From an uncultured Arenicella sp. (lineage in GTDB: Bacteria > Pseudomonadota > Gammaproteobacteria > Arenicellales > Arenicellaceae), in the NCBI GenBank assembly GCA_938048185.1, contig CALIVT010000024.1, positions 1 through 64,000 on the forward strand: a DNA stretch of 64,000 nucleotides, in the 5' to 3' direction. Both the position numbers and the translations under genes were made by a program. Below are positions 1-64,000 of this stretch, one piece after another (position 1 is the first letter of the stretch; each line of letters starts with the position of its first letter). The notes beneath the pieces are model-generated. The model saw only the letters and a list, made by a program, of their open reading frames with translations. It was not told the origin of the DNA and searched no databases.

Positions 1-1
1 T

Positions 2-286
2 TGGAAGGATTTACGGAATCAAGTATTTCTGGGTGACTCAAATTTTGTGTCGCGGTTGCAAGGCTTGATTGACGGTGACAAAGAGCTGACGGAGGTGCCG
101 ATATCGCAAAGAAGGGCGAAGCCCTTAAAACTGCAAGAATACGAGAGTAATGCCTCGTCTCGAGATGATGCGATTTACTTGGCGTATATGAGCGGGGGAT
201 ATACTTTAAAAGAAATAGGAGACTATTTTGGTTTACATTACGCTCGAATAAGTCGAATCGTGAAGAAGGCAAAAGACAAGACCTGA
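2..286 (+). CDS. REP-associated-type (Y1/IS200-like) transposase, C-terminal fragment
   Basis: The reading frame is open from the first bases of the window to TGA at 284-286, so this is the end of a gene that begins outside. The visible part reads LRNQVFLGDSNFV, a linker, then a helix-turn-helix-like tail (YTLKEIGDYFGLHYARISRI) ending KKAKDKT. That tail is typical of REP-associated tyrosine transposases (RAYTs), single-copy relatives of IS200 transposases that act on REP palindromes. The catalytic HUH and Tyr residues would lie upstream and cannot be seen. A GTG at 47 could be read as a start, but the frame and family resemblance continue upstream of it. Family confidence comes from the tail only. 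Confidence 0.7.
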   Translation, partial: WKDLRNQVFLGDSNFVSRLQGLIDGDKELTEVPISQRRAKPLKLQEYESNASSRDDAIYLAYMSGGYTLKEIGDYFGLHYARISRIVKKAKDKT

Positions 287-346
287 CCCCGATTTTCGGT
301 TGCGTGAAGAAGGCAAAAGACAAGACCTGACCCCGGTTTTCGGTTT
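259..346 (+). repeat. 44-bp tandem duplication of the transposase 3' end
   Basis: Positions 259-302 and 303-346 are two head-to-tail copies of a 44-bp unit. I see differences only at 292/336 and 302/346. The unit contains the last codons of the transposase, its TGA stop and the following CTGACCCCG-TTTTCGG stretch. It sits between the transposase and the next gene. Confidence 0.9.
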
Positions 347-389
347 TCCGATTTTGGATAACACGATAACAGTATTAATAGACAGAAAC

Positions 390-2939
390 ATGACTGATAT
401 TCTAATCAAGAAAAACGATTTCGAGTTTTCGTTGCCCGCAGGGTTCGAAGTAATTTACGAGGATGATCGGCGAGTACAAGCTAATGGTCACTTAGATGAA
501 GCCGGTAAACAACCGACTACACTTGATATTCAAATTGCGCCCGTCAGCGACATCGATAATTGTGACGGCGCTACATTTACCGATAAGGTGGATGACTATT
601 GTCAACAGTATGAATCTGAAACTTTATCTATTGATAGTGAATTTTATAAAGGGTTCGAGACCTATTTCCTAAAACTAAAGGTAGATACGAGACTGGCGGG
701 CGACGAGTTGAGGGTAAACGGAATGTTTGCCGTATTGTTGCTCGATGCTGATTTTTGCCTCGTCTTCTCTTACCTGTTTGACATGAGCCAAACCGAGCGT
801 TTTGAACCATTAGCGAAAACCATACTCGATAGTATTGACGTCGTTGGGGAGGCAGCCACAAGAGCGAAATCGTTCAAAGCGTTTGCTGACAAAATGAACA
901 AGTTAGTAGAGCAACGCAGCCAACGGTTTGAGCCAGAAAATCGATTGCCTGAGTTGATTGAGGCATTAACTCCCGCTAATCAACTAACCGATTTACAAGC
1001 CACGTTTGACGTTGAAGGAGTTGAGTTTGACGCTGACTATCAAAAAGTGTCGATCTCAATCGCAAAATCGTCTCGCAAGTTCTACGCTAAATTCGAAGCG
1101 AAGGCAAAGGATCTAGAGGCAGCGAAAGAATCAGGCCTGATTGATGATTACTACAAAGGGGATGTGTGCTTTGAGGTCTCGCTTGATAATGTTTACCACA
1201 CTCCACATGTGACCGGACAATTTAGTTTTGATGACGGCAGCACCGGTTTTGCGCAGTGGTTTCGTTTTGACTGTCGTGGTGTTGACTCTTCTTTTAAATT
1301 TTTCGGGCAGGTCGAGCTACTGGCAGGTTGGATAATCTGCCGAGGAGTGCTGGCTAAAAAGTACGATGAGTTTCCAACATACCGTGTCAATATTTCCTTC
1401 CCGTTCGATACAAACTCACTCAATTGGGAAGACTATGAATTCAGTTTACATGAAGCATTGGAAGCGCCTACAGAACAAGTCAGATATTTGACGCTAAATC
1501 ATTTCGAACAAACTGAGTTACCAAAACGAATTTTCGAGTTCACAGGCCTTCAAAAGCTCAGTATTCTTGGTTTTGAGGGGGCGGATTGTGCATTATCGTC
1601 TATTCCTAAAGACATTGGTGTACTGACAAAATTAGAGTCGCTTGCGATTTCAAATACCGCTATTACGACCTTACCCAAAGAACTAGGCCATTTAAAGAAG
1701 TTGGAAGATGCCTCGTTTATGAATAACCAGTTGTTATCTGTGCCCAGCGAGCTGTTTAATTTGCCTAAATTGAAGCGACTAAACTTAACTAATAATCAAC
1801 TTGCAGCGCTTCCTGCGCCAGTTAATTTGTCTTCTCTGATAAAGCTCGACGTTGCCGGCAATCGCCTTACCAGCCTACCAACTGAGATTGCGCTGCTGCC
1901 AGCGCTCCAAGAACTCGCGTTATATGACAACCCGTTTGAAACACTGCCAAATGAGGTAGCCAATATACCTAGGCTAGAGTTAGAAATTGATCAAAAACAA
2001 CGGCTACTCGATTTCACTTACCCTGGAGCTGACGGCCAAGGCATGATTGAATGGGCTAATGATGCGTATTTTGCTCACAGTGATGGTGCGCTCTCTAAAC
2101 AGTTAGATCGAGCAATCAATGGGTCGTTTCTGGCTAATTATCGAGAAGCACTGAGGCACGTAGCATTAAAGTCGGTGTGCATAAAGACAAACGAGGCTGA
2201 TGATTACTCGGCCATAGGCAATATTCGCTTTGGTGGCTTGCCAGACTTACCCCCTGAACTGCCATACCCAACCATCACGCCTGGTAATAGTGGGCCGAAT
2301 ACTGGAAGTCAGTTTATCGCGCAGCTCAATTGTGCTGACCTCACCGAATTTCAAGCATACCTACCTCGGCATGGCATGCTGTATTTCTTTCTCGATGACC
2401 AAGAAAGTTTAAATTGTAAGGTATTTTATCATGCTGACGCTTCACACCTGATTTCAGCGTCTGAGCTTGATATTGATGATGAATTTATCTATGACGATCA
2501 CGGTGTTGTAAACGCAAGTCGAGCATCGTGTAGCGCCATGATTGCACTGCCGCACTTTTACAATGACAGTGTTTGGTTTCAAGGCGAAGCAGAAATACTC
2601 AAGAACATTGAAGATGACGACGAATACGATGAGCTCTTAGAGTTGCGCGATCAACTTTCTAAGCAACTGGGTGTCATTGGTGAAACCGGCTTTAACGACC
2701 ACTATTACCCTGACAACCATCATGCAATCAACACTTATATGTTTTCACAGGGTGACCCTGCACAAGTTAATGCCGCTAATGCCCTAAAAGGCAACCCCGA
2801 AGACTGGATGGTATTGTTAAAAGTCTATTCAGACGACTTCTGTTTTTGGGACTCAGGAGAAATTGCTTTTGTCATTCATAAAAGTGATTTAGCCAAATGT
2901 GATTTCTCTAATGTAGTTTGCTGCTTAGAGTCTAGTTAG
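390..2939 (+). CDS. Leucine-rich-repeat protein with C-terminal DUF1963 (YwqG-like) domain
   Basis: 849 aa from the ATG at 390. The frame is open from TTG 300, but that part runs through the transposase-end duplication and reads like non-coding sequence. Residues about 1-150 resemble a small alpha/beta (DcrB/PsbP-like) fold, which is an inference. Residues about 385-535 carry six to seven leucine-rich repeats of the LxxLxLxxNxLxxLPxEI type. From about residue 605 the sequence reads IRFGGLPDLP, then QFIAQLNCADL and YFFLDD, the signature of DUF1963/YwqG proteins. No signal peptide or membrane segment is visible, so it is probably cytoplasmic. LRRs suggest protein binding; the function of DUF1963 is unknown. 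It stands alone on this strand, next to a transposase relic. Confidence 0.75.
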   Translation: MTDILIKKNDFEFSLPAGFEVIYEDDRRVQANGHLDEAGKQPTTLDIQIAPVSDIDNCDGATFTDKVDDYCQQYESETLSIDSEFYKGFETYFLKLKVDTRLAGDELRVNGMFAVLLLDADFCLVFSYLFDMSQTERFEPLAKTILDSIDVVGEAATRAKSFKAFADKMNKLVEQRSQRFEPENRLPELIEALTPANQLTDLQATFDVEGVEFDADYQKVSISIAKSSRKFYAKFEAKAKDLEAAKESGLIDDYYKGDVCFEVSLDNVYHTPHVTGQFSFDDGSTGFAQWFRFDCRGVDSSFKFFGQVELLAGWIICRGVLAKKYDEFPTYRVNISFPFDTNSLNWEDYEFSLHEALEAPTEQVRYLTLNHFEQTELPKRIFEFTGLQKLSILGFEGADCALSSIPKDIGVLTKLESLAISNTAITTLPKELGHLKKLEDASFMNNQLLSVPSELFNLPKLKRLNLTNNQLAALPAPVNLSSLIKLDVAGNRLTSLPTEIALLPALQELALYDNPFETLPNEVANIPRLELEIDQKQRLLDFTYPGADGQGMIEWANDAYFAHSDGALSKQLDRAINGSFLANYREALRHVALKSVCIKTNEADDYSAIGNIRFGGLPDLPPELPYPTITPGNSGPNTGSQFIAQLNCADLTEFQAYLPRHGMLYFFLDDQESLNCKVFYHADASHLISASELDIDDEFIYDDHGVVNASRASCSAMIALPHFYNDSVWFQGEAEILKNIEDDDEYDELLELRDQLSKQLGVIGETGFNDHYYPDNHHAINTYMFSQGDPAQVNAANALKGNPEDWMVLLKVYSDDFCFWDSGEIAFVIHKSDLAKCDFSNVVCCLESS

Positions 2940-3002
2940 TCAGTACTGTCATAGAAGAACTTAAATGCCTTCTACTCGCTTGTGCGTTATTTTTTTAACC
3001 CT

Positions 3003-3045
3003 GCTCTGCAACTAGCAAACACATAACGCTTGTCGTTTGCAGAGC
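3003..3045 (+). repeat. Inverted repeat with two alternative stems
   Basis: GCTCTGCAA (3003-3011) is perfectly complementary to TTGCAGAGC (3037-3045). An inner pair, GCAAAC (3015-3020) and GTTTGC (3035-3040), competes for the same right arm. No T-run follows, so it is not a standard intrinsic terminator. It lies 63 bp after the LRR gene stop. Confidence 0.45.
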
Positions 3046-3269
3046 CGGTATATACATTTGATCGCAAATATATTTATCAAACTATTTCTAGTCGCTTTTG
3101 TCGTAGCTGCGTTAACAGCTTTAATAGGGTTCTATGTCGGTAGAGCATGACCGGTGGTGAGAAAATACAACCTTTTTAAACTGCCGGCTAAATTGGTATT
3201 GATCGCAGTAGTCAAGACCGACCATCTCTCTATGCGATTTTTGCTGTATTTCTAAGGGAAATAGTGGCT

Positions 3270-3297
3270 GACACCTAGTTTTTTGCTTTTAGGTGCC
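3270..3297 (+). repeat. Short inverted repeat, REP-like in character
   Basis: CACCTA (3272-3277) pairs with TAGGTG (3290-3295) around a T-rich loop. It is preceded by GTGGCTGACACC, which resembles the CTGACCCC context at the transposase end. A link to the nearby RAYT fragment is only a guess. Confidence 0.25.
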
Positions 3298-3354
3298 AAA
3301 ATAAGTAGGCTCGTTGCATTGAATAAAGAACTGTATTCAAAAGTGACATAGAGC

Positions 3355-4755
3355 ATGACTGGTAAATATTCTCTTAAAAAAACGAGCATTGCACTCAGCC
3401 TTATTCAAGCGCTCGCAATCACACCTACTTTTGCAGCGACTGTGGTAGTCGATGTAAGTGGTGAGAGTGACACGGCCTGTTCTTTACGTAATGCTGTTGA
3501 GAGCATTAATACTGGGCAAAATGTTGGCGGATGCAATGCGAATGGTGTGTTTGGTGCAGGCGATGTCGTCACTTTTGCGGTCTCACAGGTCAGCGGTCTT
3601 GAGTCCGAACTGTTAATCAGCAACGACGTGTTAATAAATCCAGGTGGTCGTCCAGTTGTTATTAGTGCCAAGCCAAATACTAATAATCGTGTTCTAGCTA
3701 TTCGAAATTCAAGTGTCGAAATTGACAATGTTACGATTACGGGTGGCCGTGTTAGTGACCGAAGCGATGGCGGTGGTATTGACGTCAGAGACAGCCAATT
3801 ATCATTACTCGACGTTGAGCTAATAGATAATACGGCGGACGGAGACGGCGGCGGGCTATACCTAAGAGGCAGTCAGGTATTTATTAACAATAGTCGTATT
3901 GCAAACAACAGCGCCGATGACGGCGGTGGTATTCATTCTAGAGACAGCAGCCTAAGAATTACTAACAGTGTTGTTTCAGCTAATCGAACAGAATCAAGCC
4001 GCACGGGCGGTGATGATGGTGGTGGAATTTACGCTAGATCAGGGTTTGTTTCGATTGCTAATTCAACTATATCAGACAACAATGCTGTGGATGAAGGAGG
4101 TGGCATCTTTGTCAGGGAGAGTACTTTTACACTGAGCAACAGCACAGTGTCTGGGAATAATGTGGGTGACGATGGTGGTGGCATAAATATAGATTTTCTA
4201 GCGGATGTCTCTATCCTTCATAGCACCTTTTCAAACAATACTTCTGGCCGTATCGGCGGTGGTATATCGGTATCAAGTGGTTCACTAAATCTCAGCAACA
4301 GCTTGGTTGTGGGTAATAGAACTGAAGCGGGCGTTTTACCTTCTTCAGAGATCAATTTAAGTGCAGCCGGTACGCTTAATTTCTTGGGTAGGAATTTAAT
4401 TGGCGATGACAGTACCACGCTAGCTCAGGCGCTTAATTTCTCACCGCCAAGTTCAGTAATTTTAGCAACATCTGATAGTGGTCAAGCTGCACGTCTGGCC
4501 TCTATTTTAAACCCGTTGAGTTTTAATGCTGGCGTTACACAAACACATGCTCTTGTCGAAGGAAGCCCAGCTGTCGATACTGCATCTAGTAGCATTTGCC
4601 GATCGAGCCCAATTAATAATCGAGATCAACGCCGTTTACAAAGAACGAAGTTATGTGATATCGGCGCATTTGAACTTGGTGCGACTGAACCAATTTTTCA
4701 AGCAGCGGCTATTATTCCACCTATTTTGTTCTTGCTATTAAAGGAAGAAAATTAA
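3355..4755 (+). CDS. Secreted parallel beta-helix repeat protein (choice-of-anchor Q type)
   Basis: 466 aa. The N-terminus MTGKYSLKKTSIALSL...PTFAA is a Sec signal peptide with probable cleavage after TFA-A near residue 28. The middle (about 130-320) is a run of seven rungs, each marked by a GGGI or GGGL motif (SDGGGID, GDGGGLY, DDGGGIH, DDGGGIY, DEGGGIF, DDGGGIN, RIGGGIS) and separated by N/S-rich strands such as NSTISDN. This is the pattern of right-handed beta-helix proteins. The end, SPAVDTASS...RDQRR...CDIGAFELG, is the choice-of-anchor Q ending. It is followed by a short hydrophobic tail (IIPPILFLLL) and KEEN, which may be an unfamiliar sorting signal. Probably surface or extracellular; ligand or substrate unknown. 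Confidence 0.8.
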   Translation: MTGKYSLKKTSIALSLIQALAITPTFAATVVVDVSGESDTACSLRNAVESINTGQNVGGCNANGVFGAGDVVTFAVSQVSGLESELLISNDVLINPGGRPVVISAKPNTNNRVLAIRNSSVEIDNVTITGGRVSDRSDGGGIDVRDSQLSLLDVELIDNTADGDGGGLYLRGSQVFINNSRIANNSADDGGGIHSRDSSLRITNSVVSANRTESSRTGGDDGGGIYARSGFVSIANSTISDNNAVDEGGGIFVRESTFTLSNSTVSGNNVGDDGGGINIDFLADVSILHSTFSNNTSGRIGGGISVSSGSLNLSNSLVVGNRTEAGVLPSSEINLSAAGTLNFLGRNLIGDDSTTLAQALNFSPPSSVILATSDSGQAARLASILNPLSFNAGVTQTHALVEGSPAVDTASSSICRSSPINNRDQRRLQRTKLCDIGAFELGATEPIFQAAAIIPPILFLLLKEEN

Positions 4756-5127
4756 AGTAATTACGACAAAGAAAAAGGGGGAGATCAAGAAATAATGGGT
4801 GGAGTCCTAATTTGCTAGTGGCTGAAAGAACGTGAGCCTTGCAAAGAATGTGATGATATTTCTAGGATATAGTGTGCAAATGACGAGCACCGGCACTTAC
4901 CGATTAATGAATGATTTGCCGATTATTAAAGCATAGCCATCTAGCTAAATCATTGTGCTTACAAGAACATATTGGGAATTGATACTTTGTAGAAATTCAG
5001 ATTAATGATGTCAATAACAAGAGGTTAATCGTTACTGTGTCGACATCTTGGTTGATCTGGGAACCTTTTTGACCGTCCGTGCATTTATTAGATAGAAATA
5101 TCAATTAAATCATCAGAGGATCAGACA
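4756..5127. other. 372-bp intergenic stretch
   Basis: I see no gene or strong hairpin here. The right end should hold the promoter of the ferritin-like/cytochrome/sigma operon (see 5059-5082). Confidence 0.5.
5059..5082 (+). promoter_or_regulatory. Possible ECF-type promoter -35 region
   Basis: GGGAACC followed by T5 (5059-5070) resembles the GGAAC -35 core of many ECF sigma promoters. A CCGTCCGTGC stretch lies close behind, but the spacing to a convincing -10 is shorter than usual. The site is about 60 bp before the start of an operon that ends in an ECF sigma gene, so autoregulation is possible. Weak evidence. Confidence 0.3.
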
Positions 5128-5712
5128 ATGTCAAAGCAACCATCTAAATTATTATTTGAAACCTTCATCAACTCTCGACGTAATTTCATTCAAAAGGCTG
5201 GCGGGCTATCAATGTCGGCGGCGGCAATTGGTCTATTGAGTGGCACGTCAATTAACGCATTTGCGGGAGAAAAGGCGGTTGCTCAAGATGTCCGTATTCT
5301 AAATACGGCGATTGGCGCAGAACACGAGGCAGTTGCGGCGTATCAATTGGGGGCCGAAAGCGGTTTGCTCGAGCCAGATGTGTTGAAGGTGGCTGTCGGG
5401 TTTCAAGGCCATCACAAGGAACATATCGATGCCTTGTCTAAGGCTATTCGCAGCTTAGGAGGTGAGGCTGATGATGCTAAATCTAATTATCAGTTTCCGG
5501 TAGAGAAATTAAAAAAACAAAGAGATGTTCTGGCGTTTGCAGCAGGGCTAGAGCGTGGCGCGGTAAGTGCCTATGCTAACGCGATTCCGGTGTTCGATAA
5601 CCGAGACCTGTCGTTGGCAGCAGCAAGTATTTTGGCGGATGAAGCTATGCACTGGGCGGTACTAAGGAGCGCACTTGGTTTGGACCCTGTTCCCGGCGCA
5701 TTTTTCTCGTAG
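5128..5712 (+). CDS. Tat-exported ferritin-like domain protein
   Basis: 194 aa. A twin-arginine signal (SRRNFIQKAGG, residues about 17-27, then a hydrophobic AAAIGLLSG stretch) predicts export of a folded, cofactor-bearing protein to the periplasm. The mature part is a four-helix ferritin-like domain with metal-ligand style residues: GAEHEAVAAYQ, GHHKEHIDAL, GLERGAVSAYA and ADEAMHWAVL supply the Glu/His pairs of a di-iron site. It belongs with the DUF4439/Ferritin_2-type proteins. A good ribosome binding site (AGAGGA) precedes the ATG. It is the first gene of an apparent operon with cytochrome c (21-bp gap) and an ECF sigma factor. A periplasmic oxidase or peroxide-handling role is an inference. 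Confidence 0.8.
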   Translation: MSKQPSKLLFETFINSRRNFIQKAGGLSMSAAAIGLLSGTSINAFAGEKAVAQDVRILNTAIGAEHEAVAAYQLGAESGLLEPDVLKVAVGFQGHHKEHIDALSKAIRSLGGEADDAKSNYQFPVEKLKKQRDVLAFAAGLERGAVSAYANAIPVFDNRDLSLAAASILADEAMHWAVLRSALGLDPVPGAFFS

Positions 5713-5733
5713 TGATATCTTGGGTTAAATAGA

Positions 5734-6132
5734 ATGTTCTTTCGACGAAAGTTTCCAGGGCAAGCAACCTTATTACTTACGCTATTGATCTGTGAAAGTG
5801 TACTTGCCGCTGATGCTGATAGAGAAGCGGGGAAGTTGGCCTATAATCAATGCATTGGTTGCCACTCCTTTGCTTACCATCGCACTGGGCCAAAGCATTG
5901 TAATTTGATTGGGCGCATTGCTGGAACGGCTAAGAATTTTGAGTATTCAGACGCCATGCATATTTCGCGTGTAGTATGGAGTCGCGAAACGCTAAATGAT
6001 TTTTTAGCGTCTCCGCTGACGTATATGCCGGGTACATCAATGGGGTTTATCGGAGTCAAAAATTCCGATCAACGAATGAACTTGGTTGAATATCTAGTGC
6101 ATCAGTCGGAGTCTGATCAATGCGACCCATAA
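5734..6132 (+). CDS. Periplasmic c-type cytochrome
   Basis: 132 aa with an N-terminal signal peptide (LLLTLLICESVLAADA). Haem c is attached at C40-I-G-C43-H44. The distal Met is probably M98 or M103 in YMPGTSMGF. Two further cysteines (C56 in GPKHCN and C130 near the end) may form a disulfide, as seen in some class I cytochromes of this subtype. The usual GPNL..GR segment appears as GPKHCNLIGR. It lies between the Tat ferritin-like gene and the sigma gene, and its last codons overlap the sigma start by 13 bp. It is therefore likely an electron partner of the ferritin-like protein. Confidence 0.85.
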   Translation: MFFRRKFPGQATLLLTLLICESVLAADADREAGKLAYNQCIGCHSFAYHRTGPKHCNLIGRIAGTAKNFEYSDAMHISRVVWSRETLNDFLASPLTYMPGTSMGFIGVKNSDQRMNLVEYLVHQSESDQCDP

Positions 6133-6833
6133 CGAGCCGACAAATGGAAACTAATTCACCTCTGTTGAAAGAAAAACAAGATCTGAGTGACTATCAGCTT
6201 GTTGAACGGATACGGGCTGGAGACGTTGATTGTTATGAGATGATTATGCGTCGATACAATCAACGGTTGTACCGAATAGCCAGAAGTATTGTTTTGGACG
6301 ATGGGCGTGCTATGGATGTGGTGCAAGAAGCGCACCTTAAAGCCTATTTAAATTTAAGTAAATATCAGGGCGATAGCGGTTTTGCATCCTGGCTTGCAGT
6401 GATTACTCGGAATGAAGCATTGATTATGTTGAGAAAGTTGCGAGGGGATAAAAGTGTTTCCGCCGAGCAACAAGATTTGGAGTTTCGAACGGGGGTTGAT
6501 GTGAACGAATTAAGAGATCGGCCCGATAAAGAGCTTGAGAACAACCAGTTGCGGAGTCGACTTAATGATCACATCGACGAGCTTCCAGCTGACTTCAGAA
6601 CGGTGTTCGTTATGCGTGCGGTTGAACAATTTTCGGTTAGAGAAACGGCTGAAATTTTGGATATAAATCAAGCAACAGTAAAAACACGTTTTTTCCGAGC
6701 AAAGAAATTATTGCAACAGAGTTTATCAACTCAGTACAGAGCCAGTGTTTATGAAGTAGGGGGTGTTCATTGTGACAATATAGTGCGCTATGTGCTAACG
6801 AGTATTCACGACCTGAGCTATGGTGAAACCTAA
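6120..6833 (+). CDS. ECF-family RNA polymerase sigma factor
   Basis: 237 aa. Region 2 (about residues 25-95) reads ERIRAGDVDCYEMIMRRYNQRLYRIARSI...AMDVVQEAHLKAYLNL...FASWLAVITRNEAL. Region 4 (about 150-205) reads LPADFRTVFVMRAVEQFSVRETAEILDINQATVKTR. A C-terminal extension, HCDNIVRYVL, resembles the GxRCDxIV tail of some ECF factors. The ATG at 6120 has GGAG 8 bp upstream and overlaps the cytochrome gene by 13 bp; an internal ATG at 6144 is a second choice. No anti-sigma gene follows. It probably controls its own operon in response to an envelope or redox cue, but this is inferred from position. Confidence 0.88.
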   Translation: MRPITSRQMETNSPLLKEKQDLSDYQLVERIRAGDVDCYEMIMRRYNQRLYRIARSIVLDDGRAMDVVQEAHLKAYLNLSKYQGDSGFASWLAVITRNEALIMLRKLRGDKSVSAEQQDLEFRTGVDVNELRDRPDKELENNQLRSRLNDHIDELPADFRTVFVMRAVEQFSVRETAEILDINQATVKTRFFRAKKLLQQSLSTQYRASVYEVGGVHCDNIVRYVLTSIHDLSYGET

Positions 6834-7262
6834 TGTGGAGAAGTTTAGGCTCAGCCAGATTTCGCTCGGGAGGTAATTCTCTATTACTATGAATAAACAC
6901 CAGTTCCAAATGATGATTTGGTCGATCAACTTTCTGATAGGGTTGTTGAACTTCGATTTGATAACGTCACAGCCACTCTGGAAATTCCTTGGAGTAAAGA
7001 AATAGGAATGTATGCGCACCTTTGCAAAGATAGAGCAAATGAGGGCACTGCTGGTAAGCCGCTCATTTGATAGGCCTTAGGGGTTAACAGCAATGGCCTA
7101 GATCACTAATTTCGCATCCAAAAACCCAGATCGAATATCCGCCGACTATTTAGGCTTGATTCTCTTGAGTTAAGCGAGCCGTCCTAGTAAATTACGCGCA
7201 TCTAAACCACCGAAACGTATTCGTAATTAGCGCTGTAAAAAATCAGTCTCAACCCTTAGATA
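6834..7262. other. 429-bp stretch after the sigma gene, with short coding-like remnants
   Basis: Two overlapping short frames are visible. One is a 38-codon frame, ATG 6889 to TAG 7005, with GGGAGG upstream at about 6869 and a hydrophobic middle. The other is an open frame from 6897 to the TGA near 7069 (reading DDLVDQLSDRVVELRFDN and on to KPLI) with gene-like composition but no start. This is where an anti-sigma gene would be expected. I see only fragments, possibly a decayed gene. Confidence 0.35.
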
Positions 7263-7649
7263 ATGAATCATTCCAATAGACAATTAGCCACGTTTTACGT
7301 GGTGGTATACGCATTAATATTTAATGCGATTACCTCTTCATTTGTCTATGCGGGAAGTGGGTCTGGTCAAAAAAGCGTGCTTTTTTGCACATCTCAAGGT
7401 TATAAATGGGTTCAGGTCGACAGTGATGAGAACGTTAGCGAGCGGGCTCAGCAGCATTGTAAACTTTGTCTTTTCCCGCCCAGTGATGAGCCGTTTGAAT
7501 ACTTAGTAGCGGGATCGAATTCAGCACATTCATTTGATGCGCCGGGCGTTGAATCACCTGGTGTTTTTCCGACAAGTTTTAAACTACGCTTTGCCTACCT
7601 TATCGCACAAGGCCGTGCGCCACCTTTGAACACCCTCTTTATCGTTTAA
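7263..7649 (+). CDS. DUF2946-like small secreted protein
   Basis: 128 aa with a signal or anchor segment (FYVVVYALIFNAITSSFVYA). The mature part has VLFCTSQGYKWV, then HCKLC, and ends with AQGRAPP near the C-terminus. This pattern is common in DUF2946 proteins, short Cys-containing proteins often encoded beside TonB receptors or copper genes. It is 122 bp upstream of the receptor gene on the same strand. The start ATG overlaps a near-palindrome (TAATGAATCATT). Metal-related function is inferred from family and context. Confidence 0.6.
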   Translation: MNHSNRQLATFYVVVYALIFNAITSSFVYAGSGSGQKSVLFCTSQGYKWVQVDSDENVSERAQQHCKLCLFPPSDEPFEYLVAGSNSAHSFDAPGVESPGVFPTSFKLRFAYLIAQGRAPPLNTLFIV

Positions 7650-7771
7650 TTAGTCTGGCCATCGCCGCTTTGCGCGAGGGCATTGCAAATCTAATTTTGG
7701 TTAGCGATTTGATCGTGGTTCTTTCATCTCATTAGAAACATGTCACATTCTCGCTAGCCTTTGAGAGTGTT

Positions 7772-9769
7772 ATGAAAATCAAATCTATTTATTTAGCAGC
7801 GCTAAGCGGCTCGCTTGTGGCGACATTGGCGTGCGCGTCGGAAGCTTACGCGGCGGCTGGCTCGGTTGATACCGACAGAAAAATCGAAACCATCACCGTA
7901 CTCGGTGCCTCATCACGTGAACAAGCTACCCTAGGTGGTGTTGGCTTAAGAGACTTACCACTAAATGCGCATGTAGTTGGCCAAACGGAAATCGAGCGCA
8001 TTCGTTTTGTTGATCCCGATGAATTGCTGGACCGCATACCGGGTGAAACCCAGGTACGAAATTTGCGTATTCCAAACGGTGGTAAAAGCTACACCCTTGC
8101 GTTTGTTGATGGTGTTGCGATTGAAAGCCCGTATGAGGGCGCCACGCAAAGGCTTGATCGAGTGAACACGTTTGATATTCAACGCGTAGAAGTCATTAAA
8201 GGCCAGGCCTCTGCACTTTACCCGAATAATGTTTTCGGCGGCGTGGTCAATGTCGTCACTCGTGATATACCAAAGCAAGCAGTTACGAGTGTAAGCGCCG
8301 AAGCGGGCAACTTCGGGCGTCAGCGCTTCGGTTTTAATCTGGGCGCGACTGTTGGCAAATTTGGCTATTCGCTGAACGTAAATAACCGGCGTTTAGATGG
8401 TCTGCGCAGGGGCGCGCAAAATGACCGCGACGCGGCTAGTTTAAAGTTAGTGTACAGTCTAAGTGACGAAACTCGGTTTACCGCTCGCTTAGAACGGTTT
8501 GAAGAAGTCACTGAGCGTCGTGGAGATTTAACGGCTGACCAAATACGAATAGACCCTAGACAAGCGGGCGGGTTAAGTTCCGCCACCGATCTTGAACAGA
8601 GCACCCTTTCTATGGCGCTAAGGCATTCATTTGAATTTGGCGAATTGAACGCAGTAGTGCTGAATCGAGTCAAAGACACAATTGGTTTGTCACGGTTTCG
8701 TGGGCCACAAGACGAGACCGATGACGCGCTTAATATTAATGCGAATTATCGTCATGATTTAAATAACGGGTCATTCACTATTGGCGTAGACACCTATCGT
8801 GGCGATGTAAGTACCAACGCGTTTGGTCGTCAAGACATTACGCTGACCGGGCCGTTTACTCAGTTCAACAATCAACTCGACATCGACGCTTACTATGCAC
8901 AGTATCGAACCGAGTTAGTCCAAGGTTTAACGCTAACTGCGGGCGTTCGCTATGAAGGTATTCGTTTATCGTCAGATATCGCTGACGAGCAGCGTGCAGA
9001 GTTTAACGAGCTGGCGCCCAAATTTGGGATAAATTATCGTGCCTCTGACCTCATTCAAGTCTGGGCCTCTATCTCAGACGGTTTTTACGCGCCGGACCTG
9101 GACGACCTGTTCGATACTGAAAATGGCAACCCCAATCTAGATCAAGAAGCAGCGCAAAATATAGAGTTGGGTGTTCGAGGGTCTTGGGGTAATTGGGCGT
9201 ACGACACCTCGTTTTATCACAATCAAATTGACAATTATTTGGTTACACAAGAGTTGATCAACGCGAATGGCGAAGAGTTTGAGTTGACCACTAATTCGGG
9301 TCAAGTAACCGTCAAAGGGCTCGAGTCAGTTGTTGAGTACGCGCCTAACGATGCTAATTGGCGGGTGGGTTTGACCCATACCTATGCCGATAACAAATTC
9401 GACTCATTCGTTCAAAGCACGTCTGGCGCGGCGGATGATTTCAGCGGCAACCAACTGGGTCGTTCACCCAAGCACCATTTGAACGCCCGGCTTGCATGGG
9501 AGCCGATCAGTAACTTCACCGCAGAATTAGAAGGCGATTTTTACTCTGGTTATTTTTCCGACGATGCGAACTCGCGGGCCGGGCGCTTTAGTCGTGATGA
9601 GCGCGTCAACCTTCGCCTGAGTTACCAGCAAGAAGACTGGCGCGTTTGGCTTAATGTACTCAACATTAGCGACACACTTGAAGACCGTGCCACTTTTCGT
9701 CGTGGTACGTTGAATTTTAGAACCGTGGATGGCCGTAGCTACTACGCTGGCGTCGCTTACAAATTTTAG
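7772..9769 (+). CDS. TonB-dependent outer-membrane receptor
   Basis: 665 aa with a signal peptide ending in SEAYAAAG. A probable TonB box (ETITVLG) follows within residues 38-45. The plug domain (about 55-170) includes LPLNAHVVGQTEIERI, LDRIPGET and VEVIKGQASALYPNNVFGGVVNV. The rest is a 22-strand-type barrel ending in a Phe-terminal strand (YYAGVAYKF). It imports a metal chelate or similar ligand across the outer membrane using TonB energy. The ligand cannot be read from the sequence. It is flanked by a DUF2946 gene and a PepSY membrane protein, an arrangement typical of iron-siderophore or copper uptake. Confidence 0.92.
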   Translation: MKIKSIYLAALSGSLVATLACASEAYAAAGSVDTDRKIETITVLGASSREQATLGGVGLRDLPLNAHVVGQTEIERIRFVDPDELLDRIPGETQVRNLRIPNGGKSYTLAFVDGVAIESPYEGATQRLDRVNTFDIQRVEVIKGQASALYPNNVFGGVVNVVTRDIPKQAVTSVSAEAGNFGRQRFGFNLGATVGKFGYSLNVNNRRLDGLRRGAQNDRDAASLKLVYSLSDETRFTARLERFEEVTERRGDLTADQIRIDPRQAGGLSSATDLEQSTLSMALRHSFEFGELNAVVLNRVKDTIGLSRFRGPQDETDDALNINANYRHDLNNGSFTIGVDTYRGDVSTNAFGRQDITLTGPFTQFNNQLDIDAYYAQYRTELVQGLTLTAGVRYEGIRLSSDIADEQRAEFNELAPKFGINYRASDLIQVWASISDGFYAPDLDDLFDTENGNPNLDQEAAQNIELGVRGSWGNWAYDTSFYHNQIDNYLVTQELINANGEEFELTTNSGQVTVKGLESVVEYAPNDANWRVGLTHTYADNKFDSFVQSTSGAADDFSGNQLGRSPKHHLNARLAWEPISNFTAELEGDFYSGYFSDDANSRAGRFSRDERVNLRLSYQQEDWRVWLNVLNISDTLEDRATFRRGTLNFRTVDGRSYYAGVAYKF

Positions 9770-9780
9770 ACCACCGTATT

Positions 9781-11052
9781 ATGAACAAATCTAAATCGCT
9801 CAACCAATGGTTTTGGAAGTGGCACATTGTCGCTGGCTTAATATGCATGCCGGTAATTGCGCTGCTGTGCGCGACTGGCTCAGTCTACTTATTTAAAAGT
9901 AATTTCAACGACTACGTTTATCAACATGCGCGAATCGTCTCAGTGCCTGAAACCGCTAAGCCTGTGTCATACTCCGAGCAATTAAGTGCCGCAGAAGAGT
10001 TTGCCGATCATCCTATAATGAGCGTCACCTTACCGGCTTCTATGGAACGAGCGACTGCTTTCAGACAGCATGTAAAAGACCGATCATTAAGCTCAGTGTA
10101 TGTGAATCCATATACTAGTGAGGTAAGCGGAACGTATCAGCAAAAACACTCTCTGATGCAGACTGTGCGTAAACTTCATGGCGAGCTGCTACTCGGTTTA
10201 CCAGGCACGCTGTTTGTGGAACTGGTTGCCAGTTGGTTTGTCGTTTTAACGCTCACGGGCATTTATATTTGGTGGCCTGCCAACGGGTTTTCAATTAAGG
10301 GGTTTTTCATGGTTAGAACAGCGCACGGGAAGCGCATTTTCTGGCGGGATATGCACTCAGTGTTAGCGTTTTGGATGAGTGTGTTTATGTTGATCGTGTT
10401 AGCGGGTGGTATGCCCTGGACCGACGTGTTCGGTGGCAACCTGAAATGGGTGCAGAAGCAAACCAATACTGGTTACCCACCGCATTGGCGAAACTCTCAG
10501 GGTTTAAGCTCAAACTATGAGACAGCATCCACCGTTATTTCGTTAGATCAGGTGGTTTCAATCAGCGAGGCTCGTGAGCTTTCCGGTGAAATCACTATCA
10601 AACTTCCGGTCGACGATCGCGGCGTTTATACGATTTCCAACCGAGCGTTCTGGCTAGACGATCAGCAGGTGATCCACGTAGATCAATATTCGGGTGATGT
10701 GATAAAGGCACTCAACTGGACCCAGGTTGGCGTTCTGATGGAGCTGCGCCAAGGTTTCATGCGATTACATCAAGGCGAGTACGGGCGGATAAATTTGATC
10801 GCGGTGTTGATTGTTGCGCTGACTTTTTTGCTGGCAACAGTGTCGTCACTGATTTCCTATTTACTGCGCAAGCCCAAAGGCGAATGGGGCTTGCCTAAAG
10901 CGCCTGAGAGTTTTAACGCAGGTCTGCCCGTTGTAATAATAATGGGTTTGCTGGCACTGGTGTTTCCAGTTTTTGGCGCGAGTCTGCTATTAATTCTCGC
11001 GTTTAATGGCGCGATGGCGGTGGTGCGACCAAACAAAGTCATTGAAAAGTGA
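9781..11052 (+). CDS. PepSY-associated transmembrane protein (siderophore/metal uptake type)
   Basis: 423 aa. It starts WFWKWHIVAGLICMPVIALLCATGSVYLF, the first helix of the PepSY_TM family (WxxHxxxGL). More helices follow at about 140-165, 190-210, 340-360 and 375-400. HGELLLG, FWRDMHSVLAFWM and RLHQGEYG carry the conserved His/Arg residues. It is an inner-membrane protein. Family members often accompany TonB receptors and are thought to help reduce or release the imported metal. It starts 11 bp after the receptor stop and is surely co-transcribed. Confidence 0.85.
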   Translation: MNKSKSLNQWFWKWHIVAGLICMPVIALLCATGSVYLFKSNFNDYVYQHARIVSVPETAKPVSYSEQLSAAEEFADHPIMSVTLPASMERATAFRQHVKDRSLSSVYVNPYTSEVSGTYQQKHSLMQTVRKLHGELLLGLPGTLFVELVASWFVVLTLTGIYIWWPANGFSIKGFFMVRTAHGKRIFWRDMHSVLAFWMSVFMLIVLAGGMPWTDVFGGNLKWVQKQTNTGYPPHWRNSQGLSSNYETASTVISLDQVVSISEARELSGEITIKLPVDDRGVYTISNRAFWLDDQQVIHVDQYSGDVIKALNWTQVGVLMELRQGFMRLHQGEYGRINLIAVLIVALTFLLATVSSLISYLLRKPKGEWGLPKAPESFNAGLPVVIIMGLLALVFPVFGASLLLILAFNGAMAVVRPNKVIEK

Positions 11053-11285
11053 TGTCTTGTGCTGGCTAATTTTGTAGTGCGATGAAACAGGCGGGCGCTT
11101 TCTTCTAAGCTCTAATGATGTGGGGCCGAGCACTCTCAGACCTATGGTTTGTTCCACTACCAGCCCTTACATTCATCGAATGTTAAATTTCACTTGCCTA
11201 AACGACGCTCAAATACTCTAATAGTAGAACTTAATTTGGTCTCAATCGATTGATTTTATGTCTTAGGCTTAATGGGCTTACCACA

Positions 11286-11351
11286 ATGAATAATCATATT
11301 GAGAATACCCCTACTTTTGCCGATTTAATCAATGGAAATGTCTCAAAATGA
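11286..11351 (+). CDS. Possible 21-codon leader peptide coupled to the receiver gene
   Basis: ATG 11286 to TGA 11349-11351 encodes MNNHIENTPTFADLINGNVSK. The TGA overlaps the ATG of the next gene (ATGA), the usual geometry of translational coupling. The ribosome binding site is poor and no family is recognised, so this may be chance. Confidence 0.3.
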   Translation: MNNHIENTPTFADLINGNVSK

Positions 11352-11857
11352 CCAGCCCCACAACGTATCCGAATATTCTTGTCCTTGAGGATGATGTCGA
11401 TCAAATGGACTTATTAGTTGATTTCGCCTTGAGTGAGATCAAATCGCTTATCGATGATGAGAGTACTAGTGAGGAACACAAGGAGAAACTAAAAAATATT
11501 CGAGTTCTAAAGACCAGTAATATTCGGTCCTTACAAAGAGCGGTGTCCATTCACAAAGACGTGTTGCTCGCGGTTTTAGATTGTAATACTCCGGACGATA
11601 AAGGTGGCAAGGCGCATGACCAACTAGTAAAAACGAATCATAAAATTACTGGGCAGCACAGGTCTGTGGATATCGTCACTGAACATTTACCTGATACGCC
11701 GATTACTATGATATCGTCATCTGACCGATTTCGAACCATTGTAAATCGACACTATGAGAGTAAGCACAATTTAAGCATTAACTTTATCGGTAAACGTGAT
11801 GCATTGCGAATTAGAAAAAATATTGAGTACTTTTTGAAGCGCTTTCTCGCAGCGTAA
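11348..11857 (+). CDS. Stand-alone response-regulator receiver-like protein
   Basis: 169 aa, a single CheY-like domain without an output domain. The acidic pocket is E14-D15-D16 (VLEDDVDQM), the phospho-acceptor is D78 (LAVLDCN), the switch Ser lies in MISSS (123-125), and the conserved Lys is K149 (FIGKRD). An insertion between strands 1 and 3 (about residues 35-60) makes it longer than a typical 120-aa receiver. No histidine kinase lies nearby. Its neighbours are the PepSY gene upstream and a protease gene downstream, with gaps on both sides, so its pathway is unknown. Confidence 0.7.
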   Translation: MTSPTTYPNILVLEDDVDQMDLLVDFALSEIKSLIDDESTSEEHKEKLKNIRVLKTSNIRSLQRAVSIHKDVLLAVLDCNTPDDKGGKAHDQLVKTNHKITGQHRSVDIVTEHLPDTPITMISSSDRFRTIVNRHYESKHNLSINFIGKRDALRIRKNIEYFLKRFLAA

Positions 11858-12220
11858 TCTTGTCGCCCCGCCATTTTAAATGGCGAACCTAATACGCAGA
11901 CCTATACACGGAACGTAAGTTGCGCCGACGACCGTCGGCACATACCATTTTTACCTCCCATTTAGCGATCAGGTGGTTACGCCATAAACCATTCGCTGCG
12001 CCGGACCTAGCCTATTACTGCGATACAAATCGTCAAATTTGGTACTTCGATGTCGTACTCCTGTCGCGAGCGTCGCCTAATCAGCACGGGGTTTTACTTT
12101 TAGAGCATACCTGGTTTGGTAGCACAGCAGTCAGCCCTGACGCTTATTAGGGTGTAGTGGCTGCGACCCTAATTAAGAAATTAATCAAGCAAGCCAGTTC
12201 TTATGACGGTGGTATTTATC
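11858..12220. other. 363-bp intergenic stretch with a palindrome
   Basis: 11869-11885 is a 17-bp palindrome (CGCCATTT-T-AAATGGCG), 12 bp after the receiver gene stop. It lacks a T-run and has too short a loop for a good hairpin, so it could be a protein-binding site or a weak terminator. A 76-codon frame at 11920-12150 has no protein-like features and was not called. Confidence 0.45.
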
Positions 12221-13741
12221 ATGGCGAAGACTATTCAAGACGGATTAAATTATAAGGTTTCTAAGGAATTCAAAGGTGGGCGAATAACGCCTGGAAAGAG
12301 TTTGCCCGGTGGCGCTCATTCGGTTGGCATTGGACGCAAAGTCGTTAACGGTAAGGAAACCGATAAGGTTTGCTTGCGCTATTATGTCGAGAAGAAGGAG
12401 CCTCAAGCACGGTTATCATCGGAGCGCGCGATTCCCGATAAGCATCAATTTTTTTCTCGAATTCGTGGGCGCAATACAACAGTAGAAACGGATGTAATAG
12501 AGTGTCCCAGGCCTGAATATGAGGTTGACCCGAAAGACCGACTGCGCCCGGTGCCCGGTGGCTCCAGTATCGGTACGCCTCCGCCGCCAGGGTTCATTAA
12601 TGCTGGCACATTAGGTGGTTGGGTTTGGGATTTAGAGGACGACAGTATTGTGATGTTGAGCAATGAACATGTACTGGGTTCTGTACCAGGCGTCGACATT
12701 GCACAACCTGGCACCTTAGACGGCGGGTCGTTTCCGGCAGACAAAATAGGTGAAGTGAAACGTGGTATTCCGCGCTCAACTAGTGCGCCGAACACGGTTG
12801 ATTGTGCAATCGGAGATCCAAGCGGAACCGACATCTATCAATCTGACGTTATTGACGTGTCACCAGCGTTATACGCTATTGAAGAAGCCTTGCTCGATAT
12901 GCGAGTTGAAAAATTCGGGCGCACAACCGAGCACACGTTTGGCATTATTGATGACGCCGACTACACCACCACCTTGACTAGCGGGCACACTTTTGTAGAT
13001 TGCTTTCGAATTGCGACTGCGAGTCCAAGCCCTGACTGGTCTGCCGGTGGCGATTCTGGCTCATTGATTTTCAGGAGCGAGCCAATTGACAGCGGCGATA
13101 TCAAACCGGGTGTCGGTCTGCATTTTGCGGGTGGTGGCACGAATGGCGTAGGTTGCCGCATTCAGAATGTATTTTCTGCGCTAAACTTAACGACATTGTG
13201 CAGCGGCGCGTTCGCGGCGTTTCTTGATGGCTTGTTTGATTCTGAGGTGAGCAGTGAGGAAGTGCTTGTTTCTAACTCATTGCACACATTTGCAAATACT
13301 AATTTGCTTCGTCCGGGCACCCGCATACCTGCTGATTTTTTGAAGCTTAAAAGACCACTGGCGTCGTCTAAGCGTTTTCACGCGGGTATTTCGCGTGATA
13401 TTCAAACACAATTAAGCACCACTAAGCGTGGTCGTGTGGTGAATAAATTTGTCGACGATAATCGTAATGAACTACTGACCTTGTTGGTGAAGAACGGTGA
13501 CATTCAACGTGCGACTATTGAAACGCTCAAGCCCTTGGTGGCCGGTGCTGTTACAACCTCAGACGTACTCAATCGCCGTTTGAGTAAGGCCGATATCGCG
13601 AACCTACAAAAGCTAGCGAAGGAAGTGCTTGGGCAAACCTCAAATGGTAAGCTAAAAGTATCACTGAAAATGATGCAGACGCTGGGTAAGAATGCCGACG
13701 GTAAAAAACTCTCTGATGTATTTGGGCTTAAGCTTGGGTAG
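12221..13741 (+). CDS. Trypsin-fold serine protease-like protein without signal peptide
   Basis: 506 aa from ATG 12221 (GGTGG 8 bp upstream); an in-frame ATG at 12203 would add six residues. The catalytic triad can be placed at His150 (LSNEHVLG), Asp194 (NTVDCAIG) and Ser279 (GGDSGSL), numbered from the shorter start. A Pro/Gly-rich loop (GGSSIGTPPPPGF) precedes the His strand, and LHFAGG after the Ser fits the substrate-pocket strand. The last 150 residues are helical and lack known motifs. There is no signal peptide, so it may act in the cytoplasm. The next gene, 11 bp downstream, encodes a small anchored protein and is probably co-transcribed. Substrate unknown. Confidence 0.75.
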   Translation: MAKTIQDGLNYKVSKEFKGGRITPGKSLPGGAHSVGIGRKVVNGKETDKVCLRYYVEKKEPQARLSSERAIPDKHQFFSRIRGRNTTVETDVIECPRPEYEVDPKDRLRPVPGGSSIGTPPPPGFINAGTLGGWVWDLEDDSIVMLSNEHVLGSVPGVDIAQPGTLDGGSFPADKIGEVKRGIPRSTSAPNTVDCAIGDPSGTDIYQSDVIDVSPALYAIEEALLDMRVEKFGRTTEHTFGIIDDADYTTTLTSGHTFVDCFRIATASPSPDWSAGGDSGSLIFRSEPIDSGDIKPGVGLHFAGGGTNGVGCRIQNVFSALNLTTLCSGAFAAFLDGLFDSEVSSEEVLVSNSLHTFANTNLLRPGTRIPADFLKLKRPLASSKRFHAGISRDIQTQLSTTKRGRVVNKFVDDNRNELLTLLVKNGDIQRATIETLKPLVAGAVTTSDVLNRRLSKADIANLQKLAKEVLGQTSNGKLKVSLKMMQTLGKNADGKKLSDVFGLKLG

Positions 13742-13752
13742 CGGCGCTTGTT

Positions 13753-14178
13753 GTGGCCGATACTAGCGCGAGTCTGACAATGTTTAGACCAGCGTGTATT
13801 GGCCTTACGCTGTTTGCGGTGTGCATCATTGCATATGGTGTCATCGCGGCGTGTGTCGGCTCAGATAAAACTAAAGAGACAATGAAAATCACTGATCATC
13901 CAAACTATGAATCGTTACGAACTTTTAAAAAGGCGAATGAAATTGAACTGATGCGGAAGTTCGGTGCGCATGGAATGGGTATACGCTGGCGGCATGACAC
14001 CGATGAGACTAACAACGCGGATGAGGAAATCGTGTTAGCGGTTTATGTGAGTTCTGATCGAGATGGCGAGAGCGACATACCCGATTTCATAGAGATTGAA
14101 AATGTTAATGTTAATGGTGACGGCGTAGTCAATATTCCAGTGCTAACGATAATCAGCCCGCAAGCGTCATTTGAATAG
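13753..14178 (+). CDS. Small membrane-anchored protein of unknown function
   Basis: 141 aa from GTG 13753; ATG 13780 is an alternative that keeps the membrane segment (ACIGLTLFAVCIIAYGVIAACVG). The remaining about 100 residues are soluble and acidic (RHDTDETNNADEE, SSDRDGESDIPDF) and have a regular strand pattern near the end. No family is recognised. It starts 11 bp after the protease-like gene, so it may regulate, inhibit or anchor that protein. This is an inference from position only. Confidence 0.55.
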   Translation: MADTSASLTMFRPACIGLTLFAVCIIAYGVIAACVGSDKTKETMKITDHPNYESLRTFKKANEIELMRKFGAHGMGIRWRHDTDETNNADEEIVLAVYVSSDRDGESDIPDFIEIENVNVNGDGVVNIPVLTIISPQASFE

Positions 14179-14197
14179 CCCTGTCAGTGGTTTGAAT

Positions 14198-15694
14198 TCA
14201 TAGAACGGCGAGGCTAATTAGTAGGTAGGCGATCGCCGCTAAACCCGCAGCAATCATCGCCAAGGGTAGCTGGGTATTTACGTGGTCCATCAGATCAGAT
14301 CCGCACGCCAAGGACGATAAAATTGTTGTGTCTGAGATAGGCGAACATTGGTCGCCGAACACAGAGCCGCCCATAATGGCACCAAAGCACAGCAAAATAT
14401 AAGTTGAGTCTTGCGACAAGACCAATGCCAGAGGCATTGCGATCGGGAACATTACGGCGTAGGTTCCCCACGATGAGCCGATTGAGAACGCCACAAACAT
14501 GCAAATAATCAGCAACGCGCTCGGCAGCACGTACGGTAAGTTCATTAGAAAGCCAGACGTCGCATCTATCACGAAATTCGCGGTCCCTAGTTTGGTAGAA
14601 ACACTGGCCAAGGTAACTGCGAGGCCAAGCACTAGCGCACCAATGGTCACGCCTTTGATGCCGGTGACCATGGCGTCAAAGGCATCGGTAATGGTCATGC
14701 CGCGTATTACACTGCAAACAAAGGCGACCACCACAGCGGCGCCAAAACCTTCGAACACCATTGGACCTTGACCTGCAAGCAGAGGGACTAGGCAAAATAG
14801 CAGTAGTACCGCAATCGGCAGAATAAAGTCGACAACCGAAGGTGTGTAGTCTTTGGGTAAGTTTGATTCGGTAAGCTCTTTTGACACCATTGGTTGCGCG
14901 TTTGGTGCGTTGAGCTCGCCGCTGGTTTTTACTCGTCTTACAACGCGCGCCATGGGTGTGCCAAACAGCGGTAGGCGACCAAGCGAGAACAGCAAAGTCA
15001 TGGTGACCGCGATTACCGCATAAAAATTAAATGGTATCGCCATCAAAAATAATTTGATCGCGGCTTCTTGGTTGACTACCAAGGCTGATAGAGGCTCGAT
15101 GGTAATCAAGCCGGCAACGTATACCGGCCAAACGTTAAACGGAATAATTGTTGCTACTGGCGATGCGGTTGAGTCGACTATGTACGCGAGTTCTTCATGG
15201 GCGACACCATGCTTGTCGGCAATCGGCTTTACCGTGGTGCCCGCTAATACCGTGCTAATGGTACCGCCTTGATGGAAGAGAATGCCCATGAACCAAGCGA
15301 AGACTTTAGCTGAACGCCTTGATTTGACCAACCGGCTTGCAAGGCTCTCTGCGAAGTAGCGCGCGCCGCCGTTGCGGTTCCACAATCCGAGCAGACTGCC
15401 CAGCGCCCATAAGTAGACCAATAGCATTTGCGCGTAATTCTCGCTACCCAGGCTGGGAATCAAAAAGGCTTTGATTATATTCAATTGTCCGGACACCAGC
15501 CCGCCGGTTATCACGCCGATAAACAGCGCGAGCAGTACGTTGCGCGTTAAGAAACAGGTGATGATCGTTAAGGTGGCGGGCAACAGTGACCAAAGGCCAA
15601 AGTGAGCTTCTGGGTTTAATGGCCTAAGCAGCCAGATCGCTACACCGCAAGCTAGGCAGAGTAAGAAAATCACCAACGGGCGTTGTTTGCTCAT
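14198..15694 (-). CDS. NhaC-family Na+/H+ antiporter-like transporter
   Basis: 498 aa with about a dozen membrane helices. Family motifs include IVDSTASPVATIIPFNVWPVYVAGL (mid), GSSWGTYAVMFPIAMPLAL (late) and GGSVFGDQCSPISDTTILSS (close to the end), which carry the conserved ion-binding polar residues. It sits at the inner membrane and exchanges Na+ for H+ or moves an organic ion by the same fold. It is 29 bp downstream of the nuclease gene on the same strand. A second family member lies at 23393-24766. Confidence 0.85.
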   Translation of the reverse strand: MSKQRPLVIFLLCLACGVAIWLLRPLNPEAHFGLWSLLPATLTIITCFLTRNVLLALFIGVITGGLVSGQLNIIKAFLIPSLGSENYAQMLLVYLWALGSLLGLWNRNGGARYFAESLASRLVKSRRSAKVFAWFMGILFHQGGTISTVLAGTTVKPIADKHGVAHEELAYIVDSTASPVATIIPFNVWPVYVAGLITIEPLSALVVNQEAAIKLFLMAIPFNFYAVIAVTMTLLFSLGRLPLFGTPMARVVRRVKTSGELNAPNAQPMVSKELTESNLPKDYTPSVVDFILPIAVLLLFCLVPLLAGQGPMVFEGFGAAVVVAFVCSVIRGMTITDAFDAMVTGIKGVTIGALVLGLAVTLASVSTKLGTANFVIDATSGFLMNLPYVLPSALLIICMFVAFSIGSSWGTYAVMFPIAMPLALVLSQDSTYILLCFGAIMGGSVFGDQCSPISDTTILSSLACGSDLMDHVNTQLPLAMIAAGLAAIAYLLISLAVL

Positions 15695-15723
15695 TTAGAG
15701 TCTCTGGCTTTATTTTAGTAACC

Positions 15724-17856
15724 CTAAGCATAGGGCAGTTTGGCTTCCTGAAGCAAACACAGAAGGTGTGCGGTCGCCATCGCGTCATTGAGCGCGCGGT
15801 GGTGTCCAACTAAATCGATATCAAAGTGTTCACACAGCCGCCCCAAACTATACGAACTCAAGCCTGGAAACGTGGTTCGGCTATTGCGCACGGTGCAATA
15901 TTTCGGTTTTTTAAAGGGCTGTCCAAGTGCGCCGTAGGCCGCTTTGATAAATCCGTAGTCAAAGCCGACGTTGTGGGCAACGAAGATACAGCCGTTTAAC
16001 TGCTCGTTCAGTTCATCGGCAATTTCTGAAAATACGGGAGCACCAGCGACCATCGAATTATTAATACCAGTCAAGCGTGTAATGTGGGCGGGGATATGTC
16101 GTTGCGGGTTCAGCAGTGTTGACCATTGGCCGACAATCTTTTGTTTACGTACTTTTACCACCGCGATTTCAGTAATTGCATTACCGCCTTTGCGCCCCCC
16201 TGTGGTTTCTATGTCGACGACTGCATACGTTTGTTTGGGGTTTGTTGACCATTTTATTTGCGAGACATCGACAATGAAGCCTGCATCGCGCATACGGTTA
16301 ATGCTGACAAGTTGATTTGGACGCAGTACGTCGCCAGGTGCTTTGACCTCTTCAAACCTCAGTTGGCCGTTTTCAATTACCATTAGGTCAGGATAACCGT
16401 CGCGCGTGTGCCGATAGTTTTTTGCCATGCGATCCAATACTTTTGCTATCGCGCTGGGTGGGGAATATTGCAGAACGGTCTGCAATGTGCCGAGTAGTGT
16501 ATTCGACCAGCGGAAAATGCCGGTCGGTTTGCCGTAGTGCTTTACCACTAATTTAGCAAAGGTTTGAAACGCCTGATTGGGATGGTTGAGTAGTTGTAAT
16601 TTCTGCTCAATCAGAGACTTTTTATTGCGATAAAAAGTGTTGTTGTGCAGTTCGTTCGGTAATCGGTCAAATTCGCTGAATTGAGTCTGCTCAGCGCCAA
16701 ATAGTAAGTCCCAGAAAGTGAGTGCGAACAGTACTCGCCAAAGTTTGTTTTCGGTAAAGTAGGCGTCGACTCCGTGTCGCTGATAGTGCTGGATCACACC
16801 TTCTTCAACGTCGTTGATAAACGCCTCATCAATCGCTAGGGTGCGCGCTGACTCTCTGAGCATGTCGGTAAAGACGCTGGTACGTTTGCCTTGATATTTG
16901 CGCGCGTAAAAATCTTCGATAAACACCTTAGTAGCCGCAGGCAATTCCTCTTGGCGTAGGTTTTCTAATTCACGTGCAAGCTCGGCGCGGTCATGATTTT
17001 TGTATGATTCTCTAACCCATTTTTCGATTGCAGCTGGGTCGTTAGACGCGCGCCAAGTAGCGATAGCTTTACTTGCGTCATCAGCAAGTAATGCATTGCC
17101 AACACTGAGCAATAAGGTGTCGCGGATCTCCTGAGCGCTGTGGCCGATCGCTTGGTGTGTGATTAAATAATCAGCCACTTCGTCTTTTAGAGCCTCCGGT
17201 TGCTGCATAAAGTCGCGGCGCCGCTGTAGCAGTTCAAACGCACTTTGTGCTTCAAGCACGTTATCAAAACGAGCGACGGTTTTGGCGGTTTTTCGAGTTC
17301 TAAGAACGCCTAAGTCGCGCATGGCGAATTGTTGAAAACGGTTGCGTAAATCACCAAAGAAAAGAAAAAGTATATAGTCAACCGTCGCCGATTGGCGGCG
17401 CACGATAAATATTCTGTAGATGTCGTTTAAATGATCTTCATCGCCGCTTAAGTTTGCTAGGGCATGCTCCAGCAAAACGGCCTTACTGGACGATTTTTTA
17501 ACTGCGACCGGCGAGTAGGCCAAACATTCAACTAATTGTGGCTTGGTGAGCAGTGGTGCTAATTGCGGCCAATCACGCTTGGCTGCACTGCTGATATAAC
17601 CCTGGTTAGTGAGCTCGTGAATGGCCTGCGCTATGTTATCAATCTCTGGGTAGTTCAGAGTGTGCGCTTTAATGAACTTTGGTTTGCGCGCTAAACAGCG
17701 GACTAATAGACATTCAGCGTTCTCGCTTAGTTGAGAAATTCCATTTAAGTAGCCCAGCTGCTGCTCGTTTAATAGCGACGCACATTCGCTTTGCACGAAA
17801 CCAAACAGTTCACGCGCATGGGCTAGATAATATTTTTGTGGGAGCTGGGTCAACAT
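15724..17856 (-). CDS. FAN1-type VRR-NUC nuclease fused to a DEDDh 3'-5' exonuclease
   Basis: 710 aa from ATG 17856; upstream frame to 17979 lacks protein character. Residues 1-540 match bacterial FAN1 in layout: an N-terminal helical/wHTH part, a helical-repeat middle, and a VRR-NUC core with D490 (GYPDL) and E503-V-K505 (FEEVKAPGD, then a Gln). Residues about 544-704 are a DnaQ/PolC-like exonuclease: Exo I D548-I-E550 (VVDIETTGG), Exo II (VAHNVGFDYGF) and the DEDDh end (HHRALNDAMATAHLL). FAN1 enzymes unhook DNA interstrand crosslinks by cutting near 5' flaps. The fused exonuclease would add 3'-5' trimming. Standard bacterial FAN1 is about 560 aa and ends after VRR-NUC, so the fusion is notable. 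Confidence 0.85.
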   Translation of the reverse strand: MLTQLPQKYYLAHARELFGFVQSECASLLNEQQLGYLNGISQLSENAECLLVRCLARKPKFIKAHTLNYPEIDNIAQAIHELTNQGYISSAAKRDWPQLAPLLTKPQLVECLAYSPVAVKKSSSKAVLLEHALANLSGDEDHLNDIYRIFIVRRQSATVDYILFLFFGDLRNRFQQFAMRDLGVLRTRKTAKTVARFDNVLEAQSAFELLQRRRDFMQQPEALKDEVADYLITHQAIGHSAQEIRDTLLLSVGNALLADDASKAIATWRASNDPAAIEKWVRESYKNHDRAELARELENLRQEELPAATKVFIEDFYARKYQGKRTSVFTDMLRESARTLAIDEAFINDVEEGVIQHYQRHGVDAYFTENKLWRVLFALTFWDLLFGAEQTQFSEFDRLPNELHNNTFYRNKKSLIEQKLQLLNHPNQAFQTFAKLVVKHYGKPTGIFRWSNTLLGTLQTVLQYSPPSAIAKVLDRMAKNYRHTRDGYPDLMVIENGQLRFEEVKAPGDVLRPNQLVSINRMRDAGFIVDVSQIKWSTNPKQTYAVVDIETTGGRKGGNAITEIAVVKVRKQKIVGQWSTLLNPQRHIPAHITRLTGINNSMVAGAPVFSEIADELNEQLNGCIFVAHNVGFDYGFIKAAYGALGQPFKKPKYCTVRNSRTTFPGLSSYSLGRLCEHFDIDLVGHHRALNDAMATAHLLCLLQEAKLPYA

Positions 17857-17992
17857 GATGAAATTGAAATAGCTGTATTTAAAAACAGTATTCAATCTGA
17901 TCGATATTGTCAAGACCACGGCCCGATTGTTAAACCCAATCGCAAGACTTACACTGACGTGTGTTTGACTCTCACTCAAGAAGACTTAAATT

Positions 17993-18976
17993 ATGAAGAT
18001 TGTTATTGCTTTTTGCTTACTCACATTGCTCAGCGCATGTTCCACACCGACGTTGGAGGCGACCATGGATAAAGACAGCATGGTGGTTGGGCAATATAAG
18101 CTCAGTGAAAACTACGCGAATCATCGCCTGCAGCAAAAGCGTTTTGTCACGTCGGGTGGTACCTTAGGCGCAGTCGATGTAGGCCAAGGCCCCGCGCTCG
18201 TGTTACTGCATGGGGTGCCTACATCTTCATGGCTCTATCGAAAAATGATTCCCGAACTGCAAGACGATTTCCGCGTCATTGCGATTGATTTGCTCGGTTA
18301 CGGCAGCAGCGACAAACCGAGTATTGCCGGCACTCATTACTCGGCGTCGTCTCAAGCTAGTTACGTGCAAGAAGTGCTATCGCAAATGGGTGTCGGCGAT
18401 TATCACATCGTGTTTCATGATATGGGTGGACTCGTTGCGTGGGAGCTGATCAATCGAGATATGGAAAATGGTAATTTGATAAAGAGCCTGACGATCTTAA
18501 ATACCATTATTTCTAAACACGGTTTTGATTACCCTAACATTGACAAAGGGTTGATGGCTAAAGCGATGGCTAGGGCTTACTCAAATAATGTATCCAGCGC
18601 AGCGATTTTAAAAATGACGTTTAAGAATATGGGGCTTAGCTCCGAGCACCAGCTTAGCGAGCGCGAGTGCTATGGTTACGTTGCGCCAATGCGTGAGGGT
18701 GCCGATAAGGCCTTGTATGAATTTTTTACCGGTTTTGATGATTCGCGCTTTGCTGACTTAGAAAAAAACGTAAATAGTTTGAAACGTTATAAAGGCCAGG
18801 CGCAGGTTTTATGGGGCGCGAAGGACAAAGTACTGACGGTTGAGCAGCACCCGCAATTATTTAAGTCTCTAGCGGTGGACGAATCAAATATAACTATTTA
18901 CCCAGAGAATTCGCACTTTTTACAAGAGGAGATTCCGTTGGAATTGGTCGCAAGAATCAAGGCGTTTTTGCTATAA
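17993..18976 (+). CDS. Alpha/beta hydrolase lipoprotein (haloalkane dehalogenase-like)
   Basis: 327 aa. A lipoprotein signal with lipobox LLSA-C16 predicts attachment to the envelope. The fold is alpha/beta hydrolase: oxyanion HGVP (73-76), nucleophile elbow HDMGG with Asp143, acid D278 (WGAKDKV) and His308 (ENSHFLQEE). An Asp rather than Ser nucleophile is characteristic of haloalkane dehalogenases and epoxide hydrolases, which work through an alkyl-enzyme ester. Whether the halide-binding residues are present cannot be decided here. It faces the M49 peptidase gene and shares its terminator. Confidence 0.8.
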   Translation: MKIVIAFCLLTLLSACSTPTLEATMDKDSMVVGQYKLSENYANHRLQQKRFVTSGGTLGAVDVGQGPALVLLHGVPTSSWLYRKMIPELQDDFRVIAIDLLGYGSSDKPSIAGTHYSASSQASYVQEVLSQMGVGDYHIVFHDMGGLVAWELINRDMENGNLIKSLTILNTIISKHGFDYPNIDKGLMAKAMARAYSNNVSSAAILKMTFKNMGLSSEHQLSERECYGYVAPMREGADKALYEFFTGFDDSRFADLEKNVNSLKRYKGQAQVLWGAKDKVLTVEQHPQLFKSLAVDESNITIYPENSHFLQEEIPLELVARIKAFLL

Positions 18977-19005
18977 ACAGCAGTTCAATAGATCTGTGCT
19001 TAGCC

Positions 19006-19038
19006 AATAAGAACTCCTATATGGAGTCCTTATTTTTT
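19006..19038. terminator. Bidirectional intrinsic terminator
   Basis: AATAAG-a-ACTCC (19006-19017), loop TATAT, GGAGT-c-CTTATT (19023-19034) form a stem with one mismatch, followed by T on the plus strand and by the complementary tract on the other. It lies between two convergent stop codons (18976 and 19054) and should serve both. Confidence 0.75.
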
Positions 19039-19053
19039 AGCCGAGCGATCGTC

Positions 19054-21141
19054 TTAGTTGTAGTTTGGTAAGTTCGAATGCTCGCGGCCATATTCCAACA
19101 TTTGTTCTACGAAATCTTTCGGGTAGCTTACTTTGATATCGCTAATCTCGCCGGCTTGGTTTCGTAGCGGGGTGAGCTTGGCGTTGATAAAGCCGCTATA
19201 CGGCGCGATGTTTAGCGGCTTTATGCGGGCTAAGACTTCTTGGTGGAGCGCTTGGTCAACTTGCACACCGTAGTTCTCGATTAGGTCGCGCCCAGCCTCA
19301 TAGTCGCCTTGTGATTTAACGCGTTGCACTTCTTTCAGTAAATCACCAAATAAGCTTCTTAGTTTTTCATAATCGTTTATTTCAAAGTAGGTTTTACCAT
19401 CACGCGTAACCTTGCTGATCACTTTGTCGGCTTCGCCTTTTTGATAAACCCACGCGGCGACCATTTGACGATTTCGCATGTGCGCTTGCTCAATGGTCTT
19501 ACCGGACTTAATGCGTTGAAGTTGCAACATAAGGCCATTTAGTATGAACGAATCGTAGGCGGCTTTGCCAACCTCTAATGATGGCATCAAGCCAAGCTCG
19601 ACAAGCTTCGGGTCTAACATAAAATACAGCGCGACCAAATCAGCCCGCGCCTCTTCCAATGGTGATGAATAATTCTGTAAGGTTTCTTTAGGTGTGCCTA
19701 CGCCGTCTTCGAGTTTGCCCGACGCATGGCCAATGACTTCGTGTAAGGCGGTGCGCATTTTACCTGCGAGCTCGCGATGTTCTTTGCTGCGCGCAATTTC
19801 ATCTTGGTCGTGGGCGAATTCGGCTAGTACGCTCGGGTCGCTGGCTTGGCTATAGGCATTTACGATGTTGCCTAGACTCACTGATTTGGACCCGTGTTCG
19901 GCACGAATCCAATTTGAATTCGGGAGGTTTACGCCGACAGGAGTAGACGGCGAGGCGTCACCTGCTTCGCCAGCAACGCTGACGACGTTATAGCTTACGC
20001 CAACAACTTTTTCTTTTTTATGGGCCGCGTCGGTAGTCGAGTTGTCTTCAAACCACTGTGCATCACTGGCAACTTTCTGCATACGGCGCGATGCCTCAAA
20101 GTCTTTTATTTGTACAATATTTTCGAACGCGCCTTTGTAGCCTTTTGGGTCTTGGTAAACTTCAATAAACGAATGTATGTAGTCAACGTCGCCTTCGGTG
20201 GCTGAGACCCATGCTATGTTGTAATCGTCCCAAGTCTTTAGGTCGCCCGTTTTGTAATATTCTATCAATAGCGTTAGCGCATCGGCTTGTGCTTGATTTT
20301 CAGCAACCGTCACTGCTTTTTCGAGCCAGCCAATAATTTTAGTGATGGCCGCACCATACATGCCGTTTGCGGTCCATTTTTTCTCAGCAAGTGATCCGTC
20401 TTTGAGGCGAATAACCTTACTGTTTAAACCCAATAGAATCGGACGATTGGGGTCCGCTTGCGTCATCGCGCCATAAAAAGCGGTGACTTCTGCATCGGTA
20501 ATATCGGGGTCGTAAAAGTTAATGGCCGAGCCTTTGACTAGGTCTTTTTCAGAGTCTTGATTTACTTTTTTCGCGTCGATACTTGGGTCAAATATGGCGT
20601 TAATGGCGTTTTCGTTTAACGTGCCGCCGGCGGCTTCTAGTAAGTCTAAGAAATAGGCTTTGGTGAACTCTGGTGTGAACTTGTCGCCAGAGTAGTGATG
20701 ATGAATGCCGTTGCTAAAGAAAACTTGGCGCGCGTACGTGTAGAACGCTTGCCATTCGTCACTGCCGCCTTGTTGACCCATTAGAATGGTTTCGATTGCA
20801 CGGCGAATACTTAAATTATGGCGATAGTTTTGATCCCACATAATGTCGCGGCCGGCTAGTCCGGCTTGCACTAGGTAGTAAACCAACTCTTTCTGTTTCA
20901 GGTTCAGTTCGTCGAAGCCCGGTACCTGATAACGGACAATTTTTATATCGGCAAAGCGCTCGGTAGTCCAGATAAAGCTGTCGCCGCTATCCGTACCCTG
21001 CTCGTTAGTGTTGGTAAGTGTTGCGTTTTCGATCGATGGCGTGTTACCAGTTCTAAGTTCAGTGTCGGTTTGTTGCTCGCACGCGCTAAGGCCTATCAGT
21101 GTTGCAAAGATAAAACGCGTTAGTAGGGTCTGTGATTTCAT
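19054..21141 (-). CDS. Dipeptidyl-peptidase III-like (M49) zinc metallopeptidase, lipoprotein
   Basis: 695 aa. The signal has lipobox IGLSA-C. The zinc site is HEVIGH at 467-472, one form of the M49 HExxGH motif (longer than HExxH by one residue), with the second Glu in EEARAD at 496-501. Length and lipoprotein form fit bacterial DPP III enzymes, which remove dipeptides from the N-termini of short peptides. Attachment to the envelope suggests peptide processing in the periplasm. It stands alone on its strand and converges on the hydrolase gene. Confidence 0.85.
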   Translation of the reverse strand: MKSQTLLTRFIFATLIGLSACEQQTDTELRTGNTPSIENATLTNTNEQGTDSGDSFIWTTERFADIKIVRYQVPGFDELNLKQKELVYYLVQAGLAGRDIMWDQNYRHNLSIRRAIETILMGQQGGSDEWQAFYTYARQVFFSNGIHHHYSGDKFTPEFTKAYFLDLLEAAGGTLNENAINAIFDPSIDAKKVNQDSEKDLVKGSAINFYDPDITDAEVTAFYGAMTQADPNRPILLGLNSKVIRLKDGSLAEKKWTANGMYGAAITKIIGWLEKAVTVAENQAQADALTLLIEYYKTGDLKTWDDYNIAWVSATEGDVDYIHSFIEVYQDPKGYKGAFENIVQIKDFEASRRMQKVASDAQWFEDNSTTDAAHKKEKVVGVSYNVVSVAGEAGDASPSTPVGVNLPNSNWIRAEHGSKSVSLGNIVNAYSQASDPSVLAEFAHDQDEIARSKEHRELAGKMRTALHEVIGHASGKLEDGVGTPKETLQNYSSPLEEARADLVALYFMLDPKLVELGLMPSLEVGKAAYDSFILNGLMLQLQRIKSGKTIEQAHMRNRQMVAAWVYQKGEADKVISKVTRDGKTYFEINDYEKLRSLFGDLLKEVQRVKSQGDYEAGRDLIENYGVQVDQALHQEVLARIKPLNIAPYSGFINAKLTPLRNQAGEISDIKVSYPKDFVEQMLEYGREHSNLPNYN

Positions 21142-21296
21142 GGTGAGCCTGCTCGTAAATTTTAAGCCTTGAATGGGCTTTTTGTTTTTTTAGCGAGTTA
21201 CGTTACCGCGACCGAGGTGTGCTGTAAAGCCAGTGTTAGCAAATGTTTTTCCATGCTAGTGTTGACAAACCTAGCTCAATAATTAATCTAATTCGA

Positions 21297-22184
21297 ATGT
21301 CCCAAAAGCGCGCAACACTTTATGGGCTCGCGACGGTCCTATGCTGGTCAACCGTTGCCACCGCTTTTAAGCTCAGTTTGTATTACCTCAGCCCGATTCA
21401 GTTAATCCTGTTGGCTTCGTGTGCGTCGTGGGTTTTTCTGATGCTGGTTCTTTTGGCTCAAGGGCGTCTCGTTGAGCTATTCGGGCAACGTAAATCAGCT
21501 TACATGTGGTCCTTCGTGTTTGGTTTGATGAACCCCGCGTTATACTATTTTCTGTTGTTCACCGCGTACGACTTACTTCCCGCACAGGAGGCTCAGGCGA
21601 TAAATTATAGTTGGGCCATTGTTATGTCCTTATTGGCTGTGCCGCTGTTGGCACAACGTCTTAGCCACTTTGACCTTGTGGCGGCCGCCTTGTGTTATTT
21701 TGGTGTTGTTGTTATTGCCACGCGCGGCGCGCCCTTTAGTCTGGAGTTTGCAAATCTTAAAGGGGTGCTTTTTGCTGTTGCTAGTACGGTAGTATGGTCA
21801 CTTTATTGGATTCTCAATCAGCGTGATAAGCGTGAGCCGATCGTCGGCTTGTGTTTGAATTTTAGTTTCGCGTTGCCGATTATCTTTACTTTTGCCTGGG
21901 TCAATGGTGAGCTTAGTTCAGTGCTTGCCGCAGATTGGCGTGGTTTGGTCGGTGGCATTTACGTGGGCGTGTTTGAAATGGGCCTCGCCTTTGTTTTGTG
22001 GTTGAACGCGATGAAATTGGCTGAAAATACAGCGCGAATCGCTAACCTGATTTTTATTTCACCCTTTGTTTCACTGGTCTTTATCTATTTTTTATTAGAC
22101 GAGCCAATCTTGCTAAGCACGCTGATTGGTTTGGTTTTTATTATTTTCGGATTGTTATTGCAGCAGCGTTTCGCGAAGCAATAA
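21297..22184 (+). CDS. EamA/DMT-family membrane transporter
   Basis: 295 aa from ATG 21297 (MSQKRATLYGLATVLCWST); upstream frame to 21243 is unlike the family. About ten membrane helices are arranged as two EamA repeats, with the typical LCWSTVATAFKLSLYYLSP start and PFVSLVFIYFLLDEPI in the last repeat. Family members export amino acids and other metabolites. It is 15 bp upstream of the cystathionine beta-lyase gene and probably in one operon with it, so a sulfur amino acid or thiol is a reasonable guess. Confidence 0.82.
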   Translation: MSQKRATLYGLATVLCWSTVATAFKLSLYYLSPIQLILLASCASWVFLMLVLLAQGRLVELFGQRKSAYMWSFVFGLMNPALYYFLLFTAYDLLPAQEAQAINYSWAIVMSLLAVPLLAQRLSHFDLVAAALCYFGVVVIATRGAPFSLEFANLKGVLFAVASTVVWSLYWILNQRDKREPIVGLCLNFSFALPIIFTFAWVNGELSSVLAADWRGLVGGIYVGVFEMGLAFVLWLNAMKLAENTARIANLIFISPFVSLVFIYFLLDEPILLSTLIGLVFIIFGLLLQQRFAKQ

Positions 22185-22199
22185 CGTATAGTCAACAAA

Positions 22200-23390
22200 A
22201 TGAAGAAAGACACTCAATTGATCAGCGCTGGCCGAGATAAGAAATTTACCGGGGCCGCCGTTAATCCAGCGCTGGTAAGGGCATCGACCGTGGTGTTTGA
22301 GTCTGTTGCTGAGATGCACGCTGCTGGCAAGATGAAGGATCAAGGCGTTGAGTATTACGGGCGACGCGGCACCTCAACCACCTTCGCTTTTTGTGAAGCG
22401 ATGTGTGAACTAGAGCGCGCTGCCGGGTGTTATGTTTACCCATGCGGCACGGCAGCAATTACCAGTTCATTACTGGCATTTTTGTCAGCCGGTGATCACC
22501 TGCTTATGGTTGACTCGGTGTACGAGCCAACGCGTGATTTTTGCAGCGGTAGCTTAGCGCGTTTAGGTGTTGATGTTAGTTTCTATGATCCGTTAATTGG
22601 TCTAGACCTAGAAACATTTATTAAACCGAACACTAAGGTGATATTTATGGAGTCGCCAGGCAGTCTTACCATGGAGGTGCAAGATGTGGTTGCAATAGCC
22701 AAGCTCGCTCAGAAACACAATGTTGTGACGATGATTGACAATACTTATGCAACGCCCATCAACTTTCAGCCCTTAACCCACGGCGTGGATATTTGCATCC
22801 ACTCAGCCACAAAGTACATCAGCGGCCACTCTGATGTGATGCTCGGCGTAGCCAGTGCCAATGAGGCGTGTTGGCCGCAATTACAAAAACGCAGTTACGA
22901 GCTGGGTCAATGTGCGTCGGTAGACGATATCTATACCGCAATGCGGGGGCTGCGTACCCTAGGCGTGCGCATGCGTGAACATGATCGTAACGCCATGCTG
23001 GTCGCGGAATATCTATCGCAGCACGATTTAATTGAACGCGTGCTGCACCCGGCGTTCGAGACCTGCGACGGACATGCGTTTTTTAAGCGTGATTTCGTCG
23101 GCGGCAATGGTTTGTTCAGCGTTGTTTTGAAGGTTGCTAATATCGATGCGATGATCGCAATGTTGGATGGATTTCGGTACTTTAAAATGGGGTTTTCTTG
23201 GGGTGGTTTCGAGAGCTTGGCATTGCCGGTGGACAGCTCGGTGAGTCGCCGCACTATTCGGCCTTGGGACAATTCGAAAATGCTACGTTTACACATAGGT
23301 TTAGAGAACCCTGATGATCTGATTGATGACCTTAGACTCGGGTTCGAACGCTACGCGTTATGCCTCAACCAAAATCCAAATATTAACTAG
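22200..23390 (+). CDS. metC: Cystathionine beta-lyase
   Basis: 396 aa, a fold-type I PLP enzyme of the Cys/Met metabolism family. Visible motifs are EYYGRRGTSTTFAFCEAMCELE (phosphate and substrate loop), MIDNTYATP (Asp holding the pyridine N) and SATKYISGHSDV with PLP Lys205. It cleaves cystathionine to homocysteine, pyruvate and ammonia in methionine synthesis; related MetC enzymes also act on cystine. The sequence SWGGFESLALP near residue 340 is typical of the beta-lyase branch. The next gene starts 2 bp after its stop. Confidence 0.88.
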   Translation: MKKDTQLISAGRDKKFTGAAVNPALVRASTVVFESVAEMHAAGKMKDQGVEYYGRRGTSTTFAFCEAMCELERAAGCYVYPCGTAAITSSLLAFLSAGDHLLMVDSVYEPTRDFCSGSLARLGVDVSFYDPLIGLDLETFIKPNTKVIFMESPGSLTMEVQDVVAIAKLAQKHNVVTMIDNTYATPINFQPLTHGVDICIHSATKYISGHSDVMLGVASANEACWPQLQKRSYELGQCASVDDIYTAMRGLRTLGVRMREHDRNAMLVAEYLSQHDLIERVLHPAFETCDGHAFFKRDFVGGNGLFSVVLKVANIDAMIAMLDGFRYFKMGFSWGGFESLALPVDSSVSRRTIRPWDNSKMLRLHIGLENPDDLIDDLRLGFERYALCLNQNPNIN

Positions 23391-23392
23391 CT

Positions 23393-24766
23393 ATGCCTGA
23401 ATGGTTAAGTTTACTCCCGGCCGCGGTCGCAATTGCCTTTGTATTGTGGCGCAAGGAAGTGGTGGCGGCACTCGTGCTTGCAGTACTTACCTCCGAATAT
23501 TTGCTCAGTATTCAAGCGGGTAGTTATTCGCCGTTGATTGGTTTTATACAGGCCATTGAGCGGGTGGTCGACGTGTTTAGTGATGCTGGTAATGCACGCA
23601 TATTGATGTTCAGTACGCTGATTGGGGCCGTTTTGGCGTATATGCGGTTTTCCGGTGGGGTTCATGCGACGGTGCAAAAGTTAGTGAACAGCGGCCTTGC
23701 CAGCACTGCTAGACGCACAGGTCTGGTGACGTTTTTTACTGGCGTCGTGGTGTTTATTGAATCAAATTTGAGCGTCCTGACCGCCGGAATATTATCGCGT
23801 GGATTGTTCGATAAATTCAATATGAGTCGCGAGCGCTTGGCGTATATTATTGACAGTACTTCGGCACCCGTTTGTATTTTGATATTACTAAATGGTTGGG
23901 GCGCCTTTGTTTTGGGCATTATTTCTCCTTATGAAATGGAGCAGTCGGCGGTGAGTATTTTAGTCGGTACGGTGCCGCTGAATATCTACGCATTGTCGAC
24001 TCTCGTCGTAGTTTTTTACACCGTCTGGACCGGCAAGGTCTACGGACCATTGGCGACCATGGAGACCCACGGCAAATCCAGTGTGCGAGAAACTGACGTC
24101 AGTGGCGGGCGTGCGCGCGACATGCTTATTCCGTTGGCTGTGATTGTTTTTGGCATGTTGGCGTTTATGTTATGGACAGGCAACGGCGATATTATGGCGG
24201 GTAGTGGTTCAAAGTCGGTACTTTATGCAACCATTGCGTCGCTGCTTACGGCCTTTCTTTTGTTGCTGAGTCAGCGCCGATTCACTCATTCTCAATTGGT
24301 GACTGAAGGGTTTAAGGGCGTTGGCGAAATTTTGCCCTTGGTCGCTATTTTGTTGTTGTCTATCGCGCTTGGCGCGAGCGTCAAAGAATTAGGTACCGGG
24401 GCGTTTATTTCCGGTTTAGTCGCGGACTATTTACCGCTCTTTATGGTACCAGCCGTGGTGTTTATTGCCGGTGCGTTTGCGGCGTTTACCACGGGTACCT
24501 CTTGGGGAACCTTCGCGCTGCTGGTGCCGATTGCGATGCCAATCGCAATTAATCTGGACCTGCCGCCGTCATTGGTATTATCTGCCGTACTCGGTGGCGG
24601 GGTATTTGGTGATCATTGTTCACCCGTCTCAGATACGACTGCGGTTTCGTCTTTGGCGGCGGGTTGTGATATTTTAGATCACGTGAAGACTCAACTTCCC
24701 TATGCCTTATTTTGCGCCGCGATCACCGTTATTTTTTATATTGTAATGGGCTTGCTGGTGGCATGA
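23393..24766 (+). CDS. NhaC-family transporter, possible methionine-linked (MetT-like) carrier
   Basis: 457 aa with about eleven membrane helices. Motifs are IDSTSAPVCILILLNGWGAF, TGTSWGTFALLVPIAMPIA and GGGVFGDHCSPVSDTTAVSS. The family is annotated as Na+/H+ antiporters, but it includes amino-acid carriers such as MetT. It starts 2 bp after metC and ends 1 bp before the prepilin gene. Coupling to metC makes transport of methionine or a related amino acid more likely than simple pH homeostasis. This is an inference. Confidence 0.82.
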   Translation: MPEWLSLLPAAVAIAFVLWRKEVVAALVLAVLTSEYLLSIQAGSYSPLIGFIQAIERVVDVFSDAGNARILMFSTLIGAVLAYMRFSGGVHATVQKLVNSGLASTARRTGLVTFFTGVVVFIESNLSVLTAGILSRGLFDKFNMSRERLAYIIDSTSAPVCILILLNGWGAFVLGIISPYEMEQSAVSILVGTVPLNIYALSTLVVVFYTVWTGKVYGPLATMETHGKSSVRETDVSGGRARDMLIPLAVIVFGMLAFMLWTGNGDIMAGSGSKSVLYATIASLLTAFLLLLSQRRFTHSQLVTEGFKGVGEILPLVAILLLSIALGASVKELGTGAFISGLVADYLPLFMVPAVVFIAGAFAAFTTGTSWGTFALLVPIAMPIAINLDLPPSLVLSAVLGGGVFGDHCSPVSDTTAVSSLAAGCDILDHVKTQLPYALFCAAITVIFYIVMGLLVA

Positions 24767-24767
24767 T

Positions 24768-25247
24768 ATGAGGTCGATCAGAGGATTTTCTTTGCTTGAG
24801 CTGATGGTGGTGATCGCGATTATCGCGATACTGGCTACCTTGGCGGTGCCTTCACAAACAGGGCGTATAACCCAAAAACGGATAGTTGAAACACTTGAAC
24901 TAGTCGAACCGTTTAAAGAAAACATTCAGAACTATTACCAACTTAATACAGGCAGTTTCCCAAAGGATAATGCTGCAGCGGGCATGCCCGATGCAGACAA
25001 AATCAAAGGCAACTATTTGAGAAAGTTGGAAGTGCGAGACGGTGTTTTACACCTGTATCTTGGGCAAAATTTGCCCGAACAGCTGCACGATAAAATACTC
25101 TCTTTAAGGCCAGTATTTGTTGAAGATGAACCGTCGGTTCGCCTGTCGTGGATTTGTGGGAACAATGCCAAGCCCGACGGAATGCGGTCTCCTGGCAGGA
25201 ATTTAACCGATATAGACTTAATATTTTTGCCTGGGCGCTGTCGCTAA
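24768..25247 (+). CDS. Type IV prepilin-like (PilE/pseudopilin) protein
   Basis: 159 aa. The N-terminus MRSIRG|FSLLELMVVIAIIAILATLAVPS is a class III prepilin signal: cleavage after Gly6, N-methyl-Phe and the conserved Glu5 of the mature protein, followed by the hydrophobic helix. The globular part is short and ends with a likely Cys pair (SWICGNN...PGRCR). It lies directly downstream of the NhaC gene with no other pilus gene nearby, so it is an orphan prepilin whose assembly machinery must be encoded elsewhere. Confidence 0.85.
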   Translation: MRSIRGFSLLELMVVIAIIAILATLAVPSQTGRITQKRIVETLELVEPFKENIQNYYQLNTGSFPKDNAAAGMPDADKIKGNYLRKLEVRDGVLHLYLGQNLPEQLHDKILSLRPVFVEDEPSVRLSWICGNNAKPDGMRSPGRNLTDIDLIFLPGRCR

Positions 25248-25287
25248 GACTACCAGCATTGCTAAGCTTGCCATGAGTACGGTCTAT

Positions 25288-25325
25288 AATGACTTAGTTA
25301 TCCTTCAATGACTTAGTTATTCTTC
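25288..25325. repeat. 19-bp tandem duplication over the uup stop codon
   Basis: 25288-25306 and 25307-25325 are two copies of AATGACTTAGTTATYCTTC, differing at one base. Read on the minus strand, the second copy encodes the final Glu-Glu-stop of Uup, and the first repeats that end outside the gene. Confidence 0.85.
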
Positions 25326-27155
25326 GAGCTCCTCCCAGCGCGCAAAACATCCGTCTAGTTCATCTTGCAAGGCCTTCAAGTCGTTGCCAGCAGCGGCGAC
25401 GAGGCTTTGCTCCTGTTGATAGAACTCTGGTTTGGCCATTTTTTCGGTTAACGCTTTGATCTTGTTTTCTAGCTCGTCGATCTTTACAGGCATTTGATCG
25501 AGTTCACGCTGTAAGTTGTAGCTTAGCTTCTTTTTCGGCTTGACCACTGCTGCTGCGGGCGCAGCACTCTTTTTTTTAGCAGGTTCCGCCGGTTTTGCCG
25601 CGTCACGTTTTTGCGCTAACCAATCTTGATAGCCGCCTATGTATTCGTAGACTTTGCCGTCGCCTTCAAACGCGATAGTACTGGTGACAACGTTATCAAG
25701 AAATGTTCGGTCATGGCTAACCAAAAGTAGCGTGCCGGAGTAGTCCATGAGCAGTTGTTCCAGTAGCTCTAGTGTTTCGTAGTCAAGATCATTGGTGGGT
25801 TCATCCAGCACCAGAAAGTTAAACGGTTGGGTGAACAGTTTTGCCAGCATCAAGCGGTTGCGTTCGCCACCCGAGAGTTTAGCGGCCGGTGCGCGAGCCC
25901 GCGCTGGACTAAACAAGAAATCTTGCAAGTAGCCCATGATGTGCTTTGACTGGCCGTTGATGGTGATTTCGGTATTGCCCGAGACATTATCTTGGACACT
26001 CAAGTCATCGCGAATCGCTGAGCGATGTTGATCTAGATAGGCTATATCCAAGCTGGTACCAATCTTGATGTCGCCCTTGTGTGCCTGATTCTCGCCTGTC
26101 AGAATTTTTATTAAGGTTGATTTCCCGCAGCCATTCGGGCCAATAATACCGACCTTATCACCACGTAAAATTCGGCAAGAAAAGTCGTCGATAATGACTT
26201 TCTCGTCAAAGCGGGCGTGCAAATTTTCGGCTTCAATCACGACCTTGCCCGACTTGCCGCCCTGATTTAAATTGATTTTGGCAGTGCCCTGACGCTCGCG
26301 TCGTTGGCGTCGCTCGTCGCGCATTTTCTTTAACGCACGCACTCGGCCCTCGTTGCGCGTGCGTCGAGCCTGTATGCCTTTGCGAATCCAAACTTCCTCT
26401 TGCGCGAGCCGCTTATCAAACTTGGCATTGACGGTTTCTTCGTCTTCTATCGCTTTGGCCTTGGTGCGTAAGTAGGTTTGAAAACTGCCCGGGTAAGACG
26501 TGATTAAACCGCGGTCGAGTTCGATAATCTTGGTGCATAATTTATCGACAAAACTGCGGTCGTGCGAGACGATAATCATTGTAACGTTTAGACCCAGTAG
26601 TAAATTCTCTAACCAAAGAATCGTTTCAATATCCAGATGGTTGGTTGGCTCGTCTAACAATAGGATGTCAGGGTTTTTGACCAGGGCTCGCGCCATTAAC
26701 ACGCGGCGCTTCATTCCCCCCGACAGCTCGGTGAATTGAGTTTCTGGGTCTAGTTCAAATTTTGAGCATAACGTTTTTACCTGAACGTCCAGGCTCCATG
26801 CATCAAGTTCGTTCAAGGTGTTTTGTAGGTCGACGTCGCCGTCGCCCTCAACATAAAACCGAGCGAGTGCGTCGCCGCGATGTTCATCGCCTAAGGCGAC
26901 AACCGCGCGAATGTCGTAGTTAATATCGTTTGGAACTTCTTGTACAAGGCGGCCGACCACCGTACCTTGTTGACGGATCAACTCACCGTCATCGGGCAGC
27001 ACTTCGCCATCAATAAGTTTTAACAATGTTGATTTGCCCGCGCCGTTGCGACCAATCAAACCGATACGTTCGTTGGGTTCGATAATTAAATTGGCTTGGT
27101 CTAGAATAGCGTCAGCGCCAAATGCGACGCTCACGTTTTTTAAGGTAACTAGCAT
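25317..27155 (-). CDS. uup: ABC-F ATPase Uup
   Basis: 612 aa with two ABC domains and no membrane helices. Walker A: GRNGAGKST and GPNGCGKST. Signatures: LSGGMKRR and LSGGERNR. Walker B/Glu: LLLDEPTNHLD and LVLDEPTNDLD. The linker is rich in Arg/Lys (RALKKMRDERRQRRERQG). A C-terminal coiled coil (about 545-612), preceded by an Ala/Lys-rich hinge, identifies Uup rather than EttA or YheS. Uup acts on ribosomes and on branched DNA and limits transposon excision in E. coli. It is convergent with the prepilin gene and divergent from gloB. Confidence 0.88.
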   Translation of the reverse strand: MLVTLKNVSVAFGADAILDQANLIIEPNERIGLIGRNGAGKSTLLKLIDGEVLPDDGELIRQQGTVVGRLVQEVPNDINYDIRAVVALGDEHRGDALARFYVEGDGDVDLQNTLNELDAWSLDVQVKTLCSKFELDPETQFTELSGGMKRRVLMARALVKNPDILLLDEPTNHLDIETILWLENLLLGLNVTMIIVSHDRSFVDKLCTKIIELDRGLITSYPGSFQTYLRTKAKAIEDEETVNAKFDKRLAQEEVWIRKGIQARRTRNEGRVRALKKMRDERRQRRERQGTAKINLNQGGKSGKVVIEAENLHARFDEKVIIDDFSCRILRGDKVGIIGPNGCGKSTLIKILTGENQAHKGDIKIGTSLDIAYLDQHRSAIRDDLSVQDNVSGNTEITINGQSKHIMGYLQDFLFSPARARAPAAKLSGGERNRLMLAKLFTQPFNFLVLDEPTNDLDYETLELLEQLLMDYSGTLLLVSHDRTFLDNVVTSTIAFEGDGKVYEYIGGYQDWLAQKRDAAKPAEPAKKKSAAPAAAVVKPKKKLSYNLQRELDQMPVKIDELENKIKALTEKMAKPEFYQQEQSLVAAAGNDLKALQDELDGCFARWEELEE

Positions 27156-27248
27156 GGCTGGTTCAGATCAATACTATGATTGCGGGAGTGGATAAAAGCG
27201 GCTGGCAGTGTACCACTAAACACCCAGACTTATCTTGGAGCAAGACCG

Positions 27249-28049
27249 ATGTTGGTAGAGCAAATTGCGGTAAATAATAGCCTTAGAAACTATATGTATC
27301 TGATAGCGTGCCCCGAAACACGCGAAGCGGTTGCGATTGATCCCCTCGCGCACGAGCTTCTATTAGCCAAGGCCCAAGAACTGGGCTGGAGCATTCGCGG
27401 CGTTATTAACACCCATGAGCATCATGATCATATTGGTGGCAACGAGCCGGTGATTAAAGCGACCGGTGCGACCTTGTATGCACATGAGCATGCGCTCGAT
27501 AAAATAGCGAACGTTGATGTGGCGCTGCGCGCGGGCGACTCGGTTCAGGTTGGCACCTCGGTTGAGCTTATTGCGCTGGATACGCCTGGGCATACTTTTT
27601 GTCATACATGCCTTTACCTTATGGGTAATGATTCACAGCCGCCCGCTTTGTTCAGTGGTGATACTTTATTTAATGCTGGGGTCGGTAATTGCGGGGGCGG
27701 TGGCAACCCTCAAACCTTGTATCAAACCTTCGCTAAGCAAATTTTTTTGCTGCCAGATGCGACACGAGTATACCCAGGGCATGACTACATCGTAAATAAT
27801 TTGCGGTTTACGTTGGATCGTGAACCCGGTAACGCCGCAGCGCAAAGTTTGTTGGTTGCGATGGAGCAATGGCCAAGCGATAAGCATTTTATTTCAAATA
27901 TCGCCATGGAGCGTTTGGTGAATACTTTCTTTCGTTTAGACAGTCAGGAAGTAATCAGCCTGTTGCGCGAGCGCTTTAGCGACTTAGGCGAGTCTCCTGA
28001 TCAAGAGGCCGTGTTTGTAAAGTTGCGGGAGTGTCGCAATAGTTGGTAG
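27249..28049 (+). CDS. gloB: Hydroxyacylglutathione hydrolase (glyoxalase II)
   Basis: 266 aa from ATG 27249 (MLVEQIAVNNSLRNYMYL); the upstream frame to 27180 does not fit the family. The metallo-beta-lactamase fold has the di-metal motif THEHHDHIGG, then TPGHTFCH, FSGDTLFNAGVGNC and YPGHDYIVNNLRF. The C-terminal part carries the glutathione-binding helices. It hydrolyses S-D-lactoylglutathione to D-lactate and glutathione, the second step of methylglyoxal detoxification. It stands alone, divergent from uup. Confidence 0.88.
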   Translation: MLVEQIAVNNSLRNYMYLIACPETREAVAIDPLAHELLLAKAQELGWSIRGVINTHEHHDHIGGNEPVIKATGATLYAHEHALDKIANVDVALRAGDSVQVGTSVELIALDTPGHTFCHTCLYLMGNDSQPPALFSGDTLFNAGVGNCGGGGNPQTLYQTFAKQIFLLPDATRVYPGHDYIVNNLRFTLDREPGNAAAQSLLVAMEQWPSDKHFISNIAMERLVNTFFRLDSQEVISLLRERFSDLGESPDQEAVFVKLRECRNSW

Positions 28050-28132
28050 TTATTACGCCGACGCATTTCGCGAAAAGACGGTTAGTGCAATTTGAACGTT
28101 TAGCGCGCTGCCCGCTTACCTGGTCTCGTTCA

Positions 28133-28164
28133 GCTCCGTTGCGGCTGAGCAAGATGGTTTTTTT
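28133..28164 (+). terminator. Possible gloB terminator
   Basis: TCAG-CT-CCG, loop TTG, CGG-CTGA gives a short stem with a 2-nt bulge, followed after a few bases by a T7 run and later a second T7 run. Weak stem. Confidence 0.35.
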
Positions 28165-28454
28165 ACGCTCTTTTTTTAGCCTTCGCTAAGTCGCACTAGC
28201 AGTGCAGGGTGGTTGGCGCGCGCAACGAAAATGGTAGATCGTTACCCGGCGAAGCTTGCAGTTTTTAATGCTGATACGCGCCTTCAATTGGCTAAAGTAA
28301 GTGCTATAAATTGCGTCTTATTCTCGTAATAAATTTGTGGTGGTGCAGAGTAATGATTGAAAGTTTTATTTATCGTCTCACTCACTAGCCGTGTAGGCCA
28401 TGTCATTTCCGACACTTTTTTGAAAAAAACAAACGTCCGCACCAGACAAAGCAC

Positions 28455-28460
28455 TATAAT
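28455..28460 (+). promoter_or_regulatory. Candidate -10 element for ilvE
   Basis: A perfect TATAAT lies 45 bp before the ilvE start. The matching -35 (AACGTC at 17-bp spacing) is poor, so activation or an alternative element may be needed. The ribosome binding site GGAGGA is 7 bp before the ATG. Confidence 0.4.
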
Positions 28461-28504
28461 TCGGCCTTTAGAGGCAGTTGGTTGAGAAGTCGGAGGAATG
28501 AGTA

Positions 28505-29428
28505 ATGTCGTTTGATGATCGTGATGGTTACATTTGGATGGATGGTACGTTTGTAGAGTGGCGAGATGCTAAGGTTCACGTACTTACTCACACATTGCAT
28601 TACGGGGTTGGAGTGTTTGAGGGCGTGCGCGCGTACGCCACGGATAACGGCCCGGCTATTTTTCGTTTGCACAGGCATACCGAACGCTTGCTGCAGTCCG
28701 CGAAAATAATGGGTATGGAGATACCGTTTTCAATCGACGACATAAATACGGCGCAGGTCGAATGCATTGCCAAGAATAATCTGGGTTCGGGTTATTTACG
28801 ACCCATGGCCTATTATGGCTCAGAGGCGATGGGCCTGCACGCCAAGGGCTTGAAAGTGCATTTAATGGTTGCCGCGTGGCCATGGGGCGCCTACTTAGGG
28901 GATGCCGCGTTAGAGCAGGGTATTCGTGTTAAGACTTCGTCATTCAACCGTCATCATGTAAACAGCACTATGGCCAAGGCCAAAACCAATGGGCACTACA
29001 CCAACTCGATTATGGCGCTGCAAGAGGCCGAAAAAGCCGGTTATGATGAAGCGTTGATGCTCGATACGTCTGGCTTTGTGGCAGAGGGCAGTGGTGAAAA
29101 TCTCTTTATTGTGCGTCGCGGCAAGGTGTTTACGCCGTCACTCACCTCCGCGTTAGAGGGGATAACGCGCGATACTATTGTTGAATTATTGCACGATGAT
29201 ATGGGGCTAGAGGTTATTGAAAAGCAAATTACGCGTGACGAAATTTACACCGCCGATGAAGCGTTTTTTACTGGCACGGCGGCGGAAGTCACACCGATCA
29301 ACTCACTAGACGATCGTATTATTGGTGACGGTATGCGGGGCGAGGTAGCGCGAGACATTCAAGCGCGCTACTTTGATGTGGTTAACGGGCGTAACCCAGC
29401 TCGAATGAATTGGCTGACGCTGGTCTAG
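28505..29428 (+). CDS. ilvE: Branched-chain amino acid aminotransferase
   Basis: 307 aa, fold-type IV PLP enzyme. Motifs are HTLHYGVGVFEGVRAY near the N-terminus, YLRPMAYYGSEAMGL, the Lys-bearing TMAKAKTNGHYTNS segment, GFVAEGSGENLF and FFTGTAAEVTPI (cofactor phosphate). It makes the last step of Leu, Ile and Val synthesis using glutamate. It precedes waaF by 30 bp, the same neighbour order as in Pseudomonas (ilvE-waaF-waaC-waaG-waaP). Confidence 0.93.
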   Translation: MSFDDRDGYIWMDGTFVEWRDAKVHVLTHTLHYGVGVFEGVRAYATDNGPAIFRLHRHTERLLQSAKIMGMEIPFSIDDINTAQVECIAKNNLGSGYLRPMAYYGSEAMGLHAKGLKVHLMVAAWPWGAYLGDAALEQGIRVKTSSFNRHHVNSTMAKAKTNGHYTNSIMALQEAEKAGYDEALMLDTSGFVAEGSGENLFIVRRGKVFTPSLTSALEGITRDTIVELLHDDMGLEVIEKQITRDEIYTADEAFFTGTAAEVTPINSLDDRIIGDGMRGEVARDIQARYFDVVNGRNPARMNWLTLV

Positions 29429-29458
29429 CCGCGCGTGCACTATTAATTGATTTAGCGT

Positions 29459-30481
29459 ATGTCCCAATTGGCAAAAAAGTACTTAGTCGTTGGCCCATCT
29501 TGGGTAGGTGATATGGTGATGGCACAAAGCTTATTCATGGACATTAAACAGCGTGAACCTGAGTGCCAAATAGATGTGCTGGCGCCTGCGTGGACCGCGG
29601 CTTTGCTGGATCGTATGCCGCAAGTAAGCGAGTTAGTGGCTGGCAATTTCAATCACGGAAAATTGAACTTGGGAGACCGTATTCGCCTAGGTCGCGAGTT
29701 ACGATCAAAGCGGTATAGCAATGCAATATTGCTTCCTAATTCTCTAAAGTCGGCACTTGTTCCCGCGATTGCAAAGATTCCGCACCGCGCTGGGTTTATC
29801 GGCGAACAGCGTTGGGGCTTGTTAAACGATATTCGCAAACTCAATAAAAAAGCGATGCCGATGACGGTACAACGGTTTGTCGCACTCGGCTTAGCCAAAG
29901 AAGCGCCGGTGCGGACCGTTGATTCGATTCCGGTTCCTCAGTTGGTGGTCGATCAAGCGGCAGCCCAAGCTGTGCTTAATCAGAATTACTTAACGACAGA
30001 CCAGAAAATATTAGTGTTATGCCCCGGTGCCGAATTTGGGCCTTCTAAGCAATGGCCGGTGGCGCATTACGCGGAGGTCGCGAATCATTATCTACAACGT
30101 GGTTGGCAAGTATGGCAGCTCGGTTCCGATAAAGACCTAAGCACCTGTCAAGAGTTGGACGCACTGACCGGTCACCACACGCGCGTACTCGCTGGTAAGA
30201 CTAGCTTGCCGCAAGCGATTGATTTAATGTCGTTCGCGGCGCTGGTGATTGCGAACGACTCTGGTTTAATGCATATCGCTGCGGCGTTGCAAAAGAAGCT
30301 CGTTGCGGTTTACGGTTCGACCGACCCGGGGCACACGCCGCCGTTAAGTAAGAACCATGCCATTGCTCGTTTGGGGCTCGATTGCAGCCCGTGTTTCAAG
30401 CGCGAGTGCCCGCTGCATCATTTAGATTGCCTGCGTGAATTGCTGCCAGCTAGTGTTATCGAATTGGGCGAGGGTCTTTGA
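29459..30481 (+). CDS. waaF: ADP-heptose:LPS heptosyltransferase II
   Basis: 340 aa, GT9 family. The start VVGPSWVGDMVMAQSLF, LPNSLKSALVPAIAKIPHRAGF, LCPGAEFGPSKQWP and IANDSGLMHIAAAL mark the family, and CSPCFKRECPLHH the usual end. It adds the second heptose to the LPS inner core at the cytoplasmic face. Its stop overlaps the waaC start (TGATG), so translation is coupled. Confidence 0.92.
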   Translation: MSQLAKKYLVVGPSWVGDMVMAQSLFMDIKQREPECQIDVLAPAWTAALLDRMPQVSELVAGNFNHGKLNLGDRIRLGRELRSKRYSNAILLPNSLKSALVPAIAKIPHRAGFIGEQRWGLLNDIRKLNKKAMPMTVQRFVALGLAKEAPVRTVDSIPVPQLVVDQAAAQAVLNQNYLTTDQKILVLCPGAEFGPSKQWPVAHYAEVANHYLQRGWQVWQLGSDKDLSTCQELDALTGHHTRVLAGKTSLPQAIDLMSFAALVIANDSGLMHIAAALQKKLVAVYGSTDPGHTPPLSKNHAIARLGLDCSPCFKRECPLHHLDCLRELLPASVIELGEGL

Positions 30482-31515
30482 TGCGAATTTTGGTCGTAAA
30501 GCTCACGTCGATGGGCGATGTGTTGCATTTGATGCCGGCGTTGACGGATCTAAAGCGTCACTACCCTGAGGCTGTCGTTGACTGGATGGTCGAAGAAAGT
30601 TTTGCTGAAATTCCAGCCTGGCATCCTGCGGTAGAACGCGTCATTAAGGTGGCCACACGCCGTTGGCGTAAGCTTAAGTGGCATAACCTCACTGAGTTTT
30701 TTCAGTTTCTCAAGCTTCTGCGCTCGCAGCGTTACGATTTGGTGATAGATGCCCAAGGCTTGATAAAAAGTGCGGTTTTTGCTCGTTTCGCTAAGCTTGA
30801 ACACGAGGGTGTCCGAGCGGGCTTTAGTGCTGACTCGATTAAAGAATCGCCCGCTGCACGATTGTATAAAAAACACGTTGGTGTCGCACGCGAACAACAC
30901 GCAATTGAGCGTTTGCGGCAGTTGCTGGCTGGCGCACTCGATTACCCGTATGAATCTCGTGGTTTTGAGTATGGATTGAGTCACCGAAAAGTAAATAAAG
31001 ATTCCCGTAGTGTCATGCTGTTTCATGGCACCACCTGGGCCACTAAGCATGTGCCTGAAGTGCTGTGGCACGAGCTCGTAGAGTTGGCAAATGATGATGG
31101 CTACAAAGTAAAGCTTGCGTGGGGCAATGATGCCGAGCACCAACGAGCCGAGCGTATCGCGGCAAACAAAGCGCATGTCGAAGTCTTGCCTAAGAGCTCG
31201 CTCGACGAGTTAGCGCAGACCCTTGCCCGAGTCGCTGGCGCGGTTGCGGTGGACACAGGTCTGGGGCACATGGCTGCGGCATTGGGTGTGCCCTGTGTCT
31301 CTATTTATGGCGCGACGAATGCGGATTTAACGGGCGCGATTGGCCATCATCAAATACGCATACAAAGCCGTTACCCTTGTTCACCGTGCTTGCTGAAAAT
31401 GTGTCCAAAGCTGACCGCGCAAGTATTGGCCCCGCCTTGTTATAAAGGCTCTGACGCGAACCCAATGCTCAAGGCTGCGGAGATCTGGCAAGCGTTATAT
31501 GAAAAAATCGTATAA
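30481..31515 (+). CDS. waaC: ADP-heptose:LPS heptosyltransferase I
   Basis: 344 aa from ATG 30481; the TTG one codon upstream is less likely. GT9 motifs are VKLTSMGDVLHLMPAL, VDWMVEESFAEI, LVIDAQGLIKSA and AVDTGLGHMAAALGVP, with the Cys-rich CSPCLLKMC end. It adds the first heptose to Kdo2-lipid A. It is the second gene of the core block. Confidence 0.93.
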   Translation: MRILVVKLTSMGDVLHLMPALTDLKRHYPEAVVDWMVEESFAEIPAWHPAVERVIKVATRRWRKLKWHNLTEFFQFLKLLRSQRYDLVIDAQGLIKSAVFARFAKLEHEGVRAGFSADSIKESPAARLYKKHVGVAREQHAIERLRQLLAGALDYPYESRGFEYGLSHRKVNKDSRSVMLFHGTTWATKHVPEVLWHELVELANDDGYKVKLAWGNDAEHQRAERIAANKAHVEVLPKSSLDELAQTLARVAGAVAVDTGLGHMAAALGVPCVSIYGATNADLTGAIGHHQIRIQSRYPCSPCLLKMCPKLTAQVLAPPCYKGSDANPMLKAAEIWQALYEKIV

Positions 31516-31591
31516 GCAAATCGGCTAAGTTCTCTAAACTCGTTCAGTATTAGGCGTATAATTTACCCAAATCTATTATTTTTGATCTCGC

Positions 31592-33667
31592 ATGCACTTC
31601 GCTTTTTGCTTATATAAACACTTTCCCTATAGTGGCTTGTCGCTCGATATGTTGCGTATCGCGAATGAGTGTACCCAGCGTGGCCACAAAGCGACCGTTT
31701 TCACTAGCAGCTGGGAAGGCGAGGTACCAGACGGCGTCGAAGTCGTGTTGATAAAACATTTTGCGCTGACTAACCATACTCGGGCGCATTCTTTTCATCG
31801 TAAATTGCGCAAACACCTTGCCGAGCATGAGTTCGATGTTGTGGTCGGCTTTAATAAGATTCCTGGAATGGATATCTATTATTGCGGTGACTATTGCTAT
31901 GTTGGCCGCTCGTTTCTAAGGCACTCATTTTTCTATCGATTCACGCCCAGATTTTTGTATTTCTCGAGTTTCGAGCGGGGTGTTTTCGAAGCGTCGTCAA
32001 AGACTAATATTTTGTCTTTGTCGAATCGTGAAAAGCTGATTTACCAACAGTACTATTTGACCCAAGATTCCCGTTTTCTTTGCTTGCCGCCTACCTTAGA
32101 AAAAGCGCGATGGGCGAATTTGGAAAAGCTACCAGATCGTAAGTCGTTGCGCACGTCGCTGGGCATTAGTAACGATGATAACTTAGTGCTGCTTATCGGC
32201 TCAGGCTTTCAAACCAAGGGTCTCGATCGCGCGATTTTAGCGTTGGCCGCGCTACCATCTGAGTTACTTGCTAGAACCAAATTATTTGTTGTTGGCCAAG
32301 ATAAGATAGACCCATTCCAACGCATTGCCAAACGTTATGACGTGGCCGACAACATTCATTTTCTAGGCGGGCGTAAAGATGTGCCCGCGTTGATGAAGGC
32401 GGGCGACATGTTGTTGCATCCGGCCTACGCCGAAACCACTGGCGGAGTGTTACTGGAGGCGATTGTCTCGGGGCTGCCCGTGCTGGCGACACCGGTTTGC
32501 GGTTATGCACCACACATTAAAATTGCCGATGCGGGTTACGTCTTACGTAAGCGCTTTTCCCAAGACGAGCTGAACGAGAAGTTGCATGAAATGCTACTCT
32601 CTGACGAGAAAGAACAATGGCGCAAAAATGGTTTGCAATACGGGCAAAACCCGAGCCTATACGTTATGCCGCAACGCGCTGTTGACTTTATCGAACAAAC
32701 TTGCGTGCAGCAGCGCCTATATTTATCGGGTGAGAAGCGTCAGAAGCGGGACGAATCGCTGTATATCACCAACGAATTACGCCAAGCGTTAAAGGGCGAA
32801 GACTCGTTTTATCAAATGATGAATATCGAAGGTAAGGTCTACCGCGAGGCCCTCGGTCGACGGACATTGCGTTTTACGCGTGGCGATAAAGATTATTTTT
32901 TGAAGATGCACACGGGTGTTGGCTGGGGTGAAATCGTTAAGAATATTACGTATTTGCGCGCGCCAGTTGTGGGGGCATTGAACGAATGGCATGGCGTGCA
33001 TCGACTGAAAGATTTGGAGATCGACACCATGACCGTCGCAGCGTACGGTATTCGTGGTCGCAATCCGGCTACAAAACATTCGTTTATTGTCACTGAGGCC
33101 TTGCCGACCGAAACCAGCTTGGAAGACTTCTGTGTTGGCTGGAAAGAGAACCCACCGCGCACTCTAAAAGAGGTTCGACTCAAACGCTGGATACTCAACA
33201 AAGTTGTCGAAACCGCTAGAGTTATTCACGAGAACGGCGCGAATCATCGAGATTTTTATCTTTGCCACTTCCTCTTGGACGCCCATTTTGACCAAGAGTC
33301 GCAGGTGTCGCTAGAAAGTAAGCTCTATCTAATTGATTTGCATCGTATTCAGATGCGGCGCAAAACACCGATGCGGTGGTCAGTTAAAGACATTGCTGGT
33401 TTGTACTATTCGAGTAAAGATATCGGTCTTACTAAACGTGATTTATTGCGATTTATGAAGCTTTATCGAGGCAAGCCGCTGCGCGAAATATTGGCAACAG
33501 ACATGAGCTTTTGGCATAAAGTAGAAAGCCGTGGCAACAAACTGTATGAGTCAGAAAAGCGCAAGGCGCTGGCGTCAGCGAAAATTAAGAAACTGCAGGT
33601 GCAAGAGCGTTTATCGGGCTTATCCGACGAACCGACTAAGTCGCCTCGCCAATATATAGGAAAATAG
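31592..33667 (+). CDS. Fused LPS core glucosyltransferase (WaaG-type) and heptose kinase (WaaP-type)
   Basis: 691 aa. Residues 1-375 are a GT4 glycosyltransferase: SGLSLDMLRIA near the start, GSGFQTKGLDRAI at 203-215, and the EX7E motif at E281-E289 (AETTGGVLLEA). This matches WaaG, which adds the first outer-core hexose to heptose II. After a charged linker, residues about 400-660 are the WaaP/RfaP kinase: Lys438 (YFLKMH), catalytic NHRDF with Asp554, and metal-binding IDLHR with Asp582. WaaP phosphorylates heptose I, which strengthens the outer membrane. In E. coli and Pseudomonas these are separate adjacent genes. The C-terminus has a Lys-rich helix (SEKRKALASAKIKKLQ). Confidence 0.88.
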   Translation: MHFAFCLYKHFPYSGLSLDMLRIANECTQRGHKATVFTSSWEGEVPDGVEVVLIKHFALTNHTRAHSFHRKLRKHLAEHEFDVVVGFNKIPGMDIYYCGDYCYVGRSFLRHSFFYRFTPRFLYFSSFERGVFEASSKTNILSLSNREKLIYQQYYLTQDSRFLCLPPTLEKARWANLEKLPDRKSLRTSLGISNDDNLVLLIGSGFQTKGLDRAILALAALPSELLARTKLFVVGQDKIDPFQRIAKRYDVADNIHFLGGRKDVPALMKAGDMLLHPAYAETTGGVLLEAIVSGLPVLATPVCGYAPHIKIADAGYVLRKRFSQDELNEKLHEMLLSDEKEQWRKNGLQYGQNPSLYVMPQRAVDFIEQTCVQQRLYLSGEKRQKRDESLYITNELRQALKGEDSFYQMMNIEGKVYREALGRRTLRFTRGDKDYFLKMHTGVGWGEIVKNITYLRAPVVGALNEWHGVHRLKDLEIDTMTVAAYGIRGRNPATKHSFIVTEALPTETSLEDFCVGWKENPPRTLKEVRLKRWILNKVVETARVIHENGANHRDFYLCHFLLDAHFDQESQVSLESKLYLIDLHRIQMRRKTPMRWSVKDIAGLYYSSKDIGLTKRDLLRFMKLYRGKPLREILATDMSFWHKVESRGNKLYESEKRKALASAKIKKLQVQERLSGLSDEPTKSPRQYIGK

Positions 33668-33680
33668 TCAGGGTGGTTCT

Positions 33681-34382
33681 TTGTTAGCATCCGATTGCCA
33701 ACAATGGCGTACGCAAGCGGTCGCTAAGTCCTTAACGTGGACCGAGCGAACCTGGATTGCTGAGTACTGTCGACAGCTTGTTCCCAGCAATAAACCGGCG
33801 TTGGACGCTAGGCTAGCGAGCGCCCCCACTCGCTTGAAAGATGATCGGACAACGACGGTCGCGCAGCTCGAATTCGCTGAGCAAACTCTGGTGGTCAAAC
33901 GTTACAATCCGCGTAACCAATGGCATAAAGTAAAGCGTGCATTGCGGCGTTCGCGCGCGCGACGTTGTTGGCAAATGAGTTACGCGTTCGCTGAGGCCGG
34001 TTTAAATGTTGCGGCGCCTGTGTTGATGTTTGAACACCGTTTTGGACCTTTGCGTCTTGATGCATACTTCGTCAATAAGTTTCTAGCCGGGCAAGAATTG
34101 CTGACCTTATTCCCAGACATGGACACCATTGAGCAGGCGTTAGTTGTTGAAGAAGTACGTACCGCATTCGCGAAAATGCGCACGGCGAAGTTAAGCCATG
34201 GCGACATGAAGGCGAGCAATTTAATCTGGTCGAATCAGAAGCTTTTCTTTATTGATCTAGACGCTGCACAACAGCATCGAAGCTCTCTCACCTGGACCAA
34301 AGCTCATCAAAAAGATCGTAAACGTTTTCTGAAAAATTGGGCAGGAAACCAAGGTTTACGTCGTTTATTCGACGCGCTCTAA
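33681..34382 (+). CDS. WaaP/InaA-family LPS core kinase
   Basis: 233 aa from TTG 33681, 13 bp after the fused gene and preceded by AGGGTGG. Kinase motifs are VVKRYNP (nucleotide Lys), LSHGDMKASNLIW (catalytic loop) and FFIDLDAA (metal site). Its small size and position at the end of the core block match the additional InaA/WapP-like kinases that follow waaP in Pseudomonas. It probably phosphorylates another inner-core heptose. It converges on the patatin gene with an 8-bp gap. Confidence 0.78.
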   Translation: MLASDCQQWRTQAVAKSLTWTERTWIAEYCRQLVPSNKPALDARLASAPTRLKDDRTTTVAQLEFAEQTLVVKRYNPRNQWHKVKRALRRSRARRCWQMSYAFAEAGLNVAAPVLMFEHRFGPLRLDAYFVNKFLAGQELLTLFPDMDTIEQALVVEEVRTAFAKMRTAKLSHGDMKASNLIWSNQKLFFIDLDAAQQHRSSLTWTKAHQKDRKRFLKNWAGNQGLRRLFDAL

Positions 34383-34390
34383 AATATTTT

Positions 34391-35581
34391 TTACTTGGCT
34401 AGAAACTCGATGATCTCTGCGTGCTGAGCGTGCGCGTCTTTGTAGCCAAGATCAATGAGTTCTTGGCAAAACGTTTTAGTAAACATTAGATAGCTTATAA
34501 AACGACGGCTATTGGCTTTCGCCATACCTAGAAATTTGAGCGCTATGCGAAAACTTTTCGGTAGCTCAAGAAAATGCTTCATAGCGATATTAGCAATATC
34601 CTGCGAGGGGTTGATCACAAAGTACTCGACTACCTTTAGCTGCTCGCTATTATCTGAGTGGCTTTCCTTTAACGTGCGGTTCATGCGCTCCATACGCTCG
34701 ATGTCTGACTGCAAGCTGTTGAGAAACAGTGTGTCTAGAACATAGCCTGAGATTTGTCCTAGCGATGGCCGGTGTTTGGGTGGTTCAGGTAAACCTAGTT
34801 CTCGTTCCATGCGCAGGCCAATAATCATGATTTTCTCAGCGCCTAAATGCAGCGCCGGACTGATTGGCGAGATTTGACGCATCGAGCCGTCGCCAAAATG
34901 TTCATGGCCGATTTTTACAGATGGGAAAATCACCGGTATTGCCGAGGAGGCCATAAGGTGATCGATTCGCATTTTTTCACGAACGCCTTCTCGGTGTGTT
35001 CGAATCCAGTCTTTGATTTCCGGAGCGCCATCGAAAAACGTAGTCGATTCGCCGCTGGTGTAACTGCACGCGGTCAGGCAATACGCATGTAACTCGCCTG
35101 CTTCAATGGACTTATCAATCTTGTCAAAATCGATATATCGATTGAGTAATTCGCGTAACGGCTGGTTGTCGAGCAGAGAACTCGGCCCTTTTTGCCAAGC
35201 CCCTGGGCCTAGTTGGCTCCACGCCCAGTAGCTGATGCGTTTAAGCAAGTTCTTAGCGTCGGAATAGAACACATGATGTAGTTCAAAATTTGACCAAACG
35301 CCAATCAATCTCTTTACGCCCAAGTGGAAATTTGACGCGTTAGACGCAAGTGCCACGGTATTAATTGAGCCAGCTGAGGTGCCACAGATAATTGGAAACG
35401 GGTTATGTGAACCCTGCGGCACTATCTCGGCAATCGCTTTTAGCACCCCTACTTGGTAGGCTGCTCGAGCGCCGCCGCCGCTTAATAGTAATGCTGAACG
35501 GCGATTTTTTTCATGCAAGCGTTGTTCTATATTGTCTGAGGGTAAAGAATTCGCTGTTGGTAAAGAATCTGCGTCTGCCAT
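34391..35581 (-). CDS. Patatin-like phospholipase
   Basis: 396 aa. The catalytic dyad is visible as Ser69 in GTSAGS and Asp231 in FGDGSMRQ, with the oxyanion loop LSGGGARAAYQVGVL at 33-47. No signal peptide or outer-membrane barrel domain is present, so this is a cytoplasmic or membrane-peripheral acyl hydrolase, possibly in phospholipid turnover. The C-terminal part (about 290-390) is helical. It lies 20 bp downstream of rhlB on the same strand. Confidence 0.85.
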   Translation of the reverse strand: MADADSLPTANSLPSDNIEQRLHEKNRRSALLLSGGGARAAYQVGVLKAIAEIVPQGSHNPFPIICGTSAGSINTVALASNASNFHLGVKRLIGVWSNFELHHVFYSDAKNLLKRISYWAWSQLGPGAWQKGPSSLLDNQPLRELLNRYIDFDKIDKSIEAGELHAYCLTACSYTSGESTTFFDGAPEIKDWIRTHREGVREKMRIDHLMASSAIPVIFPSVKIGHEHFGDGSMRQISPISPALHLGAEKIMIIGLRMERELGLPEPPKHRPSLGQISGYVLDTLFLNSLQSDIERMERMNRTLKESHSDNSEQLKVVEYFVINPSQDIANIAMKHFLELPKSFRIALKFLGMAKANSRRFISYLMFTKTFCQELIDLGYKDAHAQHAEIIEFLAK

Positions 35582-35601
35582 ATCAAAGTTCGTTTTTATC
35601 G

Positions 35602-37161
35602 CTAACCGATTGCTGGAATCTCTTGTCCGCGGCGCCCGCGCAGCGGAATGCGTGGCTTCTTCGCAGGCTCCTGTTTGCGCTTTTCAAGCGCTGCGAGCTT
35701 GGCTGCCTCTCGTTCTTCGGGAGACTGCTGAGGTTCATTGCTCTCGTCGTCGCGCTCACGTCTTGGCATTCTGTTAGGATTGCCTTTTTCGCGGCGCTCG
35801 CGGTTTTTGTCATTGTCAACATCGCGCTCTGACTCACCACGCGCTGCCGTCCGTTGAGGCGCATTTCGGTTTGTACGCTCTCCAGATTTACGACCGCCTT
35901 TTCCACGGGTATCTTTCCCGCGCCCATCCTTTCCACGACTGTCTTTTTTACGATTAGACCGCAATTGTGACAAATCAGGAACTTTTGCATCTTTAAATAT
36001 CAAATCGGTGATCTCTCGCTCTACCGGAATGGAGTGCTCAATAAACTCTTCGATATCAACGATGTTCATCGCATAGGTTTCACAAATCAGGCTAATTGCG
36101 GTGCCACTAGCGCCAGCGCGTGCGGTGCGACCAATGCGATGCACATAGTCTTCGGCGTCGGTTGGTAGGTCAAAATTAACCACAAAGTTGACATCAGGGA
36201 TATGTAATCCGCGTGCCGCCACGTCTGTCGCGATTAGGATGTTGCACACGCCTTCTTTGAAATTAGACAGCAGTTTTTCGCGTTTTTTCTGAGGTACGTC
36301 ACCCGATAGCAGCGCGCATTTAAATTCGTTTGCATTCAACCACGCTTCAATTTTCTCGGCCATATGCTTAGTGTTGATAAACACCACACATTTTTCATTA
36401 TCGGCTTTTTCGATCAAGCCCATTAATAGCGGTATTTTTTCTTCGTTGGACGGCATGTACGCAATTTCTTCGATGCGATCACCGGTGATTTCAGCTTCAA
36501 TTTTAACCACTTCCGGCTCGCTCATATGCTCATAAGCGAGTTCGGCGACACGATGTGACAAGGTCGCAGAAAAAAGTAAATTCAAGCGCTCCTCAGGACT
36601 CGGCATGGCGCGGAAAAGGTAGCGAATATCTGCGATAAAGCCCAAATCAAACATGCGATCTGCTTCGTCTAAGATAATTACTTCGAGCGCATCAAGTGCG
36701 AATACGCCTTGTTTGAAGTAATCGATAACACGTCCGGGCGTGCCAATTAGAATATCGACGCCACTTTCTATATCCTTGCGTTGCTTTTCATAGTCGGTGC
36801 CGCCGTATGCAATCGCCATCTTAAGGTTGGTATGCTTGATTAGAGGTTTTCCATCTTCCAGGATTTGGATCGCCAGTTCGCGAGTTGGTGCAATTACCAA
36901 AGCGCGGATCGGGTTCTTCTTTTTCGATTCCTTTCGCTCGCTGTTCAATAGTTTGTGAAAGCAGGCGATCAGAAAAGCTGCGGTTTTGCCCGTACCGGTT
37001 TGCGCTTGTCCGCTAACGTCTTTGCCTTGCAAGGCGACAGGCAACGCCATCGCTTGGATTGGCGTACAAAACTCAAAACCAATGGTTTCGATGCCTTTTT
37101 GTACGTCTGCATGAATGTCTAACTCGGAAAATCGAGTATCGCTTAAATGTGTGTCTGTCAT
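35602..37161 (-). CDS. rhlB: DEAD-box RNA helicase RhlB
   Basis: 519 aa. Motifs in order: FCTPIQAMALP (Q motif), AQTGTGKTAAF (I), PTRELAIQI (Ia), TPGR (Ib), DEADRMFDLGF (II), SAT (III), ATDVAARGLHIPDV (V) and HRIGRTARAG (VI). The wording FCTPIQ, DRMFDLGFIADIRYLFR and PSNEEK follows E. coli RhlB closely. The tail (about 400-519) is long and very rich in Arg, Lys, Gly and Glu, suited to RNA or RNase E binding. RhlB unwinds RNA for the degradosome. It is divergent from trxA, the E. coli order rhlB/trxA/rho. Confidence 0.92.
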   Translation of the reverse strand: MTDTHLSDTRFSELDIHADVQKGIETIGFEFCTPIQAMALPVALQGKDVSGQAQTGTGKTAAFLIACFHKLLNSERKESKKKNPIRALVIAPTRELAIQILEDGKPLIKHTNLKMAIAYGGTDYEKQRKDIESGVDILIGTPGRVIDYFKQGVFALDALEVIILDEADRMFDLGFIADIRYLFRAMPSPEERLNLLFSATLSHRVAELAYEHMSEPEVVKIEAEITGDRIEEIAYMPSNEEKIPLLMGLIEKADNEKCVVFINTKHMAEKIEAWLNANEFKCALLSGDVPQKKREKLLSNFKEGVCNILIATDVAARGLHIPDVNFVVNFDLPTDAEDYVHRIGRTARAGASGTAISLICETYAMNIVDIEEFIEHSIPVEREITDLIFKDAKVPDLSQLRSNRKKDSRGKDGRGKDTRGKGGRKSGERTNRNAPQRTAARGESERDVDNDKNRERREKGNPNRMPRRERDDESNEPQQSPEEREAAKLAALEKRKQEPAKKPRIPLRGRRGQEIPAIG

Positions 37162-37565
37162 GAGTTCTTTGCTTAATATTTTTTAGGCACCACTGTTATT
37201 GATGGTGCTGCTAAATTTAGGTGGCGTTGTGCTAAGTCACGACTGGATATATCGTTCGGTCAATGGGTCCGAATCCGCTTTCCAATCATGGTTGTCTCAA
37301 TGTGCTTACATTAAGATTCAGCGTTTTACGTTCTAGGTTGTTATGTTCTAGGTTGTGGCGTTCTAGGTTGTGGCGTTCTAAATTGAGCGGTGTGAGTTGA
37401 AGTGATCCGTTGTTATGCATTATCTTTCGCGAACCAGGCTTTTTACGGCACCAGTAACACAATGATTAGAAAAATCAAAGATCAGTTCCAGAATTTTTGT
37501 ACTTGCAATATGCAAAATAATCCGCACACTATACCCTAATTTCTAAATAAAAAGGCGAATAACTT
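37162..37565. other. 404-bp divergent rhlB/trxA control region
   Basis: It contains a hairpin GCACCA...TGGTGC at 37187-37208 in the rhlB leader, the 15-bp tandem array at 37330-37389 and, close to trxA, an AT-rich segment with CACTATACC that could be a -10. No gene is seen. Confidence 0.5.
37330..37389. repeat. 15-bp tandem array, four units
   Basis: Units start at 37330, 37345, 37360 and 37375. Unit 2 and unit 3 are identical (GTTCTAGGTTGTGGC); unit 1 ends TTAT and unit 4 has diverged (GTTCTAAATTGAGCG). It lies between rhlB and trxA. Confidence 0.85.
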
Positions 37566-37892
37566 ATGTCTCAAAACACCGTTGAAATAACCGATTCGAG
37601 CTTTGAAACCGACGTGCTAAAAGCTGATAAGCCGGTGCTTGTTGACTATTGGGCCGAGTGGTGTGGCCCATGCAAAATGTTAGCTCCAATCTTAGATGAG
37701 GTTGCCGCTGAGTATGGTGACAAACTTACCGTCGCGAAGCTTGATATTGATAGTAATCCAAATACACCACCAAAATTCGGAATTCGTGGAATTCCAACGT
37801 TGATGTTGTTTAAAGAGGGCGACGTAGCCGCAACTAAAGTAGGGGCGATGTCAAAGTCGCAGCTAACTGCCTTTATCGACGAAAATATTTAA
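37566..37892 (+). CDS. trxA: Thioredoxin 1
   Basis: 108 aa, the usual length. The active site is W32-C33-G34-P35-C36, with the buried Asp in VLVDYWAEW and the cis-Pro in RGIPTLMLF. It is the general cytosolic disulfide reductant. AAAAAGGCG upstream is a modest ribosome binding site. It is followed by rho in the common gammaproteobacterial order. Confidence 0.96.
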
Positions 37893-38320
37893 AAAGTTAT
37901 TGGTTCGATCTGGCTTGGCTTAATCCGTTAATTCGGTTCGAGGCTGCGGGTGCGTCACCGGAGTACTCTCGCAGCAACTCCTAAGATTAATCGTTTAGAG
38001 TGCAGAGCTACTCGTTGTTTCGTTTAGATAGAAACCGTTCATTTGTTTAATTGGCCTGCCGATCAGGGGCCGGTCAATTAAATACGCTAGACAGCCGTGT
38101 AACTGGCGTGATATTGTTCCTGACAGATTCGCGATCGCCGAATCGAATTCCCTAGAAAATAATTCTAAAAACTAATCTTCTTTCGTTCTAGCCCTCAAGG
38201 CTACTGCCGAGAACGCCAAATTGTTTGTTGGTTTCTAACGGGTATTTAAACGAATAGTTGAATCAAATACGCCGTTATTCATACGAGCTAACGTCTCAAA
38301 ACTTTAACCACCTAAAAATC
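37893..38320. other. 428-bp trxA-rho intergenic region (rho leader)
   Basis: The long leader before rho fits the attenuated, Rho-regulated leader known in E. coli. It contains the stem-loop at 38046-38082. I see no rhoL-like leader peptide with confidence. A frame open from 38258 into rho is 21 codons long and unlike Rho. Confidence 0.45.
38046..38082 (+). promoter_or_regulatory. Stem-loop in the rho leader
   Basis: TTTAATTG (38046-38053) pairs with CAATTAAA (38075-38082), and GCC/GGC or CCTG/CAGG can pair inside. No T-run follows. It could be a leader structure or the end of the trxA transcript. Confidence 0.35.
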
Positions 38321-39586
38321 ATGTCAGCATCGCTAACCGACCTAAAAAAGAAAACCGCCACGGAACTCACCGAAATAGGGCGTTCAATGGAGCTAGACGG
38401 CCTTGGCCGCATGCGCAAACAGGATCAAATTTTCACCATTCTTAAATCATTGGCTAAAAAAGGCGAAGATATTGAAGGTGAAGGCGTGGTTGAAATTTTG
38501 CAAGATGGTTTCGGATTCTTGCGTTCGGCCGATAGTTCTTACTTGGCCGGGCCTGACGATATTTACGTGTCGCCAAGCCAGATCCGACGCTTTAACTTGC
38601 GTACCGGCGACACGGTTGCGGGTCTGGTTAGACCACCGAAAGATTCCGAACGTTATTTTGCCTTACTTAAAGTCGAGACCATTAATGGTTCTACTCCAGA
38701 AGAAGCGCGTAATAAAATTTTATTCGAAAACCTCACGCCTTTGCATCCCAATAAGCGGATGAAGTTAGAGATGGAAAATGGCACGTCCGAAGATTTGACC
38801 GGGCGCGTTATTGACTTAATTTCGCCGCTGGGTAAGGGGCAACGCGGCTTGATTGTTTCGTCTCCTAAAAGCGGTAAAACGGTGATGTTGCAGCAAATAG
38901 CACAGGCGATTACGACTAATATCCCAGACGTTGAGCTTATGGTGTTACTCATTGATGAGCGACCTGAAGAAGTAACCGAGATGCAACGCAGTGTGCGTGG
39001 TGAGGTTATTTCGTCAACTTTTGACGAGCCAGCGGCACGTCACGTGCAAGTTGCTGAAATGGTTATCGAGAAAGCCAAACGCCTAGTTGAGCATAAGAAG
39101 GACGTGGTGATTTTACTCGATTCGATCACACGTCTTGCGCGCGCTTATAATACGGTCGCGCCGGCGTCAGGTAAGGTGCTTACTGGTGGTGTCGATGCTA
39201 ATGCGTTGCAGCGCCCTAAGCGTTTTTTCGGTGCCGCTCGAAATATTGAAGAGGGCGGTAGTTTAACGATCTTAGCAACCGCCTTGATCGAAACCGGATC
39301 GAAGATGGACGAAGTGATTTACGAGGAGTTTAAAGGCACCGGTAATATGGAGGTGCATTTAGAGCGAAAAATTGCTGAAAAACGCGTCTACCCGTCGATC
39401 ATCGTAAACCGGTCTTCGACTCGCCGTGAAGAATTACTAATGGACCCCGAAGAGCTACAAAAAGTGTGGATTCTGCGTAAGTTGCTGCACCCAATGAACG
39501 AGATTGAAGCGATTGAATTTTTATTGGATAAGCTCAAGGCTACCAAAGCGAACTCTGAGTTCTTCGGTTCAATGAAACGCTCTTAG
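38321..39586 (+). CDS. rho: Transcription termination factor Rho
   Basis: 421 aa from ATG 38321 ([19 protein letters not shown]), close to the 419 aa of E. coli. The RNA-binding cold-shock domain is [29 protein letters not shown]. The ATPase part has [14 protein letters not shown] (P-loop), [25 protein letters not shown] (Walker B) and the Q/R-loop segment [10 protein letters not shown]. It is a hexameric RNA helicase that ends untranslated transcripts. It is preceded by a long leader and converges on the phosphatase gene. Confidence 0.97.
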
Positions 39587-39625
39587 ACTGCGATTAGCCA
39601 ATAAGAGTTAGGCCGTTTTTTACGG

Positions 39626-40873
39626 TTAAATGGTTTTTATACAGGCTTGGTTGACGCGTTCAATCAAGTCGTTATGCGGTCCGCCAAGCAAGCTCTTTTT
39701 AACTGGGTCGATGCGCGGGTGACAGTGTAGCTCCATCGGCATTGCTAGGTCGGCCGTGGTGTAAGTCACTTTCCCATCATGGTCAACTTGACCAATTGCC
39801 ATCTTAGAATAATCTCGACCAACGATTAAATCTTGGTGGCCTAGGCCTTGGCCAGCGATAATATTATCAATTCCGTCAAATTTTGTGCGGTCATAAATAT
39901 GGATATGACCGCTAAGCAATGTCGGCGCGCCGACTTGCTTTAGCGCGTTCACTAGCCAGTCACGTTCCCCACGCGAACCAATATCGTGCTCATTGTTAGC
40001 TTCGGGAGCCGGGTCGTGTAATGGACGGTGAGTAAAGGCAACCGTCTCAGTAAAGTCGGCTTGCTGTCGCATCGTCTCGAACAGTGCGCCACGTTGGCCT
40101 GCCGCATAGGGTAAGAAATTGGCAGCGGTGTCTATATTAGCGAAACGGGTTTTACCAATTGAAAAGCTGTTATTAAGTGGCCCAATTTCTCGCAAAAACT
40201 GATCATATATTGCGCCGTTTTCATGAAAATCATGATTGCCGATCGTGACGTAAACCGGCAACGGGCTGTTATTAAAAAGCCCTATCGCGCGTGCGTAGTC
40301 CCCAGCCTGGTAGTTAAAATCACCTAAATGCAAAAGAAAACGGGCGCCAAGTGCGTGCGCCCTCTGCAAGCACCAGGCCAGCTCTTTATCGCCACCAGAG
40401 TCGCCAATCGATGCAAAGCTATAACTTTGCTGAGCCTCTAGCTTCCAGCTTAAGTTTAGCTCTTGGTTTGCCTTCAAATTTACTGAGAGTATGCGGCGTG
40501 TGCCGTCAACCTCTTCTTGTACTTGGTGGGTGAGCTTGTTGTTCGCACTGCGAACCTCAAGTTCGGCGTCCAATACAACATTGTTGATTTGCAAGCGCAG
40601 CGTCTGCGCTCGTTTACTGATAAGTGTCAAACTAGGCTCTGGCGCAAACGCGCGAAAGCTTGCGTCTAGCTCTGAGCTTAAAGCCGTTGTTTGAATTAGC
40701 TCTGAGCCGTAAGCGGCTTCAAGCTTGGTTATTTGAAAGTGCGGGCTTATTGCTAGCGGGTCCCAGTGCAACGTCGGTAGGCGCACGCCGCGACGATGAC
40801 TGTAGAGGCCAACGCCAAGACCACTGAGCGCTAGTGCTGAGGCGGATAAAAACGTTCGACGGGATTTTTTCAC
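39626..40873 (-). CDS. Tat-exported calcineurin-like metallophosphatase
   Basis: 415 aa. The N-terminus KKSRRTFLSASALALSGLGVG is a twin-arginine signal. The metallophosphoesterase motifs follow in order: IGDSGGDKE (about 160), LHLGDFNYQAGD, TIGNHDFHE and SGHIHIYDR. This order is that of purple-acid-phosphatase/calcineurin-like enzymes with a two-metal site. It should act in the periplasm; the substrate is not evident. Its start overlaps the stop of the upstream membrane-protein gene by 4 bp (ATGA), so the two are translated together. Confidence 0.85.
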   Translation of the reverse strand: MKKSRRTFLSASALALSGLGVGLYSHRRGVRLPTLHWDPLAISPHFQITKLEAAYGSELIQTTALSSELDASFRAFAPEPSLTLISKRAQTLRLQINNVVLDAELEVRSANNKLTHQVQEEVDGTRRILSVNLKANQELNLSWKLEAQQSYSFASIGDSGGDKELAWCLQRAHALGARFLLHLGDFNYQAGDYARAIGLFNNSPLPVYVTIGNHDFHENGAIYDQFLREIGPLNNSFSIGKTRFANIDTAANFLPYAAGQRGALFETMRQQADFTETVAFTHRPLHDPAPEANNEHDIGSRGERDWLVNALKQVGAPTLLSGHIHIYDRTKFDGIDNIIAGQGLGHQDLIVGRDYSKMAIGQVDHDGKVTYTTADLAMPMELHCHPRIDPVKKSLLGGPHNDLIERVNQACIKTI

Positions 40874-42393
40874 TTGCTCACTCTACTTTTTTCCGACTCC
40901 GTTTTGAATATGAATACATTGCGATCGCCTTCGCCCTGAATTATCTCAATTGGCAATCCATACATAAACGCCAACGTCTGCCGTGTTAGGTCTTCGTAAA
41001 AATTGTCGGAGTGAGTTGAGATTGCAATAAAGTCGAACTGATGCGAGTGCTTAGTGTCCATGTAGGCGCGCAATTGCATTAGCGAGTAGTGCTCCGTTAA
41101 GTCGGTCGCTGATGCCCCTTTCGCGTAGTAAACCACAAGTCGTTCATTGCTGTAAATTTTAGACTCGGTTGGCAGATTGGCCTTTATCCATTCGCCGGTT
41201 ACTTTGATGTGTTCCTTTTTTGTACCAACGGCTAAGCCCTCGAGCGAGGTCAAGGTGAGCAGCAAAATTGCGAAGGCACCGGCACCGCGTTTTATCAGGC
41301 TTAGCTGACTGAAAGCTCGCATAATTTGGTCGATCACAAATGGGGCTAATATTAGCAAAGTCAGCGCAGTTGCCATGGTATAGCGACTTACTAAAAAGTT
41401 GTTGTACACGCTAAAAACGACCAAAACGCCTAGGTTAGTGATCACATATACTAACCAAACGCGCTTGGTCACGCGGTCGTGAAAGCCGATGTTCTTGACG
41501 TACGCGTAGATCGCGAATAAGAAATAGAATACCGCCATGCGCCGAATTAACTCGTATAGCACATTGCCGATATTCGAGAGAATTACGCCGGCATAATTCC
41601 AGGTTGTAAGTTCCTCGCCGCCAAGCTTTTCTTTCACGCTGGCTATAAACAGGTCAAATATATTATTGATGTCCTTACCTGATGCCTGCGCCATCGAGAT
41701 CATCGATGCGTACTTGTCGGACAAGTACCAATAGGTAAGCATGAGGCAGGTAACGATGATCGTTACCGAGAGCGCGCTTAAAATTAGTTTGCGATGCGGA
41801 ATGCGAGTCGCTGTAAAGAGCAGCAAGAAATAGGGGGCGATCAAGAGCAGAGCAATGCCCTCGAAGCGGAACAGGCAGCTTAGGACCGCAAAAACGAGCC
41901 AGCCGATAAAATGTTTTTTGTTAAGCGTACGAATAAAACAAAAAATGAAATACAGCGACCACAAATAGCAACTTAGGTAACCAAAGTCACGAATAATAAA
42001 AGGTCGATATTTGGTAATGCTTGGAAAAAACAGAATCACCAACGCCGCAATTAAAATAATGCGCTTATTATTGTTGGAGAGCTCACCGACAATGCAAACG
42101 AAGGCAAGGGTTAGCGAGGTTGCCAGCAGTGTGTTGAGTAAGTAGGCCGATGTCTCCAAATCAAGGAAGGTCAGCTTCGCGGTAAAGGCAATGAAGGCGG
42201 GGTAGAACGGCCAACTATAATAGTCATACGCTTCACGCCACTGCCCGTCTAGCATCAGTTGCGCGATACTTAGGTAGGTGACACCGTCGTTATTAATGAC
42301 GGGATCAAAGTTAAGGCACCACGCGGACAACGCAATATTGGCTAGCACCATGCACAGCACAAGTAGTGGTCGGTCGCGATAGAGTTGATACAT
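40870..42393 (-). CDS. GT39/ArnT-like multi-pass membrane glycosyltransferase
   Basis: 507 aa with about ten membrane helices. The first periplasmic loop, FDPVINNDGVTYLSIAQLMLDG and SWPFYPAFIAF, carries the Asp/Glu-type motif (NDG) expected for lipid-linked GT-C transferases (GT39, PMT/ArnT). The C-terminal soluble part (about 420-507) ends with a Lys/Arg-rich tail. The family moves a sugar from a polyprenyl-phosphate donor to a lipid or protein at the periplasmic face. It is coupled by a 4-bp overlap to the Tat phosphatase gene. Exact acceptor unknown. Confidence 0.65.
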   Translation of the reverse strand: MYQLYRDRPLLVLCMVLANIALSAWCLNFDPVINNDGVTYLSIAQLMLDGQWREAYDYYSWPFYPAFIAFTAKLTFLDLETSAYLLNTLLATSLTLAFVCIVGELSNNNKRIILIAALVILFFPSITKYRPFIIRDFGYLSCYLWSLYFIFCFIRTLNKKHFIGWLVFAVLSCLFRFEGIALLLIAPYFLLLFTATRIPHRKLILSALSVTIIVTCLMLTYWYLSDKYASMISMAQASGKDINNIFDLFIASVKEKLGGEELTTWNYAGVILSNIGNVLYELIRRMAVFYFLFAIYAYVKNIGFHDRVTKRVWLVYVITNLGVLVVFSVYNNFLVSRYTMATALTLLILAPFVIDQIMRAFSQLSLIKRGAGAFAILLLTLTSLEGLAVGTKKEHIKVTGEWIKANLPTESKIYSNERLVVYYAKGASATDLTEHYSLMQLRAYMDTKHSHQFDFIAISTHSDNFYEDLTRQTLAFMYGLPIEIIQGEGDRNVFIFKTESEKSRVSK

Positions 42394-42620
42394 TAGGTTT
42401 GGTTTAAGGTATGAAACGCGTTTCTGGGCTGTCGTGCTCGATTTTTCGTATGTTCACCGCATGCACGGATAACTGAGCTATGAGCCCGTTTGTCTTGTTT
42501 TTATGCTCGAGGTTTCGTCTACCTGCCGCGCAATCCGAGGTTCTTAAACCCCATTGATGAATGTTACCATAGGCATAATATTCCAACTACATCAGCGACG
42601 GTTGATTTGCAGGCTCTAGT

Positions 42621-43634
42621 ATGAAAAAAATCCTTGTTACCGGCGGTGCAGGCTACATTGGTAGTCATGCGCTTGTGTCGCTTATTGAGCAGGGGTTTAC
42701 ACCGGTGATTGTTGATAATCTACGCAATAGCGACATTAAGGTGGTTGATCGAATTGCGCAGATAACCGGGGTTCGACCTGAGGCTCATATTGCTGATATC
42801 CGCGACGAGCGCGCGTTACGCCAGTTGTTCGCAGACTATCAGTTTGATGCCGTGATTCATTTTGCTGGCTTAAAAGCGGTAGGCGAGTCGGTCGCTCAGC
42901 CGCAGCGCTATTATCATAACAACGTCGGCGGCTCGCTGAGTCTATTCAGCGTCATGGCCGAACATGATTGCTATCGTTTAGTATTCAGTTCATCAGCGAC
43001 GGTTTATGGGGTGCCGGAATCGGTGCCGATTAATGAAACTGCGCCGCTCTGTGCGACCAATCCGTATGGCCACAGCAAGCTAATGATTGAGCAGGTGTTG
43101 CACGATTTAGCCGAGGCTGATTCCCGTTGGCAAATTTCTTTATTGCGTTATTTCAACCCGATCTCGGCGCACTCAAGCGGGCTGATTGGTGAAGACCCCG
43201 ATGGCGTTCCGAACAATCTAATGCCCTATATTTCACAAGTAGGTATTGGCCGCCTAAAACAGCTCTCGGTTTACGGCGATGATTACGACACACCCGATGG
43301 TACGGGTGTCAGAGACTATATTCACGTTGTAGATTTAGCCAGCGCGCATAGTAAAGCCTTGCTAGCATTAGACGTCGATCATGGTTGTCAGGCCTATAAC
43401 ATTGGTACCGGACGCGGTTACTCGGTGCTTGAAATGGTGCAAGCATTCGAACGCGCCAGCGGTCAGGTAATAAACTACCAAGTTCGTGCTCGACGACCTG
43501 GCGACATCGCCACCTGTTATGCTGATACCCGCAAAAGTGCTGAGCAGTTGGCGTGGCGTGCGGAGTTTGATTTAGATGCAATGATGCGAGACCTCTGGCG
43601 TTGGCAATCTAATAATCCAAGTGGTTATAAATAG
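42621..43634 (+). CDS. galE: UDP-glucose 4-epimerase
   Basis: 337 aa, extended short-chain dehydrogenase. The NAD motif is VTGGAGYIGSH (7-14), the catalytic Ser in FSSSATVYG, and Tyr/Lys in NPYGHSKLMIE. TGVRDYIHVVDLA and NIGTGRGYSVLEM are family signatures. It interconverts UDP-glucose and UDP-galactose for surface polysaccharide. The usual NPVGAH is NPISAH here. It stands before yghU with a 49-bp gap, without other gal genes. Confidence 0.92.
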   Translation: MKKILVTGGAGYIGSHALVSLIEQGFTPVIVDNLRNSDIKVVDRIAQITGVRPEAHIADIRDERALRQLFADYQFDAVIHFAGLKAVGESVAQPQRYYHNNVGGSLSLFSVMAEHDCYRLVFSSSATVYGVPESVPINETAPLCATNPYGHSKLMIEQVLHDLAEADSRWQISLLRYFNPISAHSSGLIGEDPDGVPNNLMPYISQVGIGRLKQLSVYGDDYDTPDGTGVRDYIHVVDLASAHSKALLALDVDHGCQAYNIGTGRGYSVLEMVQAFERASGQVINYQVRARRPGDIATCYADTRKSAEQLAWRAEFDLDAMMRDLWRWQSNNPSGYK

Positions 43635-43683
43635 GCGATTTTCTAGAATCGCTCTTTAGAACGGCTTTTACCTAGGACATAAG

Positions 43684-44553
43684 ATGACTGAGAATACTGA
43701 ATATACGCCACCAAAAGTTTGGAAATGGCAATCTGAGAACGGTGGTGAATTCGCCAAGATAAACCGGCCAATTGCCGGCGCGACTCACGATAAAGTGCTG
43801 CCGATTGGTCAGCACCCATTACAGCTTTACTCGTTGGCCACGCCAAATGGCGTCAAAGTTACAACTATGCTCGAAGAGCTGCTTGCCTTGGGGCATGCAG
43901 ACGCTGAATACGACGCGTATTTGATTAAGATCACTGAGGGTGATCAGTTTGGCAGCGGTTTTGTCGATATAAATCCGAACTCTAAAATTCCGGCATTGAT
44001 GGATTACAGTACCACCCCTCCAACTCGAGTTTTTGAGTCCGGCTCTATTTTGTTGTACCTAGCGGAAAAATTTAACGCATTTATTCCAAGCGACCCGGCG
44101 CAACGCACCGAATGTTTAAATTGGTTGTTTTGGCAGATGGGCAGCGCGCCGTATTTAGGGGGTGGTTTCGGGCACTTCTATTCGTATGCGCCGGTAAAAA
44201 TAGAATACTGTATTGATCGTTTCACCATGGAAGTGAAGCGCCAGTTTGACGTACTGGATCGTCATTTAGCCGACAACGAGTACCTGGCCGGGGGTGAATA
44301 CACGATCGCCGATATGGCTGTCTGGCCATGGTATGGCGGCGTAGTCTCAAATACTGTCTACGGTGCGGCTGAATTTTTGGAAACACATACGTATAAAAAT
44401 TTGAATCGCTGGACTGAGCAGATCGATAAGCGCAAAGCAGTGCAACGCGGAAAGATGGTGAATCGTTCTTGGGGCGAATTATCGTCCCAGTTGCATGAGC
44501 GCCACGACGCGAGCGACTTCGAGCTACGTACTCAAGATAAATTGGATATTTGA
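43684..44553 (+). CDS. yghU: Glutathione-dependent disulfide-bond oxidoreductase YghU
   Basis: 289 aa, GST-like. It follows E. coli YghU through almost its whole length: YTPPKVWKWQSENGGEFA, LPIGQHPLQLYSLATPNGVKVT, VDINPNSKIPALMD, VFESGSILLYLAEKF, GGGFGHFYSYAPVKIEY and LHERHDASDFE. YghU binds two glutathiones and reduces disulfides in the cytosol. A good match in length and order leaves little doubt. Confidence 0.93.
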   Translation: MTENTEYTPPKVWKWQSENGGEFAKINRPIAGATHDKVLPIGQHPLQLYSLATPNGVKVTTMLEELLALGHADAEYDAYLIKITEGDQFGSGFVDINPNSKIPALMDYSTTPPTRVFESGSILLYLAEKFNAFIPSDPAQRTECLNWLFWQMGSAPYLGGGFGHFYSYAPVKIEYCIDRFTMEVKRQFDVLDRHLADNEYLAGGEYTIADMAVWPWYGGVVSNTVYGAAEFLETHTYKNLNRWTEQIDKRKAVQRGKMVNRSWGELSSQLHERHDASDFELRTQDKLDI

Positions 44554-44712
44554 ATGGCGATTGATATCAACAAGTAGGCTCGGACGTGCGTACGTTACCG
44601 CGAAATATTCGAGCTTATTTGAATCAACGCACGTCGAATTTTTTGGTTTTACTTAAAACGGTCAATAGCAGATAATCGTCGCCCCTGTTTTTCAGTCGTA
44701 ACCAGTCTACTA

Positions 44713-47055
44713 ATGTTGTCCATCGAAAATCGCATTGCTCAAGAGCTAAACGTTCAGCTGAATCAAGTTAGCGCGGCTATCACGTTACTTGATGACGGCG
44801 CTACTGTGCCATTCATCTCACGCTATCGCAAAGAGGTCACCGGCGGTCTAGACGATACACAGCTGCGTAACCTTGAGACGCGATTGACCTATTTGCGCGA
44901 ACTCGAAGATCGACGGGCCACCATTCTAGGTAGCATTGATGAGCAAGGTAAGCTTAGTGCAGAGCTGGCGACAGCGATTGGTTCTGCCGAGACTAAGAAC
45001 GCGCTCGAAGATTTGTATCTACCCTATAAGCCGAAGCGTCGTACTAAAGGGCAAGTTGCCATTGAAGCGGGTTTAGAGCCCTTGGCGAACGCTTTGTTAG
45101 CGAACCCAAATCTAGTGCCTGAGATTGAGGCCGAAAAATACCTAAACAGTGCTGACGAAACGCCGGTAGCCGATACCAAAGCTGCGCTTGACGGCGCGCG
45201 CGCCATTCTAATGGAGCGTTTCGCCGAAGACGCGACCTTATTGGCTCAGATTCGCAGTCTCTTGGAAGAGCAAGCCGTGGTGACGGTCACGGTTGCAAAG
45301 GACAAAGAGCAAGAGGGCGCAAAGTTTCAAGACTATTTCGATTATCAAGAACCGTATAAAAAAATCCCACCACACCGCGCATTGGCAATTTTTCGGGGCC
45401 GCAACGAGAGTATTTTAGTCTCGACCTTAGATTTACCCGCACCGGATGGTGGGTGGTTAGGTGTTTCACACCCATGTGAGTTGATGCTCGCAAAACATTG
45501 GGGTATCACGAACCAAGGTCGCCCTGCGGACGCGTGGTTGGCACAAGTGATTAGTTGGACGTGGAAGATCAAAGTGTTGTTGCACATCAGCGGCGACCTG
45601 ATGTTTAACTTGCGAGAGCGTGCCGAAGCAGAGGCGATACGCGTTTTCTCAATGAATCTTAAAGACCTGCTGTTGGCGGCACCCGCCGGTGCGAAGGCGG
45701 CTTTGGGCTTGGACCCTGGTTTGCGCACGGGGGTCAAACTTGCAGTGGTTGATAGCACGGGACAGTACCTAGATCAGGGTACTATTTATCCGCACGCACC
45801 GAAAAATCAGTGGGATGCTGCGATTGCCGTGTTAGCCGACTTAGCCAAAAAGCACGGTGTTGAACTGCTGGCGATTGGCAATGGCACCGCCTCACGTGAG
45901 ACAGACAAGCTGGCTGGTGACCTAATAAAGCGCCACCCTGAACTGCGCCTCACCAAGGTGATGGTCAATGAAGCAGGGGCTTCTGTGTACTCGGCGTCCG
46001 AATTTGCAGCACGTGAGTTCCCCGACCTAGATGTGACCATTCGTGGTGCTGTTTCCATCGCACGCCGCTTACAGGATCCGCTTGCCGAGCTGGTTAAAAT
46101 TGAACCTAAATCAATTGGCGTTGGTCAGTATCAACATGATGTAAACCAGTTTCAATTAGGGCGGTCTTTGGACGCCGTGATCGAAGATTGCGTAAACGAT
46201 GTGGGCGTTGATCTTAATATGGCGTCTATGCCGCTATTGCGCCGAGTGTCGGGCCTCAACGAAACCATCGCGGGTAATATCGTGGCGCATCGAAATGCGC
46301 ATGGTCGCTTTAAAAGTAGAGAAGAGCTTAAAGCGGTGCCTCGCTTAGGCGATAAAACATTCGAACAAGCCGCGGGCTTTCTCAGAATTGTGGTCGATAA
46401 TGAAAACCCGCTTGATGCCTCAGGCGTTCATCCCGAAGCGTATTCGGTGGTTGAATCAATTGCGCAGAAAAATGGTCGTGATATTCCGTCCATTATCGGT
46501 GACGGTGCATTTCTTAAGTCCCTAGAGGCTCAGGATTATGTCAGCGACCGATTCGGTTTGCCGACTGTGACCGACATCATTCAAGAGCTGGACAAACCTG
46601 GCCGTGACCCAAGGCCCGAGTTTGAAACTGCGAAGTTGAAAGACGGTGTTGAGACCATCAAAGACCTGACTGAGGGTATGGTTTTAGAGGGCACTGTGAC
46701 GAATGTCACTAATTTCGGCGCGTTTGTTGATGTTGGTGTTCATCAAGATGGTCTAGTGCATATTTCATGCCTCTCGAATACTTTCGTAGACGACCCACAT
46801 AAGGTGGTAAAGGCGGGTCAGATTGTGGCAGTTAAAGTGTTGGAGGTAGACATAGCGCGAAAGCGAATCGCTTTGACTATGAAGCTCCAAGAAACCAAGC
46901 AAGACCGGCAAGATCGAGGTGTTACTAAACGTGCGTCGGCGCCTAGCCCGCACAAGGCGCGTCCGACGAATTCACAAGGCCGGCGTGATCAAGGCAAACC
47001 ACTTGCGAACAACGCGATGGCGGCAAAATTAGCCGCGGCGTTCAATAAAAAGTGA
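44713..47055 (+). CDS. tex: Transcription accessory protein Tex
   Basis: 780 aa. The N-terminal helical part ([22 protein letters not shown]) leads to a YqgF/RNase H-like domain ([17 protein letters not shown], about residues 335-350), a helix-hairpin-helix pair ([11 protein letters not shown]...[10 protein letters not shown] and [20 protein letters not shown]), and an S1 RNA-binding domain near 655-725 ([31 protein letters not shown]). The tail is basic. Tex binds RNA polymerase and nucleic acid. A GTG/ATG choice is not an issue: the ATG at 44713 fits the family. Confidence 0.95.
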
Positions 47056-47081
47056 GACTTAAGGCATGTATTGTTAATTTA

Positions 47082-47103
47082 GCATCAGACTTTAGTCTGA
47101 TGC
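47082..47103. repeat. Perfect palindrome after tex
   Basis: GCATCAGACT-TT-AGTCTGATGC is a perfect 10-bp inverted repeat 27 bp after the tex stop. It would form a tight hairpin but has no T-run on either side, so it is a weak terminator candidate. The core TCAGACTTTAGTCT recurs at 47470-47483. Confidence 0.65.
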
Positions 47104-47592
47104 TGGGTTGAGCAAAATTTTCACTCGGTTTCGTGATTTTATTCACCTATCTCATTGCGCATTTTCAGCTTGCTTCAATAGTCAAGTTCGAGCGGTCAAG
47201 TTCGAGCGACACTGACTGGTGCACCCAAGATTGAATCCAAATCTAGCTCAAGCCTTTGATCTGTATGGACTTATCCGTTTTTTTGGTGACTTTAGAGTGT
47301 GACGATGAGGGCGAAGAAGGGTATGAATGGCTGCCAGAACAGCAGATTTTTTTCTTTAAGGCCTGAACGCTAACGCGCTCAGGTCTAAAGTGAACAGAGA
47401 AGTTGTGTAGAAACCTTGGTTGGGTTATTGGGTTGGGTAGGGGCCACGGCAACTGCACAACCTCAATGTTCAGACTTTAGTCTAACCGATGAATTAAAGT
47501 TTAAGCAAGCGGTAAAGGGTAAGTTTTTTGCTGAGAAAACTCTAATAATCACCAAATCTAGCGTTTGTTAGAGCTTTATCAGACTAAGTTAC
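47104..47592. other. 489-bp intergenic stretch with small repeats
   Basis: Positions 47181-47194 and 47195-47208 are perfect tandem copies of GTCAAGTTCGAGCG. A second copy of the tex palindrome core (TCAGACTTTAGTCT) sits at 47470-47483. A 33-codon frame (ATG 47265 to TGA 47366, acidic and ending QQIFFFKA) overlaps a hairpin at 47362-47383, but lacks a ribosome binding site and is not called. Confidence 0.5.
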
Positions 47593-48066
47593 TTAGCTGT
47601 AATCTACATCGCCTTTGTCTACGCGTTTGGCGAAATCGGTCGTACCGCCCGCGCCCAGAGTCTTTGATTGCTCTATCCAACCCTCTCGACTAATGCGACC
47701 TGGAAATGCGAGGAAGTTTTCTACCCAAGAAACATTGTCGTCATCCCATGCCGAAATTTGTTCGAATTGATAGATTCCTAAGCCATGTAAGGTTTCTTCG
47801 ATAACCGACCCCACCCCTTTGATGCGCTTCAAGTCGTCGACACGATCAGGCGCACTGCTGAAACCTTGAGGCTTCCAGCTTTCGTCGACCGGACTTGTAT
47901 TGTCAGTTACAACGGCTTGCACGTTTTCGGCAACGACGGTGCTGTTCGGTTCAGCCGCCAGCTCTTCGCTGTCTTTATTGCGGCAGCATAAAAACCAATG
48001 AGCTACCCAGCCAAAGATAAAGGCTAATATTACCCATACCCAAATTTGAAAAAATAGATACCACAT
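47593..48066 (-). CDS. Inner-membrane helix-hairpin-helix (COG3743-like) protein
   Basis: 157 aa. One N-terminal membrane helix (FFQIWVWVILAFIFGWVAHWFLC), a disordered linker, and a C-terminal HhH-type domain from about residue 77: LKRIKGVGSVIEETLHGLGIYQFEQISAW, then VENFLAFPGRISREGWIEQSKTL. This domain resembles COG3743 proteins, predicted H3TH nucleases or DNA-binding domains, often seen in short membrane proteins. It is 38 bp downstream of the BON-OmpA gene and probably in the same operon. The role is unknown; an adaptor in the cell envelope is as likely as DNA binding. Confidence 0.68.
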   Translation of the reverse strand: MWYLFFQIWVWVILAFIFGWVAHWFLCCRNKDSEELAAEPNSTVVAENVQAVVTDNTSPVDESWKPQGFSSAPDRVDDLKRIKGVGSVIEETLHGLGIYQFEQISAWDDDNVSWVENFLAFPGRISREGWIEQSKTLGAGGTTDFAKRVDKGDVDYS

Positions 48067-48104
48067 ATTATTGCTCCTAGAATTAATCTTAACGCTGTCT
48101 AATG

Positions 48105-49181
48105 TTAGTTTTTGAGTCGGATTTCAATTCGACGATTTTGCGCACGGCCCTCGGGCGAGCCGTTATCGGCAATGGGGCGGTTGGGGCCGAAGCCATTAGC
48201 GTTAAATCGAGCCGCGTCTAATCCCAAGCCGGCTAAATGATCGATCACGGCCTGCGCTCTTTTCTTGCTAAGCGACATATTGAACGCCGGATTACCTAAC
48301 GAATCGGTATGACCGTCGATTTCAAAGGTTACAGCCGGGCAACGCTCTGCAATACTTTTGATGCGTTCTAATAGCTCAAAGCTATCGGCTTTAATTTGGG
48401 CTTTAGCGCTTTCAAAGTTGATTTTGTTTTTACTCAAAATTTCGTTTACCAAGCCCAGGCACTGATCGCTTTTGACTATGGGCGCGGGAGCGACGACTTT
48501 GGGGACGACGGGCGCAGGCACAACGACGGTTATTTTGTCATTGATGCGGCCTTTAAATAGGCGGCTAAAGCTGTTGTTGATATCACGCTTTAGGTTAGCG
48601 CTCGGCACGACACCTTGCAACGAAAGCGTGTCACCTTGAATACTGGCAACTAACGACCTCGAGTCACCGGTTTTGTTGTCTAAATTTTCAAAGAACCCGA
48701 CCAGTGATGGTAAAGCAGCTAAGTTTTTACCAATCATCAAACGGTTCTGAACATTGTTTTTTCCGAATGCGCTAACGGCTTTCGCGACGGTGGAGTCAAT
48801 GCCGTCTTGACTTGCGAGCTCGCCGGTCAATGTCACGATACCCTCAACAACCGTCGCTTCAAGCGAGGCCGGTATCGCGGGCGGTACTGCATCAGCGCTG
48901 ACACTCACCTTGTCGACACCATAGGCAGCTCGTGCGACACGTTCAGCATCTTTTATGCTGGTTTCGCTTGGCGGCGTGCCAGTGATCAGTACATGGCGGC
49001 CACGATTAACCGTTTTAACTTGAGCCCAATCTAGGCTCTCTGCGCTTAAGGCTAACTTGGTGTTATTTGCGACGTCATCCTCGATCGCATGCCATTTAAA
49101 GAACAACAGCGGCAACATAAACAGCAATGGTAGCAATACAATTGGCCACCAACCTGCACATAATAATGAACAATGCTTCAT
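48105..49181 (-). CDS. OmpA-family protein with BON domains
   Basis: 358 aa. One N-terminal membrane segment (LLCAGWWPIVLLPLLFMLPLLFF), then a BON-type region (about 55-145: HVLITGTPPSETSIKDAERVARAAYGVDKVSV and GIVTLTGELASQDGI), a third BON-like segment near 175-200, a Pro/Val-rich linker, and an OmpA C-terminal peptidoglycan-binding domain (about 235-357: FEIDGHTDSLGNPAFN, LSKKRAQAVIDHL, GFGPNRPIADN). The order BON then OmpA resembles mycobacterial OmpATb. It should anchor the inner membrane to peptidoglycan. Co-transcribed with the HhH protein. Confidence 0.82.
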   Translation of the reverse strand: MKHCSLLCAGWWPIVLLPLLFMLPLLFFKWHAIEDDVANNTKLALSAESLDWAQVKTVNRGRHVLITGTPPSETSIKDAERVARAAYGVDKVSVSADAVPPAIPASLEATVVEGIVTLTGELASQDGIDSTVAKAVSAFGKNNVQNRLMIGKNLAALPSLVGFFENLDNKTGDSRSLVASIQGDTLSLQGVVPSANLKRDINNSFSRLFKGRINDKITVVVPAPVVPKVVAPAPIVKSDQCLGLVNEILSKNKINFESAKAQIKADSFELLERIKSIAERCPAVTFEIDGHTDSLGNPAFNMSLSKKRAQAVIDHLAGLGLDAARFNANGFGPNRPIADNGSPEGRAQNRRIEIRLKN

Positions 49182-49501
49182 CGTTCCTCCAGTTTGTCTA
49201 ATCCGAAAAATGGCTTAATCAACGAGTGTGATTCGGAGGGGGGAAATTTGGGTTACGAGAGACTTAAAGCAGTATTAGCTTTTAGCCAAGTACCAACATA
49301 ATACCAAAACGCTTGGATGCCCCCACAATTCCGTGCCTATTTTCATTCTTTTAATCAAGGTGCTACGGTTTTGAATGGCCGCGAACCTCACAAAACATGT
49401 GAAGTCGACGGCCTAGAGAAAAGTATCGCAAGGGCGTCGACAAATTGCCAGACACCAAATGAGAGATTTATTAGTTGTTTACCTTTCGGCAACTCAATTT
49501 G

Positions 49502-49560
49502 TCAGAAAAAAAGGGCCAATCAGCCAACCACCTTACGGTCGTCGCTTAACTGGCCCTTTT
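49502..49560 (-). terminator. Hairpin with minus-strand T-run
   Basis: AAAAGGGCCA (49509-49518) and TGGCCCTTTT (49551-49560) are perfect inverted repeats with a 32-nt spacer. Read on the minus strand the stem is followed by a run of seven T. It could end a minus-strand transcript from this region. Confidence 0.45.
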
Positions 49561-49819
49561 CCCTACCAACTCAGTCCAAGGGGGAAAGGGAGCACTAGCT
49601 AGATGGGATGGTCTAGTGCACTGAGAAGCTTGTCTGTTTGTCTTTCGTTACTCAACGAGATCACGAGACAAACCTTGTATATCATCAGTAGTACGATCAC
49701 CTGTTACCCAACGAAGCTTATGAGATCGGGGGGACTTACTTACTTCGCTTGCGGTTAAAACACTGTGCTCCCTAATAAAGAAACGGAATGATAGAAAGTT
49801 ATTACTTTACATTTAGTTA

Positions 49820-49856
49820 ATAAAAAAGCGGAAAAGATATCGCTATCTACTCCGCT
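49820..49856 (-). terminator. Intrinsic terminator, probably of trpBA
   Basis: On the minus strand AGCGGA, a 3-nt internal loop, GATA, loop GCGA, TATC, then TCCGCT followed by T5-6. It is about 160 bp after the trpA stop on that strand, so it is the likely end of the trpBA transcript. Confidence 0.6.
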
Positions 49857-50015
49857 ATTATTATCGTTGTTCACGATAGTATAGTTTGACTCCCATTAGC
49901 GTCTCATTCGAGTGCCATAGAGGCTTTCGGCAGGGCGTTTTATTCGCGCAATCAAATTGGTGAGGCAACCCCGCTACTTAATTCACGGGCGATTGATACG
50001 GAATGGAGGTAAGCC

Positions 50016-50798
50016 TTAAGGCAACAATTGGGAGAAGAACGCTTTAAGGCCGTCTTCACCGTCGTTTTCCCAGGCTTTTAATGCGGCCGTGCCAATTACC
50101 GCGATGTCTGCGTGCTTGCCAATAAAATTGATGTCCTCGGCCTTACTCACCCCAAAACCGACCGCTAGCGGCAGGTCGGTATATTGTCGACAGCGTTGAA
50201 TGAAGCTTGCCACCTCGTCGTTCATAGTCGTATCTGAGCCAGTCACACCTTTGCGCGCGACCGTGTAGATAAAACCATCAGCGAACTCGGCTAACTTTGC
50301 GAGCCGCGTATCGCTATTAGTTGGTGTCATTAGAATAATTGGTGATAAGTCGAGCTCGCGAGCGATCACATGTAAATCACCAGCCTCATCTACCGGCAGA
50401 TCGGGCAAGATAAAGCCGTGAGCGCCGGCGTCTTTTAGGCGCTGCATGAACTCACGCTGACCCGTTTTAAAGACCGTGTTGTAGTAGCCCATCATCACAA
50501 CCTTGAACGAAAACGCTTGGCTGGCTTTGGCCATGAAGTCAAAGCAGTCTTCGACATGTACCCCGTTGTTGATCGCCTCTTGATTGGCTTTTACAAATAG
50601 CGGCCCGTCGGCTGAGGGTTCAGAGAATGGAAATTGCAGTTCCACCAGATCAACACCGAAAGAATCCATGATCTCTAGTGCTTTCCAGTTCGCTTCAAAA
50701 GACGGATAGCCGCAGACCACGTGGGTCATGATCAGCGCGGGTCGGTTTGATTGAGCCAGCGCCTGCTTACGCTCGCTTAAATATTTATTCAGCGCCAT
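50016..50798 (-). CDS. trpA: Tryptophan synthase alpha subunit
   Basis: 260 aa from the internal ATG at 50798 (MALNKYLSERKQALAQ), a TIM barrel. The catalytic Glu and Asp are in VELQFPFSEPSADGP; note SEP where SDP is usual. Further signatures are GFILPDLPVDEA, LMTPTNSD, FIYTVARKGVTGSDT and LAVGFGVSKAED. It cleaves indole-3-glycerol phosphate to indole and passes it to TrpB. Its start overlaps the trpB end by 14 bp, so the two are coupled. No trpC or trpF is nearby. Confidence 0.93.
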   Translation of the reverse strand: MALNKYLSERKQALAQSNRPALIMTHVVCGYPSFEANWKALEIMDSFGVDLVELQFPFSEPSADGPLFVKANQEAINNGVHVEDCFDFMAKASQAFSFKVVMMGYYNTVFKTGQREFMQRLKDAGAHGFILPDLPVDEAGDLHVIARELDLSPIILMTPTNSDTRLAKLAEFADGFIYTVARKGVTGSDTTMNDEVASFIQRCRQYTDLPLAVGFGVSKAEDINFIGKHADIAVIGTAALKAWENDGEDGLKAFFSQLLP

Positions 50799-52038
50799 AT
50801 TCTTGTGCCTTTTGTTTGATAAATTTCTTCCAATGATCATCACCAAGCGCATCGGCGATCGTGAAAATATCTTTGTCCCCGCGACCTGACATGTTGATCA
50901 AAACAACCTCATTTTTTGCCATTTTCTCAGCTTCAGTGATCGCTTGAGCAAAGCCGTGCGCACTTTCCAGCGCCGGGATAACGCCCTCGGTGCGCATTGC
51001 GGTTTTCAGTGCCTCGGTAACCTGGGCGTCAGTGACTGCTTCAAAGCGCACTCGATCTTGCTCCCACAAATGTACCAAGACGGGATTTACACCAATGTAA
51101 TCGAGGCCGGCCGCAACTGAATGGGTTTCTAGCATGTTGCCGTCGTCATTTTGCAGAAAGTACGTTTTCATACCTTGCGCAACCCCAATCGAGGCATCTT
51201 TGTACGCTAAGCGGGCAGCATGATTGCCCTTGCCTGGGCCGAGTCCGCCGGCTTCGCAGCCGATCAGCTGCACGTCTTGATCGTCCATGAAACCTTGGAA
51301 CAGGCCAATCGCATTTGAGCCGCCACCGACACAGGCAAACACCCGGTCAGGTAGCTTGCCGGCGCTGGTAAGCATTTGCTCGCGTGCTTCTCGGCCAATG
51401 ATTGATTGAAACCAACTCACCATCTCCGGGAACGGGTGTGGTCCGCATGCGGTACCCAACACATAATGCGTGTTATCCATGTTGGTCACCCAGTCGCGTA
51501 AGCATTCGTTAATCGCGTCTTTAAGCGTTTGCTGACCATCGGTCACCGCGACTACTTCTGAGCCCATGTTTTCCATCCAAAAAACATTGGGTCGTTGTCT
51601 GGCAACATCCACGGCACCCATGTATATCTTGCTCTCAAAGCCAAAGCGTGCCGCCATAGTGGCGGTCGCGTACCCGTGTTGTCCGGCACCTGTTTCGGCG
51701 ATAACCCGTGTTTTTCCCATGCGCTTAACTAATAAACCCTGACCCATCACATTATTGATTTTATGTGAGCCCGTGTGGTTTAAATCTTCGCGCTTAATGT
51801 AAATTTGAGCGCCGCCCAATTTTTTCGAAAGGTTGGCTAAATGCGTTACCGGGGTGGGGCGTCCGGAGTAAGACTGCATTAGCGCTAGGAAGTCTTGCCA
51901 GAACGTTGGATCTTCTTTGGCCTTACGAAATTCGGCCTTCAACTCTTCAATCGTGCTGTGTAGTATTTCTGGCAGAAAGGTGCCGCCATACTCACCGTAG
52001 TAGCCTTCGCGGCCGTCTTTAAAATTGAATAAATCCAT
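50785..52038 (-). CDS. trpB: Tryptophan synthase beta subunit
   Basis: 417 aa from ATG 52038 (MDLFNFKDGREGYYGEYGG); a TTG at 52059 is possible but less likely. PLP Lys is in HTGSHKINNV; the catalytic Glu in ETGAGQHG; the phosphate loop is GGGSNAIGLF. It condenses indole with serine. The wording VARQRPNVFWMENMGSEVVAV differs from the more usual proteobacterial form. A palindrome (CTGGTTACCAG, 52043-52053) lies just before the start. Confidence 0.94.
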   Translation of the reverse strand: MDLFNFKDGREGYYGEYGGTFLPEILHSTIEELKAEFRKAKEDPTFWQDFLALMQSYSGRPTPVTHLANLSKKLGGAQIYIKREDLNHTGSHKINNVMGQGLLVKRMGKTRVIAETGAGQHGYATATMAARFGFESKIYMGAVDVARQRPNVFWMENMGSEVVAVTDGQQTLKDAINECLRDWVTNMDNTHYVLGTACGPHPFPEMVSWFQSIIGREAREQMLTSAGKLPDRVFACVGGGSNAIGLFQGFMDDQDVQLIGCEAGGLGPGKGNHAARLAYKDASIGVAQGMKTYFLQNDDGNMLETHSVAAGLDYIGVNPVLVHLWEQDRVRFEAVTDAQVTEALKTAMRTEGVIPALESAHGFAQAITEAEKMAKNEVVLINMSGRGDKDIFTIADALGDDHWKKFIKQKAQEYGAE

Positions 52039-52042
52039 AGTG

Positions 52043-52053
52043 CTGGTTACCAG
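52043..52053. promoter_or_regulatory. Palindrome at the trpB start
   Basis: CTGGTTACCAG is an 11-bp odd palindrome 5 bp upstream of the trpB ATG, resembling half of the TrpR operator (CTAGTTAACTAG) with one base missing and changes. It could be an operator, a translational site or chance. Confidence 0.25.
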
Positions 52054-52247
52054 GTACAAAAACGCTTAAATCGGCGTCGGTCTAATAGGTCATTTAAGAC
52101 TTTAAAGTGGTCGAGTATCGTAACATTCGAACCTCCTTCAGGTAAGCGTTTAGACTTAAATGGGTTTAAGTTTTCTCGCTGTCTTTCATGATACTCTCGG
52201 CATTGCGGTTTCAATGTCAAAACGGCAAGACGCGCTATTAAAATTGC

Positions 52248-53093
52248 ATGGACTACGTACTAATAATCAAAATCATTTCAGCCTTGGTTTACCCCGCCGG
52301 TTTGGCGCTGGCACTCGCCTTTTTTTGGCTAATATTAAGGCTTTTGAAGCGCAGAATGTTATCTCGTTTGTCCGGCGCACTGGCTATATTGACTCTGTTG
52401 TTAGCCTCTAATCCGATGTTCGCCGGTCGTCTGGCCCGCAGTCTGGAAAGTCAGTACCCACAGATGGTTGTTGATAAAATATCTGAGCATGACGTGATTG
52501 TCGTGCTTGGCGGTGGCTTGCGGCTGCCGCTGGCCCCAGCGCAGCATGTGCAACTTGGGCATGCCTCGGACCGCTATTGGCATGCAACTCGTTTGTACCG
52601 CGCAGGTAAAGCACAGCGCGTTATTATTAGCGGCGGGAATGTCTACTCCCAAGCCGGCATAGACGCAGAAGCGATATACGCCAAAGCGTTATTGCAAGAA
52701 TGGGGGGTGCCCGACGAAGCTATTTTGCTTGAGACTCAGAGTCGAACGACTGAACAAAATCAACGCTATTTAGTCGAGCTAATTGCTGAGCAAGAAATTC
52801 GATCTATTTTGCTCGTCACATCGGCCTTGCATATGCCCAGGGCTTATACATTATTTGAGCAATTACCGGTAATTGTCACACCGGCATCGGCCGATGTTTT
52901 GGTGCGCGAACGCGCCGCGCCGAAAATTTTTAAATGGTTACCGTCAGCCAGCGCTTTTGAGCTTAGTACTGTGGCGCTACACGAATATTATGGAATGGCA
53001 TTTGCGCGTATATTAAGCGAGCTGAAAGTTTTGAAATTTAGTTTTTGGTGTCCGTCGTGCACCACGCAGGCGATAAATTCGTCGCCCAGTTGA
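52248..53093 (+). CDS. YdcF/ElyC-family (DUF218) envelope protein
   Basis: 281 aa. Two N-terminal membrane helices (IIKIISALVYPAGLALALAFFWLIL and LARLSGALAILTLLLASNPMF), then a DUF218 domain from about residue 75: DVIVVLGGGLRLP, ASDRYWHATRLYRAGKAQRVIISGG, EWGVPDEAILLETQSRTT and ILLVTSALHMPRA. Homologues such as ElyC and SanA act in peptidoglycan or envelope-barrier maintenance. The last 106 bp overlap the end of the convergent phosphopantetheinyl transferase gene. Confidence 0.83.
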   Translation: MDYVLIIKIISALVYPAGLALALAFFWLILRLLKRRMLSRLSGALAILTLLLASNPMFAGRLARSLESQYPQMVVDKISEHDVIVVLGGGLRLPLAPAQHVQLGHASDRYWHATRLYRAGKAQRVIISGGNVYSQAGIDAEAIYAKALLQEWGVPDEAILLETQSRTTEQNQRYLVELIAEQEIRSILLVTSALHMPRAYTLFEQLPVIVTPASADVLVRERAAPKIFKWLPSASAFELSTVALHEYYGMAFARILSELKVLKFSFWCPSCTTQAINSSPS

Positions 53094-53788
53094 AATTGCT
53101 CACAACGCCAAGTTTTAGCGTGGCTGTCATCGAACGCAAAAGAGAAAAGAGTATCGTTTAGGTTCGCGTGCGTGCCGCGTAGGACCAAATTCTCTTCATT
53201 CATTTTAAAGTTAATCCCTTTTCCTGTCGCCTTGCCATAGGCTTCTTTGCGCGTCCAAATACTCAGAGCTTTTTCCTTGTCGACCTCACCGGTCGCAGCT
53301 ACGTAGTCTTGCTCTGCGGGTGTGAATCGCCTACGCGCAACATTACTTAGGTCAATGTTGCGCGCACGGTTTTCAATATCTACGCCTATTTGACGCCCTA
53401 ATGTAAACGCAAATAGTCCATAGTTACTGTCCGCGCCACTGGTATCAGTAAAATTGAATTCAATGCCAAGATCGGCATTGCTTAAGCTTGGTTTATTAAG
53501 GCGGCTGTAACTCAGCTCTACCTGGTCCGCGTCGCCATTCGAATAAGCGGCCAGCAGATGCAGTAAATAGTATCGCCCGGCCAAGTACGCATGCTTTAAA
53601 TCGGCGGTCGCCCGCCGACCGTATTTGTCTCGTTGAATATCACTCAGAAGCGCCAGCGCTGGTTTTTTCTGCGCCTCGCTTAGGACTAACGGAAGCCACC
53701 ACAAATGAACTTCATCATGTCCTAGACTCGGAATGCTTTGAGTCGATGCGGCGCGCCAGTTAAGGGTTTGACCAAGTGCTTGCTTCAT
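52988..53788 (-). CDS. 4'-phosphopantetheinyl transferase (Sfp type)
   Basis: 266 aa. The Mg-binding motif GVDIENRARN (about residue 130) and WTRKEAYGKATGKG (about 185) are the two Sfp/AcpT signatures; the N-terminal half is the pseudo-repeat (AYLAGRYYLLHLLAAY). It transfers phosphopantetheine from CoA to carrier proteins. No carrier-protein, PKS or NRPS gene is near. Its final 35 codons overlap the YdcF gene on the other strand. Confidence 0.88.
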   Translation of the reverse strand: MKQALGQTLNWRAASTQSIPSLGHDEVHLWWLPLVLSEAQKKPALALLSDIQRDKYGRRATADLKHAYLAGRYYLLHLLAAYSNGDADQVELSYSRLNKPSLSNADLGIEFNFTDTSGADSNYGLFAFTLGRQIGVDIENRARNIDLSNVARRRFTPAEQDYVAATGEVDKEKALSIWTRKEAYGKATGKGINFKMNEENLVLRGTHANLNDTLFSFAFDDSHAKTWRCEQFQLGDEFIACVVHDGHQKLNFKTFSSLNIRANAIP

Positions 53789-53988
53789 CGGGCGTAAATT
53801 TATAGGTTAATCCGTAAGAAAACCCGAGTATGATTGGTCCTATCAGAAGAGCCTAGAAACAGGTTATAGTAATTGGTAGCGAGAAAGTACGATGCATTAA
53901 CGTTGCCGCACCGGTTGATAGATCGGCATGAGCCGTCAAAATACAACCTAACCGCACTTTATAAGCCTATTTAAGGTTACATAGTAGT

Positions 53989-54675
53989 ATGAAAACAAAA
54001 CTTATCCTAGTCGCGATCGTCGCCGCTCTTATTGCCGCTTTTTTTATATTTGATCTTGGTCAGTATTTATCGCTGGATTATTTAAAAGCACAAAAAGATG
54101 CGCTCAATGACTTATATCGCAGTAAACCGATATTAATTATCATGATGTTTTTCTTGGCTTATGTTGCGATGGCCGCGCTTGCTCTGCCCGCTGCGACTAT
54201 TCTTACCTTAGCCGGTGGTGCTATTTTTGGGTTTTGGACCGGGCTGATCGTCGTCTCATTTGCAAGTACTATTGGCGCGACAATTGCCTTCCTACTCACT
54301 CGCTATCTCTTCCACGACGCAATTCAAAGTAAGTTTGGTGATCGCTTGCAAGCCATCAATAATGGCATTGAGCGAGAGGGCGCTTTTTACGTATTTGGTT
54401 TGCGTTTAGTCCCCTTGTTTCCGTTTGTGGTGGTTAACTCGGTGCTCGGTTTAACTAAATTAAAAACATGGACTTTTTATTGGTCAAGTCAAATTGGCAT
54501 GCTAGCCGGCACGGCCGTCTACGTAAATGCAGGTACTCAGCTTGCGAACATTGACACCTTAGGCGATATTGCGAACCCGAAACTATTACTTTCATTTGCG
54601 TTACTGGGCGTATTCCCAATTATTGCAAAATACGCCTTAGCGTTTTTAAAGCGCAACAAAAGCACAGCGGCATAG
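53989..54675 (+). CDS. TVP38/TMEM64 (DedA-superfamily) membrane protein
   Basis: 228 aa with about five membrane helices. The conserved SNARE-associated core is visible as AALALPAATILTLAGGAIFGFWTGL, SFASTIGATIAFLLTRYLF, the amphipathic FGLRLVPLFPFVVVNSVLGLT and YWSSQIGMLAGTAVYVNAGTQL. Family members are lipid scramblases or transporters. It starts an operon: the oxidoreductase gene follows 10 bp on, and the DUF547 genes after that. Confidence 0.88.
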   Translation: MKTKLILVAIVAALIAAFFIFDLGQYLSLDYLKAQKDALNDLYRSKPILIIMMFFLAYVAMAALALPAATILTLAGGAIFGFWTGLIVVSFASTIGATIAFLLTRYLFHDAIQSKFGDRLQAINNGIEREGAFYVFGLRLVPLFPFVVVNSVLGLTKLKTWTFYWSSQIGMLAGTAVYVNAGTQLANIDTLGDIANPKLLLSFALLGVFPIIAKYALAFLKRNKSTAA

Positions 54676-54685
54676 GAGAACAGAC

Positions 54686-56125
54686 ATGGCAAAGTATGAT
54701 GCGAATTTAGTTGTAATTGGTGCCGGGTCAGGTGGCTTGGTGAGTGCATTAATTGCAGCGGCGGTGAAATCTAAAGTAATTCTGATTGAGCGTCATAAGA
54801 TGGGCGGCGATTGTTTAAATACTGGCTGCGTCCCGAGTAAAGCGTTGTTGCGTTCTGCCAAAATTGCAAACTATATGAAGCGCGCAGACGAATTTGGGCT
54901 CGAATCCGTCGAGGTAAAGCCGGTGTTCAGCAAAGTGTTAAAACGCGTGCACAAGGTGATCGAGACCATTGAGCCGCATGACTCTGTAGAGCGGTTTACT
55001 GGTCTTGGAGTTGAATGCGTAATGGGCGAGGCGCAAATCATCGATAAGCACACCGTGCGAGTTGGTGACCGCGACATAAAAACCAAGAGCATTATTATTG
55101 CCGCCGGTGCGCGACCGTTTGTGCCGCCAATTCCAGGTGTCGACGACGTCGGTTATTTGACCTCAGACACTATTTGGGAGCTGCAAGAGCAACCCAAACG
55201 CTTGGTTGTATTGGGCGGTGGACCAATCGGTTGTGAGCTTAGTCAAGCATTCTCGAAACTTGGCAGCGAGGTCACAATAGTCGAGATGATGGGCCAACTA
55301 ATGGGTCGTGAAGACCCAGATGTTGCTGAGGTAATCACTAAGACCTTTGAGAAAGACGGCATTAATGTGTTAACTAATCATAAGGCGGTCAAGTTCACCA
55401 ATGAGAATGGTGAGAAAGTTCTGCACTGCGAAACTGAGGGTGGCACGGTAGAAATTCCGTTTGACCAAGTGCTGGTTGCCGTTGGCCGCAAAGCCAATAG
55501 CGATGGCATGAACTTAGAGGGGCTTGGTATTAAGTTGCGCCGCAATGGCACCATTGAAACCGACGATTATTTGCGCACAGCAGTACCCAATATTTTCGCC
55601 TGTGGTGATATCGCTGGCCCTTATCAATTCACCCATACCGCGTCGCACCAAGCATGGTTTGCTACCGTTAACGCCTTGTTCGGTTTTGTTAAAAAATTCA
55701 AAGTTGATTATCGCGTTATTCCATGGGCGACGTTTACTATGCCGGAAGTGGCTCGTGTGGGTATTAGCGAAAGCGAAGCAAAAGAGAAGAATATTGATTA
55801 CGAAGTCACACGTTATGGCATTGATGACTTAGATCGAGCGATTGCTGATGGTGAAGCACACGGTTTTATTAAAGTGATTACACCTAAAGGTAAAGATAAG
55901 GTTCTGGGCGTCACGATCGTCGGGCATCATGCGGCCGAGTTAATCGCTGAGTATGTGCTTGCGATGAAGTACAATTTAGGCTTGAACAAAATTTTAGGCA
56001 CTATTCACTTATATCCGAGTTTGGCTGAATCGAATAAGTTTGTGGCTGGAAACTGGAAGCGTGAACATCAACCGCACGGGCTTTTGAAACTTGTCGAGAA
56101 GTTTCATACCTGGCGTCGCAGTTAA
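54686..56125 (+). CDS. FAD-dependent disulfide oxidoreductase (mercuric reductase/lipoamide dehydrogenase-like)
   Basis: 479 aa. FAD motif VVIGAGSGGLVSALIAA; redox Cys43 and Cys48 in GGDCLNTGCVPSK; NAD(P) motif VVLGGGPIGCELSQAF; second FAD motif IFACGDIAGPYQFTH; dimer His in TIHLYPSLAE. It lacks an N-terminal metal-binding domain and the C-terminal Cys pair of MerA. It reduces an unknown disulfide or quinone. It is 10 bp after the TVP38 gene and 78 bp before the first DUF547 gene, a recurring neighbourhood for this subfamily. Confidence 0.88.
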   Translation: MAKYDANLVVIGAGSGGLVSALIAAAVKSKVILIERHKMGGDCLNTGCVPSKALLRSAKIANYMKRADEFGLESVEVKPVFSKVLKRVHKVIETIEPHDSVERFTGLGVECVMGEAQIIDKHTVRVGDRDIKTKSIIIAAGARPFVPPIPGVDDVGYLTSDTIWELQEQPKRLVVLGGGPIGCELSQAFSKLGSEVTIVEMMGQLMGREDPDVAEVITKTFEKDGINVLTNHKAVKFTNENGEKVLHCETEGGTVEIPFDQVLVAVGRKANSDGMNLEGLGIKLRRNGTIETDDYLRTAVPNIFACGDIAGPYQFTHTASHQAWFATVNALFGFVKKFKVDYRVIPWATFTMPEVARVGISESEAKEKNIDYEVTRYGIDDLDRAIADGEAHGFIKVITPKGKDKVLGVTIVGHHAAELIAEYVLAMKYNLGLNKILGTIHLYPSLAESNKFVAGNWKREHQPHGLLKLVEKFHTWRRS

Positions 56126-56203
56126 TCTAGTGACGCGGCGAACGGACTTATAACCATGGTCTCGAGTGCCCGTGGCCAAAAAAATATTTTAGAATCTCTA
56201 ACT

Positions 56204-57028
56204 ATGAAACTTATTAATATCTTATTGTTGGCGACTGTCGTGTTAGCGTTTGGCCTTAAAACCGTAGACGCAGCTCCGGAGGCCGAGGTGCTTAAATTTT
56301 GGAACGTAAGCAATGAGCAAAGCGAAGAGGTCGTTTCGCACGCGAAATGGCAATCGTTACTCGATGTCTATCTCGACTCGGAAACCTCGAGCGGGGTTAA
56401 CCTTTTCGACTACGCGGCCGTGGGCAAGTCAGACAAGAAAAAGTTAAAGGCTTACCTTGATGAGCTGCAACAAATTGACCCACGAGGTTTGAATAAGAAT
56501 GAGCAGTTCAGTTACTGGGTAAACCTATATAACGCTTTAACCGTGGACGTGATTTTACAGGAGTACCCAGTTGAATCGATCAAGGATATTCGCTTTCTTA
56601 CGTCGTTATTCGGGCCATGGGACAAAAATTTTGTGAAAATACAGAAGCAGAAATTGAGCCTAAACGACATCGAGCACCGAATATTAAGACCAATTTGGCA
56701 AGATCCTCGTATCCACTTTGCCGTGAATTGCGCGAGCATCGGGTGCCCGAACCTGCAATCTCAGGCATTTACGTCAGAAAATAATGAAGTTTTATTGGAA
56801 AAATCAGCAAAGGAATTTATCAATCACCCACGAGGTGTAGAGCTAAAATCAGAGAACTTAAGCCTCTCGAGCATCTTTGATTGGTACGGAGGGGACTTTG
56901 GTGAAGACCAAGCTGAGATATTGGAGTACCTATCAAGTTACTATGTTGGACCAGGCGCAGAGCAACTAGAGGCGGCCACTAAAATTGAATTCCAATACGA
57001 TTGGCAGTTGAATCAGGCGGTAAAATAA
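56204..57028 (+). CDS. DUF547 secreted protein, intact cysteine motif
   Basis: 274 aa from ATG 56204 (MKLINILLLATVVLAFGLKTVDA signal peptide); an ATG at 56156 would add 16 residues without the signal at the start. DUF547 motifs are FSYWVNLYNALTVD, DIEHRILRPIWQDPRIHFAVNCASIGCPNLQ and the C-terminal FDWYGGDFG. Cys176 and Cys181 are the conserved pair. The protein is periplasmic; its activity is unknown. It ends the first part of the TVP38 operon. Confidence 0.82.
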   Translation: MKLINILLLATVVLAFGLKTVDAAPEAEVLKFWNVSNEQSEEVVSHAKWQSLLDVYLDSETSSGVNLFDYAAVGKSDKKKLKAYLDELQQIDPRGLNKNEQFSYWVNLYNALTVDVILQEYPVESIKDIRFLTSLFGPWDKNFVKIQKQKLSLNDIEHRILRPIWQDPRIHFAVNCASIGCPNLQSQAFTSENNEVLLEKSAKEFINHPRGVELKSENLSLSSIFDWYGGDFGEDQAEILEYLSSYYVGPGAEQLEAATKIEFQYDWQLNQAVK

Positions 57029-57213
57029 CCGTAAGCCCCTTTATCTCTGTCAAAATTTAACGCATACTCAATGTCCAGTAAGGAGCGGGCAGCATGTAAT
57101 TCAGGGTAACGTTCCTTTTTAAGTAAACGATTAGATTAGTAAATTTAATAGAAAATATCTGCGTTTTAGCACAGGATTGCTTAGGCGCAAGGTAGCTTGT
57201 ATCACGGGGGGTT

Positions 57214-58053
57214 GTGATTATGATCGAACTTTTGATTAGTTTCAGGCGCGCGTTCTTTTTTTGGTTTTCATTAGTATTCTCTTCTGCGCTCGTAGCTGCG
57301 CCCGCGGCGAAATTAATAAAATTTTGGGACGACCACGAGCCCAAAAGTGTCATGACGACAAAACACGGGCCTTGGCAAGAAATATTGGGCGCTTATGTAG
57401 ATGACGAGCATCCGAGCGGCATTAATCGTTTTAACTACAAAGCCGTAAGCGACGCAGACCTTACCAAGTTGACGGAATATCTAAGCTATCTACAAATGTT
57501 AGAGCCACGGCAATTTAACAGTAGTGAAGCGAAAGCCTACTGGTTGAACTTTTATAATGCTCTTCTGGTTAAAAAGGTGATTGAGGCGGTACGTGAAGAC
57601 GATATTCGCTCAGTCAAAAGCCTTGGCAATCGTATTTGGAGGCGAGATATCGCATATGTGGTTATGCAGGACATCAGTCTTGATGACATTGAGCATGGTA
57701 TTCTGCGCCCCATCTGGAATGATCCTAGAATTCATTACGGGCTTACGTCGGGCGCTTTGGGCGGTGGAAACCTTCAGAAGGTCGCCTATACTGGCGCAAA
57801 CGTAGAAGAATTACTCGCGAAAGCGGAAAAAGAATTCTTAAATCACGATCGCGGCATTCGCGTTAGTGATGGTCGTGCCACCGCTAGCTCAATATTTGAC
57901 TGGTATCGAACCGACTTTGTTGCGTCGAAATCAGAGTTAGTGCCTTATATTGCTCAGCGCGTTGACGATGCTAAACGGGCCGAGCTAGAGGGTATTAGGC
58001 GAGTGCGATATGACTACGACTGGACTTTGAACAGCCCAGACGCTGATGAGTAA
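57214..58053 (+). CDS. DUF547 paralogue with degenerate cysteine motif
   Basis: 279 aa with a signal-like N-terminus (FFFWFSLVFSSALVAAPAAK). It matches its neighbour across the domain (AYWLNFYNALLVK, DIEHGILRPIWNDPRIHYG, FDWYRTDF) but the pair Cys176/Cys181 is replaced by Ser179 and Gly184 (HYGLTSGALGGGNL). If those cysteines are catalytic, this copy is inactive and may be a regulator or binding partner. It is 185 bp after the first copy. Confidence 0.82.
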   Translation: MIMIELLISFRRAFFFWFSLVFSSALVAAPAAKLIKFWDDHEPKSVMTTKHGPWQEILGAYVDDEHPSGINRFNYKAVSDADLTKLTEYLSYLQMLEPRQFNSSEAKAYWLNFYNALLVKKVIEAVREDDIRSVKSLGNRIWRRDIAYVVMQDISLDDIEHGILRPIWNDPRIHYGLTSGALGGGNLQKVAYTGANVEELLAKAEKEFLNHDRGIRVSDGRATASSIFDWYRTDFVASKSELVPYIAQRVDDAKRAELEGIRRVRYDYDWTLNSPDADE

Positions 58054-58142
58054 GTCTTTTTGTTTATCGCTCCTCTCGTGGTGATATTTTTTAAAAGCTT
58101 TTTTACGTTGCGACGCCTCTTTTAACGTCGTTGGCAGAGCCG

Positions 58143-58164
58143 CCGGCTTTCTGGCCGTTTTTTT
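58143..58164 (+). terminator. Possible terminator of the TVP38/DUF547 operon
   Basis: CGGC (58144-58147), loop TTTCTG, GCCG (58154-58157) followed by T7, about 90 bp after the last stop. Short stem, clear T-run. Confidence 0.4.
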
Positions 58165-58343
58165 CAATAACTTTGCGTGGCGAAAAACGGCGTCACGCAT
58201 TACACTAAATAGCTTAATCAACACGCCTTTCGTTCAGTCGATTTTATGTCGCCTGTGAGTAACGTATACGCTACCTCTGTATTCTGCTAGTTAACCTACG
58301 AATACGAGAACGTAAGTGGCGTTATCGGCTAATAGACTTCATT

Positions 58344-58907
58344 TTGCTTAACCATTCTATCGATCACCAAATTGATACAGCTGTTCGTGTGTTGCGAGCC
58401 GGCGGTGTAATTGCGTATCCAACCGAATATTGCTTTGGTTTAGGGTGTGACCCGCGTAATCAAGCCGCTATTGAGCGCCTACTTAAAATAAAGCAGCGAC
58501 AGAAAGAGCAAGGCGTTATTTTGGTGGCGGCGAACTTGCAGCAAGTTGCCGACTACGCGGATATCGATTCACTTGATCGGGCGATAGAAATAAAACAATC
58601 TTGGCCCGGTCCTAATACCTGGCTATTGCCGGTAGACTCGTCCGTGTCACAATGGGTGCGCGGGCGTCACACCACTCTGGCAATGCGGGTTTCAGATCAT
58701 CCGATTTGCCAGCGCTTGTGCGAAGTCTTTGGTCATGCAGTGGTCTCGACTAGCGCTAATCGACACGGCCATGATGCGCTTCGTAGTTATACCGACGTGG
58801 TGAACCAATTCAAGCAAGAAGTCGATTTCGTTATTGATGCTGACCTAGGTGGTGCCTTAGCTGCATCGGCTATTCGTGATGCAGTTAGTGGGCAACAACT
58901 AAGATAA
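58344..58907 (+). CDS. tsaC: L-threonylcarbamoyladenylate synthase
   Basis: 187 aa from TTG 58344; no ATG fits the family start. YrdC-like motifs are GGVIAYPTEYCFGLGCDP near the N-terminus, LLKIKQRQKEQGVILVAAN, GPNTWLLPV, LAMRVSDHP and VSTSANRHGHDA. It makes threonylcarbamoyl-AMP for the t6A modification of tRNA. It sits 86 bp before hemF, as in related genomes. Confidence 0.9.
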   Translation: MLNHSIDHQIDTAVRVLRAGGVIAYPTEYCFGLGCDPRNQAAIERLLKIKQRQKEQGVILVAANLQQVADYADIDSLDRAIEIKQSWPGPNTWLLPVDSSVSQWVRGRHTTLAMRVSDHPICQRLCEVFGHAVVSTSANRHGHDALRSYTDVVNQFKQEVDFVIDADLGGALAASAIRDAVSGQQLR

Positions 58908-58966
58908 CAACCGTTAGATCACCGCTTTAGAGAGGGTTCTAATACGCGAGGCGATTAACGCGCTAA

Positions 58967-61164
<2,198 letters not shown>

Positions 61165-61245
61165 ATTATTTAGTTGCTGCACTGCTATACGTCAAGGTTG
61201 ACCGTTAGCATCGAGAGTCAAGCCTGGCTATTTGTATAACAAATG

Positions 61246-61746
61246 TTATTGCAAGCGGAGTAACAGTGCCAACGTTTTCGCATCGATAATACTTCCGTCG
61301 CGGCACATTTCAAAAACGCGCTCTAGCGGCAACCAATGCGCCTCTAGTTGTTCAGCGTCATCCAGATTTAGAGTGCCGGTGCTAATGCCGCGAGCTTCAT
61401 ACAAGTACAAAATCTCATTGCTAAACCCAGGGCTACTGCAAATTTTACCGAGGTCGCGCCATTGTTCCGCGACCACTCCGGCCTCTTCTTCAAGCTCGCG
61501 TTTGGCAGTTTCCATTGGCGGTTCGCCGGGCTCCAGACATCCGGCTGGTAGCTCCCAAATCGACGTTTGAATTGCGTGCCGCCACTGCTTTAACAAACAT
61601 AGTTCATCGCGTTCGTTAATGGCTGCGATCACGGCGCCACCAGGGTGTTTGACGATATCGAAATACGTGTGATCACCGTTCGGAAACTCGACGCGCTCTT
61701 TGTGCAGCTCGATTAACGCGCCTTTATGAATAAGCTTATTTGTCAT
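61246..61746 (-). CDS. Nudix hydrolase (ADP-ribose pyrophosphatase-like)
   Basis: 166 aa. The Nudix box is complete: GCLEPGEPPMETAKRELEEEAG at about residues 68-89 (G5xE7xREUxEExGU). The N-terminal beta strands and the loop SSPGFSNEILYLYEA resemble ADP-ribose pyrophosphatases. It cleaves nucleoside-diphosphate-linked compounds. It starts 8 bp after the gpmI stop on the same strand. Confidence 0.85.
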   Translation of the reverse strand: MTNKLIHKGALIELHKERVEFPNGDHTYFDIVKHPGGAVIAAINERDELCLLKQWRHAIQTSIWELPAGCLEPGEPPMETAKRELEEEAGVVAEQWRDLGKICSSPGFSNEILYLYEARGISTGTLNLDDAEQLEAHWLPLERVFEMCRDGSIIDAKTLALLLRLQ

Positions 61747-61754
61747 ACAGCGCC

Positions 61755-63383
61755 CTAAGTAAAGGTAAGCAAGCTGGGCTGATAATCATCGGGTGCTTGA
61801 AAGCCGAGTAGGTTCATGGTGGTTGCCGCAATGTGGGTTAAACCGGCATCATCGGGGGGGGTTAGTTTATATTCGCCCGCATAATTCGGATCGATAATAG
61901 CAAACGGAACAGGGCTTAAGGTGTGGCTGGTTTTGGGTAAGCGCACGCCATTTTTTTCGGTGTACATGATGTCTGCATTCCCATGGTCAGCCGTATAGAT
62001 CAGTATGCCGTCGTGCTTCTTAATGGTCTCCACTAATTTGGCGACGCACTCATCAACGACTTCCATTGCTTCGATCGCTGCGGCTAAATCACCGGTGTGT
62101 CCAACCATGTCGCCGTTCGCAATATTCAATCGTCCAAATTGAAATTCTCCGCTTTCAATTAAGGCAATGGTTGCATCGGTAATTTCACGAGCCTTCATCG
62201 CAGGCGCCTCGTTAAACTCAACATTGTCCGACGGAATCTCAAGATAAGCTTCCAGGTTTTCATCTAAATACCCTGAGCGATTACCGTTCCAGAAATAGGT
62301 GACGTGGCCAAATTTTTGAGTCTCAGAAACAGCAAATGATTTAACCCGCTCTTGAATCAGATACTCACTCATCGTGCGATCAATGTTGGGTGGATTAACT
62401 AGGTATCGATTTGGCACCAGGTCGTCACCGTCATATTGCAACATGCCGGCATAGAATAGTTTTGGGTGCGTGCCAAATTCGTTACGATCAAACTTATCGA
62501 AGTCATCACGTTCGTAAGCCAACGATATTTCTATCGCGCGGTCACCTCTGAAGTTAAACAATATAACCGCGTCATTGTCTTGCATTTTACCAACCGCTTG
62601 CCCGTCTTTTTGAATTACGAACGCCGGCAAATACTGATCGTCTTTGCCGCTTGATTTATACATAGCGTGTACCGCTTCGGCTGCGCTGGTAAATGCTTTA
62701 CCTTGACCGTGTGTATGGCAATTATAGCCGCGACGGACCATTTCCCAGTCTGCCTCGTAGCGGTCCATGGTGATCTCCATGCGACCACCACCACTGGCAA
62801 TGCGAAAATTAGCCTGATGCGTCGTATTAATACTCGTGATCAAACTCTCAGTCTGTTCGATGAATTGCAAGGCCGAGCGTGCGGCGACATCTCGGCCATC
62901 AAGTAGTACATGAATGCAGCATTCGCGCACACCTTGTTCTGCCGCCTTAGACATTAAGGCGTAAAGGTGTTTGGTATGCGCGTGGATATTACCGTCAGAA
63001 TGCAGGCCCAATAGATGTAGGGTGTTGCGCTTGCCATGCTCGATTGCTTGCCTCCATATATCAGTTTGAAAAACGTCGCCACTATCGATTGCTTGGTTAA
63101 CCAGCTTTGCTCCTTGTGCGAAAATTCTACCCGCGCCAATCGCATTATGTCCAACTTCACTATTGCCCATGTCACCGTCGCTGGGCAAACCCACGGCGAT
63201 ACCATGCGCGGCCAACTCGGTATAGAGAGTTTGCTCGGCCAACAAGTCTAGAGTTGGTGTATTGGCTTCGGTCACTGCGTTACTCGGCCCAGCTGGGGCA
63301 ACGCCAACACCATCGGCGACTAAGATCACGACTGGGCCCTTGCGGCCAGAGAAAGAGGGGTGTTTTTTTAAAGATAAGCTCAT
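61755..63383 (-). CDS. gpmI: 2,3-bisphosphoglycerate-independent phosphoglycerate mutase
   Basis: 542 aa. Metal and active-site motifs are VILVADGVGVAP, GDMGNSEVGHNAIGAG with the nucleophile Ser, HLLGLHSDGNIHAH, VLLDGRDVAA and YTADHGNADIM. It interconverts 3- and 2-phosphoglycerate using Mn2+. An insert around residues 340-380 (SVSETQKFGHVTYFWNGN and following) is normal for the family. It stands between rdgB and the Nudix gene. Confidence 0.94.
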   Translation of the reverse strand: MSLSLKKHPSFSGRKGPVVILVADGVGVAPAGPSNAVTEANTPTLDLLAEQTLYTELAAHGIAVGLPSDGDMGNSEVGHNAIGAGRIFAQGAKLVNQAIDSGDVFQTDIWRQAIEHGKRNTLHLLGLHSDGNIHAHTKHLYALMSKAAEQGVRECCIHVLLDGRDVAARSALQFIEQTESLITSINTTHQANFRIASGGGRMEITMDRYEADWEMVRRGYNCHTHGQGKAFTSAAEAVHAMYKSSGKDDQYLPAFVIQKDGQAVGKMQDNDAVILFNFRGDRAIEISLAYERDDFDKFDRNEFGTHPKLFYAGMLQYDGDDLVPNRYLVNPPNIDRTMSEYLIQERVKSFAVSETQKFGHVTYFWNGNRSGYLDENLEAYLEIPSDNVEFNEAPAMKAREITDATIALIESGEFQFGRLNIANGDMVGHTGDLAAAIEAMEVVDECVAKLVETIKKHDGILIYTADHGNADIMYTEKNGVRLPKTSHTLSPVPFAIIDPNYAGEYKLTPPDDAGLTHIAATTMNLLGFQAPDDYQPSLLTFT

Positions 63384-63427
63384 GAGTGATTGTGTTTGCT
63401 TAAAGGGGTTATATCGGTTTAAGACTG

Positions 63428-64000
63428 TTACTGGTCCAGAGCCGTTTTCAAAAGTGCTAGCGCTTTCGCACGATGGCTTAGGGTTTTCTTTTGCTCGGTG
63501 TCGAGTTCGGCGGCGTTGCAGTCAAACTCTGGCACATAAAAAATTGGATCATAGCCAAAGCCATTTGACCCGGCTGGCTGATGCGCAATTTCGCCCTCCC
63601 AACTCGCTTGGCAAAGAATGGGTGTTGGGTCTTGCGCGTGCTGCATATACGCAATGACACATTGGTATCGCGCCTCACGTCGAGTGACACCGTCGAGTGC
63701 GGCGAGTAGCTTCTGGTTATTCGCCGCATCGCCCTGGCCATCGGCATAGCGCGCTGAATAGATCCCGGGTGCGCCGTTCAATGCGTCTACTTCTAAGCCC
63801 GAGTCATCGGCAATTGCAGCCAGGCCTGTATGCAAACATGCGTGGCGCGCCTTTTTAATCGCGTTTTCTACAAAGCTCAAGCCGTCTTCAACGGCTTCAG
63901 GAAAATCGTATTCGCTCTGCGCGACAACCGCAAAGCCGAGGCTTTTTAATTCACGCTGCATTTCCGCAATTTTGCCAGCGTTACCGGTGGCTAATAAAAC
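63428..64000 (-). CDS. rdgB: Non-canonical purine NTP pyrophosphatase, 5' part outside the window
   Basis: The frame is open from the window end (reading VLLATGNAGKIAE, the family start just after its Met) to the stop at 63428-63430, so only the first few codons are missing. An internal ATG at 63959-63961 is not the start. HAM1/RdgB motifs follow: FVENAIKKARHACLHTGLAAIADDSGLEVDALNGAPGIYSARYA, GSNGFGYDPIFYVPE and LSHRAKALA. It removes ITP, dITP and XTP from nucleotide pools. Confidence 0.92.
   Translation of the reverse strand, partial: VLLATGNAGKIAEMQRELKSLGFAVVAQSEYDFPEAVEDGLSFVENAIKKARHACLHTGLAAIADDSGLEVDALNGAPGIYSARYADGQGDAANNQKLLAALDGVTRREARYQCVIAYMQHAQDPTPILCQASWEGEIAHQPAGSNGFGYDPIFYVPEFDCNAAELDTEQKKTLSHRAKALALLKTALDQ

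Follow-up and report, generated by a model that had tools for sequence, protein, structure and literature searches.

A FAN1-type nuclease with a C-terminal DEDDh exonuclease in Arenicella and other bacteria, predicted to be an SOS-inducible repair enzyme

The window analysed here, a 64,000-nucleotide stretch from a marine bacterium, an uncultured Arenicella sp. (assembly GCA_938048185.1, contig CALIVT010000024.1, positions 1 to 64,000), carries on its minus strand a single coding sequence of 710 amino acids (15724–17856, stop codon included), which runs from an ATG at 17856 to a stop ending at 15724 without an internal stop, the plus-strand reading of the same interval containing many. Three domains exceed their Pfam cut-offs: FAN1_HTH (PF21315; 17593–17832, residues 9–88; E 4.3e-17, 62.2 bits against a cut-off of 27), the VRR-NUC nuclease (PF08774; 16258–16545, residues 438–533; E 3.1e-12, 47 bits against 23.8) and a DEDDh 3'-5' exonuclease (PF00929, RNase_T/exonuclease; 15763–16221, residues 546–698; E 1.6e-31). 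The last two are separated by a junction of constant length (16222–16257, residues 534–545), and VRR-NUC is thus not C-terminal in this protein. FAN1_HTH was also recovered by a genome search and was matched in all 57 members of alignment A4. The sequence-only reading had placed VRR-NUC and DEDDh nucleases in one 710-residue protein, which the single open frame and the Pfam domains bear out, including the match of the VRR-NUC profile above its cut-off; the missed stop or frameshift that would have made two genes of it is ruled out. An assembly artefact was likewise rejected: named genomes supply 79 loci, and the fused frame is open in 78 of them, the exception (L028) running into a contig end.

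The SAP domain FANC_SAP fell under the Pfam cut-off in the 710-residue protein (E 0.038) and was found in 2 of the 57 A4 members at E ≤0.01, and the TPR-like helical middle had no TPR match in Pfam, TPR_12 appearing in 1 of the 57; the fold alignment with PaFAN1 extends over residues 3–537. No GIY-YIG domain, helicase domain or PAAR-like N-terminal domain was found in the protein by Pfam up to E 1, the N-terminus being occupied by FAN1_HTH.

The VRR-NUC residues D490, E503 and K505 are located where they had been read from the sequence, and all five residues of the DEDDh set, as likewise claimed, are present (D548, E550, D633, H686 and D691, positioned by motif offsets). A further residue, E369, aligns with a conserved glutamate of FAN1 proteins and lies N-terminal to the Pfam VRR_NUC match, with helices between it and the strand at 491–495 in the predicted model. 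Across 92 fused proteins E369, D490, E503, K505, D548, D633, H686 and D691 are invariant, and E550 is kept in 91, being lost in one Bradyrhizobium-type copy (L198). Within the genus the exonuclease part is more conserved than the FAN1 part (mean column identity of 76% versus 59% in 13-row alignments). The spacing from K505 to D548 was 43 residues in 79/79 and then in 92/92 fused proteins, and the junction itself retains Y544 in all 92 and P540 and Q542 in 90, its invariant length suggesting a fixed geometry with VRR-NUC rather than a loose tether. A search for a conserved beta-clamp motif gave scattered matches, present in at most 2 of the 92 proteins at any one place, and no such motif is claimed.

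The predicted structure is a confident model (mean pLDDT 92.1, pTM 0.85). Residues 3–537 of the model match FAN1 of Pseudomonas aeruginosa (PaFAN1, 5y7g; Z 27.8, rmsd 3.9, 525 aligned residues, 22% identity), a bacterial FAN1 with the PDB entries 4r89, 4r8a, 5y7g and 5y7q, of which 5y7g and 5y7q are structures with DNA. The fold and catalytic residues are shared over this span and the PaFAN1 sequence matches the 710-residue protein at both ends, but PaFAN1 stops after VRR-NUC at 559 residues, whereas the fused protein adds an exonuclease of about 165 residues directly after it. Residues 539–708 of the model match the exonuclease of Staphylococcus aureus DinG best among solved structures (9ii8; Z 26.3, rmsd 1.6 over 169 residues, 36% identity), and also the fold of Escherichia coli epsilon (2gui; Z 23.7). 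DinG is itself a fusion to a repair enzyme, but its partner is an SF2 helicase and its exonuclease is reported as N-terminal (PMC12345164), in contrast to the FAN1 partner and C-terminal exonuclease found here.

The exonuclease was placed among DEDDh families by profile and fold scores. In NCBIfam the domain scored best with the PRK07883 type (NF005906, 172 bits against a family cut-off of 495) and scored 164 bits with the DinG type (TIGR01407, exonuclease part only; cut-off 547.7), neither reaching its cut-off, against 80 for proteobacterial DnaQ. The PRK07883 group, which we take to be a mycobacterial Cho-like GIY-YIG nuclease fused to an epsilon-like exonuclease, also combines an endonuclease and a 3'-5' exonuclease in one protein, but its endonuclease is GIY-YIG rather than VRR-NUC and its exonuclease is N-terminal (model positions 6–167 of 563). 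For such a GIY-YIG/exonuclease fusion it has been proposed that degradation of the damaged strand by the exonuclease starts at the incision (PMC1564403). Together with the DinG and GIY-YIG fusions, the present protein suggests that related DEDDh modules have repeatedly been joined to enzymes that repair crosslinks or act in excision repair. MrfB of Bacillus subtilis is likewise described as a DEDDh 3'-5' exonuclease of mitomycin C repair, but as a separate protein named with its helicase partner MrfA rather than fused to a nuclease (PMC10889028).

These scores and the constant junction bear on what the exonuclease does. DEDDh exonucleases related to DnaQ/epsilon function in editing, and the domain might act only after FAN1, digesting unhooked oligonucleotides or proofreading for SOS polymerases with no part in incision, which would agree with the DinB-type polymerase frames that adjoin 3 of 7 Bradyrhizobium-type fused genes. 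The activity expected would be identical and would differ in timing only. The junction, constant in 92/92, argues instead for a fixed geometry with VRR-NUC and not for a loosely tethered editor, and the profile scores lie nearer the PRK07883 and DinG types than DnaQ, making purely downstream editing unlikely, if still a reading of some weight.

The distribution of the fusion extends well beyond this genome. Among 17 same-genus genomes, 12 others have an identical full-length fused layout, a 13th ends at a contig edge and 4 had no FAN1 match, which suggests that the genus can do without the gene; in the same-genus genome G003 a weak match from residue 498 proved to be a contig-end frame with an exonuclease-like match only and no FAN1. 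Fused proteins occur in Arenicella, Alteromonadaceae, Pseudoalteromonas, Idiomarinaceae and Bradyrhizobium, and the 710-residue protein is therefore a member of a clade and not a singleton. The expectation that bacterial FAN1 ends after VRR-NUC holds for most of those sampled but misses this large fused clade: of 74 FAN1-bearing genomes in the sampled order, 22 have the fusion and 52 lack it (13 by inspection, and 39 because no open frame exceeded 598 residues). Seven long unfused frames (L173, G741, G961, G498, G684, G756 and G428) were each FAN1 without an exonuclease. Apparent VRR-NUC/exonuclease combinations in gut phage and Subdoligranulum (tblastn matches H14, H16 and H17, with one alignment piece extending into both domains) were actually PolC-type DNA polymerase III, with frames of 1435–1464 residues and the Pfam domains PHP, exonuclease and DNA_pol3_alpha, and their alignment across the VRR-NUC part is therefore spurious. 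RefSeq already annotates clade members as 'exonuclease domain-containing protein' and nothing more specific, and a literature search found no description of a FAN1-exonuclease fusion.

In trees of the FAN1 part one branch (SH-aLRT 99–100) sets the fused proteins apart, and a single fusion followed by transfers is therefore the simplest history. The forks that would nest Arenicella within Alteromonadales have SH-aLRT of 36–99 and 44–97 in two trees, and a transfer into Arenicella is no more than likely.

The region upstream of the gene contains a LexA-box-like operator (CTGTTTTTAAATACAG in the minus-strand reading) at 17873–17888, 16 nt upstream of the ATG. The 3.12-Mb genome has 11 perfect CTGTN8ACAG sites, this one included, and is not enriched in the pattern (11 sites versus 22 for the backwards pattern); it has a perfect box 42 nt before recA and a one-mismatch box 21 nt before lexA. 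Within 150 nt upstream of gammaproteobacterial fused genes, a LexA-type box with at most one mismatch was present in 65/79, a perfect box in 23/79 and neither kind in the remaining 14/79, counts that include many close relatives; flanking control windows gave 129/3333 (3.9%) and 8/3333, respectively, and two rearranged motifs were found upstream of 1/79 and 3/79. In a comparison with unfused genes, LexA-type boxes were present in 86 of 101 fused versus 3 of 22 unfused upstream regions, although the boxes of other lineages may differ. All seven Bradyrhizobium-type fused genes are preceded by a different motif, GAACN7GAAC, which, counted with its complement, occurs 8 times in about 51 kb of these seven loci; each fused gene has one copy directly before it, which accounts for 7 of the 8. 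Genes adjoining these seven include SRAP/YedK in 2 cases and DinB-type polymerase frames in 3. This motif evidence, which is new here and had no counterpart in the sequence-only reading, points to SOS control of the fused gene through putative LexA binding, and the two different kinds of LexA-type box make it easy to test in vivo whether the protein has a DNA-damage role. A minus-strand TTGACA at 17908–17913 resembles a -35 element 17 nt before TACTGT (17890–17885), which the operator overlaps. A strong promoter was rejected here, as the first hexamer is perfect but TACTGT shares just 3 of 6 bases with TATAAT, and a promoter scan did not call the pair.

Two Bradyrhizobium copies sit on plasmids typed conjugative, which might indicate a mobile-element or defence nuclease attacking foreign DNA, as might the reported occurrence of VRR-NUC in phages (PMC4103454) and in T6SS effectors (PMC9635880) and the three PADLOC models matched by the exonuclease part, two of them for PDC-S48 and one for the CRISPR-associated DEDDh. 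The matches to the candidate defence system PDC-S48 are partial only (positions 4–165 of 411 and 17–183 of 512), no PADLOC model matches the FAN1 part at E ≤0.001, and none of 50,697 phage records covers 80% of the protein by tblastn. The FAN1 fold match over residues 3–537, the lack of a PAAR domain in Pfam and LexA-type boxes that fit a repair gene also argue against this origin, which is highly improbable.

The conservation of the fusion in many bacteria and its SOS-like upstream sequences make an inducible repair enzyme with two nuclease activities the probable role of the protein. The two-nuclease repair machine envisaged from the sequence alone is supported, as a prediction, by the conserved active sites, the fixed-length junction and the LexA-type boxes. 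On the interpretation that we consider fairly probable, a FAN1 nuclease gained a C-terminal DEDDh 3'-5' exonuclease, and the SOS-induced fusion would act in crosslink or flap repair, the exonuclease trimming 3' ends by the FAN1 incision. The domain anatomy, active sites, junction, clade and boxes were obtained by computation, and from them we infer LexA binding, the activity of both nucleases, what they act on and in what order, and a part in crosslink repair. Replication-stalling damage, interstrand crosslinks above all, would inactivate LexA and induce the gene; the FAN1 body would bind a gapped fork or a 5' flap; from its constant short distance the exonuclease would trim the adjacent 3' end, opening the gap from which FAN1 works and leaving a clean primer; and VRR-NUC would then cut the 5' strand beyond the lesion. 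Alternatively, each of the two nucleases might have a substrate of its own.

SOS boxes indicate damage generally and not crosslinks, and the fusion might instead be a general SOS processor of fork and recombination intermediates (5' flaps, 3' flaps and reversed forks). FAN1 proteins including that of Pseudomonas are reported to process 5' flaps (PMC4103454), and a UV study, which describes PA1865 as serving to unhook interstrand crosslinks, reports that UV-C and ciprofloxacin induce this gene and that hydrogen peroxide represses it (PMC12796719). The nearest solved match of the exonuclease, however, serves crosslink resistance in S. aureus, where tolerance of mitomycin C and of formaldehyde is reported to depend on the exonuclease activity of DinG (PMC12345164), and MrfB is reported to work in mitomycin C repair (PMC10889028); a general processor without a crosslink role is accordingly rather improbable.

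A more specific form of the crosslink interpretation is offered only tentatively. In such a coupled machine 3' trimming would make the gapped 5' flap for FAN1, a single SOS-induced polypeptide would make both gap ends around the crosslink, and the gene might spread as a self-contained cassette for crosslink repair, taking on the LexA operator that suits whichever host class it enters. Human FAN1 is reported to matter in crosslink repair and in CAG-repeat expansion in Huntington's disease, and a FAN1 that naturally carries, at constant distance, a second nuclease of opposite polarity could reveal which 3' end FAN1 needs processed. It also supplies crystallography and assays with a two-nuclease enzyme that need not be engineered.

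The surrounding genes, named by Pfam, are weakly conserved among the 78 gammaproteobacterial loci from named genomes. The protein at 12203 recurs in none of them, the alpha/beta hydrolase at 17993 in 1/78, the M49 peptidase at 19054 in 2/78 and the Na+/H+ antiporter at 14198 in 4/78.

The FAN1-type gene of the window is a single 710-aa frame on the minus strand, with its ATG at 17856 and its stop ending at 15724. Three Pfam domains score above their curated cut-offs in its product: FAN1_HTH (residues 9-88), VRR_NUC (residues 438-533) and RNase_T, the DEDDh exonuclease family (residues 546-698). The sequence-only reading had proposed a FAN1-type nuclease fused to a DnaQ-like exonuclease, and the residues it assigned to VRR-NUC (D490, E503 and K505) were located at exactly these positions; the DEDDh set comprises D548, E550, D633, H686 and D691. 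By sequence, S. aureus DinG ranks first among solved structures for the exonuclease part, with PolC next, and the remainder of the protein matches P. aeruginosa FAN1 (PaFAN1) and human FAN1. The predicted structure, modelled from 57 fused sequences (mean pLDDT 92.1, pTM 0.85), resembles PaFAN1 (5y7g) over residues 3-537 (Z 27.8, rmsd 3.9, 525 aligned, 22% identity) and the S. aureus DinG exonuclease (9ii8) over residues 539-708 (Z 26.3, rmsd 1.6, 169 aligned, 36% identity). E. coli epsilon (2gui) also matches the modelled exonuclease (Z 23.7, 30% identity) and is more distant from it in sequence than DinG.

The fused frame is not an artefact. Among 92 fused proteins, E369, N370, D490, E503, K505 and Q515 are invariant on the FAN1 side, as are Y544, D548, H628, N629, D633, H686 and D691 from Y544 onwards, and E550 is retained in 91. 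The spacing between K505 and D548 is 43 residues in all 92, gamma and Bradyrhizobium-type proteins alike, and therefore no net insertion or deletion is seen at the junction. Mean column identity in the 13-row genus alignments is 76% for the exonuclease part versus 59% for the FAN1 part, a pattern that would not be expected of a decaying domain. In one Bradyrhizobium-like protein (L198, genome G888), the first exonuclease motif is DIG instead of DIE and the FAN1 residues are retained; its exonuclease activity has probably been lost.

Within Arenicella, the whole fused frame is present in 12 further genomes, with one more truncated by a contig end, and a sequence search gave no FAN1 match in 4 of 17 genomes. 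Among 23 genomes from other genera of the same family or order, 22 matched only within or near the exonuclease part and the remaining one did not match at all; the FAN1 part alone, a query that recovers FAN1 in other genomes, matched none of 27 (these 23 and the four Arenicella genomes without a FAN1 match). When named genomes were scanned using only the FAN1 part, 79 loci emerged, 78 of them fused and the 79th truncated by a contig end. This set is biased towards close, fused relatives, because fused proteins supplied the scan patterns and, of 94 confirmed matches, the best 80 were retained. The fused loci occur in Arenicella, Alteromonas, Paraglaciecola, Aliiglaciecola, Aestuariibacter, Salinimonas, Opacimonas, Glaciecola, Pseudoalteromonas, Aliidiomarina and Idiomarina, in an Oceanospirillaceae MAG and in MAGs named at higher rank only.

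Samples by class, order and phylum are less biased. FAN1 was found in 20 of 369 genomes of the class: five fused (including the window's own genome and one gene split by an inserted element), 14 inspected and unfused, and one weak match (G359). In the order sample around the Alteromonas-like genome G386, FAN1 was found in 74 of 394 genomes, with the exonuclease present in 22 and absent from 52, of which 13 were inspected and 39 judged from open frames no longer than 598 aa. The phylum sample, queried with FAN1_HTH, gave matches in 55 of 398 genomes; 11 are fused, all confirmed. Among the remaining 44, no open frame exceeds 687 aa, and the two longest proved unfused on inspection. Four of the 11 come from other classes, and we infer that these are Alphaproteobacteria from their grouping with close relatives carried in Bradyrhizobium plasmid records. 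In G386 itself (L200, contig C4, 3196500-3202500), the fused gene is interrupted by an insertion with a transposase-like frame (Pfam rve), leaving the HTH part and the remainder in separate frames, and a Bradyrhizobium-like genome (G823) has two intact fused copies on one contig. The three annotated examples opened (one Pseudoalteromonas, two Bradyrhizobium) bear the RefSeq name 'exonuclease domain-containing protein', abbreviated in one. On a B. japonicum plasmid (L190, 4968-7145), the annotated start of QIH95_RS48005 (5544) lies 576 nt within the fused frame, and the annotated protein would therefore be without the FAN1_HTH domain.

The branch separating all fused sequences in trees of the FAN1 part, made from quick searches and with long branches, has an SH-aLRT of 100 in the first (42 fused, 21 unfused) and 99 in the second (40 fused, including 7 Bradyrhizobium-type, and 18 unfused), for which one fusion event is the simplest reading. 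Support at the deep forks ranges over 36-99 and 44-97, respectively. Arenicella-type sequences nest among those of Alteromonadales, and Bradyrhizobium-type sequences form a single clade within the fused set (SH-aLRT 100), which suggests horizontal transfer to both. Two Bradyrhizobium copies are carried on plasmids typed as conjugative. An unfused FAN1 (L105/L199, G109) lies on a long branch adjoining the fused clade, scores 277 bits against its profile, the highest among the unfused proteins examined, and may be the nearest unfused relative.

No description of a FAN1/VRR-NUC protein fused to an exonuclease was found among the papers listed by searches of openly licensed literature, which leaves its absence unproven. 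The fusion is a real, conserved FAN1 variant, undescribed as far as searched, rather than a novel type of system: its architecture is new relative to the literature searched, but both domains are familiar. FAN1 proteins process 5' flaps, and Pseudomonas FAN1 is reported to cut 4 and 5 bp beyond the branch point; once the first cut is made, it shows some 5'-3' exonuclease activity, as do the human and mouse enzymes (PMC4103454). The titles of PaFAN1 crystal entries 5y7g and 5y7q give a 5' flap with a gap as the bound DNA. For the fused protein we infer an order of steps in which a 3'-5' exonuclease held at a fixed short distance would remove the adjacent 3' end, producing a gap like that in PaFAN1's gapped 5' flap, and this trimming would also provide a primer from which repair synthesis could start. 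Precedents for such an exonuclease role are S. aureus DinG, whose exonuclease activity is required for mitomycin C and formaldehyde resistance (PMC12345164), MrfB, a DEDDh exonuclease acting in mitomycin C repair (PMC10889028), and an exonuclease fused to a Cho-like GIY-YIG nuclease, for which degradation of the damaged strand starting at the incision has been proposed (PMC1564403). The fused exonuclease may instead serve in clean-up or editing, though this is less likely, and the protein may be a general fork-processing enzyme, which is somewhat less likely again. A defence role, to which matches with three PADLOC models would point, is the least likely, as these matches are confined to the exonuclease part.

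The proposed repair role is made directly testable by LexA-type boxes. A perfect CTGTN8ACAG lies at 17873-17888, 16 nt upstream of the window gene's ATG. One such box in 64 kb (shuffle mean 0.63) is not rare alone, and the motif is not enriched genome-wide, because the 3.12-Mb genome has 11 sites versus 22 for the backwards control pattern; the case for a putative SOS control rests on box placement and recurrence. Boxes with an A/T-rich core lie directly upstream of four genes in this genome: recA (42 nt), the fused gene, a 328-aa tyrosine recombinase (L170, contig C29, box 77818-77833, 16 nt) and a type IA topoisomerase (L172, contig C36, box 17579-17594, 13 nt), all perfect matches. The recombinase has Phage_integrase and SAM-like domains, is followed by a PHP-domain (DnaE-like) frame and looks like an integron integrase; candidate SOS control of the topoisomerase is unexpected. 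For a fifth such site (contig C5, near 4241), no frame of at least 100 aa begins within 400 nt downstream. The lexA gene has a one-mismatch box 21 nt upstream of its start.

Within 150 nt upstream of gamma fused genes, which include related strains so that counts are not independent, a box with at most one mismatch occurs in 65/79 and a perfect one in 23/79, versus 129/3333 and 8/3333 in same-locus control windows; two rearranged motifs occur in 1/79 and 3/79. In a wider window (250 nt upstream and 30 nt of the gene), a box is present in 86 of 101 fused regions, some probably from duplicate genomes under two names, versus 3 of 22 unfused regions and 8.7% of mononucleotide shuffles. Alphaproteobacteria have a LexA box of a different type, GTTCN7GTTC. 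This motif or its complement GAACN7GAAC occurs eight times, counted without a shuffle control, in the seven Bradyrhizobium-type stretches (~51 kb), and seven of these sites lie directly upstream of the seven fused genes. Neighbours of these genes include SRAP/YedK in 2/7 and DinB-type polymerase frames in 3/7, two of them partial in the stretches analysed.
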